Both the position numbers and the translations under genes were made by a program. DNA of 44,004 bases, taken from an uncultured Microcaldota archaeon. GTDB lineage: Archaea; Micrarchaeota; Micrarchaeia; Anstonellales; Bilamarchaeaceae. Where the stretch lies: assembly GCA_903835385.1 (NCBI GenBank), contig CAILMQ010000034.1, positions 1 through 44,004 of the forward strand, written 5' to 3'. The notes beneath the pieces were generated by a model. It was not told the DNA's origin. It ran no database searches and was given only the letters and a program-made list of their open reading frames with translations. Each line of letters starts with the position of its first letter. The stretch's first letter is position 1. This document shows, piece by piece, positions 1-44,004 of this stretch.

Positions 1-2
1 CA

Positions 3-3000
3 ACCCTGAACTGCTCGCTGTACCTGGACGGAACCCTGAACCGGACCAATGCAACGACCCAGAGCAGCATGCCAGCCAATTTCTCAGTCCTGGGCATGGC
101 AAACGGCCAGCACAACTGGTCCATCCGCTGCATCGACCTTGCGAACAACACCAACACAAGCGCAACCAGGAACTTCACCGTTAATACGGACAACGACCCG
201 AGCATGAACTGCCCGAACATATCCGCGCCCGGAAACTATATTCTGCCGGTTAACTACATCGGCGCGCCCAACAGCGCGGCGCCCATTGCCGGCACCTACT
301 GCGCCAGGATAAACGCATCCAACGTGGTCTTCGACTGCGCCGGCCATAGCCTTGTGAACAACGCCAGCGGCACGACCTACGGCATCCTGCTCAGCGTCAA
401 CGGCTCGCTCAGCAACGTCACGGTGAAGAACTGCAATGTCTCCAACTACAGTTACGGCATATACGCAAACCGTTCAGGCAATTCCAATATCCTGAACAAC
501 AGCGCATACAACAACACTTTCGCCGGCATCCAGCTCAATTCATCGGGCAACAGCATCGTGTCCAACAATGTCGTCACCAACAATACCAGGGGCATCTACC
601 TCTATTCGTCCAACCGGACCAACCTGTCCAACAACATCGTCACCCGCAACTACAACGGCATCGTACTCAATCAATCCAGCCAGGACGGCATCTATAACAA
701 TACCGCAGACAACAACTCCAATTACGGCATCTATCTCAATTTCTCGGGCAACAACACCCTGTCCAACAACACCGCCAACAGGAACTACTGGGGCATTTCC
801 GTGAATTACGCGAACAATAATACCATCGCTAACAATACCGCGGACAACAACGGTTATTACGGCATTTCGTGCTTTTTCTCGAGCCAAAACCTCGTCTATG
901 GCAATTTCATCCACAACAATTCCAATACCGGAATCAGCCTTTACAACTTATGCACCAACAACACCCTGTCCAACAATGTCGTCAACGGCAACTACCTCGG
1001 CATCTACCTGATTGCCTCATCGAGCAACAATACCATATCCAACAATACTGTCGACTACAACACCAATTTCGCCATCTACCTTTCCTCAAACCAGAACAAT
1101 GTCATCCACGACAATGCCGCCAGCAACAACTCCAATTACGGCATCTTCCTTTCCTCCGAGAGCTACGATGTCCTGTACAACAATGTCGCCAGCTTCGACA
1201 ATTTCAACATCAATGTTATCAACAATCGCGGCATTGAACTCGAATCGGCCAACAACAATGTCCTGTACAACAACACCGTCGATTACAACGCCATGGGCAT
1301 GTACTTCTCTTCATCGAGCAACAATGTCCTGTATGGCAATCTCGCCAACCACGACACTGGCGGAGGCATCGTCCTTGGTCCGTCGAGCAACAACAATAGC
1401 CTGTACAACAATAGCTTTTACTACAATGGAGACGGCATCGAGCTCTCTTCATCGAGCCAGAATACCCTGCACGACAACAACATCTACATCGGATACGGCA
1501 GCGGCATCTCCATGTATTCATCGAGCAGCAACAATGTCGCGTATAACAATACCGCAAACAACGGCTACAACGGCATCAGCCTTGGTTTTTCGAGCAACAA
1601 CAATACCATATACAACAATAGCGCCAACAACAACGAACAGGTGGGCATTACCCTCTATACGGCGCACAACAATACCATATACGCCAACGACTTTGACAAC
1701 AACCAATTCGGTATTTCCTTGTATGGCTCTAACAACAATACAATATACTCCAACAGCTTTGACAACGGCACCAATTACGGCATCTGGCTCACCTCATCGA
1801 ACCGCAACGCCATGTACAACAACAGCGCCAGCAACAACAGCGTGAACGGCATCTACCTCTATAACTCAATCCAGAACGTCCTGTACAACAACACGGCCAT
1901 GGAAAACGGCCATCTGGACCTTTACGTGGAGCCCACCTCCGCGTCTTACTGCCAGAACAGCATCACCAACACGACCGGCTCGGCATACCGCCCGATTTAT
2001 TATTCCAGCCAGCCTGTTTCGTGGAACGGCTTTAACCTTGCCGAGGCGGAGCTTTGCAACGCAACCGGCTCCAATGTCACGAACACGGCCGTCAACGGCT
2101 CTGATTCCCTCTACAACGACGGCTTCATAATATTCTTCACCGACAATGCCGCTGTCGCCAACACGTCCTCGTCTTACAACGCTTTCGGCTACAACATAAG
2201 CAACAGCAACTTCGGCGCATACCTCAACAACACTGCAAACAACAATGCCCTGCAAGGATTTGACATCATGTCCTCGGGCTTTAACAACATGGCCAACAGC
2301 GTCGCGTCCGGCAATGCCCTGGGTTTCGGCCTGGACTTTGCCCAGAACGGCAATTTCTCCAACTGCAATTCATCGGGCAACACCGCCTGGGCGTTCTCCT
2401 CGATAGGCGGTTCCACGGGCAACGTCGTCAAGAACCTCACAATGGGCAATGACACGGTGTCGTTCGGCTCGCAGGACATCAACATCCGCGATTCCAGGCG
2501 CCCGTACGGGTATAGCGGCGGCTCGCCGAGCGTGGAGATACACATACTCTCCACACAGGGAAGCAATAACATGGTCACGGGCATATCCGACGGCCCGGCC
2601 GGCTCCTATGACATAACCTCCTTCGGCCCGACCCACACGGATTACAACGGCTCCGTGGCCTACGTGCAAACTCCGGACGACATCGTCCTGTCATCCGCCA
2701 TCCCCACGGCCATCACTCCAATAACGAATGTCACGGGGACGATGTACGGCGACGAGAATCTCACCAACGACATCGAGCTTCCGTTCAACGTGACACTGTT
2801 CGGAAGGCAAAACGACCATATCAAGATAAGCACCAACGGGTTCATCTACATGAACGACGTTGTCCCGTTCTCAACCGACACGGCCGGGCCCTTTGAGGCG
2901 CCCATGAACTCGCAGACCATAACCCACGACGGGGACTACCTCATCGCGGGGGTATGGGCCGACCTTGTCTCCGACGGCGTGAACAGCACCATCACATACG

Positions 3001-5207
3001 GGGTGGCGGGCACGGCGCCGAACCGAGTGTACGTCATCTCCTTTGACCACCTTGCACAATCGGGCTATGGCAGTTTCGGGAACAATACCTTCCAGATAAA
3101 GCTCCTGGAGAACGGCACCAACTCCAGCACTCCCGCTGTTCCGGCCCCGCCCGGCTTCTCGGACATCAATAGGTTCGTGTACGCCACCCCCAACTCAGGA
3201 AGTTCCTTCCTTTTCCTCAACCTCAGCTATAACCCGGCAGAAATCCCCCTGTTGAATGAGAGTTCCCTGTCAATGGCAAAATACAGCCTTGGATGGATAA
3301 CGAATGCTTCAAGCTTCTCGTCCTCGCACGGAGTGGACACTTCCAACAAATTCGTGTTCGCCAACATAACGAATTTCGGAAGCATATTCACCGCTCTTGG
3401 CTCGCCGTTGCCGTCTGTCATCAACGTAAGCCTCAACTCCCCGGCCAACCAGTCACTGCTCAACTCATCCACGGTTACCTTCAACTTCACTGCCACGGAC
3501 AACCTGGTCACAACCCTGAACTGCTCATTGTACCTGGACGGGGCCCTGAACCGGACCAACTCTTCGGTGGCAAACAACACCGCGGCCGTCTTCACAATCA
3601 GCGGAATAGCGGACGGGAACCACACCTGGCACGTCCAGTGCAATGACAGCACCAACGGCACCGGCACGAGCGCGACCTGGAACTTCACGGTCGATGCGAC
3701 GGCTCCGGCCGTGGCCCTCAACTCCCCGGCCAACCAGTCCCTGTTCAACTCATCTTCAATCGCCTTCAACTTCACTGCAACGGACAATCTTGCTCCGACA
3801 ATGAATTGCTCCATGTTCCTTGACAACGCCCTGAACCAGACCAACTCCTCGGTGGGCAACAACACCGCGACCGTCTTCCCGGCCAGCGGCATAGCGGACG
3901 GGAACCACGCCTGGCACGTCCAGTGCACGGACAACGCCAACAACACCGGCACGAGCGCGACCTGGAACTTCAGCGTCGACACGCTTCCGCCGGAAATAGC
4001 GCTCAACAGCCCTGCGGACGGGTCTTCCTACACGTCAGACGCTGCCATGAACGTGAGCCTCAACTTCACTGCAACGGACGCCGCGTCCTTGGCAATGAAC
4101 TGCTCGCTTTACCTGGACGGGCTGCTCAACTACACCAACGGCAGTGTCATGAGCGGCTCCCCTGACCAGACGACGGTGCTGGCGGGCGTGGGAAGCCATG
4201 CCTGGAACGTCACCTGCACGGACGCCTATGGCAATACGAACTCATCAGCGACCTATGGATTCACCATCTCGCCATCCCCTCCGCCGCCACCTTCCTCACC
4301 ATCATCGGAACCGTCATTGTCGCTTTCCTCATCCAGGGCGGATTGCCCCACCAATGAAGTGACAATAACCGCGTCCAGCGGGGCAGGCACCGCCATAAAG
4401 CTCATCCTTGCCAGCCCGTATGCGGGAATTGTGGACGAGCAGACCGCAGGAAGCGATGGAAAGGCGACGTTCCAGCTGTCAACGGACGGCACCTATAAGG
4501 CAACCGGCTCCAGGTCGGGCTACGGCTCAGGAAGCGTAACATTCACGTTCAGCGCCTGCGCAGTAGTGCCTCCGGTCATTCCTCCGGTGACCCCGCCGGC
4601 CAAGCCCGGCTGCACTTCGGACGAGCAGTGCCCGCTGACGCACTTCTGCAACCTCAGCGTGGGGGAATGCCAGCCTGTCATAGGCGTATGCGGCTTCGCG
4701 GACAACCACACCTGGTACAAGTACGAATGCTGCGTTGACGCCGACTGCCCGCCGAGCAACATCTGCGTTGTCCACACCTGCGAGCTCCTCGACCTCACAG
4801 GAGACAAGGAAGGCCTGGTGGGCGGCCAGGGCAGGGTCAGGGCCACCATAGACGGCAAGCCGTTCGCAAACGCGACCCTCGATATAACCCGGCCTGACGG
4901 CACCTCGTTCCAGGCCATCACGGACGCCAACGGCGAGTCCGTGCTTCCGTTCGCGTTCGAGGGCAATTACACCGTCAGGCTGGTCAGGGCCGGCGTTTCC
5001 GTGAAGGCGCACTTAATCGCGGTCGGGCTGCCCCAGCCAGTAACCCCGGCACCCAGGCCCGCGGTGGTGGAGCAGCCGGTGAATTACTGCTGGGTGCTGG
5101 CAGCCATCGTGGCCATGATATTGGCCTACCTGGCGTACAGGAAATGGCGCGCGGACAAGGAAAAGAAGAAACAGCCATCGTCCAACAAGACCTATGGCAA
5201 GAAGTAG
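3..5207 (+). CDS. Giant surface protein, beta-helix plus Ig-like repeats (5' truncated by window edge)
   Basis: The frame is open from base 3, before any start codon. Its first residues (TLNCSLYLDGTLNRTN) match an Ig-like repeat that recurs at 3511-3560, so the true start lies upstream; 1734 residues are visible. Order: the end of one Ig-like repeat; a right-handed beta-helix of the NosD/pectate-lyase kind at about 200-2480, with Asn-rich turns of about 22 residues such as NNTIYNNSANNN; a nidogen-like region at about 2700-3400; three Ig-like repeats of about 95 residues at 3421-4270; a Ser/Pro linker; a Cys-rich segment at 4610-4790; and a last beta domain. A C-terminal membrane segment at about 5086-5140 is followed by a Lys-rich tail. 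This predicts a cell-surface protein anchored at its C-terminus, heavily loaded with N-glycosylation sequons and probably for adhesion or glycan binding. The partner is unknown. Ig-like copies are close to identical in DNA, suggesting recent duplication. Confidence 0.85.
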   Translation, partial: TLNCSLYLDGTLNRTNATTQSSMPANFSVLGMANGQHNWSIRCIDLANNTNTSATRNFTVNTDNDPSMNCPNISAPGNYILPVNYIGAPNSAAPIAGTYCARINASNVVFDCAGHSLVNNASGTTYGILLSVNGSLSNVTVKNCNVSNYSYGIYANRSGNSNILNNSAYNNTFAGIQLNSSGNSIVSNNVVTNNTRGIYLYSSNRTNLSNNIVTRNYNGIVLNQSSQDGIYNNTADNNSNYGIYLNFSGNNTLSNNTANRNYWGISVNYANNNTIANNTADNNGYYGISCFFSSQNLVYGNFIHNNSNTGISLYNLCTNNTLSNNVVNGNYLGIYLIASSSNNTISNNTVDYNTNFAIYLSSNQNNVIHDNAASNNSNYGIFLSSESYDVLYNNVASFDNFNINVINNRGIELESANNNVLYNNTVDYNAMGMYFSSSSNNVLYGNLANHDTGGGIVLGPSSNNNSLYNNSFYYNGDGIELSSSSQNTLHDNNIYIGYGSGISMYSSSSNNVAYNNTANNGYNGISLGFSSNNNTIYNNSANNNEQVGITLYTAHNNTIYANDFDNNQFGISLYGSNNNTIYSNSFDNGTNYGIWLTSSNRNAMYNNSASNNSVNGIYLYNSIQNVLYNNTAMENGHLDLYVEPTSASYCQNSITNTTGSAYRPIYYSSQPVSWNGFNLAEAELCNATGSNVTNTAVNGSDSLYNDGFIIFFTDNAAVANTSSSYNAFGYNISNSNFGAYLNNTANNNALQGFDIMSSGFNNMANSVASGNALGFGLDFAQNGNFSNCNSSGNTAWAFSSIGGSTGNVVKNLTMGNDTVSFGSQDINIRDSRRPYGYSGGSPSVEIHILSTQGSNNMVTGISDGPAGSYDITSFGPTHTDYNGSVAYVQTPDDIVLSSAIPTAITPITNVTGTMYGDENLTNDIELPFNVTLFGRQNDHIKISTNGFIYMNDVVPFSTDTAGPFEAPMNSQTITHDGDYLIAGVWADLVSDGVNSTITYGVAGTAPNRVYVISFDHLAQSGYGSFGNNTFQIKLLENGTNSSTPAVPAPPGFSDINRFVYATPNSGSSFLFLNLSYNPAEIPLLNESSLSMAKYSLGWITNASSFSSSHGVDTSNKFVFANITNFGSIFTALGSPLPSVINVSLNSPANQSLLNSSTVTFNFTATDNLVTTLNCSLYLDGALNRTNSSVANNTAAVFTISGIADGNHTWHVQCNDSTNGTGTSATWNFTVDATAPAVALNSPANQSLFNSSSIAFNFTATDNLAPTMNCSMFLDNALNQTNSSVGNNTATVFPASGIADGNHAWHVQCTDNANNTGTSATWNFSVDTLPPEIALNSPADGSSYTSDAAMNVSLNFTATDAASLAMNCSLYLDGLLNYTNGSVMSGSPDQTTVLAGVGSHAWNVTCTDAYGNTNSSATYGFTISPSPPPPPSSPSSEPSLSLSSSRADCPTNEVTITASSGAGTAIKLILASPYAGIVDEQTAGSDGKATFQLSTDGTYKATGSRSGYGSGSVTFTFSACAVVPPVIPPVTPPAKPGCTSDEQCPLTHFCNLSVGECQPVIGVCGFADNHTWYKYECCVDADCPPSNICVVHTCELLDLTGDKEGLVGGQGRVRATIDGKPFANATLDITRPDGTSFQAITDANGESVLPFAFEGNYTVRLVRAGVSVKAHLIAVGLPQPVTPAPRPAVVEQPVNYCWVLAAIVAMILAYLAYRKWRADKEKKKQPSSNKTYGKK

Positions 5208-5221
5208 ATTTATTCGGGACG

Positions 5222-5228
5222 AAAAAAA
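5222..5228 (-). terminator. Oligo-T terminator after aIF1A
   Basis: Seven A on the plus strand read as T7 in the transcript of the aIF2-beta/aIF1A operon, about 55 nt past the aIF1A stop. Oligo-T runs are the usual archaeal termination signal. Confidence 0.5.
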
Positions 5229-5283
5229 TAATAGGAATGGAAATGAATCGCAGAAAGAAGTCCAACCCTCAATCTGCCCCGGC

Positions 5284-5634
5284 TCAGAGGTTTATTTCCC
5301 CCCTTTCCTTGAGAATCCTGGCCTGGAGCGGGTTGTACCTCCAGACGATGTCGCCCTTCTTGTCCGTCTCTATCTCATAGGGCCGGACTATGACCACGTC
5401 GCCTTCGCGCACCCATATCTTGTTGCGCATCTTGCCGGGAATCCTGCACATGCGCTCCTTCCCGTCCTTGCACATCACCTTCATGCGCGAGCCGCCCATG
5501 AGCCCGAGCACGAGGCCCAGCACTTCGCCTTCGCCGGGCATCCTTATCCTCCTGAACTCCTCTGCCTCGGACACCGGCGCTGCGCCGGCCGGCCTCGGCT
5601 TCCTGTATCCTCCGCCATGATGGTGGTATGCCAA
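5284..5634 (-). CDS. Translation initiation factor aIF1A
   Basis: A 116-residue protein with the OB-fold core of aIF1A/eIF1A; seen motifs include MPGEGEVLGLVLGLMGGSRM and IPGKMRNKIWVREGDVVIV. The factor binds the small ribosomal subunit A site and helps scanning and start selection. The N-terminus is extended by a short His/Gly/Pro-rich stretch, common in archaea. The start is TTG at 5634, only 4 nt after the aIF2-beta stop; no in-frame ATG fits better, and GGGATGA around the upstream stop can serve as ribosome-binding site. It is co-transcribed with aIF2-beta, a partner in the same initiation step. Confidence 0.93.
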   Translation of the reverse strand: MAYHHHGGGYRKPRPAGAAPVSEAEEFRRIRMPGEGEVLGLVLGLMGGSRMKVMCKDGKERMCRIPGKMRNKIWVREGDVVIVRPYEIETDKKGDIVWRYNPLQARILKERGEINL

Positions 5635-5638
5635 TGTA

Positions 5639-6061
5639 TCATCCCTTTATGGGCGCCCTCGCGCCGCAACTTTCACAAACCAGCTGCCTGAAGCCGTGGC
5701 CCATCTCCTGTATGTTGGTGTCGGGCCTCTTGCACTCCTTGCAGATGACGTACCTGCTGACGAAATCCTCCAGCTTGGAGTTCACCATGTCGCCGGTGAG
5801 GCGCCTGGCGAGCACCATGCGCTCGCCCTGCTGTTCCGCGGGCACGGCAAGCTCCTTGGAGAAGAACTTGATGAGCATGGACGGCTCCCTGCGTATCTTG
5901 TCCGCCACGGCCTTGAAGTTCTTTACTATGGTCTTGTTGCCCTCTGTGAAGTACTCGAATTTGGGTGTCTCGAACCTCTCGCCGCTGTGCTTCGCCTTCT
6001 CCGGAAGGTTCTTGTAGACGTTGTCGAGCAACTGCTCGTAGTCCTTCTGCTCGTCAGCCAT
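5639..6061 (-). CDS. Translation initiation factor aIF2 subunit beta
   Basis: A 140-residue protein, normal length for archaeal aIF2-beta. It has an N-terminal helix that would bind aIF2-gamma, the alpha/beta core (TPKFEYFTEGNKTIVKNF), and a C-terminal zinc ribbon with paired cysteines CKEC and CESC. It is part of the aIF2 complex that brings initiator tRNA to the ribosome. First gene of a two-gene operon with aIF1A. A TATA box 28 nt upstream places transcription start close to the ATG, so the message is probably leaderless. Confidence 0.95.
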   Translation of the reverse strand: MADEQKDYEQLLDNVYKNLPEKAKHSGERFETPKFEYFTEGNKTIVKNFKAVADKIRREPSMLIKFFSKELAVPAEQQGERMVLARRLTGDMVNSKLEDFVSRYVICKECKRPDTNIQEMGHGFRQLVCESCGARAPIKG

Positions 6062-6083
6062 GAAATGGATTAACGTGGATAGA

Positions 6084-6094
6084 GTTTAAAAATA
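6084..6094 (-). promoter_or_regulatory. TATA box for the aIF2-beta/aIF1A operon
   Basis: On the minus strand this reads TATTTTTAAAC, centred 28 nt before the aIF2-beta ATG. That is the archaeal TATA spacing for a leaderless transcript. Confidence 0.6.
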
Positions 6095-6124
6095 GAGAAG
6101 ACTCCCGAACCGGGCAATTCAAAC

Positions 6125-6133
6125 AAAAAAAAA
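6125..6133 (-). terminator. Oligo-T terminator after ahcY
   Basis: Nine A on the plus strand give T9 downstream of ahcY, between its stop (6254) and the aIF2-beta promoter. The rest of 6134-6253 holds short CGGGC(A/G)ATTC-like repeats and no gene that I can see. Confidence 0.5.
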
Positions 6134-6253
6134 CAAATTCGAAAAGCGAACCCGCATCGGGCGATTCGAAACAAAGCCGGGCACCCGGACGCTGTCGAAC
6201 CGGGCGAGCGTATCGGACGTATCGAACGGAGCGCGAGTTTTTTAGTTTATTTT

Positions 6254-7513
6254 TTACGTCCCTTCCTGCCAGCTGTGCAGGTACTTGTCCTGCTCTTTCG
6301 TGAGCGTGTCCTTTCTCACGCCCATGGCCTCCAGCTGGAGCCGGGCTATATGGTCGTCAATCTCGTCCGGGAGTTTCAGCACCTTCGCAGGAAGCTTCCC
6401 CCGCATCTTCACAAGGTACTCGCACGCAAGGCTCTGGCCGGCGAACGAGGTCGCCATGACTTCCGGCGGATGGCCTTCCGCTGCCGCGAGGTTGACCAGC
6501 CGGCCCTCGCCGCACAGGTAAATGGGCTTGCCGTCCACGTCGTACTCTTCCAGCTGCGGGCGTATAGTCCTCCGTTTCCATTTCGCGTTCATTCCCTCCA
6601 CGTCCACCTCATTGTCGAAATGGCCCGCATTCGCGAGTATGGCGCCCGCCTGCATGCTTTTGACGTGGTCCGATGTTATCACGTGCTTGTCCCCGGTCAC
6701 GGTCACGAAAATATCGCCTATCTTCGCCGCCTCGGCCATGGGCATGACCATGTAGCCGTCCAGCCGTGCCTGCATGGCGCGGAACGCGTCCACCTCGGTC
6801 ACTATCACGTTGGCGCCCATGCCCCTGGCCCTGAGCGCAACCCCCTTGCCGCAGTCCCCGTAGCCGCCCACCACGAAATTCTTTCCGGCAATCAGGGTGT
6901 TCGCGGCCCGCAGCAGCCCGTCAATCGTGGACTGCCCGGTCCCGTAGTAATTGTCCAGGCAATGCTTGGTCTTGTTGTCATTGACCGCTATCATCGGGTA
7001 TTTGAGCACGTTGTCCTTTTCCATGGCGCGGAGCCGGATGACCCCAGTGGTGGTCTCCTCGCAGCCGCCTATCATCTTGGGCAGCAGGTCCTTGTGCTTG
7101 GTGTGCATCGCGGTGACCAGGTCGCATCCGTCGTCTATGGTTATGTCAGGCTTCGTGGCAATCACCGCCTCTATATATCTATAATAGTCCTCCTTGCCCT
7201 CCCCCTTGTGGCCGTAGACCGCGAAGCCGTCCTTCGCAAGGGCCGCGGCGACGTCGTCCTGCGTGCTGAGCGGATTGCAGCTCGCGAGCGCCACCTTCGC
7301 ACCTCCAGCCCGCAGCGTCCTGACCAGGACCGCGGTCTCCTTCGTGATGTGGAGCGCCAGCCCTATCGTGAGCCCCTTGAAAGGCAGCTCCTTCTCGAAC
7401 CTCTTCCTTATGTTCGCCATTATGGGCATGCGCATCTCGGCATAGCCTATGTTCAGGCCGCCCTGCTCCGCGAGCTTCACGTCCTTCACTTCGTAATCCT
7501 TCCCCTTGTCCAT
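6254..7513 (-). CDS. ahcY: Adenosylhomocysteinase
   Basis: Hydrolyses S-adenosylhomocysteine to adenosine and homocysteine with bound NAD, removing the product of SAM-dependent methylation. The 419 residues match the archaeal family length. Visible motifs: CNPLSTQDDVAAAL, DDGCDLV, the substrate-site NDNKTKHCLDNYYGTGQS, the NAD-binding GYGDCGKGVALRARGMGA, and GRLVNLAAAEGHPPEVM near the C-terminus. The start is ATG at 7513, preceded by GTGAGGTG with 5-nt spacing, and a TATA box at 7555-7566 gives a leader of about 20 nt. It is transcribed alone. Confidence 0.97.
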   Translation of the reverse strand: MDKGKDYEVKDVKLAEQGGLNIGYAEMRMPIMANIRKRFEKELPFKGLTIGLALHITKETAVLVRTLRAGGAKVALASCNPLSTQDDVAAALAKDGFAVYGHKGEGKEDYYRYIEAVIATKPDITIDDGCDLVTAMHTKHKDLLPKMIGGCEETTTGVIRLRAMEKDNVLKYPMIAVNDNKTKHCLDNYYGTGQSTIDGLLRAANTLIAGKNFVVGGYGDCGKGVALRARGMGANVIVTEVDAFRAMQARLDGYMVMPMAEAAKIGDIFVTVTGDKHVITSDHVKSMQAGAILANAGHFDNEVDVEGMNAKWKRRTIRPQLEEYDVDGKPIYLCGEGRLVNLAAAEGHPPEVMATSFAGQSLACEYLVKMRGKLPAKVLKLPDEIDDHIARLQLEAMGVRKDTLTKEQDKYLHSWQEGT

Positions 7514-7554
7514 GTAAACACCTCACAAATAGCGGTATCTGATTAGCCTGATGC

Positions 7555-7566
7555 AAATTAAAATGG
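7555..7566 (-). promoter_or_regulatory. TATA box for ahcY
   Basis: The minus strand reads CCATTTTAATTT, centred 47 nt upstream of the ATG. It is followed by a Shine-Dalgarno sequence at 7519-7526. Confidence 0.5.
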
Positions 7567-7597
7567 TTAGCATCTATCCGCTGTGCTCGGTGAGCAA

Positions 7598-7608
7598 GGT
7601 TTAAAAGC
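7598..7608 (+). promoter_or_regulatory. TATA box for the PadR/ABC operon
   Basis: GGTTTAAAAGC is the only good TATA-like element upstream of the PadR gene. The predicted transcription start is near 7630, inside the palindrome described next. Confidence 0.55.
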
Positions 7609-7617
7609 AGTCACTCC

Positions 7618-7642
7618 CTGATATATGCAAAACTGATATATC
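7618..7642. promoter_or_regulatory. Candidate PadR operator (palindrome and direct repeat at the transcription start)
   Basis: GATATAT at 7620-7626 and ATATATC at 7636-7642 form an inverted repeat; CTGATATAT also repeats directly at 7618 and 7633, a 15-nt period. It lies between the TATA box and the PadR start codon, where a bound dimer would block transcription. PadR family members commonly repress their own operon; binding here is inference. Confidence 0.45.
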
Positions 7643-7655
7643 CCATGGTGGCATT

Positions 7656-8015
7656 ATGATGCGGGGCAGGATGCGTGCTGGCGCGTTTTCAGTTGCGCAC
7701 AAGAAAATGGCGAACGGGCTTTTCGCAACATTCCTGCTCTGGCTCATATCCAAGAAGCCCACCTACGGCTATGGCATAATAAGCACGATGCGCGAGGAGC
7801 ACCAGTCCGTGCACATCGGCCCGTCGCACGTCTATCCGCTGCTTGCCGGGCTCTGCCGGCAGGGCCTGGTGAAAATCAGGGAGGAGGCGAAGGGGATGCG
7901 GGTGAGGAAGCTATACTCCATCACTCCCGCCGGAAGGAAAAAGCTCGCCGATGCCAAGGCCAGGCTCTCGGGCAGCGGCCTGAGGGCGCAGTTCATGAGG
8001 GAGATGGTGTCATGA
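7656..8015 (+). CDS. PadR-family transcriptional regulator
   Basis: A 119-residue winged-helix protein with the PadR signature: LWLISKKPTYGYGIISTM, then SHVYPLLAGLCRQGLVKI and RKLYSITPAGRKKLADA. These proteins bind DNA as dimers and usually sense a small ligand or drug. The gene heads an operon and its stop overlaps the ABC ATPase start (ATGA), so it most likely controls the exporter behind it. Two adjacent ATGs occur at 7656 and 7659; a weak GGTGG lies just upstream. Confidence 0.9.
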   Translation: MMRGRMRAGAFSVAHKKMANGLFATFLLWLISKKPTYGYGIISTMREEHQSVHIGPSHVYPLLAGLCRQGLVKIREEAKGMRVRKLYSITPAGRKKLADAKARLSGSGLRAQFMREMVS

Positions 8016-8842
8016 CGGGCGCCAAATCCGCTTCATCCAAGCCGCAGCCGGCCGGAAAAGCGGCCGCCATGTGCACGCAGGCGGCGAACTCGCACGAAGC
8101 CGCGGGCACGAGCCTCCATACCGGAAACGGAAAGCCGGTCCCGCCGGGCATGCACGAGAGGGAGATACTGCGCCTTGAATGCGTGTCCAAGCTGTACGGC
8201 TCGGGTGAAAGCGGGGTCGCGGCAATACGGGACATGGATTTCACGATCCACAACGGCGAGCTCACCAGCGTGCTCGGCCCCAGCGGCTCGGGCAAGTCCA
8301 CGCTGCTCCACCTCATGGGGCTCCTGGACAAGCCGACCACGGGCAAGGTTTATATCGCGGGCACGGACACCACGAGCATATCGGACGCGGACCAGGCCAG
8401 GCTCAGGGGCAAGATGATAGGGTTCGTGTTCCAGGCCTTCAACCTGATATCGTCCTTCACCGCGCTGGAGAACGTGGAGCTTCCGCTCATGATATACGAC
8501 GTGCCGAAGGAGGAACGCAGGAAAAAGGCCACAGCCATATTGGAGCGGCTCCAGATGGGCCATCGGCTCAACCACCTCCCGTCCCAGCTGAGCGGGGGGG
8601 AGAGGCAGAGGGTGGCCATCGCCCGCGCCCTGATAAACGACCCGGAGATAATCCTGGCGGACGAGCCCACGGGAAACCTGGATTCCAAAACCGGCGAGGA
8701 GGTCCTGAAGATAATAGAGGACCTGCACCAGGAGGGCAGGACCATAATACTAGTCACGCACGACGAGAGTCTCGTGAAGGTGACGGAAAAGGTAGTAAGG
8801 ATACGGGATGGAAGACTGGTTAAGAGTGAGGTGTTGGTATGA
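8012..8842 (+). CDS. ABC transporter ATP-binding protein (MacB/LolD type)
   Basis: ATPase of an MacB-like transporter. Visible: Walker [10 protein letters not shown] (residues 89-97), Q-loop region [10 protein letters not shown], signature [15 protein letters not shown], Walker [14 protein letters not shown] and the H-loop LVTHDES. It would energise the two FtsX-type permeases encoded at 10301 and 11551. The start overlaps the PadR stop by four bases. The first 46 residues are a low-complexity Ala/Ser/Gly/Pro-rich extension not expected in the family; an alternative start is ATG at 8150 (MHEREIL), but it lacks a clear ribosome-binding site. Confidence 0.93.
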
Positions 8843-10296
8843 AAAATGCTATGAAAATCGGAATCATCATGCTTTTGGCGGTTTTGACCGGAGTGTCGTT
8901 TGCCGGGGTATCGGTCTCCAATTTCACGATATCAAAGGCCAGTTACCAGCCGGGGGACGTGGGAATCGCGACAATAACGATTGCGAACCCGGTCGGCACC
9001 CCGCGCGTAACCGGGCTTGCCATGACCATCCGCAACCCGAAGGAGGTGACCGTTTCCGGCTCAAGCACGCTTTCGGACATCGAGTCCGGAGGTGTGGCGG
9101 TGGTCTCAATCCCGTTCAAAATCAGCACGGACGCCAAACCCGGCATCTACCTGCTGAACGTGGATTTCACGGGCTTCTCGCAGCAATCGGGCTCCGGCAC
9201 GCAGATATCCACCACCAATACCGCGTCGCTGCCCATAATCGTGGTTCATTCGCCCATCATTTCGCTGGCTACTGACAAGCCGGTCATCGGCGGCATCGAC
9301 TCCGTCGTGCTCACGGTGATAAATAACGGGGGCGCGGCCAGGGACCTGCGCGTCTCGACCTCCGGGAGCGTGGGGCTCTACGGCAGCGACGAGGTTTATA
9401 TCGGCAACCTGACCAGCTCCGTGAACCTGAGCGTGACCCTGGACGCCAGGAACGCCAGCGACGGGCCCCTCGACGTGCCCTTCACTTTCACATACAACGA
9501 CGAGCTGGGCAATCCACACCGGGACACGGCGACGCTCCGCGTAACCGTGAAGAACGAGGTGCTCGACCTCCGCTTCAACCAGCTCTCGCCCCTCATAACC
9601 GGCAAGGACGGCAACCTCACGCTGCAGGTCCTTGACAACGGGGGCGATTTGTCGGACGTGCGCATATCATTCGTCAACTCGTCGCTGAGGCTCAGGGACT
9701 TCAGCGAGATAAAAATAGGCGACCTCGCCGCGGGGCAGAGCGCCACGGTGTCCGCGCTGGTGCACAACGACTTGGCGCCGGGCCTCAACCTGGTGGATTC
9801 CAGGATAACGTGGACCGAGAAGGACGTCCGCAAGGAGCAGGAGATGAGCATACCCATATCCATAGACTCGGACGCGGACGTGGGCGTGTACCTGGAGGCC
9901 AAGCCCTCCCCGCTGGAAGCGGGGCAGGAGACGACCGTCTCCGTGCTGGTGTCCAACGTCGGTTCCTACGGCATAGACAACGTGGACGTGGGGCTGGGCT
10001 CTCCTGATTTCCAGTCCCTGGACGTCACCCCCCGCCAGTACATAGGCTCGCTTGCCAAGGATGACTTTTCCACGGTGCAGTTCAAGGTCCTCCCGCAGTC
10101 GGCGGGAACCTACCCCATCAGCGTGAACGTGATATACCGCGACGCGTCCGGAGACTGGGTCAACCGTACCATCACGCAGACAGCGACGGTCTCGGCCGTG
10201 CCATCGGGCGACGGCGGAACCATGTACGCCGTGCTCGGCGTCGTCGTGATTGCCGCGGCCGCGCTGTGGTTCTTCAGGTTCAGGAAGAAAGGCTGA
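8839..10296 (+). CDS. Exported CARDB/NEW3-like repeat protein of the ABC operon
   Basis: 485 residues. An N-terminal signal peptide ([16 protein letters not shown]) leads into about four beta-sandwich repeats of roughly 110 residues with the pattern [20 protein letters not shown], resembling CARDB/alpha-galactosidase NEW3 domains. A C-terminal membrane helix ([18 protein letters not shown]) ends in RFRKKG. So it should be a membrane-tethered extracytoplasmic protein. Its start overlaps the ATPase stop (ATGA), so it is translationally coupled to the transporter. I infer a periplasmic-like adaptor or substrate-handling part of the exporter; no catalytic motif is seen. Confidence 0.75.
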
Positions 10297-10300
10297 ATCC

Positions 10301-11515
10301 ATGAACACGGCCGACATGCTGAATTATTCCATAAAGTCCATGCGGAGCCGCAGCCTGCGTTCCTGGCTCACCATAGTGGGCGTCGTGGTGGGCATAACCG
10401 CCATGGTGCTCCTGGTGGGCCTGGTGCAGGGCCTCAAGAACGACGTGGAGAGCCAGCTCAAGGGATTCGGCACCAACACCATAGTGATAATCCCCATGGA
10501 CGTGAGCAAGGTCGCGTCCTATGGCAGCACGCAGATGGTCCCGTCATCAGGAAAGCTGACGGAGCTGGACTACCAGCGCGTTAAGAAGGCCGGCTCCATA
10601 GACGCCATCACCAAAATACTCAGCGGCCGCTTCAACATGCAGTTCAAGAACGAGTCCATCACGGTCTCGGCGAGCGGCATAGAGCCGGAGAACTACGGGC
10701 GCATAATCGGCAGCAGCCTGGAGATAGACACCGGCCGCTTCCTGGTCCCCTCGGACCATCACGCGCTCGTCCTGGGCTACAGCATAGCTGACAGCGGCTT
10801 CACAAAAAAGCCCGAGGTCGGCAGCGACATATACGTGTCGGGCGAGAAGTTCAAGGTGGTGGGCATACTGAAAAAGGCCGGCTCCGCGAACTCCCTCGAC
10901 AGCGCGGTGCTCATGCCTTTCGACGACGCCAAAAGCCTGCTCGGCGATTCCATCGGCCCCAATGAGATATCCGCCATCCGCATACTGGTGAAGGAGGGGG
11001 AGAATGTCAATGAAACGGCGGACCAGATAGAGTCCATCATGCTCTCCTCCCACCGCAAGAACGAGGACAACAAGGACTTCTCGCTCGTGACCGCCGGGTA
11101 CATAAGCTCCCAGATAGACCAGACCACCTCATTGCTCTCGCTTTTCCTGGGCGCGATTGCGGGCATATCCCTCGTGGTGGGCGCAATCGGGATATCCAAC
11201 ACCATGTTCATGACCGTGCTGGAGAGAAGGCAGGAGATAGGGCTGCTAAAGGCCATAGGCATGGAGGAGGGGGAAATAGAGCGCCTTTTCATAGCCGAGG
11301 CGGGGGTCATCGGAATCGCGGGCGGCACGCTGGGCCTGCTGCTCGGCGCCCTCCTGATAGGGGTTGCGAACCTTCTCGGCTTTCCTGCGCAAATACTGCC
11401 ACAGATCGCAATAGGGGCGGTGGTTTTCTCTGCAATAGTCGGCATGGCCGCGGGCTTCATACCCTCGCGCCAGGCCGCCAGGCTCGACGCAATAGAAGCG
11501 CTGCGCTACGAATGA
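10301..11515 (+). CDS. MacB/FtsX-family ABC permease 1
   Basis: 404 residues in the standard layout: one N-terminal membrane helix (SWLTIVGVVVGITAMVLLVG), an extracytoplasmic MacB-type core domain of about 230 residues, then three membrane helices with the conserved ISNTMFMTVLERRQEIGLLKA segment. The start is ATG at 10301, 4 nt after the preceding stop; the longer open frame from 10250 overlaps the upstream gene and is unlikely. It pairs with the second permease at 11551. Confidence 0.9.
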   Translation: MNTADMLNYSIKSMRSRSLRSWLTIVGVVVGITAMVLLVGLVQGLKNDVESQLKGFGTNTIVIIPMDVSKVASYGSTQMVPSSGKLTELDYQRVKKAGSIDAITKILSGRFNMQFKNESITVSASGIEPENYGRIIGSSLEIDTGRFLVPSDHHALVLGYSIADSGFTKKPEVGSDIYVSGEKFKVVGILKKAGSANSLDSAVLMPFDDAKSLLGDSIGPNEISAIRILVKEGENVNETADQIESIMLSSHRKNEDNKDFSLVTAGYISSQIDQTTSLLSLFLGAIAGISLVVGAIGISNTMFMTVLERRQEIGLLKAIGMEEGEIERLFIAEAGVIGIAGGTLGLLLGALLIGVANLLGFPAQILPQIAIGAVVFSAIVGMAAGFIPSRQAARLDAIEALRYE

Positions 11516-11550
11516 GGTACGAATGACGTGATGCCGCTGCCGGTGATGCA

Positions 11551-12777
11551 ATGAAATTCCAGGATTCAATCGAGTACGCCGTAAAGAGCCTCCGCACAAG
11601 GCAGCTGCGCTCCTGGCTCACCATACTCGGCATTGTCATCGGCGTGGTGGCAATGGTGGTCATAACATCCGTCACCGAGGGCGTGAGCAAGTCGGTCACG
11701 GATATGCTCTCCACGTTCGGGCCCGACAAGATGTTCATAGTCCCGGTCAACATAGACAAGGCGATGTCCAGCGGCTCGGGCCTCGGCGGCTCCCAGATGC
11801 CCTTCGGCAAGCTCTACCAGAAAGACGTGGATTCGGTCGCCTCGGTTCCCGGGGTGAAAGAAACCGCACGCGTGAACTACGGCCGTGCAACGGTGAAGTT
11901 CAAGGGCAAGGAGATAGACACCGTCGTTTACGGGGGTGACACGAAGATATTCACGATTTTCGGGGATTTCTTCCAGATAGATATCGGAAGGGCGTACACG
12001 GAATCCGAGCGCAGGGTGGTGGTGCTCGGCTATGACGCCGCCAACAGCATGTGGGGCAAGGACAAGGCCGCGGTGGGCAGCGTCATGCAGATAAACGGCA
12101 AGGACTACCGCGTGGTCGGGGTGATGAAGGACCTCGGCAACGGGATGGCGGCCCACGACAACGCGGCGATATTCGTGCCTTTTGACGACGGCAAGGAGCT
12201 TTTCAAGTCGCAGCTGGCGGCCAACGAGGTGACCGCGATTTACATCCAGGTGGACACTGGCTTCGACCCCAACGAAATCAAGGACGGCATAGAGCGCAAA
12301 ATAGCATCCAACCACAGGGTCACGCTGGAAAACAAGGATTTCAGCGTCATCACGGCGGATTTCATCAGGCAGACCGTGGGGAGCATACTCAGCCTCCTGA
12401 GCGAGCTGCTCTTCGCCATAACCGCGGTGGCGACAATAGTTGGCGGCATAGGCATATCCAACACCATGTTCATGGCCGTGCTCGAGCGCATCCGGGAAAT
12501 AGGAATCCTGAAATCCATAGGCGCGACGGACCGCGACATCCAACTGATATTCCTCACCGAAAGCGCGCTCATAGGCCTGATTGGAGGGATACTCGGCTTT
12601 GCCGCCGCGGTGGCAATATTGTTCATCGCCGGCCAGTTCGGGGTCCCATACCTGATAAGGATACGGTGGGTGATTTTCGTATTCGTGTTCTCCATCGGAG
12701 TGGGCGTTGCCGCGGGCTACATACCCGCGAGGCAGGCGTCCAGGATGGAGCCGGTCAAGGCCCTGGGATATGTATAG
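11551..12777 (+). CDS. MacB/FtsX-family ABC permease 2
   Basis: 408 residues, same architecture as the gene before it: helix SWLTILGIVIGVVAMVVI, a core domain, and three C-terminal helices with ISNTMFMAVLERIREIGILK. The two permeases are clearly paralogous and probably form a heterodimer driven by the ATPase at 8012. GGTGAT just before the ATG is a possible ribosome-binding site. It is the last gene of the operon. Substrate unknown; MacB-type systems export peptides, lipids or antimicrobials, or act on envelope proteins. Confidence 0.9.
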   Translation: MKFQDSIEYAVKSLRTRQLRSWLTILGIVIGVVAMVVITSVTEGVSKSVTDMLSTFGPDKMFIVPVNIDKAMSSGSGLGGSQMPFGKLYQKDVDSVASVPGVKETARVNYGRATVKFKGKEIDTVVYGGDTKIFTIFGDFFQIDIGRAYTESERRVVVLGYDAANSMWGKDKAAVGSVMQINGKDYRVVGVMKDLGNGMAAHDNAAIFVPFDDGKELFKSQLAANEVTAIYIQVDTGFDPNEIKDGIERKIASNHRVTLENKDFSVITADFIRQTVGSILSLLSELLFAITAVATIVGGIGISNTMFMAVLERIREIGILKSIGATDRDIQLIFLTESALIGLIGGILGFAAAVAILFIAGQFGVPYLIRIRWVIFVFVFSIGVGVAAGYIPARQASRMEPVKALGYV

Positions 12778-12828
12778 CGTGTCCGGTCTCCAGTGTCCCG
12801 TGTCCCGCACGCAGGGTCCGTCGCTCTT

Positions 12829-12904
12829 TGCAGGGGGACGGATTTGAACCGTCGAACTCATTAAGAGACGGGATTTCCTGTTCCGGAACTCAAGTCCCGC
12901 GCAT
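12829..12904 (-). tRNA. tRNA-Ser(UGA), 3' three-quarters only, with a 14-nt intron
   Basis: On the minus strand: D-stem 3' strand ATGC (12904-12901), anticodon stem CGGGA/TCCCG, T-arm GACGG-TTCAAAT-CCGTC, long variable arm (CTC-TTAAT-GAG), acceptor 3' strand CCCCTGC and A at position 73. A canonical 37/38 intron is at 12875-12888. Its bulge-helix-bulge is perfect: the 4-bp helix is CTTG/CAGG with one U-G pair, and both 3-nt bulges are cut after the second base. The mature loop is CTTGAGA, anticodon UGA. What should precede it (acceptor GCAGGGG and the D-stem 5' strand) is not in the adjoining DNA, where the HEAT gene ends at 12926. A73 is unusual for serine tRNA, where archaea mostly use G73. 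Either a trans-split 3' part or a disrupted gene. Confidence 0.7.
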
Positions 12905-12925
12905 GGGCGGGCGTCCGGATGAAAG

Positions 12926-14137
12926 TCAAGCCTGGCTCTCCATCATGATGGCAGAAAGCTCTCTCACGAATTCCGTGTCTTCCCCTCTCATGCGCCTTAG
13001 CTTTTCCCCTGCAGCATGGCGCACTTCCCAACTTGCGGCATGATTTGCCACTTCTTCCAGCGCATTCTCATCGTTCAATGCTTTTATCACAGCGAGACTC
13101 GTATCAGTGCAACTGGATTCCTTTGCCACTCTTATCAGCGCTTGTTCGTTTCCAGCCAGTTTCTTCAAGACATCTATCCTTGTGTTTGAAAACATGTGGG
13201 CAGCGATTTTCACCAGCGTTTCCACATCTGTCAATGCAGCCACAGCAGCCTTCCCGACGGCTCCATCCATTATACTATTGTAGATGACATGCTCCAGCAA
13301 CTCGGCACTGCTAATTTTTCCTGCAGCAGCGATTCTCGTGGCCCTGTTTTTGGCATGCAGCGCGACGTTTTGCAAAGCCTCATCATCAGTCAACATCCTG
13401 ACCGCGGCTTCCCCGGTGTCAGCGAATGCCGTAACCTCGGCTACATGCCTCACATCTTCCGAATCCGTCAGTTTATTGAGCGCTGCCAGCCGCGCATCCT
13501 GACTCCCGGCGTGCGCAGCTACATCCTTCAAAGCCCCGGCATCCCTCAGTTTTTCGACCGCAGTGCGCCTTGCACCCTCGTCCCCGGAATGCAGGGCCAC
13601 GCACCTCAATCCATCCTGTTCTTTGATCTCATTGACCATCGCAGTAAGCTTTGCAACAGCCGTTTTTCTCGTATCCTCGTTTTTGGTGCGGTCTACCACG
13701 CATGCCAACGCATACGACGATTCAAGGCGCTCAACCACCACGGCAAGCTTCCCGGCAATGGCACATTTCACATCCCAGTGGTTCGTGCGCTTATATGCCC
13801 GTGCCAGGCTTTCCTCGCCATTGGCAAGTGCATCCACGGCAGCCAGCCTCACTTCCTTGTGCCTGGAATCCGATGCAATATCCTCCAGGGCCGTTGTGTC
13901 TGTCAATTCTTTGAGGGCCGCAAGCCTCACACCCCTGTGCCCGGAATGCTCTGCCACATACTTCAGCGCCTTCCTGTTCCCGGCTAATTTTTGGACCGCG
14001 GCCATGCGATGCGCCCGGCTGCTGCTCTCCAGCATTTTCGCGATATCCGTGGGGCTTCGCTGGCTTGCCGCTGCGGCGGGCATTTTACATGAACCGTCTT
14101 TTCCGGTTGTTGCTGTCGCATGCACAAGCGTAGGCAT
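12926..14137 (-). CDS. HEAT-like helical repeat protein
   Basis: 403 residues made almost wholly of about 13 tandem repeats of 24-31 residues, with patterns such as ALKDVAAHAGSQDARLAALN and KLTDSEDVRHVAEVTA. These are HEAT-like or leucine-rich-variant helical pairs that give a curved protein-binding solenoid. There is no signal peptide or membrane helix, so it is probably cytoplasmic. TATA-like CTTTAAAATAC and a GGGTGG ribosome-binding site precede ATG 14137. It stands alone, its stop 22 nt from the partial tRNA-Ser. Function unknown; the binding partner cannot be read from sequence. Confidence 0.75.
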   Translation of the reverse strand: MPTLVHATATTGKDGSCKMPAAAASQRSPTDIAKMLESSSRAHRMAAVQKLAGNRKALKYVAEHSGHRGVRLAALKELTDTTALEDIASDSRHKEVRLAAVDALANGEESLARAYKRTNHWDVKCAIAGKLAVVVERLESSYALACVVDRTKNEDTRKTAVAKLTAMVNEIKEQDGLRCVALHSGDEGARRTAVEKLRDAGALKDVAAHAGSQDARLAALNKLTDSEDVRHVAEVTAFADTGEAAVRMLTDDEALQNVALHAKNRATRIAAAGKISSAELLEHVIYNSIMDGAVGKAAVAALTDVETLVKIAAHMFSNTRIDVLKKLAGNEQALIRVAKESSCTDTSLAVIKALNDENALEEVANHAASWEVRHAAGEKLRRMRGEDTEFVRELSAIMMESQA

Positions 14138-14286
14138 AAGCTACCACCCGATAGCATATAATATAACCTGTATTTTAAAGGTTGGCGCTGCGGCAAATAC
14201 TGGCGCGATAAGGCACTATCAAAGCAAGATGATAATTGCACGGGACTGTTGTTTTTATAATCCCTAACCCTTCAAAAGCGGAAATC

Positions 14287-16347
14287 ATGGAACTCATAGT
14301 GGCGGAAAAGCCGAAAGTCGCGGAAAAAATCGCAGCGGCCATCGGCGGGACCGACGTGAAGCAGAAGAAGGTCGGGCAGGTTTCCTATTACGAAGGCACG
14401 CACAACGGCGTGGAATTCGTGGTCGCGCCCGCGGTCGGTCACATCTACGGTCTTGCCGAGAAGAAGAAAACCAACACGTACCCGGTGTTCGACATCGAGT
14501 GGGTGCCGTCATACGTGGAGTCCAAGGAATCGGATTACACCAAAAAATACCTGGACGTGCTGGAGAAGCTCGGAAAAAAGGCGGACGTCTTCGTATCGGC
14601 ATGCGACTACGACATAGAGGGCAGCACGATAGCATACAACGTCTTCCGCTTCGCCACCAAAATAAAAGAGGGCAGGAGGATGAAGTTCTCCGCGCTTACC
14701 GCCGAGGACCTCTGCGACGCCTACGAGAACAAGTCTGATTTCGACTACAACAACGCCTATGCCGGCGAGGCGAGGCACATCCTGGACTGGTACTACGGAA
14801 TCAACCTGAGCCGCGCGCTCATGTCCGCGCTGCGGGCGGCGCACCGCTACAGGGTGATGTCAATCGGCAGGGTGCAGGGCCCCGCGCTGGACATACTCTG
14901 CGACCTGGAGCTGAGGATAAAGGCGTTCGTGTCCACGCCGTATTGGGAGCTGACCGCCGAGGTCAAGGGCGCGGAATTCATGCATTCCAAGGGCAGGTTC
15001 CTTGACGAGGCGGAGGCCGAGGCGGCGCTGGGGCGGACAGCCGGTTCTGGAACAGTCGCCTCGGTGGAAAAGAAGGAGCAGATAATCAAGCCGAACCCGA
15101 ATTTCGACCTCACCTCCTTGCAGGTGGAGGCGCACTCGGTCTTCAACATCGCCCCGTCCGAGACGCTAGAGCTCGCCCAGCGGCTCTATGAAGATTCGCT
15201 TATTTCCTATCCAAGAACATCATCGCAGCAGATTCCAGCGAGCATAAAGACGAAAGATATAGTGAAGCAGCTCGCAGGCAATCCGGAATACAAGGAGCTT
15301 GCGGACCGGCTCATAAGTGAGAACCGGACCACGCCCATACAGGGCAAGAAAACCGACCCCGCGCACCCGGCAATGCATCCGCTCGGGCAAAGGGGAAGGC
15401 CGGAAGGCAACGAGAAAAGGCTCTACGACCTCATAGTGCGGCGTTTCCTCGCGTCCTGCGCTCCGGATGCGAAAAAGGAGCGGACGAACGTGGCAGTAAG
15501 CGCGGGCGAGCCCTATGACGCCGACGGCGTGGTCACCACGGAGCCCGGCTGGATAGCGTTCTACGGCCCCTACTACAAGTCCGAGGACCGGGAGCTCCCC
15601 CCATTCGCAAAGGGCGAAAGCGTCTCAATGGACAAAAAACAGAAAACCAGGAAGGACACCAAGCCTCCCAAGCGCTACACCCAGGCGAGCGTGATATCCG
15701 AGCTGGAGCGCCAGCACCTGGGGACCAAGGCCACGCGCTCCACCATAGTGGACACGCTTTTCAAGCGCGGCTATGTGGACGGCAAGCCCATAGAGGTGAC
15801 GGACCTCGGGCTCAAGGTGCGCGAAGTGCTTCACAAGCACGCTCCGGAAATCCTCGACGAGGCGCTCACGCGCAAGATAGAGGACGACATGGAGCAGATA
15901 CAAGAGGGCAAGCTGGACAAGGAAAAGGTCATCGGGGAGGGGAGGGAAATCCTCATCCAGACCCTGGACCGCTGGAAAAAGGACGAGTCCAAAATCGGCG
16001 AAGAGCTTCTCGAGGCGCTCAAGGCCACGATTGAAAAGGAGAACATGATAGGCGAATGCGACAAGTGCGGCAAGCAGCTGCGCATAATACGGATGAGGAC
16101 CGGAAGCCAGTTCATCGGCTGCACCGGCTATCCCGCCTGCAGGAACACCTACCCGCTTCCCCAGGGCGCGCTCATCAAGGTGGCTGACAAAAAATGCCCG
16201 TCCTGCGGCAAGCCGGTTATCTACGTCATACGCAAGGCGAGGAAGCGCTTCGAGATGTGCATAGACCCGGGCTGCCCGAGCAAGGCGGACTGGGGGAAGA
16301 AGAAGGAGGAGAAGGCGGCGGAGAAAACCGAGGAGAAGAAGGCCTGA
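14287..16347 (+). CDS. topA: DNA topoisomerase I (type IA)
   Basis: Relaxes negatively supercoiled DNA by single-strand passage. TOPRIM domain at the N-terminus: LIVAEKPKVAEKIA with its Glu, and the metal site ACDYDIEGS. The catalytic tyrosine is in LISYPRTSSQQIP. Two C-terminal zinc ribbons follow: CDKC...CTGYPAC and CPSC...CIDPGC. A Lys/Glu-rich tail ends the protein. The start is ATG at 14287 (MELIVAEKPK), 686 residues; the longer frame from 14236 begins upstream of the TATA box GTTTTTATAA at 14251-14260 and is rejected. Confidence 0.96.
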   Translation: MELIVAEKPKVAEKIAAAIGGTDVKQKKVGQVSYYEGTHNGVEFVVAPAVGHIYGLAEKKKTNTYPVFDIEWVPSYVESKESDYTKKYLDVLEKLGKKADVFVSACDYDIEGSTIAYNVFRFATKIKEGRRMKFSALTAEDLCDAYENKSDFDYNNAYAGEARHILDWYYGINLSRALMSALRAAHRYRVMSIGRVQGPALDILCDLELRIKAFVSTPYWELTAEVKGAEFMHSKGRFLDEAEAEAALGRTAGSGTVASVEKKEQIIKPNPNFDLTSLQVEAHSVFNIAPSETLELAQRLYEDSLISYPRTSSQQIPASIKTKDIVKQLAGNPEYKELADRLISENRTTPIQGKKTDPAHPAMHPLGQRGRPEGNEKRLYDLIVRRFLASCAPDAKKERTNVAVSAGEPYDADGVVTTEPGWIAFYGPYYKSEDRELPPFAKGESVSMDKKQKTRKDTKPPKRYTQASVISELERQHLGTKATRSTIVDTLFKRGYVDGKPIEVTDLGLKVREVLHKHAPEILDEALTRKIEDDMEQIQEGKLDKEKVIGEGREILIQTLDRWKKDESKIGEELLEALKATIEKENMIGECDKCGKQLRIIRMRTGSQFIGCTGYPACRNTYPLPQGALIKVADKKCPSCGKPVIYVIRKARKRFEMCIDPGCPSKADWGKKKEEKAAEKTEEKKA

Positions 16348-16353
16348 AATCAA

Positions 16354-16365
16354 TTCTTTTAAACT
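16354..16365 (+). promoter_or_regulatory. TATA box for pgk
   Basis: TTCTTTTAAACT is centred about 28 nt before the pgk ATG, so the transcript is probably leaderless. It lies directly after the topA stop. Confidence 0.55.
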
Positions 16366-16386
16366 GTACCCCATATCCAATCAGTC

Positions 16387-17580
16387 ATGCGGGGCATAGC
16401 TTCGGTTGACGTCAAAGGGAAGACGATACTGCTCAGGCTGGACCTCAACGTGCCCATAGAGGATGGGAAAATCGTCCCGGGCCCGCGCATGCAGGTCCAT
16501 GCCTGCACCGCGAAGATGCTCTCGGACAAAGGCGCCAAGGTCATAATCCTCGCGCACCAGGGAAGGAAGGGCAAGCCGGATTTCACCTCTTTGGAGCAGC
16601 ACGCCAAGCACCTCCACCACATGATAAAGAAGGACGTCGCGTGGGTGGACGACATCGTCGGGCAGCAGGCGAAGGACGCAATAAAAATCATGAAGGACGG
16701 AGACATCCTCGTCCTGGACAACGTTAGAAAATTAGACGACGACACCAATCACGACGGACAGATAGTGGAAGCTCTCTCCCCTTTGGCTGATTATTTCGTC
16801 CTGGACGCGCTTTCCGTGGCTCATCGGAACCAGGCCAGCGTCACGGGTTTCACGAAGACGATGCCGTCCTTCGCAGGGCCGCACCTGCTGGAGGACGTGG
16901 AGGCCCTTGAAAAGCTCAAGCACAGCAAGGACATCGTTTTCGTGCTCGGCGGCTCGAAAGTAGAGGACTCATTCGCAATCATGAAGAAGTGGCTGCGCGA
17001 CGGAAAAGCCAGGAAAATCCTGGTGTGCGGCGCGCTCGCCACCCTTATGCTGCACGCAAGCGGCCACAAGGTCGGCGACTCCATGGAGTTCCTGAACCTC
17101 TCCAACATGGAGGCCCACTGCGCCGAAGCAAAGCAGGTGCTCGCGGAATTCGACGACCGCATCGCGCTTCCGGTCGATGTCGGGCTTTCAGTGGGCATGG
17201 AAAGGCACGACCGCGAGGTCGCGGACATCCACAAGGGCCAGATATGGGACATAGGGCCCAAGACAGTGGAGCTGTACAAGGAAAGCATATTCAACTCGCA
17301 CACCGTGGTGATGAACGGCCCCGCAGGGGTGTACGAGATGGACGCGTTTTCAAAAGGCACCAGGGGCGTGCTTGAGGCAATCGCCCAGTGCGACGCGTTC
17401 TCTTTGCTCGGGGGCGGGCACACCATCACGGCGCTGGAGAAATTCGGAATTGAAAAGCACCACTTCGGCCACATATCACTGGCAGGCAAGGCTCTCATAG
17501 CATTCCTGAGCGGGCACGAGCTTCCGGGCCTGAAGGCGCTTGAGGAGAACGAGAAGAAGTTCCCCCTGAAAAAAGATTGA
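16387..17580 (+). CDS. pgk: Phosphoglycerate kinase
   Basis: Interconverts 1,3-bisphosphoglycerate and 3-phosphoglycerate with ADP/ATP in glycolysis or gluconeogenesis. 397 residues, normal length. Motifs: LLRLDLNVPIEDGKI, ILAHQGRKGKPDFTSLEQHA, DNVRKL, FVLGGSKVEDS, NGPAGVYEMD and the C-terminal LLGGGHTITAL. The usual DAFGTAHR-like loop reads DALSVAHR here. The second glycolytic gene of the window, tpiA, is at 38321. Confidence 0.96.
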   Translation: MRGIASVDVKGKTILLRLDLNVPIEDGKIVPGPRMQVHACTAKMLSDKGAKVIILAHQGRKGKPDFTSLEQHAKHLHHMIKKDVAWVDDIVGQQAKDAIKIMKDGDILVLDNVRKLDDDTNHDGQIVEALSPLADYFVLDALSVAHRNQASVTGFTKTMPSFAGPHLLEDVEALEKLKHSKDIVFVLGGSKVEDSFAIMKKWLRDGKARKILVCGALATLMLHASGHKVGDSMEFLNLSNMEAHCAEAKQVLAEFDDRIALPVDVGLSVGMERHDREVADIHKGQIWDIGPKTVELYKESIFNSHTVVMNGPAGVYEMDAFSKGTRGVLEAIAQCDAFSLLGGGHTITALEKFGIEKHHFGHISLAGKALIAFLSGHELPGLKALEENEKKFPLKKD

Positions 17581-17585
17581 GCATC

Positions 17586-18002
17586 TCACTCCTTACTATA
17601 CACATCCTTCACTTTGCCGGTTATCATGGCCTCGATGCCAAAGGTGGTCTCTGTTTCCGGGATGATGAGTATGGCAGGCCATTCCAGCCCGAGCATCCAT
17701 GCCACCCGCACGCGCCTGTGGCCGTCAATAAGTATGTCCTTCTTGTCCTTCGTTTTCCTGAGGACGATTATCGGGGTCGAATAGCCATGGCCGATGGCGG
17801 TGTTTATCATCTTCATCTTCTCAGCAGCTGTTGATTCGGTCTCCTCGCCGGAGTAGGTGTAGTACAGCTCCCCGAGCTGCTCCTTCCGCAGCTTCCTGTC
17901 CTCCCGCCTGAATACCATCCCCGGATAGAGCTTCTTGTAGTACTCAATCAGCCTGTTGTACAGCTTTTCCTGCTCCTCAGGCGGCACGAGACCGACGACC
18001 AT
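17586..18002 (-). CDS. ParB/sulfiredoxin-fold domain protein
   Basis: 138 residues. The central part, STPIIVLRKTKDKKDILIDG followed by HRRVRVAWMLGLEWPAIL, matches the ParB/Srx N-terminal fold, with a GHRR box where ParB binds or hydrolyses nucleotide. No helix-turn-helix DNA-binding region of classical ParB is present and no ParA is nearby, so a chromosome-partition role is not supported. The gene sits tail-to-tail with pgk, only 5 nt apart. GGGGTGG with 4-nt spacing marks ATG 18002, and a TATA box lies at about 18033-18043. Confidence 0.7.
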   Translation of the reverse strand: MVVGLVPPEEQEKLYNRLIEYYKKLYPGMVFRREDRKLRKEQLGELYYTYSGEETESTAAEKMKMINTAIGHGYSTPIIVLRKTKDKKDILIDGHRRVRVAWMLGLEWPAILIIPETETTFGIEAMITGKVKDVYSKE

Positions 18003-18083
18003 TCAACCACCCCAGAGCGCTATCGAAGAGTAGGATTATATAGCATATCGCGAAAGGCGTCCGCGCCGCGACAACCAACATTT

Positions 18084-18104
18084 AAAAAAAACACGCCCGG
18101 GCGT
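18084..18104 (-). terminator. Palindrome plus T8 terminator after ileS
   Basis: ACGCCCGGGCGT (18093-18104) is a perfect 12-bp palindrome; in the ileS direction it is followed by G and eight T. It sits 50 nt past the ileS stop and looks like a bacterial-style intrinsic terminator. Confidence 0.55.
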
Positions 18105-18153
18105 ATCGCGAGTCGAGTTGCCCGTTTTTTTTCTTTTTAATCCAATCCCCTTT

Positions 18154-20994
18154 TCAGCCCTTCTTCAGCGCGATTTTCACGAGCCTGCCGTCTATCTCGT
18201 ACTCGTTCATTTCTTTCGCGATTTCGAACTGCACCTTGGAGGCGTTGACCTCGGAGGAGAGCCGCTGCGCGTGCTTCTCCAGTATGGTCTCGAACTCCTT
18301 CTCGCTGGATATTGATAGCGTGATTTTGTCCGTTTCCACGAGCCCCGCCTCCTTGCGCATCACCTGTATCCTGCGCTTCACCTCGTTGAGCACGCCCTCC
18401 TCATAGAGGGCCTCGTCTATCTTCCGGTCCAGGTGCACTATGCCTGAGCCGAACATCAATGACGCGAGCTCGCCCTCGGGCTGCACCTCCACCGTGACCG
18501 CCTCCTTGGCGTTCATAAGCGTCCTTATCACGCTGCTGAAGGCGTTCACCGCGTCTATGGTCTCGTGGGACTTGGTCTCCACGTACACCCGGCGTATGGG
18601 CCACCTGGCCTTTATGCCCGAGGTCTGCCTCGCGGTGAGACCCACGGAGCACACATCCTTCACTATTCCCATCTGGCTTTCCATCACCGCGTCTATGGCC
18701 GCGCTGTCCTCGTCCTCCAGCCTGAGCAGGAAAATGGACTCCGCACCCTCGAATTTCCTGAAGAATTTCTGGTAGAGGTGCTCGCATATGAAAGGCGACG
18801 CAACGGAAAGCATCTTGAGGGACGAAAGGGCGGATGCGTAGAGCACGAAGAACGCCGCGCCCGCGTTTTCCTCCCTGGCTATCCTGTCCTTCGCGATTTT
18901 CATGTAGAACCTGGACACGTCCTCCACGAGGAAGGCCCTTACCCCCCTCACGGCCTTGTTGAGCTCGTAGGCCTCGAAGGATTTCCTGAAGTCTCTTTGC
19001 GTGCTGTTCATCCTGCTGAGAAGCCAGGCATCCTCGTGGCCAAGCTCCTTGGGCCGCTCGGGCCTTTTCCCGGGATGGAACCTCTCCAGGAAGAGCACGA
19101 CGTTGAACGCTATGTTGAGGTCCGTGCTCGCCTTCTTCATGTCATCCCAGCTGAATTTGAGCTCGTCCCATACGGTGTTGCTGATGCCCCAGAGCCTAAA
19201 GCTGTCCGCCCCGTACTTGTCGAGTATCTGCTCCAGCGGGGTGAAGTTGCCCACTGACTTGGACATTTTCTCGCCCTTCTCATCCACGAAAAAGCCGTGC
19301 ATGAGAACGCGCTTGTACGGGCAGGCGCCGTACCTTATCATGCCGGAGCCGAGCAGGGAGTAGAACCAACCCCTTATCTGGTCCTGGCCCTCTATTATCA
19401 GGTCCGCCCGCTCGCCGTACCTCTTCCTCTCGTTCTCGTCCAGCGTTGCCCATACGGCGTTGCCGGAGTCGAACCACACGTCGAGCACGTCCGGCACCCT
19501 GATCATTTCCCCGCCGCAGTCGCATGGAAGCCTGACTTCGTCTATATACGGCCTGTGCAGCTCCTTGAGCTCCACGGGAAGCTCCTTCCTGGAGCCTATG
19601 ACGGTCATTTTCTGGCATCCGGGTTTCGGGCACCTCCAGATGGGGAGCGGTATGCCCCAGTAGCGCTGCCTGGATATGCACCAGTCCGGCGCGCCCTCCA
19701 CGAACTCCTTGAAGCGCTCCTTGGCGAAATCCGGGTGCCATTCGGTCTTGTCTATCTGCTCCAGCATCTTCTCCTTCATTTTCGATATCGTGATGAACCA
19801 CTGCTTCGTGCTGAGGAATATGAGCGGCGTCTTGCACCTCCAGCAATGCGGGTACCTGTGCTTCACCCGCTCCTCGGCCAGCAGCCTCCCCTCGTCGGCG
19901 AGAATCTTTATGACGAGCGGGTTCGCGGCGCGCACGTTATTTCCAGCAAGCTCGCCCGCCTCATCGGTATAATTCCCATGGGTGTCCACGGGGCAGAACG
20001 GCTCTATCTCGTACCGTTTGCCTATGATGAAGTCCTCCGGTCCGTGCCCCGGCGCGCAGTGAACCAGGCCGGTCCCCTCCTCCACGGTGACGTATTCGTC
20101 GCTGAGCACCACTTTGCGCTCGTACTCCTTCCTTATCCTGCCCTGGAACGGATGAATGTACCTGTAATCCTTGAGCTTCCTGCCGCTGAACTCCTCCACC
20201 ACCGTGGCGGACTTGCCCGTTATTTCCATGACCTTGTCCAGCAGGTCCTTGGCAAGCATCCAGGTTTCGTTGTCCACCCTGACCTTCACGTAGGTGAGCG
20301 TGGGGTGCGCCATCACGGCCATGTTCGCAACCAGCGTCCACGGCGTCGTGGTCCATATCACCAGGTACTCGTCCGGCTTGTCCATTGAAAGGAATTTCAC
20401 GTACAGGGACGGGTCGGTCTCGTCGCCGTATTCCAGCTCGTAGTTCGCCATCGTGGTCTCGCAGCGGAAGCAGTAGGGAAGCACGTACACGCCTTCGGTG
20501 AGCAGGTTTTTCTTATACGCCTCCTGGAGCGTCAGCCAGCTGGACTCTATGTAGGAATCCTTGTAGGTTATATAGGGGTTCTCGAAATCCATCCACACGC
20601 CAAGGGACAGGAACTGGTTCCCCATCACGCCTATGTACTTGGTGGCGAACTGCTTGCACTTGGCAGTGAACTTGTCTATGCCGTATTTCTCTATCTCGTG
20701 CTTGTGGCCAATCTTGAGCTCCTGCTCCACCTTGACCTCTATGGGCAGGCCGTGGGTGTCGTAGCCCGCCTGGGCGCGCACGTCGCAGCCGCGCATGCGC
20801 CAGTAGCGGCACACCGCGTCCTTGAGGGTCTTGTTCCAGCCGGTGCCGGGGTGTATCTGGCCCGTGGCGTAGGGCGGGCCGTCGCAGAAATAGAACTTCG
20901 GGCCGTCCGCGTTCTTTTTCATGGCCTTGGCCACTATGCCCTCGGCCTTCCAGAAATCGGCTATCTCTTTTTCTACCTTCTTGTGATCATACAT
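18154..20994 (-). CDS. ileS: Isoleucyl-tRNA synthetase
   Basis: Class I synthetase that charges tRNA-Ile. 946 residues from ATG 20994 (MYDHKKVEKEIADFW). Motifs: PPYATGQIHPGTGWNK, the HIGH-region in its archaeal HxGT form, a CP1 editing domain with WTTTPWTLVANMAVMAHP, DWCISRQRYWGIPLPIW, and KMSKS in GEKMSKSVGNFTPLEQI. The C-terminal half carries the anticodon-binding domain and a tail with hydrophobic repeats. The longer frame from 21072 would start upstream of the TATA box at 21041-21052. GGGGTG lies upstream of ATG 20994 as the ribosome-binding site. Confidence 0.96.
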   Translation of the reverse strand: MYDHKKVEKEIADFWKAEGIVAKAMKKNADGPKFYFCDGPPYATGQIHPGTGWNKTLKDAVCRYWRMRGCDVRAQAGYDTHGLPIEVKVEQELKIGHKHEIEKYGIDKFTAKCKQFATKYIGVMGNQFLSLGVWMDFENPYITYKDSYIESSWLTLQEAYKKNLLTEGVYVLPYCFRCETTMANYELEYGDETDPSLYVKFLSMDKPDEYLVIWTTTPWTLVANMAVMAHPTLTYVKVRVDNETWMLAKDLLDKVMEITGKSATVVEEFSGRKLKDYRYIHPFQGRIRKEYERKVVLSDEYVTVEEGTGLVHCAPGHGPEDFIIGKRYEIEPFCPVDTHGNYTDEAGELAGNNVRAANPLVIKILADEGRLLAEERVKHRYPHCWRCKTPLIFLSTKQWFITISKMKEKMLEQIDKTEWHPDFAKERFKEFVEGAPDWCISRQRYWGIPLPIWRCPKPGCQKMTVIGSRKELPVELKELHRPYIDEVRLPCDCGGEMIRVPDVLDVWFDSGNAVWATLDENERKRYGERADLIIEGQDQIRGWFYSLLGSGMIRYGACPYKRVLMHGFFVDEKGEKMSKSVGNFTPLEQILDKYGADSFRLWGISNTVWDELKFSWDDMKKASTDLNIAFNVVLFLERFHPGKRPERPKELGHEDAWLLSRMNSTQRDFRKSFEAYELNKAVRGVRAFLVEDVSRFYMKIAKDRIAREENAGAAFFVLYASALSSLKMLSVASPFICEHLYQKFFRKFEGAESIFLLRLEDEDSAAIDAVMESQMGIVKDVCSVGLTARQTSGIKARWPIRRVYVETKSHETIDAVNAFSSVIRTLMNAKEAVTVEVQPEGELASLMFGSGIVHLDRKIDEALYEEGVLNEVKRRIQVMRKEAGLVETDKITLSISSEKEFETILEKHAQRLSSEVNASKVQFEIAKEMNEYEIDGRLVKIALKKG

Positions 20995-21040
20995 GATTAT
21001 GCACCCCTGCTCCCGTGTCTTTCCTAAGATAGCCCAAAAA

Positions 21041-21052
21041 CCTATTAAACGG
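21041..21052 (-). promoter_or_regulatory. TATA box for ileS
   Basis: The minus strand reads GCGTTTAATAGG-like sequence (core GTTTAATAGG). It decides the ileS start at 20994 over the longer frame. Confidence 0.5.
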
Positions 21053-21082
21053 TTGTCGCTATATTGAAACATCGGTTACATC

Positions 21083-21094
21083 ACATTTAAAAAC
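21083..21094 (+). promoter_or_regulatory. TATA box for the 21127-24110 operon
   Basis: CACATTTAAAAAC precedes a GAGGTGG ribosome-binding site at 21116-21122 and the TTG start at 21127. The operon is divergent from ileS. Confidence 0.5.
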
Positions 21095-21126
21095 AGTTTG
21101 TGACACAATTAATATGAGGTGGAACT

Positions 21127-23073
21127 TTGAACAGTCATAATCATACCCAGCAAAAAACAGACTTCGGTGCCAGGCTTGAAAAAGGCGGCCACGCATTGCA
21201 CGTGTCCATGAGGCAGCCCGAGGTGCTCGTTGCCGACGCCGGCCATCCTTTCTTCACGCTGGGAAGCCTCGAGTTTCCCGGCCTTTTGGGCTCTCTCAGG
21301 GGCAAGATGCTCCCGCCTGACAAAGGCCCCTATGCTGACAATGCGAATGGCGACATAAGCAGGATGGCAAAGCAGATGTGGAGAACGGGCAAGGGCGGCC
21401 CCGCGGAACTTGAGGAAAAGGCCAAGTGGCTCATAGACATTCTTCTCCCAAGGGCGGTAATGGACCCGGAAGGAAACTTCCATATGGTGCCCATCCCGGA
21501 CCAGAGGAGCTTCGGGGATTTGCGCATGGTTCTTGATGAAATGCCCCTTGCATGCAGGAATGACGACGCAGTCATAACCGCAGGCAGGCTGCTGCAGCAG
21601 CCGAGGATTGGGTATGCGGGCAACGATTACCTCCCCATCATGCACACAGAGGAGCCGCCCCTGGTCGCAGTGGCCGCCATGCGCGCCCTGCAGATGGAGG
21701 CGTACATGTCGCTCCTGTTTTCCCCGGATATGGAGCACGGAGGAGTCGCGATTCATGAGGGCATTGCGGTTTTCCCGGATGAAACCACGCTTCTTTCTTT
21801 CAACATCAGCCTAAGCAGGACGCATCTTCCCATAATGGGCATTTCAGTGCTTTCCGACCCCATGGTCATGGCCACGCAATGGCTAAGGTGTGCGGACCAG
21901 GTGATGAGAATGGAGCTGATTCACCTGGACGATAATGTCGCCCGCGGCCTTATCAACGACGAGTCCGTGGACACCACGATACAGCTGATAAAGGCAAAGG
22001 CTGCAATGGCATCCTTCCTTTCTTCGGGGGAGCACGCCGAATTGGAGCCTTTTCTCGCCAAGGCCCACGGTGCAAGGCTGGACTGGAAAGCCCTGCTCAC
22101 GCACCACACCGTAGGAATGAGGCTTGACAATCTTGTTGCCCAGCTGGACAGGCGTGGCCTGGCCCCAAGAGTCGCCGACGGCATCAAGCCAGGCGACGTA
22201 TCGGCTTACCTGAAAAGGCTCGTCAGCGTGGTTGCCGCAGGCTACTACAAATGCAGCGCGGACAATGAATACGTGATGGCGTGCCATTCAATGCTCGACC
22301 AGTTCATACGCGGAATGCCGGGACGTTACGGTTTCCCGGTTGCAGAGGCGCAGAGCCTGCTCGGCTACATGCAGGCAGAGTTCGCGGCCAATGCCAATTC
22401 CGCGGCAATTCCTGCAAGGATAGTGGCCGCAGACTCCGCGGAATGGACCGTTATTCTCGCAGGCACATATCTCAAGCAGCTCAGGTCGGACTTTGGCGAG
22501 GTTGAAGAAGCGCTTAAGGCCGGTTCCATTGAGCGGGACGCGGCAGTGGCGCGGGTGAAATCCATTGTTGACAAGCATGCCGAAGGCGCGCGCAGGCTCG
22601 GCTTTGAGCAGGAGCTCATCATAACCGGAAAAGGCGAACTCGAGGCATTCATCACGCAGACGCTGCCGCGCCACAAGATACTTTCACCAGCCGTGGCCGA
22701 GTTGTCCGCATATGCAGCTGGAAAGTTCGACCCCAAAAGCCCTGAGAACCTGGATTATGAGGCTGAGCGGGTTGAAACAGACATACTCAGGAGCATCGCC
22801 GCGCTGAACGTAAGGCTCGCCACCCGCCAGGGCGCGATGCCTTTGCAAATGGTGGCAATGATAGAAACCGAGGCAAAAAACCTGATTGACATCCTTGCGG
22901 ACGGAGCCAACAGGTTCGGCCGCGCCAATCCGCGCATGGTGAATGCCGACGGGCGCGTGAAGGACTTCGTGCGTGTCATCCTGCCCAAACACGGCGTGCC
23001 GGCCGGAACAATCCGCGAAATCATGCGTTATGGCAGGGAGAAGCTCAGCCCCCGGGCTCCGGCTGGCGGATGA
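21127..23073 (+). CDS. Unknown 648-residue protein with C-terminal internal repeats
   Basis: I do not recognise the family. The start is TTG at 21127, 5 nt after a strong GAGGTGG; the nearby ATG at 21114 runs into a stop after eight codons. No signal peptide or membrane helix is seen, so it is probably cytoplasmic and largely helical. The C-terminal half shows three related units of about 110 residues: DQFIRGMPGRYGFPVAEAQS, EAFITQTLPRHKILSPAVAE and DFVRVILPKHGVPAGTIREI, the last two each preceded by an AEGARRLG/ADGANRFG helix. The gene is translationally coupled (ATGA) to an exported transglutaminase/TPR protein, suggesting that the two work together. No catalytic motif is evident. Confidence 0.7.
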   Translation: MNSHNHTQQKTDFGARLEKGGHALHVSMRQPEVLVADAGHPFFTLGSLEFPGLLGSLRGKMLPPDKGPYADNANGDISRMAKQMWRTGKGGPAELEEKAKWLIDILLPRAVMDPEGNFHMVPIPDQRSFGDLRMVLDEMPLACRNDDAVITAGRLLQQPRIGYAGNDYLPIMHTEEPPLVAVAAMRALQMEAYMSLLFSPDMEHGGVAIHEGIAVFPDETTLLSFNISLSRTHLPIMGISVLSDPMVMATQWLRCADQVMRMELIHLDDNVARGLINDESVDTTIQLIKAKAAMASFLSSGEHAELEPFLAKAHGARLDWKALLTHHTVGMRLDNLVAQLDRRGLAPRVADGIKPGDVSAYLKRLVSVVAAGYYKCSADNEYVMACHSMLDQFIRGMPGRYGFPVAEAQSLLGYMQAEFAANANSAAIPARIVAADSAEWTVILAGTYLKQLRSDFGEVEEALKAGSIERDAAVARVKSIVDKHAEGARRLGFEQELIITGKGELEAFITQTLPRHKILSPAVAELSAYAAGKFDPKSPENLDYEAERVETDILRSIAALNVRLATRQGAMPLQMVAMIETEAKNLIDILADGANRFGRANPRMVNADGRVKDFVRVILPKHGVPAGTIREIMRYGREKLSPRAPAGG

Positions 23074-24110
23074 AACCCATGACATTCAGGCAAAAGGTCG
23101 CAATCCTAACGTTTGTGGCTCTTGGAGCATCTGCGGCTCCTCCTTCAGTGGCTACGAAATGGCAGGCAATTCCTCCGGCATACGCCCAGCGCGCAGCCGC
23201 CACTTACGACCCTGGCAGTTCCCCTTTTGAAGCAGGCTCCGGCATAAAAGCGATTGCGAATAAAGCAAGGGCAGGCACAAAGCTTGAAACAGCGAAAAAG
23301 CTGCATTCAATCCTCCAGGTGGGCGAGCCCGGAGGCCTCAAGGCAGCCGAAGCTGGGAAAACGATAAAAGACGACCGGCCTCCGAACACCGCCGAAGAGG
23401 CGCTTAAGCGCGGCGGCGACTGCAGCGAGTTCGCCTACGTTGTGCTGGCAGCGGCAAAGGAGCTGGGCATTGCGGCAGGGACAATCACGCTGGACATCGG
23501 CGGCGACATCATGCACCTGCTTCCGGTTGTCGAGATAGACGGAAAGAAATACATACTCGACCCGCAGACCGGCGAGTTCGGGAAAGGCACTGTGGAAATC
23601 GGTTCAAAGAGAATCACATTCACCTATGAATCGCTTGGCACGGGCAAGCCGAAGCTGCTGTGGGAGTCAACATCCGGCCAGTCCGTCGGCTCCTATCACA
23701 TGGAATGGGGCAACTACCTCAAGCACTTCAAAAAGGACGAGAAGAAGCTCAGGCAGGCAGTCACCGCGTTCAGGAAGGCCATGGAGCTCAATCCTGCAGA
23801 CACCCATCTGAGGGGGAAGATGGACGACGCTTCCGCGGCGCTCGTGAACATCCTCATGCGAAAGGCAGAGGAAGCGTTCGGAAAGCAGGAGTGGAAGAGC
23901 GCGGCCTCGCTTTTCGAGGAAGCCATTGAGCATGTTCCTTCCACCATGAGCAAGGCAAACCAGGGCTCGCTGCATGAAAACGCAGCCGCATGCCTCTCCA
24001 ATTCCGGGGAGTACGCCAAGGCGGCAGAGCATTACGACGCGGCCTATGGGCTAACCGGAAAAGAAGAATACAAAAAAAGCGCCGTAGAGGCCAGGGAAAA
24101 GGCGAAATAA
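23070..24110 (+). CDS. Exported transglutaminase-like protein with TPR tail
   Basis: 346 residues. The N-terminal hydrophobic segment (VAILTFVALGASAAPP) looks like a signal peptide. A transglutaminase/papain-like core follows with the triad Cys118 (GGDCSEFA), His149 (GDIMHLLPVVEI) and Asp164 (YILDPQTGEF), in the right order and spacing. The last 140 residues form TPR-like helices (AVTAFRKAMELNPADTHLRG, AASLFEEAIEHVP, GEYAKAAEHYDAAYG). This predicts a secreted or surface-tethered protease or crosslinking enzyme with a protein-binding tail. The start overlaps the stop of the 648-residue gene. Substrate unknown. Confidence 0.75.
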   Translation: MKPMTFRQKVAILTFVALGASAAPPSVATKWQAIPPAYAQRAAATYDPGSSPFEAGSGIKAIANKARAGTKLETAKKLHSILQVGEPGGLKAAEAGKTIKDDRPPNTAEEALKRGGDCSEFAYVVLAAAKELGIAAGTITLDIGGDIMHLLPVVEIDGKKYILDPQTGEFGKGTVEIGSKRITFTYESLGTGKPKLLWESTSGQSVGSYHMEWGNYLKHFKKDEKKLRQAVTAFRKAMELNPADTHLRGKMDDASAALVNILMRKAEEAFGKQEWKSAASLFEEAIEHVPSTMSKANQGSLHENAAACLSNSGEYAKAAEHYDAAYGLTGKEEYKKSAVEAREKAK

Positions 24111-24132
24111 ACCCCTTGCCAAAGCAAAGGGC

Positions 24133-24819
24133 TCAGAACACCTTTTCTCCTACGTAAACCTTGATTCCGGAAGGGGTTACCTTGAACGGCACGAGATCGC
24201 GCGAATGCGCGGTTCCCCTCATTTTCATGATTTCCAGCGCCCTTATCCTCCGGTCCTCCTTGCCTATGTTGTAGAGGTTGATGATGCCGTCCATCACGAA
24301 ATGCTCTATGTCGTACTTCATTTCGTCCCTTGACGCCGTGGTTGCCTCGACCGTGGTCAGGCTCGTGCAATCCAGGCCGCGCAGCAGGGATAGGAACTCG
24401 AACAGCGTCTGCCTGTACTCTATCTCGCTCTTGAATGCCATCCTTATCATGGTGGACGAGTCTATGACCGCGCGCTTGACTCCGTTCTCCGTTATGCTGT
24501 TCTCTATGATGCCTGCCACTTCCTCCAGGTCCAGCTTGTCCGGCTTGAGTATCTCAATCTTCTTTTCATCCATCAGGTCCTTGACATCGTTTATCATGGG
24601 GAACGTGCTACCCATGTTCTCCACTATGTCGTCCGTGGTCTCCTCAAGGGACACATAGACGCCGGGTTCGCCCAGCTTCGCGCCCCTGTAGAGGTATTCG
24701 AAGCACAGCGAGGTCTTCCCGCATCCTGGCCCGCCGTACACGGCTATATGCCTCTTCGCCGGTATTCCACCGTTGAGCATCTCGTCCAATCCCTGGATAC
24801 CAGTCATAACACGGTCCAT
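24133..24819 (-). CDS. KaiC-like RecA-superfamily ATPase
   Basis: 228 residues, single KaiC domain. GIQGLDEMLNGGIP is followed by Walker A GGPGCGKTS (29-37), FEYLYRGAKLGEPGVYVSLE and a Walker B-like VKRAVIDSS. Archaeal single-domain KaiC proteins act as ATP-dependent signalling or assembly factors; some (ArlH type) regulate the archaellum, but no archaellum gene is present here, so the role is open. AGGTG with 6-nt spacing supports ATG 24819. It is divergent from the RFC gene with a shared AT-rich promoter. Confidence 0.88.
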   Translation of the reverse strand: MDRVMTGIQGLDEMLNGGIPAKRHIAVYGGPGCGKTSLCFEYLYRGAKLGEPGVYVSLEETTDDIVENMGSTFPMINDVKDLMDEKKIEILKPDKLDLEEVAGIIENSITENGVKRAVIDSSTMIRMAFKSEIEYRQTLFEFLSLLRGLDCTSLTTVEATTASRDEMKYDIEHFVMDGIINLYNIGKEDRRIRALEIMKMRGTAHSRDLVPFKVTPSGIKVYVGEKVF

Positions 24820-24846
24820 ATTCGCACCTGCACCCCATTACCCGAC

Positions 24847-24859
24847 AATATTTATATGC
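24847..24859. promoter_or_regulatory. Shared TATA region between the KaiC-like gene and rfcS
   Basis: AATATTTATATGC is AT-rich and nearly symmetrical. It lies about 30 nt from the KaiC start on one side and 45 nt from the RFC start on the other, and is the only TATA candidate for either. Confidence 0.5.
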
Positions 24860-24897
24860 ATTTGTTCAAAGATATCCAAAACGTGCGGGTGGGACAG

Positions 24898-25875
24898 ATG
24901 ACCGATGCAGAGCTTGACATACTTCCATGGACCGAAAAATACCGGCCCAAAGACCTTGATGCCGTGGCCGGCCAGACCGATATAGTCAAAAGCCTCAAGG
25001 CGTTCGTGAAAATGAAAAACATGCCCAACCTGCTCTTCGCAGGCCCGCCAGGGGTGGGCAAGACCACCGCCGCCCTGGCCATGGCAACTGAGATGTTCGC
25101 CGCTAACCTCCAGGGTAATTTCTGCGAGCTCAACGCGAGCGACGAGCGCGGCATAGACGTGGTGCGGGGCAGGATAAAGGATTTCGCCCGTTCCATGTCG
25201 CTCGGAGACGCGCCCTGGAAGCTGATATTCCTCGACGAGTCCGACTCGCTGACATCCGAGGCCCAGCACGCGCTAAGGCGCACCATGGAATCAACCTCCG
25301 GAGTGACCCGTTTCATACTTTCCTGCAACTACTCCTCACGCATAATAGAGCCAATCCAGAGCAGGTGCGCGGTGTTCAGGTTCGCGCAGCTGCAGGAGCA
25401 GGACGTGCGGAAGATGCTTGTGCATGTTGCAGAGAAGGAGAAGCTCAAGCTGGACGAGGACGCGTGCCAGGCGCTTTTTTACATATCCGAGGGCGACATG
25501 CGCAAGGCGCTGAACGCGCTCCAGGGCGCGGCGCTGCATTCCCCGCACATCACGGCAGACCTGGTGCACAAGATTTCCAGCCGCGCGAAGCCCAAGGAGG
25601 TAGTCGAGATGGTCCAGCTTGCGCTCGCGGGCGATTTCGCCAAATCCCGGGAGAACCTGGACAAGCTGATAATCCACTACGGCCTGAGCGGCGAGGACAT
25701 ACTCAACCAGGTGTACCGCGAGATACCCAACCTCAAGATACCGGAAAAGAAGAAGGTGGTGCTCATGGACCGCCTCGGCGAGTACAACTTCAGGCTCGTG
25801 GAAGGCGCGAGCGAGCGCATACAGATAGAAGCCATGCTGGCGCAGTTCGTGCTCATAGGGACCGAGGGTGCATGA
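24898..25875 (+). CDS. rfcS: Replication factor C small subunit
   Basis: AAA+ clamp-loader subunit that opens and loads PCNA at primer junctions. 325 residues from ATG 24898 (MTDAELDILPWTEKYRP), preceded by GGTGGG. Motifs: LPWTEKYRPKDLDAVAGQ, Walker A GPPGVGKTT (49-57), Walker B LIFLDESDSLT, sensor 1 RFILSCNYSSRIIEPIQSRC containing the SRC arginine finger, and a C-terminal oligomerisation domain. The longer frame from 24748 crosses the promoter and is rejected. The large subunit is not in this window. Confidence 0.95.
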   Translation: MTDAELDILPWTEKYRPKDLDAVAGQTDIVKSLKAFVKMKNMPNLLFAGPPGVGKTTAALAMATEMFAANLQGNFCELNASDERGIDVVRGRIKDFARSMSLGDAPWKLIFLDESDSLTSEAQHALRRTMESTSGVTRFILSCNYSSRIIEPIQSRCAVFRFAQLQEQDVRKMLVHVAEKEKLKLDEDACQALFYISEGDMRKALNALQGAALHSPHITADLVHKISSRAKPKEVVEMVQLALAGDFAKSRENLDKLIIHYGLSGEDILNQVYREIPNLKIPEKKKVVLMDRLGEYNFRLVEGASERIQIEAMLAQFVLIGTEGA

Positions 25876-26589
25876 ATGCTGCGCCGCGCTGCGTTCGTTC
25901 TGCTCCTCATCGCCTCGCTCTCCTTCGCATACCGTTCGGGCCCGGTCGCCATAACCCCCTTCGAGTACAGGGATTTCGGCAACGCGAGCCTTCCGAAGTT
26001 CGACGGCATGACGATAGTCGTGGATTGCAATGCCGCGACCATAAGGACGCACATCGCGTCCTCCGGCGTGCCCGTTGCCGGAGCAATGACCTATCTTGAA
26101 TACGCGGATTACTCCACGCCACTGCTCTCGTCGGGCCAGAGCGACGCCTCAGGAAACATTTTGCACAGGGTTCCGAGCGGTAGCATTGCGCACATGAACG
26201 GCATTTTCGTGCTTGCTGTGGAGAAATCAGGCTATCAGAGAAGGGAGGCGCATTTCGATATAAAGGACTGTTTCGTTTCCGCGCCTCCGGCATCCAATTC
26301 CACCAAGCCGTCACAGCCGCCTCCGCAGCAGAACGCCACGCCTGCGGGGAGCAGTGCCAATGCTTCGCAGCCGAACACGACTGGAAGCAATGCGACTGGA
26401 AATCCGGTCGGCAATACGAACGGAAGCCTTATTGGAAACCCGATTGGAGGCCTGGTTGGAAACATGACCGTAGGAAACCAGGTTGGAAACGGAGCCGGGC
26501 TCTGGAATCCGCCCTGCCCGCTGGCGCTCATGCTGTTTGCGGCGCTCGGCATCTGCTGCTTCAGCTTTTTGCGTGGCCAATCTCGTTAA
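25876..26589 (+). CDS. Exported single-pass protein, unknown
   Basis: 237 residues starting immediately after the RFC stop. Signal peptide MLRRAAFVLLLIASLSFAYR, then an Ig-like/carboxypeptidase-regulatory-like beta domain (SSGVPVAGAMTYLEYADYST, SGNILHRVPSGSI). A low-complexity Asn/Gly/Ser/Pro stretch with repeats such as GNPIGGLVGNMTVGNQVGN follows, then a C-terminal membrane helix (CPLALMLFAALGICCFSF). It is probably a surface protein anchored at its C-terminus. Its coupling to RFC is likely positional, not functional. Confidence 0.7.
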   Translation: MLRRAAFVLLLIASLSFAYRSGPVAITPFEYRDFGNASLPKFDGMTIVVDCNAATIRTHIASSGVPVAGAMTYLEYADYSTPLLSSGQSDASGNILHRVPSGSIAHMNGIFVLAVEKSGYQRREAHFDIKDCFVSAPPASNSTKPSQPPPQQNATPAGSSANASQPNTTGSNATGNPVGNTNGSLIGNPIGGLVGNMTVGNQVGNGAGLWNPPCPLALMLFAALGICCFSFLRGQSR

Positions 26590-26727
26590 CGAACGGTTCG
26601 CTGTATAATATAATAGACAGTTGTATGATTAAAAATACAGTAAAAAAGAACCTTCCAGCCCGCTCACTCGGCATACGGTGTTATCGGTTTCGTTCTTCTT
26701 CAAGAAATAGTTTGTTATTATTGTATG

Positions 26728-26786
26728 AAAAAAATAAAGAATTAGTCAATCAACGCAGATTCCCATCACCGGTAATCTCTCCGGTG
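26728..26786 (-). terminator. Hairpin and T7 run after the small zinc-ribbon gene
   Basis: On the minus strand the zinc-ribbon stop (26797) is followed by a 6-bp hairpin CACCGG/CCGGTG with an 8-nt loop (26767-26786), then T7 at 26728-26734. The remainder of 26590-26727 is AT-rich and I see no gene in it. Confidence 0.45.
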
Positions 26787-26796
26787 CTTGTGAGTT

Positions 26797-26937
26797 TCAG
26801 AAGCGTGATTTCGGTTTGTAGCAGTTCCTGCAGTACACCGGCCTTCCTTCGGTCGGTTTAAAGGGAACCTGACACGGCTGTCCGCACTTTGCACATACTG
26901 CATCGTACATCGGCCTGTCGCCACCTTCATATGCCAT
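26797..26937 (-). CDS. Small two-CxxC zinc-ribbon protein (46 aa)
   Basis: I translated this directly: the protein begins MAYEGGDRPMYDAVCAKCGQ, has a second pair in VYCRNCYKP and ends in KSRF. Two CxxC pairs (Cys15/Cys18 and Cys36/Cys39) bind one zinc, with CEVPFKPT-like sequence between. Closely similar tiny proteins are, from memory, common in archaea and in candidate-phyla bacteria, where they are annotated as zinc-ribbon proteins of unknown role, sometimes fused to other domains. AGGTGA 7 nt before the ATG gives a good ribosome-binding site. The gene has an unusually long structured leader. Confidence 0.85.
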   Translation of the reverse strand: MAYEGGDRPMYDAVCAKCGQPCQVPFKPTEGRPVYCRNCYKPKSRF

Positions 26938-27081
26938 TCATTTCACCTATTTATTGGCGCTTAAGCGCCTTCCTTGGTAAGCAGAGCCCTCCTGAATCAG
27001 ACTAGGATATTCTTCCAGATGCAAAGCACCTACAAAATCAGGAATCCTATCCAATAGTTAGTTCAATAGAACCAGCCTACC
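26938..27081 (-). ncRNA. Structured 5' leader or small RNA upstream of the zinc-ribbon gene
   Basis: From the TATA box at 27103-27114, transcription should begin near 27081, leaving about 140 nt before the ATG. Folds seen by eye: GTTC/GAAC with TATT loop; a long arm with GGATA/TATCC and TTCC/GGAA capped by AGGTGC-TTT-GCATCT (6 bp, one G-U); CTGA-TT-CAG; and the perfect palindrome GGCGCTTAAGCGCC (26956-26969) just before the ribosome-binding site. It could be a regulatory leader or a separate small RNA. Confidence 0.4.
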
Positions 27082-27102
27082 TGTATTCATTATGACCGTC
27101 CT

Positions 27103-27114
27103 AGTATTTAAACC
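27103..27114 (-). promoter_or_regulatory. TATA box for the zinc-ribbon transcript
   Basis: The minus strand reads GGTTTAAATACT. It overlaps the end of the metallopeptidase gene, so the transcript starts in the spacer. Confidence 0.5.
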
Positions 27115-27950
27115 TATCCTGTCGTCGGATGACGTAGCTTCTGCCTGGCTGCATAGCCTTCCACGTTTCTCAGGAACCTGAGCGCGGTCCGGAGGTGGGA
27201 CAGCGGCATCCTCTGGCCGGGAGTGTCAAAATGGCCATACACAACGGGTCCGAAGGCGAATGACGGCCATTTTCTTTCGTATATGCAGGCCTCGTCATAG
27301 CCATGGAACCGACGTGCCGCCACCCTATCGTCCCTGAAGCGCCGCAGGAAATCCGCGCTCAGCCTCTTTACCGCGGGCAGGGAGAAGCCGTCGAGATAGC
27401 AGTGGGTATGGTCTCCGGCGTCAAAAAGGCTCTCGTAGCTCTTGCTCCAGTCCAGCTTGTCCTGGGGATGGAGCAGGCGGGGATATGTTACGTCTATGGC
27501 TATGCAGAAATCCGGCCTTATGCCGCGCCTGGTGAGTTCCGCGGCGACCTCCCTGGCGCTCCTCGCGAACCTGCGGGGATTTTCCTTGTCCGCCTCTTCC
27601 GATGCCGTGAACACGTATATTGCCCGGCCTTTCTTCGGCCCTCCCTGTGCGAGCAGGAGGTTCATATAGCAGCCCACGGCATTGTCCAGCACGCCGCTGA
27701 GCGTGGTGCCGTTGCCGGTTTTTCGGCTGCTGAAGCTTATGCGCCTGATGCGCGGGTCCACGTCCAGGTGGGAGGAGAAGAGTATGGTCTGCTTTCCCGA
27801 GCCTTTTTCCACCCAGATGTTCCCGTGGCGGTCCACGCTGGGGTGGCAACCGCGTTTCCGCAGCTCCTTCAGTATGTGGGCGTGCCTGGGGCCTTTCCTG
27901 GTATCGCCGTTGAACGGCTTGCTCGCGATTGCCCGTATGGCGTCGACCAT
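27114..27950 (-). CDS. Zinc metallopeptidase (M20/M28/M42-like)
   Basis: 278 residues. Metal ligands expected for the co-catalytic di-zinc fold are visible in order: His61-x-Asp63 (FSSHLDVD), Asp89 (SGVLDNAVG), Glu118/Glu119 (TASEEAD), Asp153 (AIDVTYP) and His240 (VVYGHFDTPG). This fits an aminopeptidase or carboxypeptidase of the M28/M42 group, cytoplasmic, probably in peptide turnover. It is shorter than most M42 enzymes (about 340 residues), and the inserted dimerisation domain appears reduced. The TATA box CTTTTTATATCC at about 27969-27981 lies 26 nt upstream, so the transcript is leaderless. Confidence 0.8.
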   Translation of the reverse strand: MVDAIRAIASKPFNGDTRKGPRHAHILKELRKRGCHPSVDRHGNIWVEKGSGKQTILFSSHLDVDPRIRRISFSSRKTGNGTTLSGVLDNAVGCYMNLLLAQGGPKKGRAIYVFTASEEADKENPRRFARSAREVAAELTRRGIRPDFCIAIDVTYPRLLHPQDKLDWSKSYESLFDAGDHTHCYLDGFSLPAVKRLSADFLRRFRDDRVAARRFHGYDEACIYERKWPSFAFGPVVYGHFDTPGQRMPLSHLRTALRFLRNVEGYAARQKLRHPTTG

Positions 27951-28061
27951 TGCGGTATGCCTATGGAATGCCGGATATAAAAAGGATATTCATGCTTTGA
28001 TTTGCAGCATAATCGGATGATTTTACAAAACGCACATAAATCTTTACGCGGAAATAACATC

Positions 28062-29360
28062 ATGACCAATGGCAACGGGAAACCCAAGCGCAAATTCCTT
28101 TTCGTCTCAATAGAAGCGCTCATCGGCGACCTGGCATGGGCGGTCAAGAAGGAAGGCCACGAGGTGCGCTATTTCATAGCGGAGAATGAGCAGAAGGACG
28201 TCTGCGACGGCTTCCTCGACAAGGTGGACGACTGGAAGGCGAACGTGGACTGGGCGGACATAATCATCTTCGACGACTTCGGATTCGGCGAAGAGGCAGA
28301 GAAGCTAAGGAAGCAGGGCAAGCTCGTGGTCGGCGGCAGCGCCTACACGGACAGGCTGGAGATGGACCGGGAGTTCGGCCAGGCGGAGATGAACTCGGTC
28401 GGCATATTCGTGATACCCAGGTGGAACTTCACCAATTTCGACGACGCCATTGAATTCATAAAGAAGAACCCGGACCGCTACGTGATGAAGCCCAGCGGCC
28501 TGGCGCAGAACGAGAAGGAGCTGCTTTTCGTGGGCCAGGAGGAGGACGGCGAGGACATACTGGACATACTCCAGCTCTACAAGAAGAACTGGGGCAAGAA
28601 GATAAAGTCGTTTCAGATCCAGAAATACATATCCGGCGTGGAGGTCGCGGTGGGTGCCTTCTTCAACGGAGAGGACTTCATCATGCCTATCAACGTGAAT
28701 TTCGAGCACAAGAAGATGTTCCCTGGCGAGCTCGGGCCAAGCACGGGCGAGATGGGCACGGCGCTTTTCTGCACCAGCAGGAGCCCAATCTTCGAAGAAA
28801 CGCTCGCGAAAATGAAGGGCAAGCTCGCAGCCTCTGGTTACGTCGGCTACATAGACATAAACTGCATAGTGAACTCCCGCGGCATATACCCGCTGGAATG
28901 GACGTCGCGTTTCGGCTATCCTCATATAAGCATACTCATGGAGGGCATCCTGAGCGAATGGGGCGAGTTCCTCTACGGCATCGCCAAGAAGGAGAAGCCC
29001 GAGCTGCGCGCCAAGAGGGCGTTCGTGGTCGGCGTGGTCGTCGCCGTGCCTCCGTTCCCGTTCCACGACCCTGACGCGTTCAAGAGATACTCCGAGGACG
29101 CGACAATCATATTCAAGAAGCCCATCTACGAGGGCGTGCATCCGGGCGACGTCAAGTTCGTGGAGGACGACTGGCGCCTGGCAGGCAACAGCGGCTACGC
29201 CCTGGTCGTGACCGGCTCCGGGACCGCCATGGAGGAGGCGCGGAGCGTCGCCTACAACAGGATAAAGAACATAATAATCCCGAACATGTTCTACCGCACG
29301 GACATAGGAAAGAGATGGGGCGACGAGAGGGACAGGCTCATGATGTGGGGCTACCTCTGA
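28062..29360 (+). CDS. PurD-like ATP-grasp ligase
   Basis: 432 residues. An N-terminal Rossmann-like region (KFLFVSIEALIGDLAWAVKK) is followed by an ATP-grasp domain (YVMKPSGLAQNEKELLFVG, SFQIQKYISGVEVAVGAFFN, PINVNFEHKKMFPGELGPST, EMGTALF) and a C-terminal domain like that of phosphoribosylamine-glycine ligase. PurD joins glycine to phosphoribosylamine in purine synthesis. The usual N-terminal GGREHAL motif of PurD is missing, and no other purine gene is near, so the substrate may differ. Start ATG 28062 lies about 25 nt after CATAAATC, indicating a leaderless transcript; the longer frame from 28002 overlaps that promoter. Confidence 0.75.
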   Translation: MTNGNGKPKRKFLFVSIEALIGDLAWAVKKEGHEVRYFIAENEQKDVCDGFLDKVDDWKANVDWADIIIFDDFGFGEEAEKLRKQGKLVVGGSAYTDRLEMDREFGQAEMNSVGIFVIPRWNFTNFDDAIEFIKKNPDRYVMKPSGLAQNEKELLFVGQEEDGEDILDILQLYKKNWGKKIKSFQIQKYISGVEVAVGAFFNGEDFIMPINVNFEHKKMFPGELGPSTGEMGTALFCTSRSPIFEETLAKMKGKLAASGYVGYIDINCIVNSRGIYPLEWTSRFGYPHISILMEGILSEWGEFLYGIAKKEKPELRAKRAFVVGVVVAVPPFPFHDPDAFKRYSEDATIIFKKPIYEGVHPGDVKFVEDDWRLAGNSGYALVVTGSGTAMEEARSVAYNRIKNIIIPNMFYRTDIGKRWGDERDRLMMWGYL

Positions 29361-29367
29361 TTGTCTT

Positions 29368-30846
29368 CTATCCCAGGAACCTTCTCATGAACGCCGCGCG
29401 CTTTATCTCGTCGCGCAGCGCCGCCTGCTCCCCCTTCCTGAAATGCAGCATCAGCTTGGATGTGACCGCGGAGTATTCCTCGTCCTCCTCCGCGCCTATC
29501 CACCCTGCGATTTTCCGCACGCCTTCGGCGACCCGCTTCGGGAAATACTGGAGGTTGGCCATGTTCAGGTATTTGGCGGAGTCCGCGAGGTCCTCGTCCA
29601 GCTTTATGTACATGGTGTGCAGCTCGTCGAACTCCTTTTCGCTCAGTGCGCAGAGCCCCAGCAACTCCGGCGGCAAACCGAGTGAATAGAACGCGGCGCA
29701 GAACGTGATGGCGCGCGGCAGGCTCACGCCTTTTAGCGAGCGCGCGTAGCCGAACAATCCCACGTGGAGCTTCCTCGCCCTCCTTGCAGGTACGAGCGGC
29801 GCGATGCCGTTTATGGTGTCCGCCAGGAGCCCTATCTGGGACTGGTACTCCTTCCTTATCTTCTCCACGAGCCGCAGCGCCGCCTTGGCGTCCATTGGCC
29901 GTGGGGGCCTTCTCCTGCCGTGGTTTATCATGTCCACCGCGTTCGCCACGTCCCTGAAGGGATGGTCGTACTTGAAAGAGGACTGTATCGTGAATGTCTG
30001 TACCGACGGGTACTCCTCGCCGCAGTTCATGACGTTGTCCGGCCTGAAGTTGCCCCGGAAAGGGGCGGAGCCCACGCCGATTATTGGCAGTATCTCGGTG
30101 CCTGTCCGCTCTTCCAGGAGTTCCAGGTCCTGGAGCGCGATTTTCGCGAGCAGCACCGCGCTTACCGAGCCGTAGTTGAGCGCCGGGTCCGAGCGCGCGA
30201 GGAACACCCTCTGGTATTCCAGCCGCTTCCCCTCCAGGTATTCCCCCAGGATTTTCCCGGCCGCCAGAAACGAATCCGAGTTCTCGAAAAGCGGGATTAC
30301 GTTTATGCTTTCCGGCTGGAAATCACCCACCCATTCCCTGACCGTGCGCCTCGCCTTGCCTGAGCCGAGCACGGTGTTCCTCTGGCCCACGATGACGCGC
30401 TCGTAGTAGGCGCGCACCATCTCGACCTCCTCCGCCGAGGTGGTCATGGGCAGTATCACCTCGAATATGGGCGGCACGCCGCGGTTCACGGCCTGCGCCA
30501 CGTCGTAGGCGCGCGGGATGGAATGGAGAGTCTCCAGCAGTATCTTGCCCTGCTCCCTCTCTATCGCGGGGTTGGGCACCCTGTAGGTGAGGAAGAACTC
30601 GCTGCCCAGCTTGTGCTTGCCGAAGAAATCCGTGTATCTGGAGAGGAGCTTCTCCACCACCTGGTTGTCCGCCTCCTTGCCTTCGCTGTCCCACATCTGC
30701 TCGTTTATGCCCAGCTGGGCGAAAACGTAATATGCCTCCTTGACCTCGCCCTCTCCGGAAAGCACCTCGCTGTCAGAGAAAAACGGCGTGCTGATGTTGT
30801 CCGGATGCTGGGTGGACATCGTCCTCGGAATCCTTCTGGCTCCCAT
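29368..30846 (-). CDS. ppcA: Phosphoenolpyruvate carboxylase, archaeal type
   Basis: Carboxylates PEP to oxaloacetate, filling the C4 pool. 492 residues from ATG 30846; archaeal-type enzymes are about half the length of bacterial ones. Motifs: IPRTMSTQHPDN at the N-terminus, SEFFLTYRVPNPAIEREQGK, IFEVILPMTTSAEE, FLARSDPALNYGSVSAVLLA and GVGSAPFRGNF. The longer frame from 30870 would begin inside the TATA box (30870-30878); ATG 30846 is 28 nt from it and gives a leaderless message. It lies tail-to-tail with the PurD-like gene, stops 7 nt apart. Confidence 0.94.
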   Translation of the reverse strand: MGARRIPRTMSTQHPDNISTPFFSDSEVLSGEGEVKEAYYVFAQLGINEQMWDSEGKEADNQVVEKLLSRYTDFFGKHKLGSEFFLTYRVPNPAIEREQGKILLETLHSIPRAYDVAQAVNRGVPPIFEVILPMTTSAEEVEMVRAYYERVIVGQRNTVLGSGKARRTVREWVGDFQPESINVIPLFENSDSFLAAGKILGEYLEGKRLEYQRVFLARSDPALNYGSVSAVLLAKIALQDLELLEERTGTEILPIIGVGSAPFRGNFRPDNVMNCGEEYPSVQTFTIQSSFKYDHPFRDVANAVDMINHGRRRPPRPMDAKAALRLVEKIRKEYQSQIGLLADTINGIAPLVPARRARKLHVGLFGYARSLKGVSLPRAITFCAAFYSLGLPPELLGLCALSEKEFDELHTMYIKLDEDLADSAKYLNMANLQYFPKRVAEGVRKIAGWIGAEEDEEYSAVTSKLMLHFRKGEQAALRDEIKRAAFMRRFLG

Positions 30847-30868
30847 GAAAGGGAAATGAGGGAAATTC

Positions 30869-30880
30869 ATTTATATATCT
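30869..30880. promoter_or_regulatory. Bidirectional TATA box between PEPC and the membrane protein gene
   Basis: ATTTATATATCT serves the minus strand at 28 nt from PEPC ATG and the plus strand at 37 nt from the TTG start at 30911. No other TATA candidate is present in this 64-nt spacer. Confidence 0.5.
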
Positions 30881-30910
30881 TGCTGGAGATACGTCCCCCT
30901 AGGTGGTCGG

Positions 30911-31645
30911 TTGATACCTTCCCTAAAAAGAGCGTCAGCGCAGTTCGCCAGAACCCCGTTCATTTTCGTTTGGTCCTCCGTCATGTATGTGGTGCTACAG
31001 TTGCTTTTCGCATTGGCAGCCGTCGGCATCTTTCTCATATATTTCCTCATCGCCTCGGTCCTGGGCCTGCCCACCACCGTGAACAGCCCCCCTGCCGTCA
31101 TTGCGGCAGTCGCCACGCTGCTGCTGTTGCTGTTCTTCTCATGCGGCCTGAACGCCGGCCTGCTCAGGAGCTATGCGGCGGCCCTTGAAGGCAGGAAGAC
31201 CACGGTGGCCGAGTTCCTCAGGTATTCGCTGAAGAAAGCCGCGCCCATGTTCGCCGTCATGCTCATGCGCGACCTGGTGCTGGCCGTGATAGTGGGGCCG
31301 GTCGTCCTGCTCTACGTGTCCTCGCTGAGCGGAGCGGCGTATATGGACGTCCTCGTTGGCGCCTACGCCCTGTGCGCGACGTTCCTGATTCATTTCCTGT
31401 TCACGCCGGCTTTCGTTTCCATAGGGGCGTTCGGCACGGAGTTCGTCTCCTCGTTGCGCATCGGAATCGGATTCCTAAGGAGGAAGCACGTCAATGCCCT
31501 GGGGCTCTACGCGGTTTTCGCCCTGGCCTGGCTGCTCAATCTCGTGCCAATCGTGCAGATAATCACGATATTAGTCGTCTACCCCGTGGTTTATTCGGCT
31601 TTCGTAGTGATGTTCCAGGGAAGCGGCAGCGGCCGTTCCCGGTGA
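30911..31645 (+). CDS. Polytopic membrane protein, unknown
   Basis: 244 residues with about six hydrophobic helices: VMYVVLQLLFALAAVGIFLI, AVIAAVATLLLLLFFSCGLN, the LVLAVIVGPVVLLYVSSL region, LVGAYALCATFLIHFLFTP, ALGLYAVFALAWLLNLVP and IITILVVYPVVYSAFVVMF. The layout resembles DUF4013/UPF0259-like inner-membrane proteins of unknown role; I cannot assign it firmly. The start is TTG at 30911, preceded by AGGTGG with 4-nt spacing. It ends 4 nt before the next gene, so the two are likely co-transcribed. Confidence 0.75.
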   Translation: MIPSLKRASAQFARTPFIFVWSSVMYVVLQLLFALAAVGIFLIYFLIASVLGLPTTVNSPPAVIAAVATLLLLLFFSCGLNAGLLRSYAAALEGRKTTVAEFLRYSLKKAAPMFAVMLMRDLVLAVIVGPVVLLYVSSLSGAAYMDVLVGAYALCATFLIHFLFTPAFVSIGAFGTEFVSSLRIGIGFLRRKHVNALGLYAVFALAWLLNLVPIVQIITILVVYPVVYSAFVVMFQGSGSGRSR

Positions 31646-31649
31646 TTGC

Positions 31650-31958
31650 ATGCAGAGGATATACGAGTGCGAGCTTTCAAAGCAAAAAGACCTCAAGGCC
31701 CTGCTCGAGGCGGACCCATACGCGGAAGGGAGCTTCGCCCGCGCCGGCTACAAGCTGCGCGACGGCGGCTCTCTCGGGGAGGACAAGGCGAAGGTTTACG
31801 TTTACATATCCGCATCTGACGATTTCATAAAAAAGGCTGACAACGCGCTGAAAGACGTTGCAAAGCCGATGAAGGGCGAAGCCGAGAAGCGCATCATCGC
31901 CAAGATAGTCGCGGAAGAGGAGAACGCGGAATCCGGGTTCGGCAGCATGTTCGGCTAA
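31650..31958 (+). CDS. Small conserved archaeal protein, unknown
   Basis: 102 residues, no signal or membrane segment. It reads MQRIYECELSKQKDLKALLE, then DPYAEGSFARAGYKLRDGGS and YVYISASDDFIKKADNALK, and ends in a Gly-rich tail ESGFGSMFG. The alternating strand/helix pattern suggests a compact alpha/beta fold. The sequence has the look of a widely conserved DPANN protein but I cannot name the family. Start ATG is 4 nt after the membrane protein stop. Confidence 0.7.
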   Translation: MQRIYECELSKQKDLKALLEADPYAEGSFARAGYKLRDGGSLGEDKAKVYVYISASDDFIKKADNALKDVAKPMKGEAEKRIIAKIVAEEENAESGFGSMFG

Positions 31959-31980
31959 TCGGCGCCGGTTGCGTACCGCC

Positions 31981-32772
31981 TCAGGCTGCCCCGTTTCTTC
32001 TCAGAATATCCGCAGTCGTGGTATCAGTATACCTGAGCGCCCATGACAGGGCAGTCCGTCCCTCGGCATCCTTCGCATTCACATCAGCGCCTTTTTTAAC
32101 CAGCATCTCCACGGTTTCCGCATGGCCATTCAGGGCAGCCCACATCATGGCCGTCCGCTTGGCACTGTCCCTCGCATCCACATCAGCCCCGTTTTCAATG
32201 AGAATGCGCGCAGTTTCAGCATGGCCATTCCAGGAAGCATCCATCAGCGCAGTCCTGCCCTGGTTGTCCTTCGCATGCGCATCCGCCCCTCTCCTTATCA
32301 GCATTCCTGCGGTTTCGCTATGGCCGGCCAGAGCCGCCACCATCAGTGGGGTATCCCCGGACTCGGTCGACATGCCCACATTTGCTCCATGTTCAATGAG
32401 CATCTCCGCGGTTTCAGTATTGCCCTGTGCCACAGATAAGGTCAGCGCCGTATTGCCATAGGGCTCCGTAGCATTCACATCCGCTCCCTTTCCAATCAGC
32501 CACTCCACGGTTCGGGTCTGGCCGCACCTGGCAGCAGCCATCAGCGCCGTGAAGCCGCGTTGTTTCGTCGCATTCACATCCGCCCCGCTATCGATCAGCC
32601 TCTGCAGGGTTTCCAAATGCCCGCGTCCGGCAGCTGTAATGAACTCAATCGCATTTACCTCGGCCATGGGCGGTTCAACTGCCGGTTTTGCACTTTTTTC
32701 CCTGCGCCTGCGCGTGCCCCGTCCCATCTCGTGCACGGGTTTTTTCACGCCTGCCTTCGGTTCAAGTGCCAT
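31981..32772 (-). CDS. Ankyrin-repeat protein
   Basis: 263 residues: a basic, low-complexity N-terminus (about 45 residues, GRGTRRRREKS) followed by seven tandem 33-residue ankyrin repeats, each close to GRTALMDASWNGHAETARIL followed by IENGADV. Ankyrin solenoids bind proteins. No signal peptide or membrane helix. The repeats are very regular, close to the consensus, suggesting recent expansion or transfer. TATTTATAAAC at 32803-32813 lies 35 nt upstream. With the HEAT protein and the TPR protein it adds to the repeat-protein repertoire of this genome. Confidence 0.93.
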   Translation of the reverse strand: MALEPKAGVKKPVHEMGRGTRRRREKSAKPAVEPPMAEVNAIEFITAAGRGHLETLQRLIDSGADVNATKQRGFTALMAAARCGQTRTVEWLIGKGADVNATEPYGNTALTLSVAQGNTETAEMLIEHGANVGMSTESGDTPLMVAALAGHSETAGMLIRRGADAHAKDNQGRTALMDASWNGHAETARILIENGADVDARDSAKRTAMMWAALNGHAETVEMLVKKGADVNAKDAEGRTALSWALRYTDTTTADILRRNGAA

Positions 32773-32867
32773 AATTATTCACTATGGTATCGTGCCAACA
32801 AATGTTTATAAATAGTGATTTTTAGTGGTACACCAACTCTTTTATTCTTTCTTCCCCCATTCTGTCC

Positions 32868-33386
32868 ATGGACGAGCCGGAAACCCAAATCCAGGAAAAA
32901 AAATCAATCGCATCGCGCGGCGTCCCGTCATCAGAATCCATCTACCTCCCCCCCTACAACAGCGAGGAGCTGCGGAGCTTCCAGGACGCGTCCGAGAACC
33001 CCACTAGGAACCTCTGGTCGGTCGAGGAGGTCGCCAACTTCGTCTTCTCGCGCAAATACCAGCCCAAATACTACGAAATCGCGCTCGCGTTCCTGCGCCT
33101 GCTCTCCGGGCAGCCGCACCTGGACGGCGCCATGATTTCAAAATTCGTGTCTGACAACGGCGTTTCCAAGGCAACGCTCTACAACCGCGTGCTTCCGCGC
33201 CTGAGGCGCGTGGGGATGATAAAGATAGAGCGCGACACCATAGTCGCGGCCGAGAGCAAGCGCAAATTCAGGCCCATGCGCATAAGCCTGAGCAAGACGT
33301 TCGGCAACTACCTGATGAAGATAGGCGATTCATGGCTCGCGATAGTGGATGACACGAGAACAATGAAAAAACAGGAGAAGCTCTGA
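32868..33386 (+). CDS. Winged-helix DNA-binding protein, unknown target
   Basis: 172 residues. The disordered N-terminus (about 40 residues) leads to helices (WSVEEVANFVFSRKYQPKYY) and a winged-helix unit with recognition-helix-like ISKFVSDNGVSKATLYNRVL, then PRLRRVGMIKIERDTIV as wing. The basic C-terminus ends KKQEKL. Probably a transcription factor of the archaeal MarR/ArsR-like fold; specific family not recognised. A CTTTTATTC element about 27 nt upstream of ATG 32868 suggests a leaderless transcript. Confidence 0.65.
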   Translation: MDEPETQIQEKKSIASRGVPSSESIYLPPYNSEELRSFQDASENPTRNLWSVEEVANFVFSRKYQPKYYEIALAFLRLLSGQPHLDGAMISKFVSDNGVSKATLYNRVLPRLRRVGMIKIERDTIVAAESKRKFRPMRISLSKTFGNYLMKIGDSWLAIVDDTRTMKKQEKL

Positions 33387-33391
33387 TTATT

Positions 33392-33754
33392 TCACTCGCG
33401 CTTCGCGCCGCCCGGCTCGCCCGCGTCCTTTTTCTGCTTTGGGAGGTCTCTTTGTTCGGCGGCGTTCTTTATCGTCCTAGGCCCGACAGCCTTGAACACC
33501 GTGGTCTGTTCGGCGTCGTCTATCCTGCCCGCCAGGATTTGTATTTCCTTGACCGCAGCCTGGCTGAGCTTGCGCTTGCCGGCACTATACTCTACAACAG
33601 CGGCACTTGCTTTAGCCGTGGCCTGGGCAGCGTCCCTCTGCGCAGTCGCATCCTTTTTCACGCATCCGCCATAAAGCGGCAAGGCCATCGCAAAAATTAT
33701 CGCTCCCGCCTTCAGCTTGTCCGCGAATCGGGTCCGGGTTGTTTTTTGTTTCAT
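33392..33754 (-). CDS. Small lipoprotein, unknown
   Basis: About 120 residues. The N-terminus (MKQKTTRTRFADKLKAG, then AIIFAMALPLYGGC) is a signal with a lipobox ending in Cys, predicting a membrane-anchored lipoprotein. The mature part is Ala/Lys/Asp-rich and helical. The better start is ATG 33754 with AGGTG 6 nt upstream; a GTG at 33763 overlaps that site. It follows the coiled-coil gene closely, its ribosome-binding site almost touching that gene's stop, so the two are co-transcribed. Confidence 0.65.
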   Translation of the reverse strand: MKQKTTRTRFADKLKAGAIIFAMALPLYGGCVKKDATAQRDAAQATAKASAAVVEYSAGKRKLSQAAVKEIQILAGRIDDAEQTTVFKAVGPRTIKNAAEQRDLPKQKKDAGEPGGAKRE

Positions 33755-33769
33755 TAATGGCACCTGGTT

Positions 33770-35617
33770 TCACTTGCGCCTCTTCCCCTTGAATTTCCCC
33801 GCCTTGTAGGCGCTTTTCCTGACCGGCTTCCTTGACGGCCTTGCAGAAGGAGACCTGCGCGGGAGAGTGGACACCCTGCCTCTCCTTGCGCTTTGGATGT
33901 CCTCCCCCAGCATCTCCCGCTCGGCTTCCTTCTCCGCAAGCACCTGCGTGACAGTGCCCAGCTTGTTCTGGGCCTCCTGCCTCACCGCTTCGAAATCAGG
34001 TATTCCTGCAGTATCAGTGCGCAGCTTGGTTATCATTTCCTTGCTGTCCCTAACCAGTTCGCTGAGCCTCCTCTTGGAATCCGCGATTTTGGACTCCACG
34101 TCCCTCTCCTCCCCGGTCGCCCTGTTGAGCTCCGAGTCGTAGTTCGCGGTCATCCCGTCCAGTTCGCGCAGATACTTCTTGATGTACGCCGCCTCCGCGC
34201 TCTCCTGGAGCGTGGACAGCTCATCCTCTCCGGCTCGCACGTAACTGGTGATATCGTCTATCTTGGACTCGTAGTCCTTGACGTATTCGCGGACCCACTT
34301 CTCCACCTTCGCTATGTCCGCCATCTGGCCCTCCACGGTGTCCAGCTCAGCCTCCTTGGATTCCATGGAGCCCTTCACGGTCTCCACCATGCCTGCGATT
34401 TCCGCCTTCATCTCCGTGGCGTCCTCCAGGTCTGAGAGCAGCTCCTTCATCGCGGAATTGAGCTCGCCTATCTGCTCCTGGGTGTCGTCCGCGGACTTCC
34501 TCAGGTCGGCTACCCTGCTCCCCACGTCCCCCGAAAGCCTTTTCAGCTCCGCAATCCTCCCCTTTTCCGCGTCTATCTTGGAACGCGCGCCCTCCATCCT
34601 GGCCTCAAGCTCCTCCCTGGATGCGGCAACGGTTTCCATGAACTGGTCCACATCCACCCGTGCCTTCCTCAGCACCTCGTGGCCGTCGGTCTCCAGTTTC
34701 GTTATCATCCTTTGGACCTTCTCCACTTCCTCCACCTTGTCAGGCAGCTCGAGCACCCGCTCCTTGAGCGCCAGCACCCTGCCTTCCTTCTCAAGGATGC
34801 GCTCGGTGATGGACGCGATGTCCGCCTCGACCTTTGATTCCAGCGCCAGGTACCTCTCGCGGTATATCCTGTCCTTCTCCGCCTTGAGTTTTTCCAGGTT
34901 CGCCCTTTCCCTGTTTATCTCGTTCAAATAAGCGTTCACCAGCTCCTTGGCTTTCGCGGAGTCGCCGGTCATCCTCGAGGGCTTCCTCACTTCCTCCGGC
35001 TCCACGGCCGCTTCTGGTTCCGCGCGCTTCTCTAGCATCGCGTGCGAGACCGTCTCGAAGCTCCGCCTTTGCGCTTCGATTTTGGATTCCACCCTTTCCG
35101 GCTCCGGTGCCTCGGGCCCCTGGGGAACAACCGGCTCGGCCTTCGCCACCGGCTTCTCATCCCGGTCTTTGCGGGCATCGAGCTTGCCGAGTATGCTGCT
35201 CTTGATGTTGTCCTCGTATCCGTATTCCTTGTCCTGGCGCTTGCTCTTGAGGTACTCCCCGATGCGCCTTTCGGGCTCGCCAGCGCCGCCGCTTTTGCTT
35301 ATCTCGGTGAAGACCTCGTCATAGGCCTCGTGCTGCCTGGTGTCAAGATTGCTCAGCGCCGCGTCCACGTCCCTGTCCGCGTGCCTGTATTCGTCTTCGC
35401 CGAGCCAGAGCACATTGGTGCCCCGCAGGCCGTAGATTATGCTGATGTACCCCTCGTCCTCGAGCACGCGCACCCACTTGTCTATGGCGCGCCTGTCCAT
35501 CCCTGTGAGCCGCTCGAGCTCGGCCAGTTCCATGCGCTTCTTCTCGGATATGATCCTTATCAGCCTGTCCACGTCTGTGCTGACAAGGGCTTCGTTAACA
35601 GTTATCTTGTTTGACAT
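33770..35617 (-). CDS. Coiled-coil protein with N-terminal winged helix
   Basis: 615 residues. Residues 1-80 form a winged-helix domain (RLIRIISEKKRMELAELERL, TGMDRRAIDKWVRVLEDEGY). A disordered Glu/Pro/Lys stretch follows to about 220, then roughly 330 residues of heptad-like helix (LNEINRERANLEKLKAEKDR, LKERVLELPDKVEEVEKVQR) typical of long coiled coils, and a basic tail (PSRKPVRKSAYKAGKFKGKR). No ATPase head is present, so it is not an SMC protein. It may be a structural DNA-binding or scaffold protein, perhaps in chromosome or division organisation; that is inference. A strong AGGAGGGAG Shine-Dalgarno precedes ATG 35617. Confidence 0.75.
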   Translation of the reverse strand: MSNKITVNEALVSTDVDRLIRIISEKKRMELAELERLTGMDRRAIDKWVRVLEDEGYISIIYGLRGTNVLWLGEDEYRHADRDVDAALSNLDTRQHEAYDEVFTEISKSGGAGEPERRIGEYLKSKRQDKEYGYEDNIKSSILGKLDARKDRDEKPVAKAEPVVPQGPEAPEPERVESKIEAQRRSFETVSHAMLEKRAEPEAAVEPEEVRKPSRMTGDSAKAKELVNAYLNEINRERANLEKLKAEKDRIYRERYLALESKVEADIASITERILEKEGRVLALKERVLELPDKVEEVEKVQRMITKLETDGHEVLRKARVDVDQFMETVAASREELEARMEGARSKIDAEKGRIAELKRLSGDVGSRVADLRKSADDTQEQIGELNSAMKELLSDLEDATEMKAEIAGMVETVKGSMESKEAELDTVEGQMADIAKVEKWVREYVKDYESKIDDITSYVRAGEDELSTLQESAEAAYIKKYLRELDGMTANYDSELNRATGEERDVESKIADSKRRLSELVRDSKEMITKLRTDTAGIPDFEAVRQEAQNKLGTVTQVLAEKEAEREMLGEDIQSARRGRVSTLPRRSPSARPSRKPVRKSAYKAGKFKGKRRK

Positions 35618-35709
35618 CGTCTCCCTCCTGTAAGTAATTGTGTGGGGAAACGTTTAAAAAGATAGTATATAAAAGTGGAGGAATGTGTCGCGCTATACCA
35701 AGGGCGGAT

Positions 35710-36225
35710 TCAGGACGTTACTACCGCGTAGTTGCCCGAAATCTTCCGCTTCGCGCGCGTGAACGCCACTGCCGCGGCGGCAGCGTTCGCCTTGTAGGTG
35801 TATATGGAGAACAGGTCCGTGCCCTTGGCGAGCCTCGCCGCCATGTCCGTGGGCCTTCCGAACGCCCTCCTCATTCCCTTTTGAAGGCGGTCGGCACCTG
35901 CGCCGGCAATCATCTTGTTTTCCCTTATCACGTGGTGCGGATACACCCTCACGATGAAGTAGTATTCCCCCGGAGCCTCCTTTTCGAGCTGCTTGTTCGC
36001 GCTCATGCGCGCGGCCTCTATGGCATTGTCGCGGAGTATCACCGGCGCCAGCGCCCGCAGGTGCATCACCAGGTCGTAATCGCGCTTGTCAGCGCCCATC
36101 CTGAACTGGTGGAGGTCCTTGTGCGGCATTGCCTTTATGTAGGACCTTCTCGGCTTCGACCTGCTGAACCTGGTCCATGCGACCTTGTCAGCGTCCCGTA
36201 TGCTTCTTCCCGGCCTGATTCCCAT
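35710..36225 (-). CDS. rpl10e: Ribosomal protein L10e (uL16)
   Basis: 171 residues, the archaeal/eukaryotic form of uL16, which sits at the large-subunit tRNA-binding region. Motifs: GIRPGRSIRDADKVAWTRFS, SYIKAMPHKDLHQFRMG, YFIVRVYPHHVIRENKMIAG, GADRLQKGMRRAFGRPTDMA and the C-terminal AFTRAKRKISG. AAGGTGAG with 6-nt spacing precedes ATG 36225. It stands alone between unrelated genes, as often in reduced archaeal genomes. Confidence 0.95.
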   Translation of the reverse strand: MGIRPGRSIRDADKVAWTRFSRSKPRRSYIKAMPHKDLHQFRMGADKRDYDLVMHLRALAPVILRDNAIEAARMSANKQLEKEAPGEYYFIVRVYPHHVIRENKMIAGAGADRLQKGMRRAFGRPTDMAARLAKGTDLFSIYTYKANAAAAAVAFTRAKRKISGNYAVVTS

Positions 36226-36254
36226 GAATGCTCACCTTATCGTGATATGTTCTC

Positions 36255-36296
36255 CCTAACGAGTGTCAAAAGTGTGTTGCGTTAGGATTTTAAACG
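36255..36296 (-). promoter_or_regulatory. L10e core promoter with flanking inverted repeat
   Basis: TATA-like CGTTTAAAATCC at 36285-36296. CGTTAGG (36280-36286) and CCTAACG (36255-36261) form a 7-bp inverted repeat that straddles the predicted transcription start near 36263. It could be an operator. L10e would have a leader of about 38 nt. Confidence 0.4.
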
Positions 36297-36427
36297 CTCG
36301 CGTTGCCCCGGGAAACCCTAAGCGACCTATGGGGAAAGCTCCTGAGGGCGTGAAAACAATATACAAACAATCCTTTTTGTAACACAATTAAAAGAGTTTG
36401 CCAATAAATCGAGGGTGAGGCCTTATA

Positions 36428-37597
36428 ATGATTCGGAACCACTTCGAGCCATACCGACGTCAGCCGCTACGCGACAATGCGCTACCCAATCCCCGCGATT
36501 CCCCTCATCAAAGAAATATGGATTTTCGCATGCACGCCGCGATGGTTGGTGCGCCCAGGATTGAAAAAGCCAAACCCGAGTCCTATCCCGTGGTTCCATT
36601 TTCCCGCATGGCACAGATGCAGGATACCCCCCTGGAGAGGTACCAGAAGCTGTTTCTATACATCTCAGAAAGGACAGGGGCGCATCCCTCTGTCAGCGAC
36701 GCGGTGGCCCTGGTCCTGCTCAATCAATTCCTTTCCATTCCCGCAGGTTTCGATTTGGGGGCTGTTTCGTATACAAGGCCGCAGCGCGTCTTCAGCAGGG
36801 AGCAGCTCATGGAATTCATGAACTCCATGCGCGTATTGGAGATATCTTTTAATGATGGTTATCCTGATTGGGACTCCAACGGCGGGCGAACCGGTTTGTT
36901 CAGGGCAAAAACAGTGGTGCCTTCGTTGCATCATCGGAATCCAATCGGGCCTCCGTCATCCTATCTGGATTTGTATGGGCAGGTTGTGAAATCGCCTCCG
37001 CAGGGTTTTGACCTGGTCTTTCTTTCCTATACGAAAAAGTTTATCCCTGGTAGGGACGAGTTGGAAGACATGCTTCTTACTTCCTTGGCCGAGGGAAAGC
37101 ACAAGATGGAATGGGATATGCTGGCGGGCAATCTTTACGAATCGCTTTCAACCCTGTCGAAAACAGATGCGGCCGCTGTCTTGATGGAAGTCCATCTCGT
37201 GCTGGGACTCACCGGGTTTGGGCAGCCAAATCCAGACATAGCTCTGATCCTCGCTTGCGTGGAAAAACCTGCTCAAAAGGCACGCGCATCGGAGTCCCTC
37301 TTTGTTTTGGCGACGGGATGCGAAGAAGATCCGGATACCAAAATACCAGCGGTCGTTATCGCCGCAATCAGGGGACTGGCCGGGCTGATAGCAAGAATCG
37401 AATCAGAAGCGGATTCCGCGTCTAAAATCTTGCCGGTTGACCCGAAAGGCCTCATAGAGACGATCGCAAGGCATGCCGTAGGGAGCAGGGGCGCGCTCAT
37501 CGTGTCGGGTGACACCTGCGATACGCCTCCGGATACGTTTAGGGCTATAAAGTCGTTCCAGGATGGCGGCGTAGTGCTGTATCAGAGAAATGATTAG
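36428..37597 (+). CDS. Unknown 389-residue protein
   Basis: I do not recognise it. No signal peptide or membrane helix. It is soluble-looking with mixed helix and strand; the N-terminal 45 residues are Arg/Pro/His-rich and may be disordered (an alternative start is ATG 36518, MDFRMHAAM). Distinct segments: LERYQKLFLYISERTG, SFNDGYPDWDSNGGRTGLFR, GFDLVFLSYTKKFIPGRDEL, VLMEVHLVLGLTGFGQPNPD and SGDTCDTPPDTFRAIKSF. GGTGAGG upstream of ATG 36428 supports translation. It lies between L10e and tRNA-Gly. Base use is slightly less GC-biased than in its neighbours. Confidence 0.6.
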   Translation: MIRNHFEPYRRQPLRDNALPNPRDSPHQRNMDFRMHAAMVGAPRIEKAKPESYPVVPFSRMAQMQDTPLERYQKLFLYISERTGAHPSVSDAVALVLLNQFLSIPAGFDLGAVSYTRPQRVFSREQLMEFMNSMRVLEISFNDGYPDWDSNGGRTGLFRAKTVVPSLHHRNPIGPPSSYLDLYGQVVKSPPQGFDLVFLSYTKKFIPGRDELEDMLLTSLAEGKHKMEWDMLAGNLYESLSTLSKTDAAAVLMEVHLVLGLTGFGQPNPDIALILACVEKPAQKARASESLFVLATGCEEDPDTKIPAVVIAAIRGLAGLIARIESEADSASKILPVDPKGLIETIARHAVGSRGALIVSGDTCDTPPDTFRAIKSFQDGGVVLYQRND

Positions 37598-37628
37598 CGA
37601 ATAAGAAAAAAGAAATTGCGGTCTACTT

Positions 37629-37662
37629 GTTCGGCGGACCGAACATGGGACCTCAATTTTTT
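37629..37662 (+). terminator. Hairpin plus T6 after the 389-residue gene
   Basis: GTTCGG-CGGA-CCGAAC (37629-37644) forms a 6-bp hairpin, followed after 12 nt by T6 (37657-37662). It lies 30-60 nt past the stop. Confidence 0.45.
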
Positions 37663-37671
37663 AAAAAAAAA
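37663..37671 (-). terminator. T9 terminator of tRNA-Gly
   Basis: Nine A on the plus strand give T9 one base past the discriminator of the tRNA-Gly gene. Confidence 0.6.
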
Positions 37672-37672
37672 T

Positions 37673-37812
37673 TGCGGTCGTCGGGATTGACAGCCCTGAA
37701 GGGCAAATCACGCGCGACGCGTCGCGCGGGGCTTTTGAACCCGAGTTATAGGCTTGGAAGGCGTACTCCCGTCAAAGACGGACTAAGTCCTACCAGGCTA
37801 GACTACAACCGC
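37673..37812 (-). tRNA. tRNA-Gly(UCC) with two introns, one in the T-loop
   Basis: A 140-nt gene that folds to a 73-nt tRNA. Acceptor GCGGTTG/CGACCGC with A73, D-arm GTCT-AGCCTGGTA-GGAC, anticodon arm TAGGC-CTTCCAA-GCCTA, T-arm TCGGG-TTCAAAT-CCCGA. Intron 1, 20 nt at 37763-37782 between positions 29 and 30, has a textbook bulge-helix-bulge: 4-bp helix ACTT/GAGT (one U-G), bulges AG|T and AC|G. Intron 2, 47 nt around 37687-37735, interrupts the T-loop near 58/59; its ends are ambiguous by one or two bases because both borders read TCAA. It contains a GC palindrome hairpin (7 bp, loop CGCG) and a GCCC/GGGC hairpin. Upstream TATA candidates: GTTTTTAAC at about 37850, or the weaker one at 37827-37836. 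Confidence 0.88.
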
Positions 37813-37920
37813 GTAGAAGTCTAATACCTTTTATCGTGGGCGAAGGGTTAAAAACCCTTTAACCCCCCCCTGGCGAAAACAGCCAGAAAAATTAATAATC
37901 CTCCCTCAGAGGTAAAACCG

Positions 37921-38319
37921 GTGATATCCATGGGGCTTTTGTACACGAGCATAAGGGTAAAGGACATGAAGAAGTCGCTGGCTTTCTACACCCGGAAGAT
38001 GGGGCTGAAGGTGGTGGGCAGGAGAAGCCCGGTTCCCGGCGAACTTATCGTCAATCTTGAGGACAGGGCAACGAAGCAGCGCCTGAACCTCATGTGGTAC
38101 GCGAAAAGCTGCCGCTGGTACAGCCCGTACAAGATGAACGGCGTGGAGCTGGACCACCTGATGTTCGAGGTCAAGGACGCGAAGAAGGCCTATGCCAAGC
38201 TGCGCAAGGGTGGCGCTGCGAAGGCCACGGACCTTTGGGACGGCAAGGAGCGCACCATGGGCCTGGTCAAGGACCCCAACGGCATCTGGATAGGAGTGAT
38301 GAGCAAAAAGAAGAAATAA
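37921..38319 (+). CDS. VOC-superfamily (glyoxalase-like) protein
   Basis: 132 residues with the paired beta-alpha-beta-beta-beta units of the VOC fold: YTSIRVKDMKKSLAFYTRKM, GLKVVGRRSPVPGE and GVELDHLMFEVKDAKKAYAK, closing with MGLVKDPNGIWIGVM. Members are metal-dependent lyases, dioxygenases or binding proteins. The usual metal ligands (His/Glu) are only partly visible (His in DHLMFE), so the enzymatic role is uncertain. The start is taken as GTG 37921 because GAGGT sits 7 nt upstream; ATG 37930 is the alternative. Confidence 0.8.
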   Translation: MISMGLLYTSIRVKDMKKSLAFYTRKMGLKVVGRRSPVPGELIVNLEDRATKQRLNLMWYAKSCRWYSPYKMNGVELDHLMFEVKDAKKAYAKLRKGGAAKATDLWDGKERTMGLVKDPNGIWIGVMSKKKK

Positions 38320-38320
38320 C

Positions 38321-38980
38321 TTAAAATACCGCCGCGAGCCCGCTCAAAAACTTCTTCGGGTCCTCGGCCTTCACGAACGCGCTGGCCAGAAGCACGCCTT
38401 CGGAGCCGAGCTCAAGCGCCTTGCGCACGTCCTCGGCATTGCTCACGCCGGCGCCGCAGAGCACGGTTATTTTTGAATTTATCTTTTTTATTTCCTTCAC
38501 GGTTTCCGACACGATTTCCGGTTTCGCGTTGGACACGCTCACTCCGGAGCCTATAAGCTCCGGCGGCTCCACCGCGATGTAGGTCGGTTCGAACGCCGCG
38601 ATTTCAGCGGCTTCTTTCGTGCTGGCCGCGCAGGCAAGGGATTCCAGGCCGTGCGAGTGCAGCGCCTGCACCGTGGCCCTTATTTTATCCGGTCTCAGCT
38701 TCTTCTCCGAGTGGTTCACCAGCGAGCCCTTGACCTTTATTATCTTGAGCGCGTCGACCGGGATTGAGCCGGTGAACGCCCCCGGGCTCTCCGCATCCAC
38801 GTGCTGCGCGAAAATATCGCCGAACCTCTCGGTCGCCTCCTTCAGGTATATGGCGGGGGGGCACACGATTATCCTCACTCCGGTCTCAGCCACCACCTCG
38901 CTCGCGATGTCCGTGAAAAGAAGCGACCTTTCCAGGGTTTGCGTATATGTCTTGAGATTGAGGACTATCAAGGATTTCAC
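38321..38980 (-). CDS. tpiA: Triosephosphate isomerase, archaeal type
   Basis: Interconverts dihydroxyacetone phosphate and glyceraldehyde 3-phosphate. 219 residues, the short archaeal form (about 220-230). Lys10 of the active site is in LIVLNLKTYTQ, the catalytic His in VNHSEKKL, the catalytic Glu in YIAVEPPELIGSG, and the phosphate-binding Gly-rich end in VLCGAGVSNAEDVRKALELG. The start is GTG at 38980: a TATA box (TTTAAAG, 39003-39012) places transcription start at the codon, so the gene is leaderless with a GTG start. Tail-to-tail with the VOC gene (1 nt apart). Confidence 0.95.
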   Translation of the reverse strand: MKSLIVLNLKTYTQTLERSLLFTDIASEVVAETGVRIIVCPPAIYLKEATERFGDIFAQHVDAESPGAFTGSIPVDALKIIKVKGSLVNHSEKKLRPDKIRATVQALHSHGLESLACAASTKEAAEIAAFEPTYIAVEPPELIGSGVSVSNAKPEIVSETVKEIKKINSKITVLCGAGVSNAEDVRKALELGSEGVLLASAFVKAEDPKKFLSGLAAVF

Positions 38981-39079
38981 CCATTCATGAATTGATTGAA
39001 AGTCTTTAAATGGTTGGGCAACCCTCCGCGGAAATGAAGTCGGGTCAGGTTAATAAAGCCGGATTCGCCTGCATTCGCC

Positions 39080-39769
39080 ATGGATTTAAGCGAAACAAAC
39101 AGGAAAAAAATCCTGATTCGTTGGAGCCGCGTCCACACAGCCGAACAAGAGTACATCTCCACCCATGCAATGAAGAACGAATCCCTCAAGGCAAGATTAC
39201 ACGGTTATCTTTGTGGTGACGGAAGCGTAACCCGCAGAAAGGAACGCGCGAATGAAAAAATGCATCATGAAATCCGTTTCTATCCGGACCACGTTTCTAT
39301 GGCGGCTTCTTTCATAGACGCCTTTCATTTGGTTTACGGAAAGAGATTGAGGTTGAAAGAACTGACGAACCACTACCTCGTCAATCTCAACTCCAAGATT
39401 ATCGCAAATGACCTTCTTCGTGACGGTTCCCTTTCAAGCATGGAATGGCGCGTGCCTGTCTGGGTGGTGTGCAATCAAGAAAACTCAAAAGAGTGGCTCA
39501 GGGCGTTTTTCGACTCCGAAGCATATGTCAACGACAAGGAGATTCGCATCCAATCCGTCAACAAAATCGGACTTTGCCAGGTGAAGTCGATGCTCAAGGC
39601 TTTCGGAATCACATGCAGCGAGTACACTTACCAAAGAAAAAACAAAAGATGGAATATTAATTATCATCTGTCAATCCGTGGGCAGGCGAACCGATACAAT
39701 TTCTTAAAAAGGGTTGGCTTCAACCATATAAAAAAGTTAAACAGACTTTTGAATGCCGACGTCGCATAA
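39080..39769 (+). CDS. LAGLIDADG homing endonuclease
   Basis: 229 residues with two LAGLIDADG helices: ARLHGYLCGDGSV (39-51, catalytic Asp47) and EWLRAFFDSEAYV (138-150, acidic Glu147). Spacing of about 100 residues fits a two-motif monomer that makes a 4-nt staggered cut. These enzymes spread introns and inteins. No intein or host exon frames it; instead its last five codons and stop (39755-39769) are the first 15 nt of a tRNA-Ser gene that carries two introns. The GGTTAATAAAG element 27 nt upstream of ATG 39080 is its own promoter. Base use is lower in GC than its neighbours, consistent with mobility. Confidence 0.9.
   Translation: MDLSETNRKKILIRWSRVHTAEQEYISTHAMKNESLKARLHGYLCGDGSVTRRKERANEKMHHEIRFYPDHVSMAASFIDAFHLVYGKRLRLKELTNHYLVNLNSKIIANDLLRDGSLSSMEWRVPVWVVCNQENSKEWLRAFFDSEAYVNDKEIRIQSVNKIGLCQVKSMLKAFGITCSEYTYQRKNKRWNINYHLSIRGQANRYNFLKRVGFNHIKKLNRLLNADVA
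39726..39735 (+). promoter_or_regulatory. TATA box of tRNA-Ser(CGA), inside the endonuclease gene
   Basis: ATATAAAAAA lies about 25 nt before the tRNA 5' end and within the last codons of the homing endonuclease ORF, so the tRNA can be transcribed independently. Confidence 0.5.
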
Positions 39770-39872
39770 TCCGGTAGTGCGTCGGAAACCATTTTGGTTG
39801 ACGAATCTCGAACCGGATTTATCGAGAAAACCGATCCCTCTGGGATTCCAGGTTCAAATCCTGGCGTCGGCG
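39755..39872 (+). tRNA. tRNA-Ser(CGA) with two introns
   Basis: A 118-nt gene that yields an 82-nt type II tRNA. Acceptor GCCGACG/CGTCGGC with G73, D-arm GCAT-AATCCGGTA-GTGC, variable arm CCC-TCT-GGG, T-arm CCAGG-TTCAAAT-CCTGG. Removing intron 1 (20 nt, 39786-39805, between 30 and 31) and intron 2 (16 nt, 39813-39828, between 37 and 38) restores the stem TCGGT/ACCGA and the loop CTCGAAA, anticodon CGA. Both splice sites fit bulge-helix-bulge: intron 1 has helix CGTC/GACG with bulges GG|A and AA|T and an AACC/GGTT hairpin; intron 2 has helix CTCG/CGAG with bulges AA|C and AA|A. Its first 15 nt overlap the homing endonuclease ORF. Confidence 0.9.
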
Positions 39873-39873
39873 T

Positions 39874-39887
39874 ATTTTTCTTTCTTT
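39874..39887 (+). terminator. T-rich terminator of tRNA-Ser(CGA)
   Basis: ATTTTTCTTTCTTT starts 2 nt past the discriminator; T-rich runs end archaeal tRNA transcripts. Confidence 0.5.
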
Positions 39888-39951
39888 GTCCGGTTCCGTG
39901 TTCCTGCAGGTGTTACACCCATTTAAATACAATTCCAACATAAAATAACAC

Positions 39952-40953
39952 ATGACACGCCAAATGCCCCCTACAAACCGGGCTGCGCCAGGATGCGCCG
40001 CCGGCAGGCTAAGGGCAACCGAATTCACAAAAATTCCAATCAGGCACGTAAGGACCGATTTCGTCCAATGGTTCGGGGACCGGCATGACGGAGCGATGGA
40101 AACCGCAGTAACGGCAAAAGGCGGCGTCGTAGTCGAGGCGGGGTATTACTTCGGCGATGACAAGGGCAAGAATATCGTAGACGTGTCCAGCCAGGCCGGC
40201 TGCCCAAACAAATGCGTTTTTTGCGATCTGGGAAAAGAAAAATTCGTGCGCAATCTCACCAAGGAAGAGATAATCGACCAGGTCCGCCTGGTTTTGCTGC
40301 TTGCGGGCGGATACGGCTTTGACCTGGATAATACCAAACACAAGATTGACTTTGGAAAGACCGGAGAGCCATTGCTCAACGGCGCTATCGTTCCTGCTGT
40401 GGAAAAGCTGGCAGAACTCAGTTTTTCGTATAAGTTGTGCACCACGTTTCCTGACAGCAGGATGGCCTACGAGAATTTCAGGGCACTGGCCCGCTTCGCT
40501 TCGCGGCACAGCGAGCCTTTCCAGCCCCAGATTTCCCTGGTTTCCACTTCTGAAGCGTACCGGCGCAGAGTCATAGGGACCAACATAGCATCATTCGACC
40601 AGCTCAGGGCCAGCGCAGAGCAGTGGGCGAATCAAAATCCGGAAGGGAGGCGGATTAACCTGAGCATCATACTATCAGAAGACACTCCATGCGACGTTCG
40701 GGATGTCTATGGCACGCTGCCTCCGGAGTTATTCAACATGCGGATAAGGAAGTACGTGGCTACGGCCCATGGCAGGCAGAATGGCTTGCACACGGCTGAT
40801 GACGCCCGCATCAGAAGGATCCAGGAGTCTTTCAGGGAGAAGGGATACTCTGTGAGGGACGAGGCGATGCCAACGGCAGTGGAACTGAGATTCGGGCTCG
40901 CCTCCAATGTCACAAGGCGCCGCTATATCGGCATGATTGACGGGAAGGGGTAG
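39952..40953 (+). CDS. Radical SAM protein, RlmN-like features
   Basis: 333 residues. Cluster ligands Cys84, Cys88 and Cys91 in AGCPNKCVFCDLG (CxxxCxxC), then a SAM-binding-like region with DFGKTGEPLLNGAIVPAVEK, which resembles the GxGEPLxN box of the RlmN/Cfr methyltransferases. Later segments: LCTTFPDSRMAYENF, ISLVSTSEAYRRRVIGTN, LSIILSEDTPCDVRDVYG. RlmN enzymes methylate adenine C2 of rRNA and tRNA; this protein is of similar length, but the two extra methylation cysteines are not certain. ATTTAAATAC at 39921-39930 gives a leaderless transcript from ATG 39952. Confidence 0.75.
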   Translation: MTRQMPPTNRAAPGCAAGRLRATEFTKIPIRHVRTDFVQWFGDRHDGAMETAVTAKGGVVVEAGYYFGDDKGKNIVDVSSQAGCPNKCVFCDLGKEKFVRNLTKEEIIDQVRLVLLLAGGYGFDLDNTKHKIDFGKTGEPLLNGAIVPAVEKLAELSFSYKLCTTFPDSRMAYENFRALARFASRHSEPFQPQISLVSTSEAYRRRVIGTNIASFDQLRASAEQWANQNPEGRRINLSIILSEDTPCDVRDVYGTLPPELFNMRIRKYVATAHGRQNGLHTADDARIRRIQESFREKGYSVRDEAMPTAVELRFGLASNVTRRRYIGMIDGKG

Positions 40954-40981
40954 CGCAGGGCACGCAACGGCGATTTTCCTT

Positions 40982-41521
40982 CTATTTCTTGAAAACAAGC
41001 AGCGCGAGCCCGAGCATCGGGAAAACGAATGCAATCGGGCAGAAGCTTTCCGGCAGGTTTCCGGTTTCGTGCATGCCGCAGCTCACGTTCGCCCAGGAAT
41101 AGCCGCCCGGGCAGAGCCAATCGCCCGCAGATGGCTCCTTTTGCCATTCGGTTGGAAGTATGCACTGCTGCGCAGATGGCGGATTGGTGACGAACGCGCA
41201 CTCGTTCCTTTGGCTGCTGACTACCATGTTCGTGCAGTTCCCGTTTCCTCCGCTGTGGCCCTCCGAGCAGCAGAACCCGCTCTGCGACGGATGGCATTCC
41301 AGGCTCACTGTGATGCGGCTGTAGCCTGAAGGGCATTCTGGGTTTCCGTAACCCAGGCTCGCCCAGCCCTGCGGGATTTCGCATGACGTGCATTCGTCCC
41401 CTGCTGAATAATCCGCGCACTGCATCGTGGCATTGTTCACAATGACCTGGGGCGGCGCAGGAGCCGCATGGGCGAATGCAAAAAGCGCAAACATTACCAG
41501 GAACAATCTTACGGCGTTCAT
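40982..41521 (-). CDS. Exported Cys-rich membrane-anchored protein
   Basis: 179 residues from ATG 41521. Signal peptide NAVRLFLVMFALFAFAHA, then an extracytoplasmic domain with many cysteines (DECTSCEIP, GFCCSEG, CTNMVVSSQRNECAF, YSWANVSCGM) likely forming disulfides, and a C-terminal helix (FCPIAFVFPMLGLALLVFKK). GGGTGA at 41532-41537 and the shared TATA box at 41542 support this start; the upstream frame to 41575 overlaps the promoter. It is probably a surface protein. Function unknown. Confidence 0.7.
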   Translation of the reverse strand: MNAVRLFLVMFALFAFAHAAPAPPQVIVNNATMQCADYSAGDECTSCEIPQGWASLGYGNPECPSGYSRITVSLECHPSQSGFCCSEGHSGGNGNCTNMVVSSQRNECAFVTNPPSAQQCILPTEWQKEPSAGDWLCPGGYSWANVSCGMHETGNLPESFCPIAFVFPMLGLALLVFKK

Positions 41522-41541
41522 GGGAAACAAATCACCCGGCA

Positions 41542-41551
41542 GGTATATAAC
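41542..41551. promoter_or_regulatory. Bidirectional TATA box at 41542-41551
   Basis: GGTATATAAC lies 25 nt from the minus-strand start 41521 and 28 nt from the plus-strand start 41574; one element serves both genes, as at 30869. Confidence 0.5.
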
Positions 41552-41573
41552 ATTTCCCTGAATACGCCTCCCC

Positions 41574-42635
41574 ATGCGGGAAAAGCGGATTTTCTACGCC
41601 ATATTCGCGCTTCTGGCAGTGTCCGTGCTTTTGTCCGGTTGCCTAGACCTGGGGAATCCGCAGCAGAACGGGACCAATGCCGCTCCTTCCCCGCAAACCG
41701 CGCCCGCGCAGCAGAACGCGACCGCCCAGCCCGCAGCCGGCTGCGGCAATCTTGAGGTCTACGTTTTGAATGTGAGCCAGGCAGACTCAATCTTTATCCG
41801 CACGCCCGGAAACAGGACCATCCTGATTGACGCCGGTTCGGGAATGAAGCCGAATTCCTCTTCCAACGCGCTCGCCTTCCTGAAAAAAATGAACGTCACT
41901 AAAATAGACTACCTCGTCGCCTCGCACCTCCACGAGGACCACATCGGAGGCATGGACAACATATTCACCGGCTTCAGCATCGGCACGGTTTATGACAACG
42001 GGAACTGCGCAAACCTGACGACGCAGGTTGTGAAGGAATTCCTATCCTACGCGGCGCTGACAATGCCGGTTTCCGTCACTACTGCTGCAGACATCCCTTC
42101 CGACGGCTGCCTTTCCGAGGCAAAGCTCATTTTCCCATACGGCCAGCCAAAGGGCTGCTCCAAAAGCAATGAGAACGACAACTCGGTCCTTCTCCACCTG
42201 GTGTACGGGAACACGTCGTTCCTTTTCACAGGCGACTGCGGCGCGGCCTGCGAATCCGCGGTGATATCGCAGGGAAGCACGCTCAAATCGGATTTCCTGA
42301 AAGTCGCTCATCACGGGAGCGACACGTCCTCGTCGCAGCAATTCCTGGATGCGGTCGGAGCTAAGTACTACGTGATATCCACGGACAAGGCCAGGAGCGT
42401 GACGGACGGATATTTCCATCCAAGGGAAATCACGCTTGAAAAGCTCTACGCGCTTTCTCCCACGGGCACCTATCGCACTGATTTGAACGGGGACGTGAAG
42501 GCGGTTTCGGACGGCAGCGGCATAACGATGATTCCTTCCGTTGAGTCCGACCAGTGCGACACGTTCAAGGGCTATGCTTCGGCCGACGCGTCGAGCTATT
42601 CGCTCATACCAGCGCTTTCAGGGTCGTGCGGGTGA
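41574..42635 (+). CDS. Metallo-beta-lactamase-fold lipoprotein (ComEC/Rec2 C-terminal-like)
   Basis: 353 residues. Lipobox LLSGC with Cys23 after FALLAVSVLL, then an Asn/Gln/Pro linker, then a metallo-beta-lactamase domain: HLHEDHIGG (His118, His120, Asp122, His123), FTGDCG (Asp) and FLKVAHHGSDTSSSQQ (His). This arrangement is that of the hydrolase domain of competence protein ComEC, which degrades DNA strands at the cell surface, here as a free lipoprotein without the ComEC channel. Inferred role: surface nuclease or phosphohydrolase, possibly for nucleic acid scavenging. Leaderless from ATG 41574, 28 nt from the TATA box. Confidence 0.85.
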   Translation: MREKRIFYAIFALLAVSVLLSGCLDLGNPQQNGTNAAPSPQTAPAQQNATAQPAAGCGNLEVYVLNVSQADSIFIRTPGNRTILIDAGSGMKPNSSSNALAFLKKMNVTKIDYLVASHLHEDHIGGMDNIFTGFSIGTVYDNGNCANLTTQVVKEFLSYAALTMPVSVTTAADIPSDGCLSEAKLIFPYGQPKGCSKSNENDNSVLLHLVYGNTSFLFTGDCGAACESAVISQGSTLKSDFLKVAHHGSDTSSSQQFLDAVGAKYYVISTDKARSVTDGYFHPREITLEKLYALSPTGTYRTDLNGDVKAVSDGSGITMIPSVESDQCDTFKGYASADASSYSLIPALSGSCG

Positions 42636-42658
42636 AAAGCCGGAACACCGGCCTCGGG

Positions 42659-43582
42659 CTAAGCATCGTCAGCAATTATTATTATCGTGGAAAAGTCGCT
42701 TTGCAGGAAAATGCTGTCCCGGACCCCGGGCCTGGAGGCACGCTCGCCATCGGGTTCGAAAAAAGGTGCGATTTCCCTCAGGAAAGTCACGGCGAAATTC
42801 CGTTCATCAATCAGGGCGTCCCTGAGGTTCTCTTTCAATCCCACGGGCATCACGAAAGTAATCAATACAGGTGACGATTCCTGGCCCACAGTACCGAGTC
42901 CAAGCTGTCCTCCTGTTATCCTGCTTACCATGCAAACAACCAGGTCATCCCCATCGGTCTGGAAATATACGGTTTTGGGGCTTAATGACCACTCGTTATA
43001 GTTGTCCTTGCATGTCGCCCAGAAATCGCCAAGTGTCGCCCTTCCGGCGAGTTCCGGAGTTGCGGATTTGCCGCAAAAAATGAAACCGTCATAGGTCGAT
43101 GGGAACAGGAATATTCCCCCGATGGCATGGAGCTTTATTTTTTCTATGACCTGTGCAGGCGACAGTTTTCTTTCCAGTTCGGACATGCCCGGAAGAGATG
43201 CTGATTCATCCACAAATTGGGTTTGAAACTCTGGCCCCTGATGCGGCCCGGTTTGGGAACTGGCGGCCACTGCCACGGAGTCCCGGGCCCGTGGCGCAGG
43301 ATTCGATGCGACTGGTCCGATTGCCGGATGGGCTTCATGCGCGTCAGGGGCGGTATTGGCCAAAGCCCTTTCGAATATGGCATCCATGGCCTGGTCAATT
43401 GGAAGCCGGGACGCCTCGATTCCGGCTTTAGGTCCCGCCCAGTTCGCATCTGCAAGCGGGGCCGGCATCGGTCCGGCCGGCTCCCTTCTTTCTACCGGAG
43501 CCCGCCCGCCATTTACCTGGGCCCCTTTCTGCTCCCTGGTATGGCTCCTGTCCATGAGCATTCGTCCGGTGAATTTTCTCAT
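42659..43582 (-). CDS. Unknown 307-residue protein
   Basis: Not recognised. Residues 1-130 are low-complexity, Ala/Pro/Arg-rich and likely disordered. The C-terminal 170 residues look like a compact alpha/beta domain: LSPAQVIEKIKLHAIGGIFL, FPSTYDGFIFCGKSATPELA, TLGDFWATCKDNYNEWSL, VVCMVSRITGGQLGLGTVG, VLITFVMPVGLKENLRDALI. It ends in a beta strand SDFSTIIIIADDA. No signal or membrane helix. A TATA-like TTTTTATATATTTC lies upstream of ATG 43582. Confidence 0.55.
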   Translation of the reverse strand: MRKFTGRMLMDRSHTREQKGAQVNGGRAPVERREPAGPMPAPLADANWAGPKAGIEASRLPIDQAMDAIFERALANTAPDAHEAHPAIGPVASNPAPRARDSVAVAASSQTGPHQGPEFQTQFVDESASLPGMSELERKLSPAQVIEKIKLHAIGGIFLFPSTYDGFIFCGKSATPELAGRATLGDFWATCKDNYNEWSLSPKTVYFQTDGDDLVVCMVSRITGGQLGLGTVGQESSPVLITFVMPVGLKENLRDALIDERNFAVTFLREIAPFFEPDGERASRPGVRDSIFLQSDFSTIIIIADDA

Positions 43583-44004
43583 GTGACAATATATGTTAAG
43601 AAATATATAAAAATGTGCCTAAAGGCAGTTATCTTTTTACCCCTTGCCGGTTCAAGAAGAAAAATAGCGCGTTTGGACTCCCGGGGCGCGAGTAAAACGC
43701 CAAAGGGCTTTCGGAGCATCAGAATCGCTGGAGACGACGAATCCTAAGAAAACAGAAAGAACACGATGAATTACCGCACTAATGAGAATACCTGAGAAAA
43801 TACAGAAGCCTCGGGAGAATCCAGAGAGGTTATCTGAGAGTGTAGCCAAGAAGCCTTGAACCAATGGTTCAAGATTCGCCATGAACTTCGTTCATGACGA
43901 AAGCCAAATACGCTTTCCACTGAGGCTGGTTCTGAGATAAGAGCTATTTAAGGCTTGACCTGATGGGGGTTAGACGCTTGTCTAAGATTACTGCAAATCT
44001 ATTA
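43583..44004. other. Right-end spacer with several hairpins, no confident gene
   Basis: 422 bases, relatively AT-rich. Hairpins: CTTGAACC/GGTTCAAG (8 bp, loop AAT, 43855-43873), CATGAAC/GTTCATG (7 bp, loop TTC, 43880-43896) and TTAGAC/GTCTAA (43970-43985). Spaced GAGAA-like words occur at 43780-43840. A minus-strand frame of 76 codons (43652-43882) and an open plus-strand start at 43963 are discussed elsewhere; neither is convincing. Confidence 0.4.

Follow-up and report, generated by a model that had tools for sequence, protein, structure and literature searches.

The LAGLIDADG gene described here is free-standing and quite probably belongs, as the form specific to tRNA-Ser(CGA), to a class of homing-endonuclease-like genes (HEGs) that sit at the edges of tRNA genes, outside introns, and for which homing is predicted. 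It lies in a 44,004-nucleotide stretch of DNA (the window) from an archaeon of the family Bilamarchaeaceae, on contig C34 (of 68) of a 1.29-Mb MAG with 88.8% completeness and 3.7% contamination. The window genome (G000) was compared with genomes of the same family (G001 to G042) and of the same order (G043 to G083), all of which are MAGs (G010 is 62% complete).

A LAGLIDADG gene and the tRNA-Ser(CGA) gene that it enters

The window ORF (Table 1) matches PF14528 (LAGLIDADG_3; Pfam profile search, E value of 5.5e-14) and the PI-PfuI chain 1dq3 (E value of 9e-5). Both catalytic motifs noted in the initial annotation are present (as LCGDGSV and AFFDSEAYV), and all three orthologues (i.e., those of the window, G010, and G015) carry the two motifs with their conserved acidic residue. 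An AlphaFold model of moderate confidence (pLDDT of 72) has a two-repeat LAGLIDADG fold, and a Foldseek search with this model gave, among the best structural matches, PI-PfuI and I-DmoI (probability of 1.0, TM of about 0.6), together with other intein endonucleases. The window-type endonuclease is under purifying selection, with a pN of 0.22 to 0.29 versus a pS, which is saturated, of 0.87 to 0.91. These features characterize the product as a LAGLIDADG homing-endonuclease-like protein with predicted cleavage and homing activities. A profile of the Ser-type endonuclease found no relatives in viral contigs.

Table 1. Features of the window around the LAGLIDADG gene and tRNA-Ser(CGA)
Feature	Position	Strand	Remarks
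Triosephosphate isomerase gene (tpi), synteny anchor	38321..38980	-	Usual neighbor of tRNA-Ser(CGA) in the family
Upstream element CCGCGGAAATGAAGTC, variant of CCGCGGAAATGAACCG	39026..39041	+	52 nt before the ATG; in related genomes, shared by TnpB and further LAGLIDADG genes
Free-standing LAGLIDADG (PF14528) homing-endonuclease-like gene	39080..39769	+	ATG start, 229 aa, stop within the tRNA
LAGLIDADG motif 1, HGYLCGDGSV, conserved D47	39200..39229	+	LCGDGSV common to three orthologues
LAGLIDADG motif 2, WLRAFFDSEAYV, conserved D145	39494..39529	+	AFFDSEAYV in the window; AFFDxEAY in three orthologues
TTAAAAAGG within the ORF (codons Leu-Lys-Arg)	39704..39712	+	Best candidate TATA region of the tRNA, at about -51; identical in three species, also in frame-broken remnants
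15-nt overlap, ORF end and tRNA nt 1 to 15	39755..39769	+	GCC GAC GTC GCA TAA, four codons and stop
tRNA-Ser(CGA) gene with two BHB introns	39755..39872	+	Cloverleaf after intron removal
tRNA intron 1, position 30/31, 20 nt, BHB	39786..39805	+	Sequence; inner helix covarying in relatives
tRNA intron 2, position 37/38, 16 nt, BHB	39813..39828	+	Sequence

The ORF lies outside any intron or intein, and the tRNA gene continues on the same strand past the ORF end. Removing the two introns yields a cloverleaf with the anticodon CGA. Their assignment as BHB introns at 30/31 and 37/38 stands: intron 1 has a 4-bp central helix (CGUC/GACG), with cuts between GG and A and between AA and U, and intron 2 has another (CUCG/CGAG), with cuts between AA and C and between AA and A. 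In addition, the inner helix of intron 1 covaries (AACCA/UGGUU in the window versus AAUCC/GGAUU in G010 and G012). Processing at these sites is predicted, and the window genome contains two tRNA splicing endonuclease genes. Neither ARAGORN nor Rfam detects this tRNA, which is no surprise given its two introns, and such missed detection may be why loci of this kind go unnoticed.

The initial annotation had the ORF and the tRNA share 15 nt, which is correct, and counted five codons plus the stop in this segment, which in fact holds the last four codons plus TAA. The stop codon consists of the conserved tRNA bases U13-A14-A15. The entire tRNA lies at and beyond the ORF end, and its introns measure 20 and 16 nt; the ORF is not placed within a tRNA intron, as an intron-encoded tRNA endonuclease would be. 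The 5′ half of the window tRNA-Ser is not recoded relative to those of HEG-free relatives; candidates for protection of the host allele would then be the introns or a lost flank, if it is protected at all. The short introns were dropped as a specific mark of the endonuclease, since 30/31 introns also occur in the HEG-free tRNA-Ser genes of G001, G012, G032, and G033; 37/38 introns and multi-intron tRNAs are common across the family.

Other tRNA introns of the family were recorded during this work. Introns of the T-loop (59/60) and of the D-loop occur commonly (L056, L063, L067, L068, L077, L086, L099; L134, L144), and standard finders will miss many of the tRNAs that contain them. Beside tpi in G032 (L103, about 1563, plus strand) and G033 (L104, about 1569, plus strand), one tRNA-Ser gene has two anticodon loops, i.e., TCTTGAA (UGA) and TCTCGAA (CGA). 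Splicing at 37/38 alone is predicted to give Ser(UGA), and splicing at both 30/31 and 37/38 is predicted to give Ser(CGA). The helices CUUG/CAAG and CGUC/GACG(GAUG) fit at this gene and are conserved in the two species, and no other tRNA-Ser with that D-arm was found in either genome. It is possible that this is an alternatively spliced dual-identity tRNA gene.

Upstream of the ORF, the window carries one instance of the palindrome TTTCCGCGGAAATGAACCG, which lies about 52 to 54 nt before the starts of LAGLIDADG, TnpB-like, NreA, and XPD/DEAD-type helicase genes (window element in Table 1; L153, L154, L221, L249, L263, L266, L267). It possibly marks a DNA-damage-type regulon common to mobile genes. 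As an endonuclease-specific signal, CCGCGGAAATGAACCG was rejected because TnpB, NreA, and a helicase gene have it upstream as well.

The locus in related species and the fate of the endonuclease tail

Among the 43 family genomes, full-length close relatives of the window ORF were found in just G010 (60% identity) and G015 (57%). Both orthologues end identically (ADVA and the stop codon) in a two-intron tRNA-Ser(CGA), which they share at its 5′ end from outside, as the initial annotation had described for the window. The adjacency of ORF and tRNA thus recurs in sister genomes, and an identical overlap at such protein divergence argues against chance. The tpi gene adjoins tRNA-Ser(CGA) in most family genomes in which that tRNA was located. 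AMMECR1, tRNA-Ser(CGA), and tpi follow one another without a HEG in G001, G011, G012, and G017, and the HEG stands between AMMECR1 and the tRNA in G010 and G015. In G016 and G017, the HEG-free tRNA-Ser(CGA) is intronless. Relative to tpi, the window locus is turned the other way, an orientation that also occurs without the endonuclease in G004, G006, and G008. The window ORF is accordingly free-standing, i.e., outside introns and absent at the same locus in relatives.

G011 and G012 belong to the same genus as G010 and G015 and lack the endonuclease gene, with both introns retained in G012. In a tree of tpi and AMMECR1, the sister pair of G011 and G012 groups with G010 (support of 0.97 to 0.99), and G015 falls outside (0.87), suggesting that the gene was probably lost in G011 and G012. 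The short spacer of these two genomes contains TTAAAAAGGGTTGG, which matches the tail of the HEG over 14 nt. The three Ser HEGs have diverged nearly as much as, or somewhat more than, tpi of the same species (window, G010, and G015), a comparison that gives no sign of recent movement of the Ser type; ancient vertical descent with losses would fit equally.

In a third genus (G018 to G022), only the last ~20 to 60 codons of the HEG persist, directly 5′ of an intronless tRNA-Ser(CGA). The remnant of G022 has an in-frame stop (between NH and EK) that breaks the frame, which suggests from this one case that the tails are kept as DNA. The tRNA-Ser body has changed in G018, G021, and G022 (5′ half 60 to 68% identical to those of G019 and G020), and the tail is retained there. 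The kept tail is probably a tRNA promoter. It contains TTTTTAAA/TTAAAAAGG, and TTAAAAAGG is taken as the best candidate TATA region of tRNA-Ser(CGA). The hexamer TTAAAA is the most enriched upstream of tRNA-Ser genes of the family (12 of 55 versus 1.6 expected), and TTA AAA AGG is the sole stretch of the tail, ahead of the residues that the tRNA encodes, over which synonymous codon choice is identical, although numbers are small. The TATA box initially placed at positions 39726 to 39735 is present in the window species only, without conservation in G010 or G015, and was set aside for the upstream site. The observations that bear on a putative promoter embedded in the ORF are a conserved TTAAAAAGG and the retention of frame-broken tails. 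The earlier alternative of a stable coupling between ORF and tRNA gains support as well, in that the tail keeps its place at the tRNA once the enzyme is dead.

Endonuclease genes at tRNA edges across the order

We surveyed the order by searches with the second LAGLIDADG gene of the window genome and PF14528 and read the loci one by one, which yielded about 63 small LAGLIDADG ORFs with tRNA assignments made by eye; LAGLIDADG ORFs of ~330 to 370 aa, like any located in rRNA genes or inteins, were treated as other classes. Of the small ORFs, 21 terminate within the 5′ portion of a complete tRNA on the same strand, i.e., tRNA-Ser (3 cases), tRNA-Ala(CGC) (4), tRNA-Gln(CUG) (5), tRNA-Arg types (6), tRNA-Gly(CCC) (2), and tRNA-Glu (1). 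By our own rough estimate, about 0.05 such overlaps are expected by chance, given a probability of roughly 0.1% that a random stop falls no further than ~45 nt into a tRNA (45 tRNAs, 1.2 Mb, one strand of two). Many of the stops are formed by U8-A9-G10 (TAG or TAA; Ala, Arg, and Gly cases), and others are formed by U13-A14-A15. At least six further ORFs stop 3 to 45 nt upstream of a tRNA (Phe in four cases, Arg, and Met), four lie antisense at a tRNA 3′ end, a few lie in tRNA introns, and about ten lie in rRNA genes. The second tRNA-edge endonuclease gene of the window genome (G000:C15:23478-24089; L009, L145) ends 10 nt before tRNA-Phe(GAA), a position that rules it out as intron-encoded; this tRNA has introns at 30/31, 37/38, and 59/60, and TTATAAAAAC lies in the last codons of the endonuclease.

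A maximum-likelihood tree of 34 proteins, built without the last 25 residues to avoid bias from tRNA-encoded residues, is ordered by tRNA target: 14 target groups require 13 changes, which is the minimum, compared with a mean of 25.9 after shuffling (0 of 200 shuffles were as low). HEGs located 5′ in sense and 3′ in antisense of the same tRNA (Phe; Met) cluster in this tree, so that it is the identity of the tRNA gene that the endonucleases track. Such sorting is as expected if the enzyme recognizes the tRNA gene. The sister of the Ser clade is an enzyme whose gene lies in the 37/38 intron of a G008 tRNA-Asn (L107). The homing event at a tRNA-Ser gene that the initial annotation had suggested gains support from this sorting and from the HEG-free tRNA-Ser(CGA) at the equivalent spot in many relatives, but the case is not singular, being one of a class.

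The insertion route can be read at tRNA-Ala(CGC). In G018 and G023, rpoK (so named from the translation of the flank, as we read it, and not from a database hit) is directly followed by an intact tRNA-Ala(CGC). In G020, G021, and G022, rpoK is followed by the first ~19 to 20 nt of tRNA-Ala, a HEG, and a complete tRNA-Ala. Displaced halves are also present at two tRNA-Gly loci of another family (G061 [rc1061] and G044). The succession of a displaced half, a HEG, and a complete tRNA in the Ala and Gly cases indicates that the resident tRNA was split in the D-arm and that a new 5′ part was supplied. For the Ala element, these comparisons show that its insertion broke up the resident tRNA and restored a complete copy, with no splicing involved. 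A displaced fragment, the mark of mORF-type replacement of a gene end, thus accompanies the Ala (G020, G021, and G022) and Gly (G044 and G061) elements. In the window, G010, and G015, no displaced tRNA-Ser half was found ahead of the HEG; for the Ser element, we infer by extrapolation that it arrived by the route seen for Ala.

The supplied tRNA-Ala of G021 and G022 differs strongly from the resident type (64 to 69% identity in the 5′ half), a change that could make the allele immune. More generally, the 5′ halves of element-adjoining tRNA-Ser and tRNA-Ala genes are 60 to 69% identical between sister species. Strongly changed bodies with the same anticodon loop as in sisters were observed beside elements or their remains for tRNA-Ala(CGC) (L201 and L160) and tRNA-Ser(CGA) (L127, L128, and L129), and recoding to escape cutting is a possible explanation. 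Separately, a sequence of ~70 nt that follows a tRNA-Gly in G020 (L017, 1424 to 1494) occurs in about nine copies, partly near other tRNAs.

Proposed mechanism, alternatives, and known systems

Under the mechanism that we propose, the enzyme would cut a tRNA-Ser(CGA) gene without the element, and repair would copy in the HEG and the adjoining tRNA sequence, so that a complete tRNA would be regenerated and splicing would be unneeded. The HEG ends on a stop codon formed by conserved tRNA bases, and its final ~20 codons would come to serve as the tRNA promoter. Complete deletion of the gene would then remove that promoter, so that the tail would stay once the enzyme had died. DNA cleavage, the cut site, and promoter activity are the parts of this scheme that we infer from sequence comparison.

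One alternative, which we regard as unlikely, is that the cut falls in the anticodon region of intronless tRNA-Ser(CGA) genes and that the 30/31 and 37/38 introns are protective and are co-converted with the HEG, in the style of collaborative homing. The occurrence of both introns at all three intact HEG loci, the intronless state of all inspected third-genus loci with dead HEGs, and the intron location of the nearest tree relative would agree with such a link, but it is opposed by the 30/31 introns of HEG-free tRNA-Ser genes and the frequency of 37/38 introns in the family, and the Ala and Gly elements split the D-arm, not the anticodon, of tRNAs that are mostly intronless. It appears more doubtful still that the protein is domesticated, i.e., that it no longer homes and is kept for a host role (e.g., regulation or processing of tRNA-Ser) to which the overlap couples it. 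Long purifying selection at 57 to 64% identity and a fixed position, with the Ser type giving no sign of recent movement, speak for domestication; the gene is nevertheless patchy and repeatedly lost (intact in 3 of 43 family genomes, with remnants elsewhere), many species keep tRNA-Ser in its absence, neither catalytic motif has decayed, insertion and empty sites are seen among relatives, and other members of the endonuclease family are tied to many different tRNAs. Coincidence or over-extension of an unrelated ORF into the tRNA gene, where fixed stop codons end any entering frame, is practically refuted by the recurrence of the overlap (three species at 57 to 60% identity, remnants in five more, and 21 cases at six tRNA types versus about 0.05).

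Returning to tRNA-specific homing elements, we lean toward the broader view that the order carries an undescribed mobile-element class composed of LAGLIDADG HEGs, with one family per tRNA type, which would insert without introns by supplying a replacement tRNA 5′ part and promoter, would leave the dead enzyme's tail as the promoter, and may have target tRNA bodies recoded so as to evade cutting. Among known systems, the free-standing endonucleases of phage T4 (seg/mob) have promoters of downstream genes embedded in their ORFs, which has been argued to favor their retention (PMC2988022), and SegB, of the T4 tRNA region, cuts within and around tRNA genes (PMC13096335). The present genes resemble T4 intronless homing in that the HEG lies outside introns and adjoining DNA is presumably cut, whereas the T4 enzymes are GIY-YIG or HNH proteins borne by a phage and those described here are LAGLIDADG proteins of cellular archaea, with one family per tRNA. 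No tRNA-body overlap, tRNA-encoded stop, or regeneration of a split tRNA is described in these T4 accounts (PMC2988022, PMC13096335). Mitochondrial mORFs make hybrid genes in Allomyces, Glomus, Rhizopus, and Mortierella (PMC3630166). As in the mORFs (LAGLIDADG in the case of Glomus atp6), insertion brings a replacement end, with the displaced resident end left on the far side (PMC3630166), but mORFs replace protein C termini downstream, whereas the part replaced here is the tRNA 5′ part, on the promoter side, and the displaced fragment was not found for the window Ser element. LAGLIDADG genes in archaeal BHB and group I introns (PMC6125680) and in inteins share the fold of the window protein, as reflected in its I-DmoI and PI-PfuI matches and its nearest relative in a tRNA-Asn intron; in contrast to these, the window ORF stands outside a downstream tRNA that is complete and has introns of 16 to 20 nt. 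Those introns resemble archaeal tRNA BHB introns at 30/31 and 37/38 in position, 4-bp helix, and 3-nt bulges, and nothing about them is unusual in this clade.

The arrangement belongs to a class that recurs and is specific to the tRNA, and it appears to be a new form of intronless homing, the homing reading being based on comparison. Our search of the open-access literature, with its incomplete coverage, found no description of HEGs that overlap archaeal tRNA genes. Elements of this splice-free, tRNA-specific kind have precedents in principle in phage T4 and in fungal mitochondria and are apparently undescribed for archaeal tRNA genes. The class offers about ten families of candidate meganucleases with targets readable from the adjoining tRNA. 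It would represent a third way, neither intron nor intein, for a HEG to occupy an essential RNA gene, i.e., from its edge, with the gene rebuilt and its promoter taken over. The endonuclease tails left as putative tRNA promoters would provide a natural experiment in the conversion of selfish genes into regulatory DNA, and the elements are a possible driver of tRNA sequence change.
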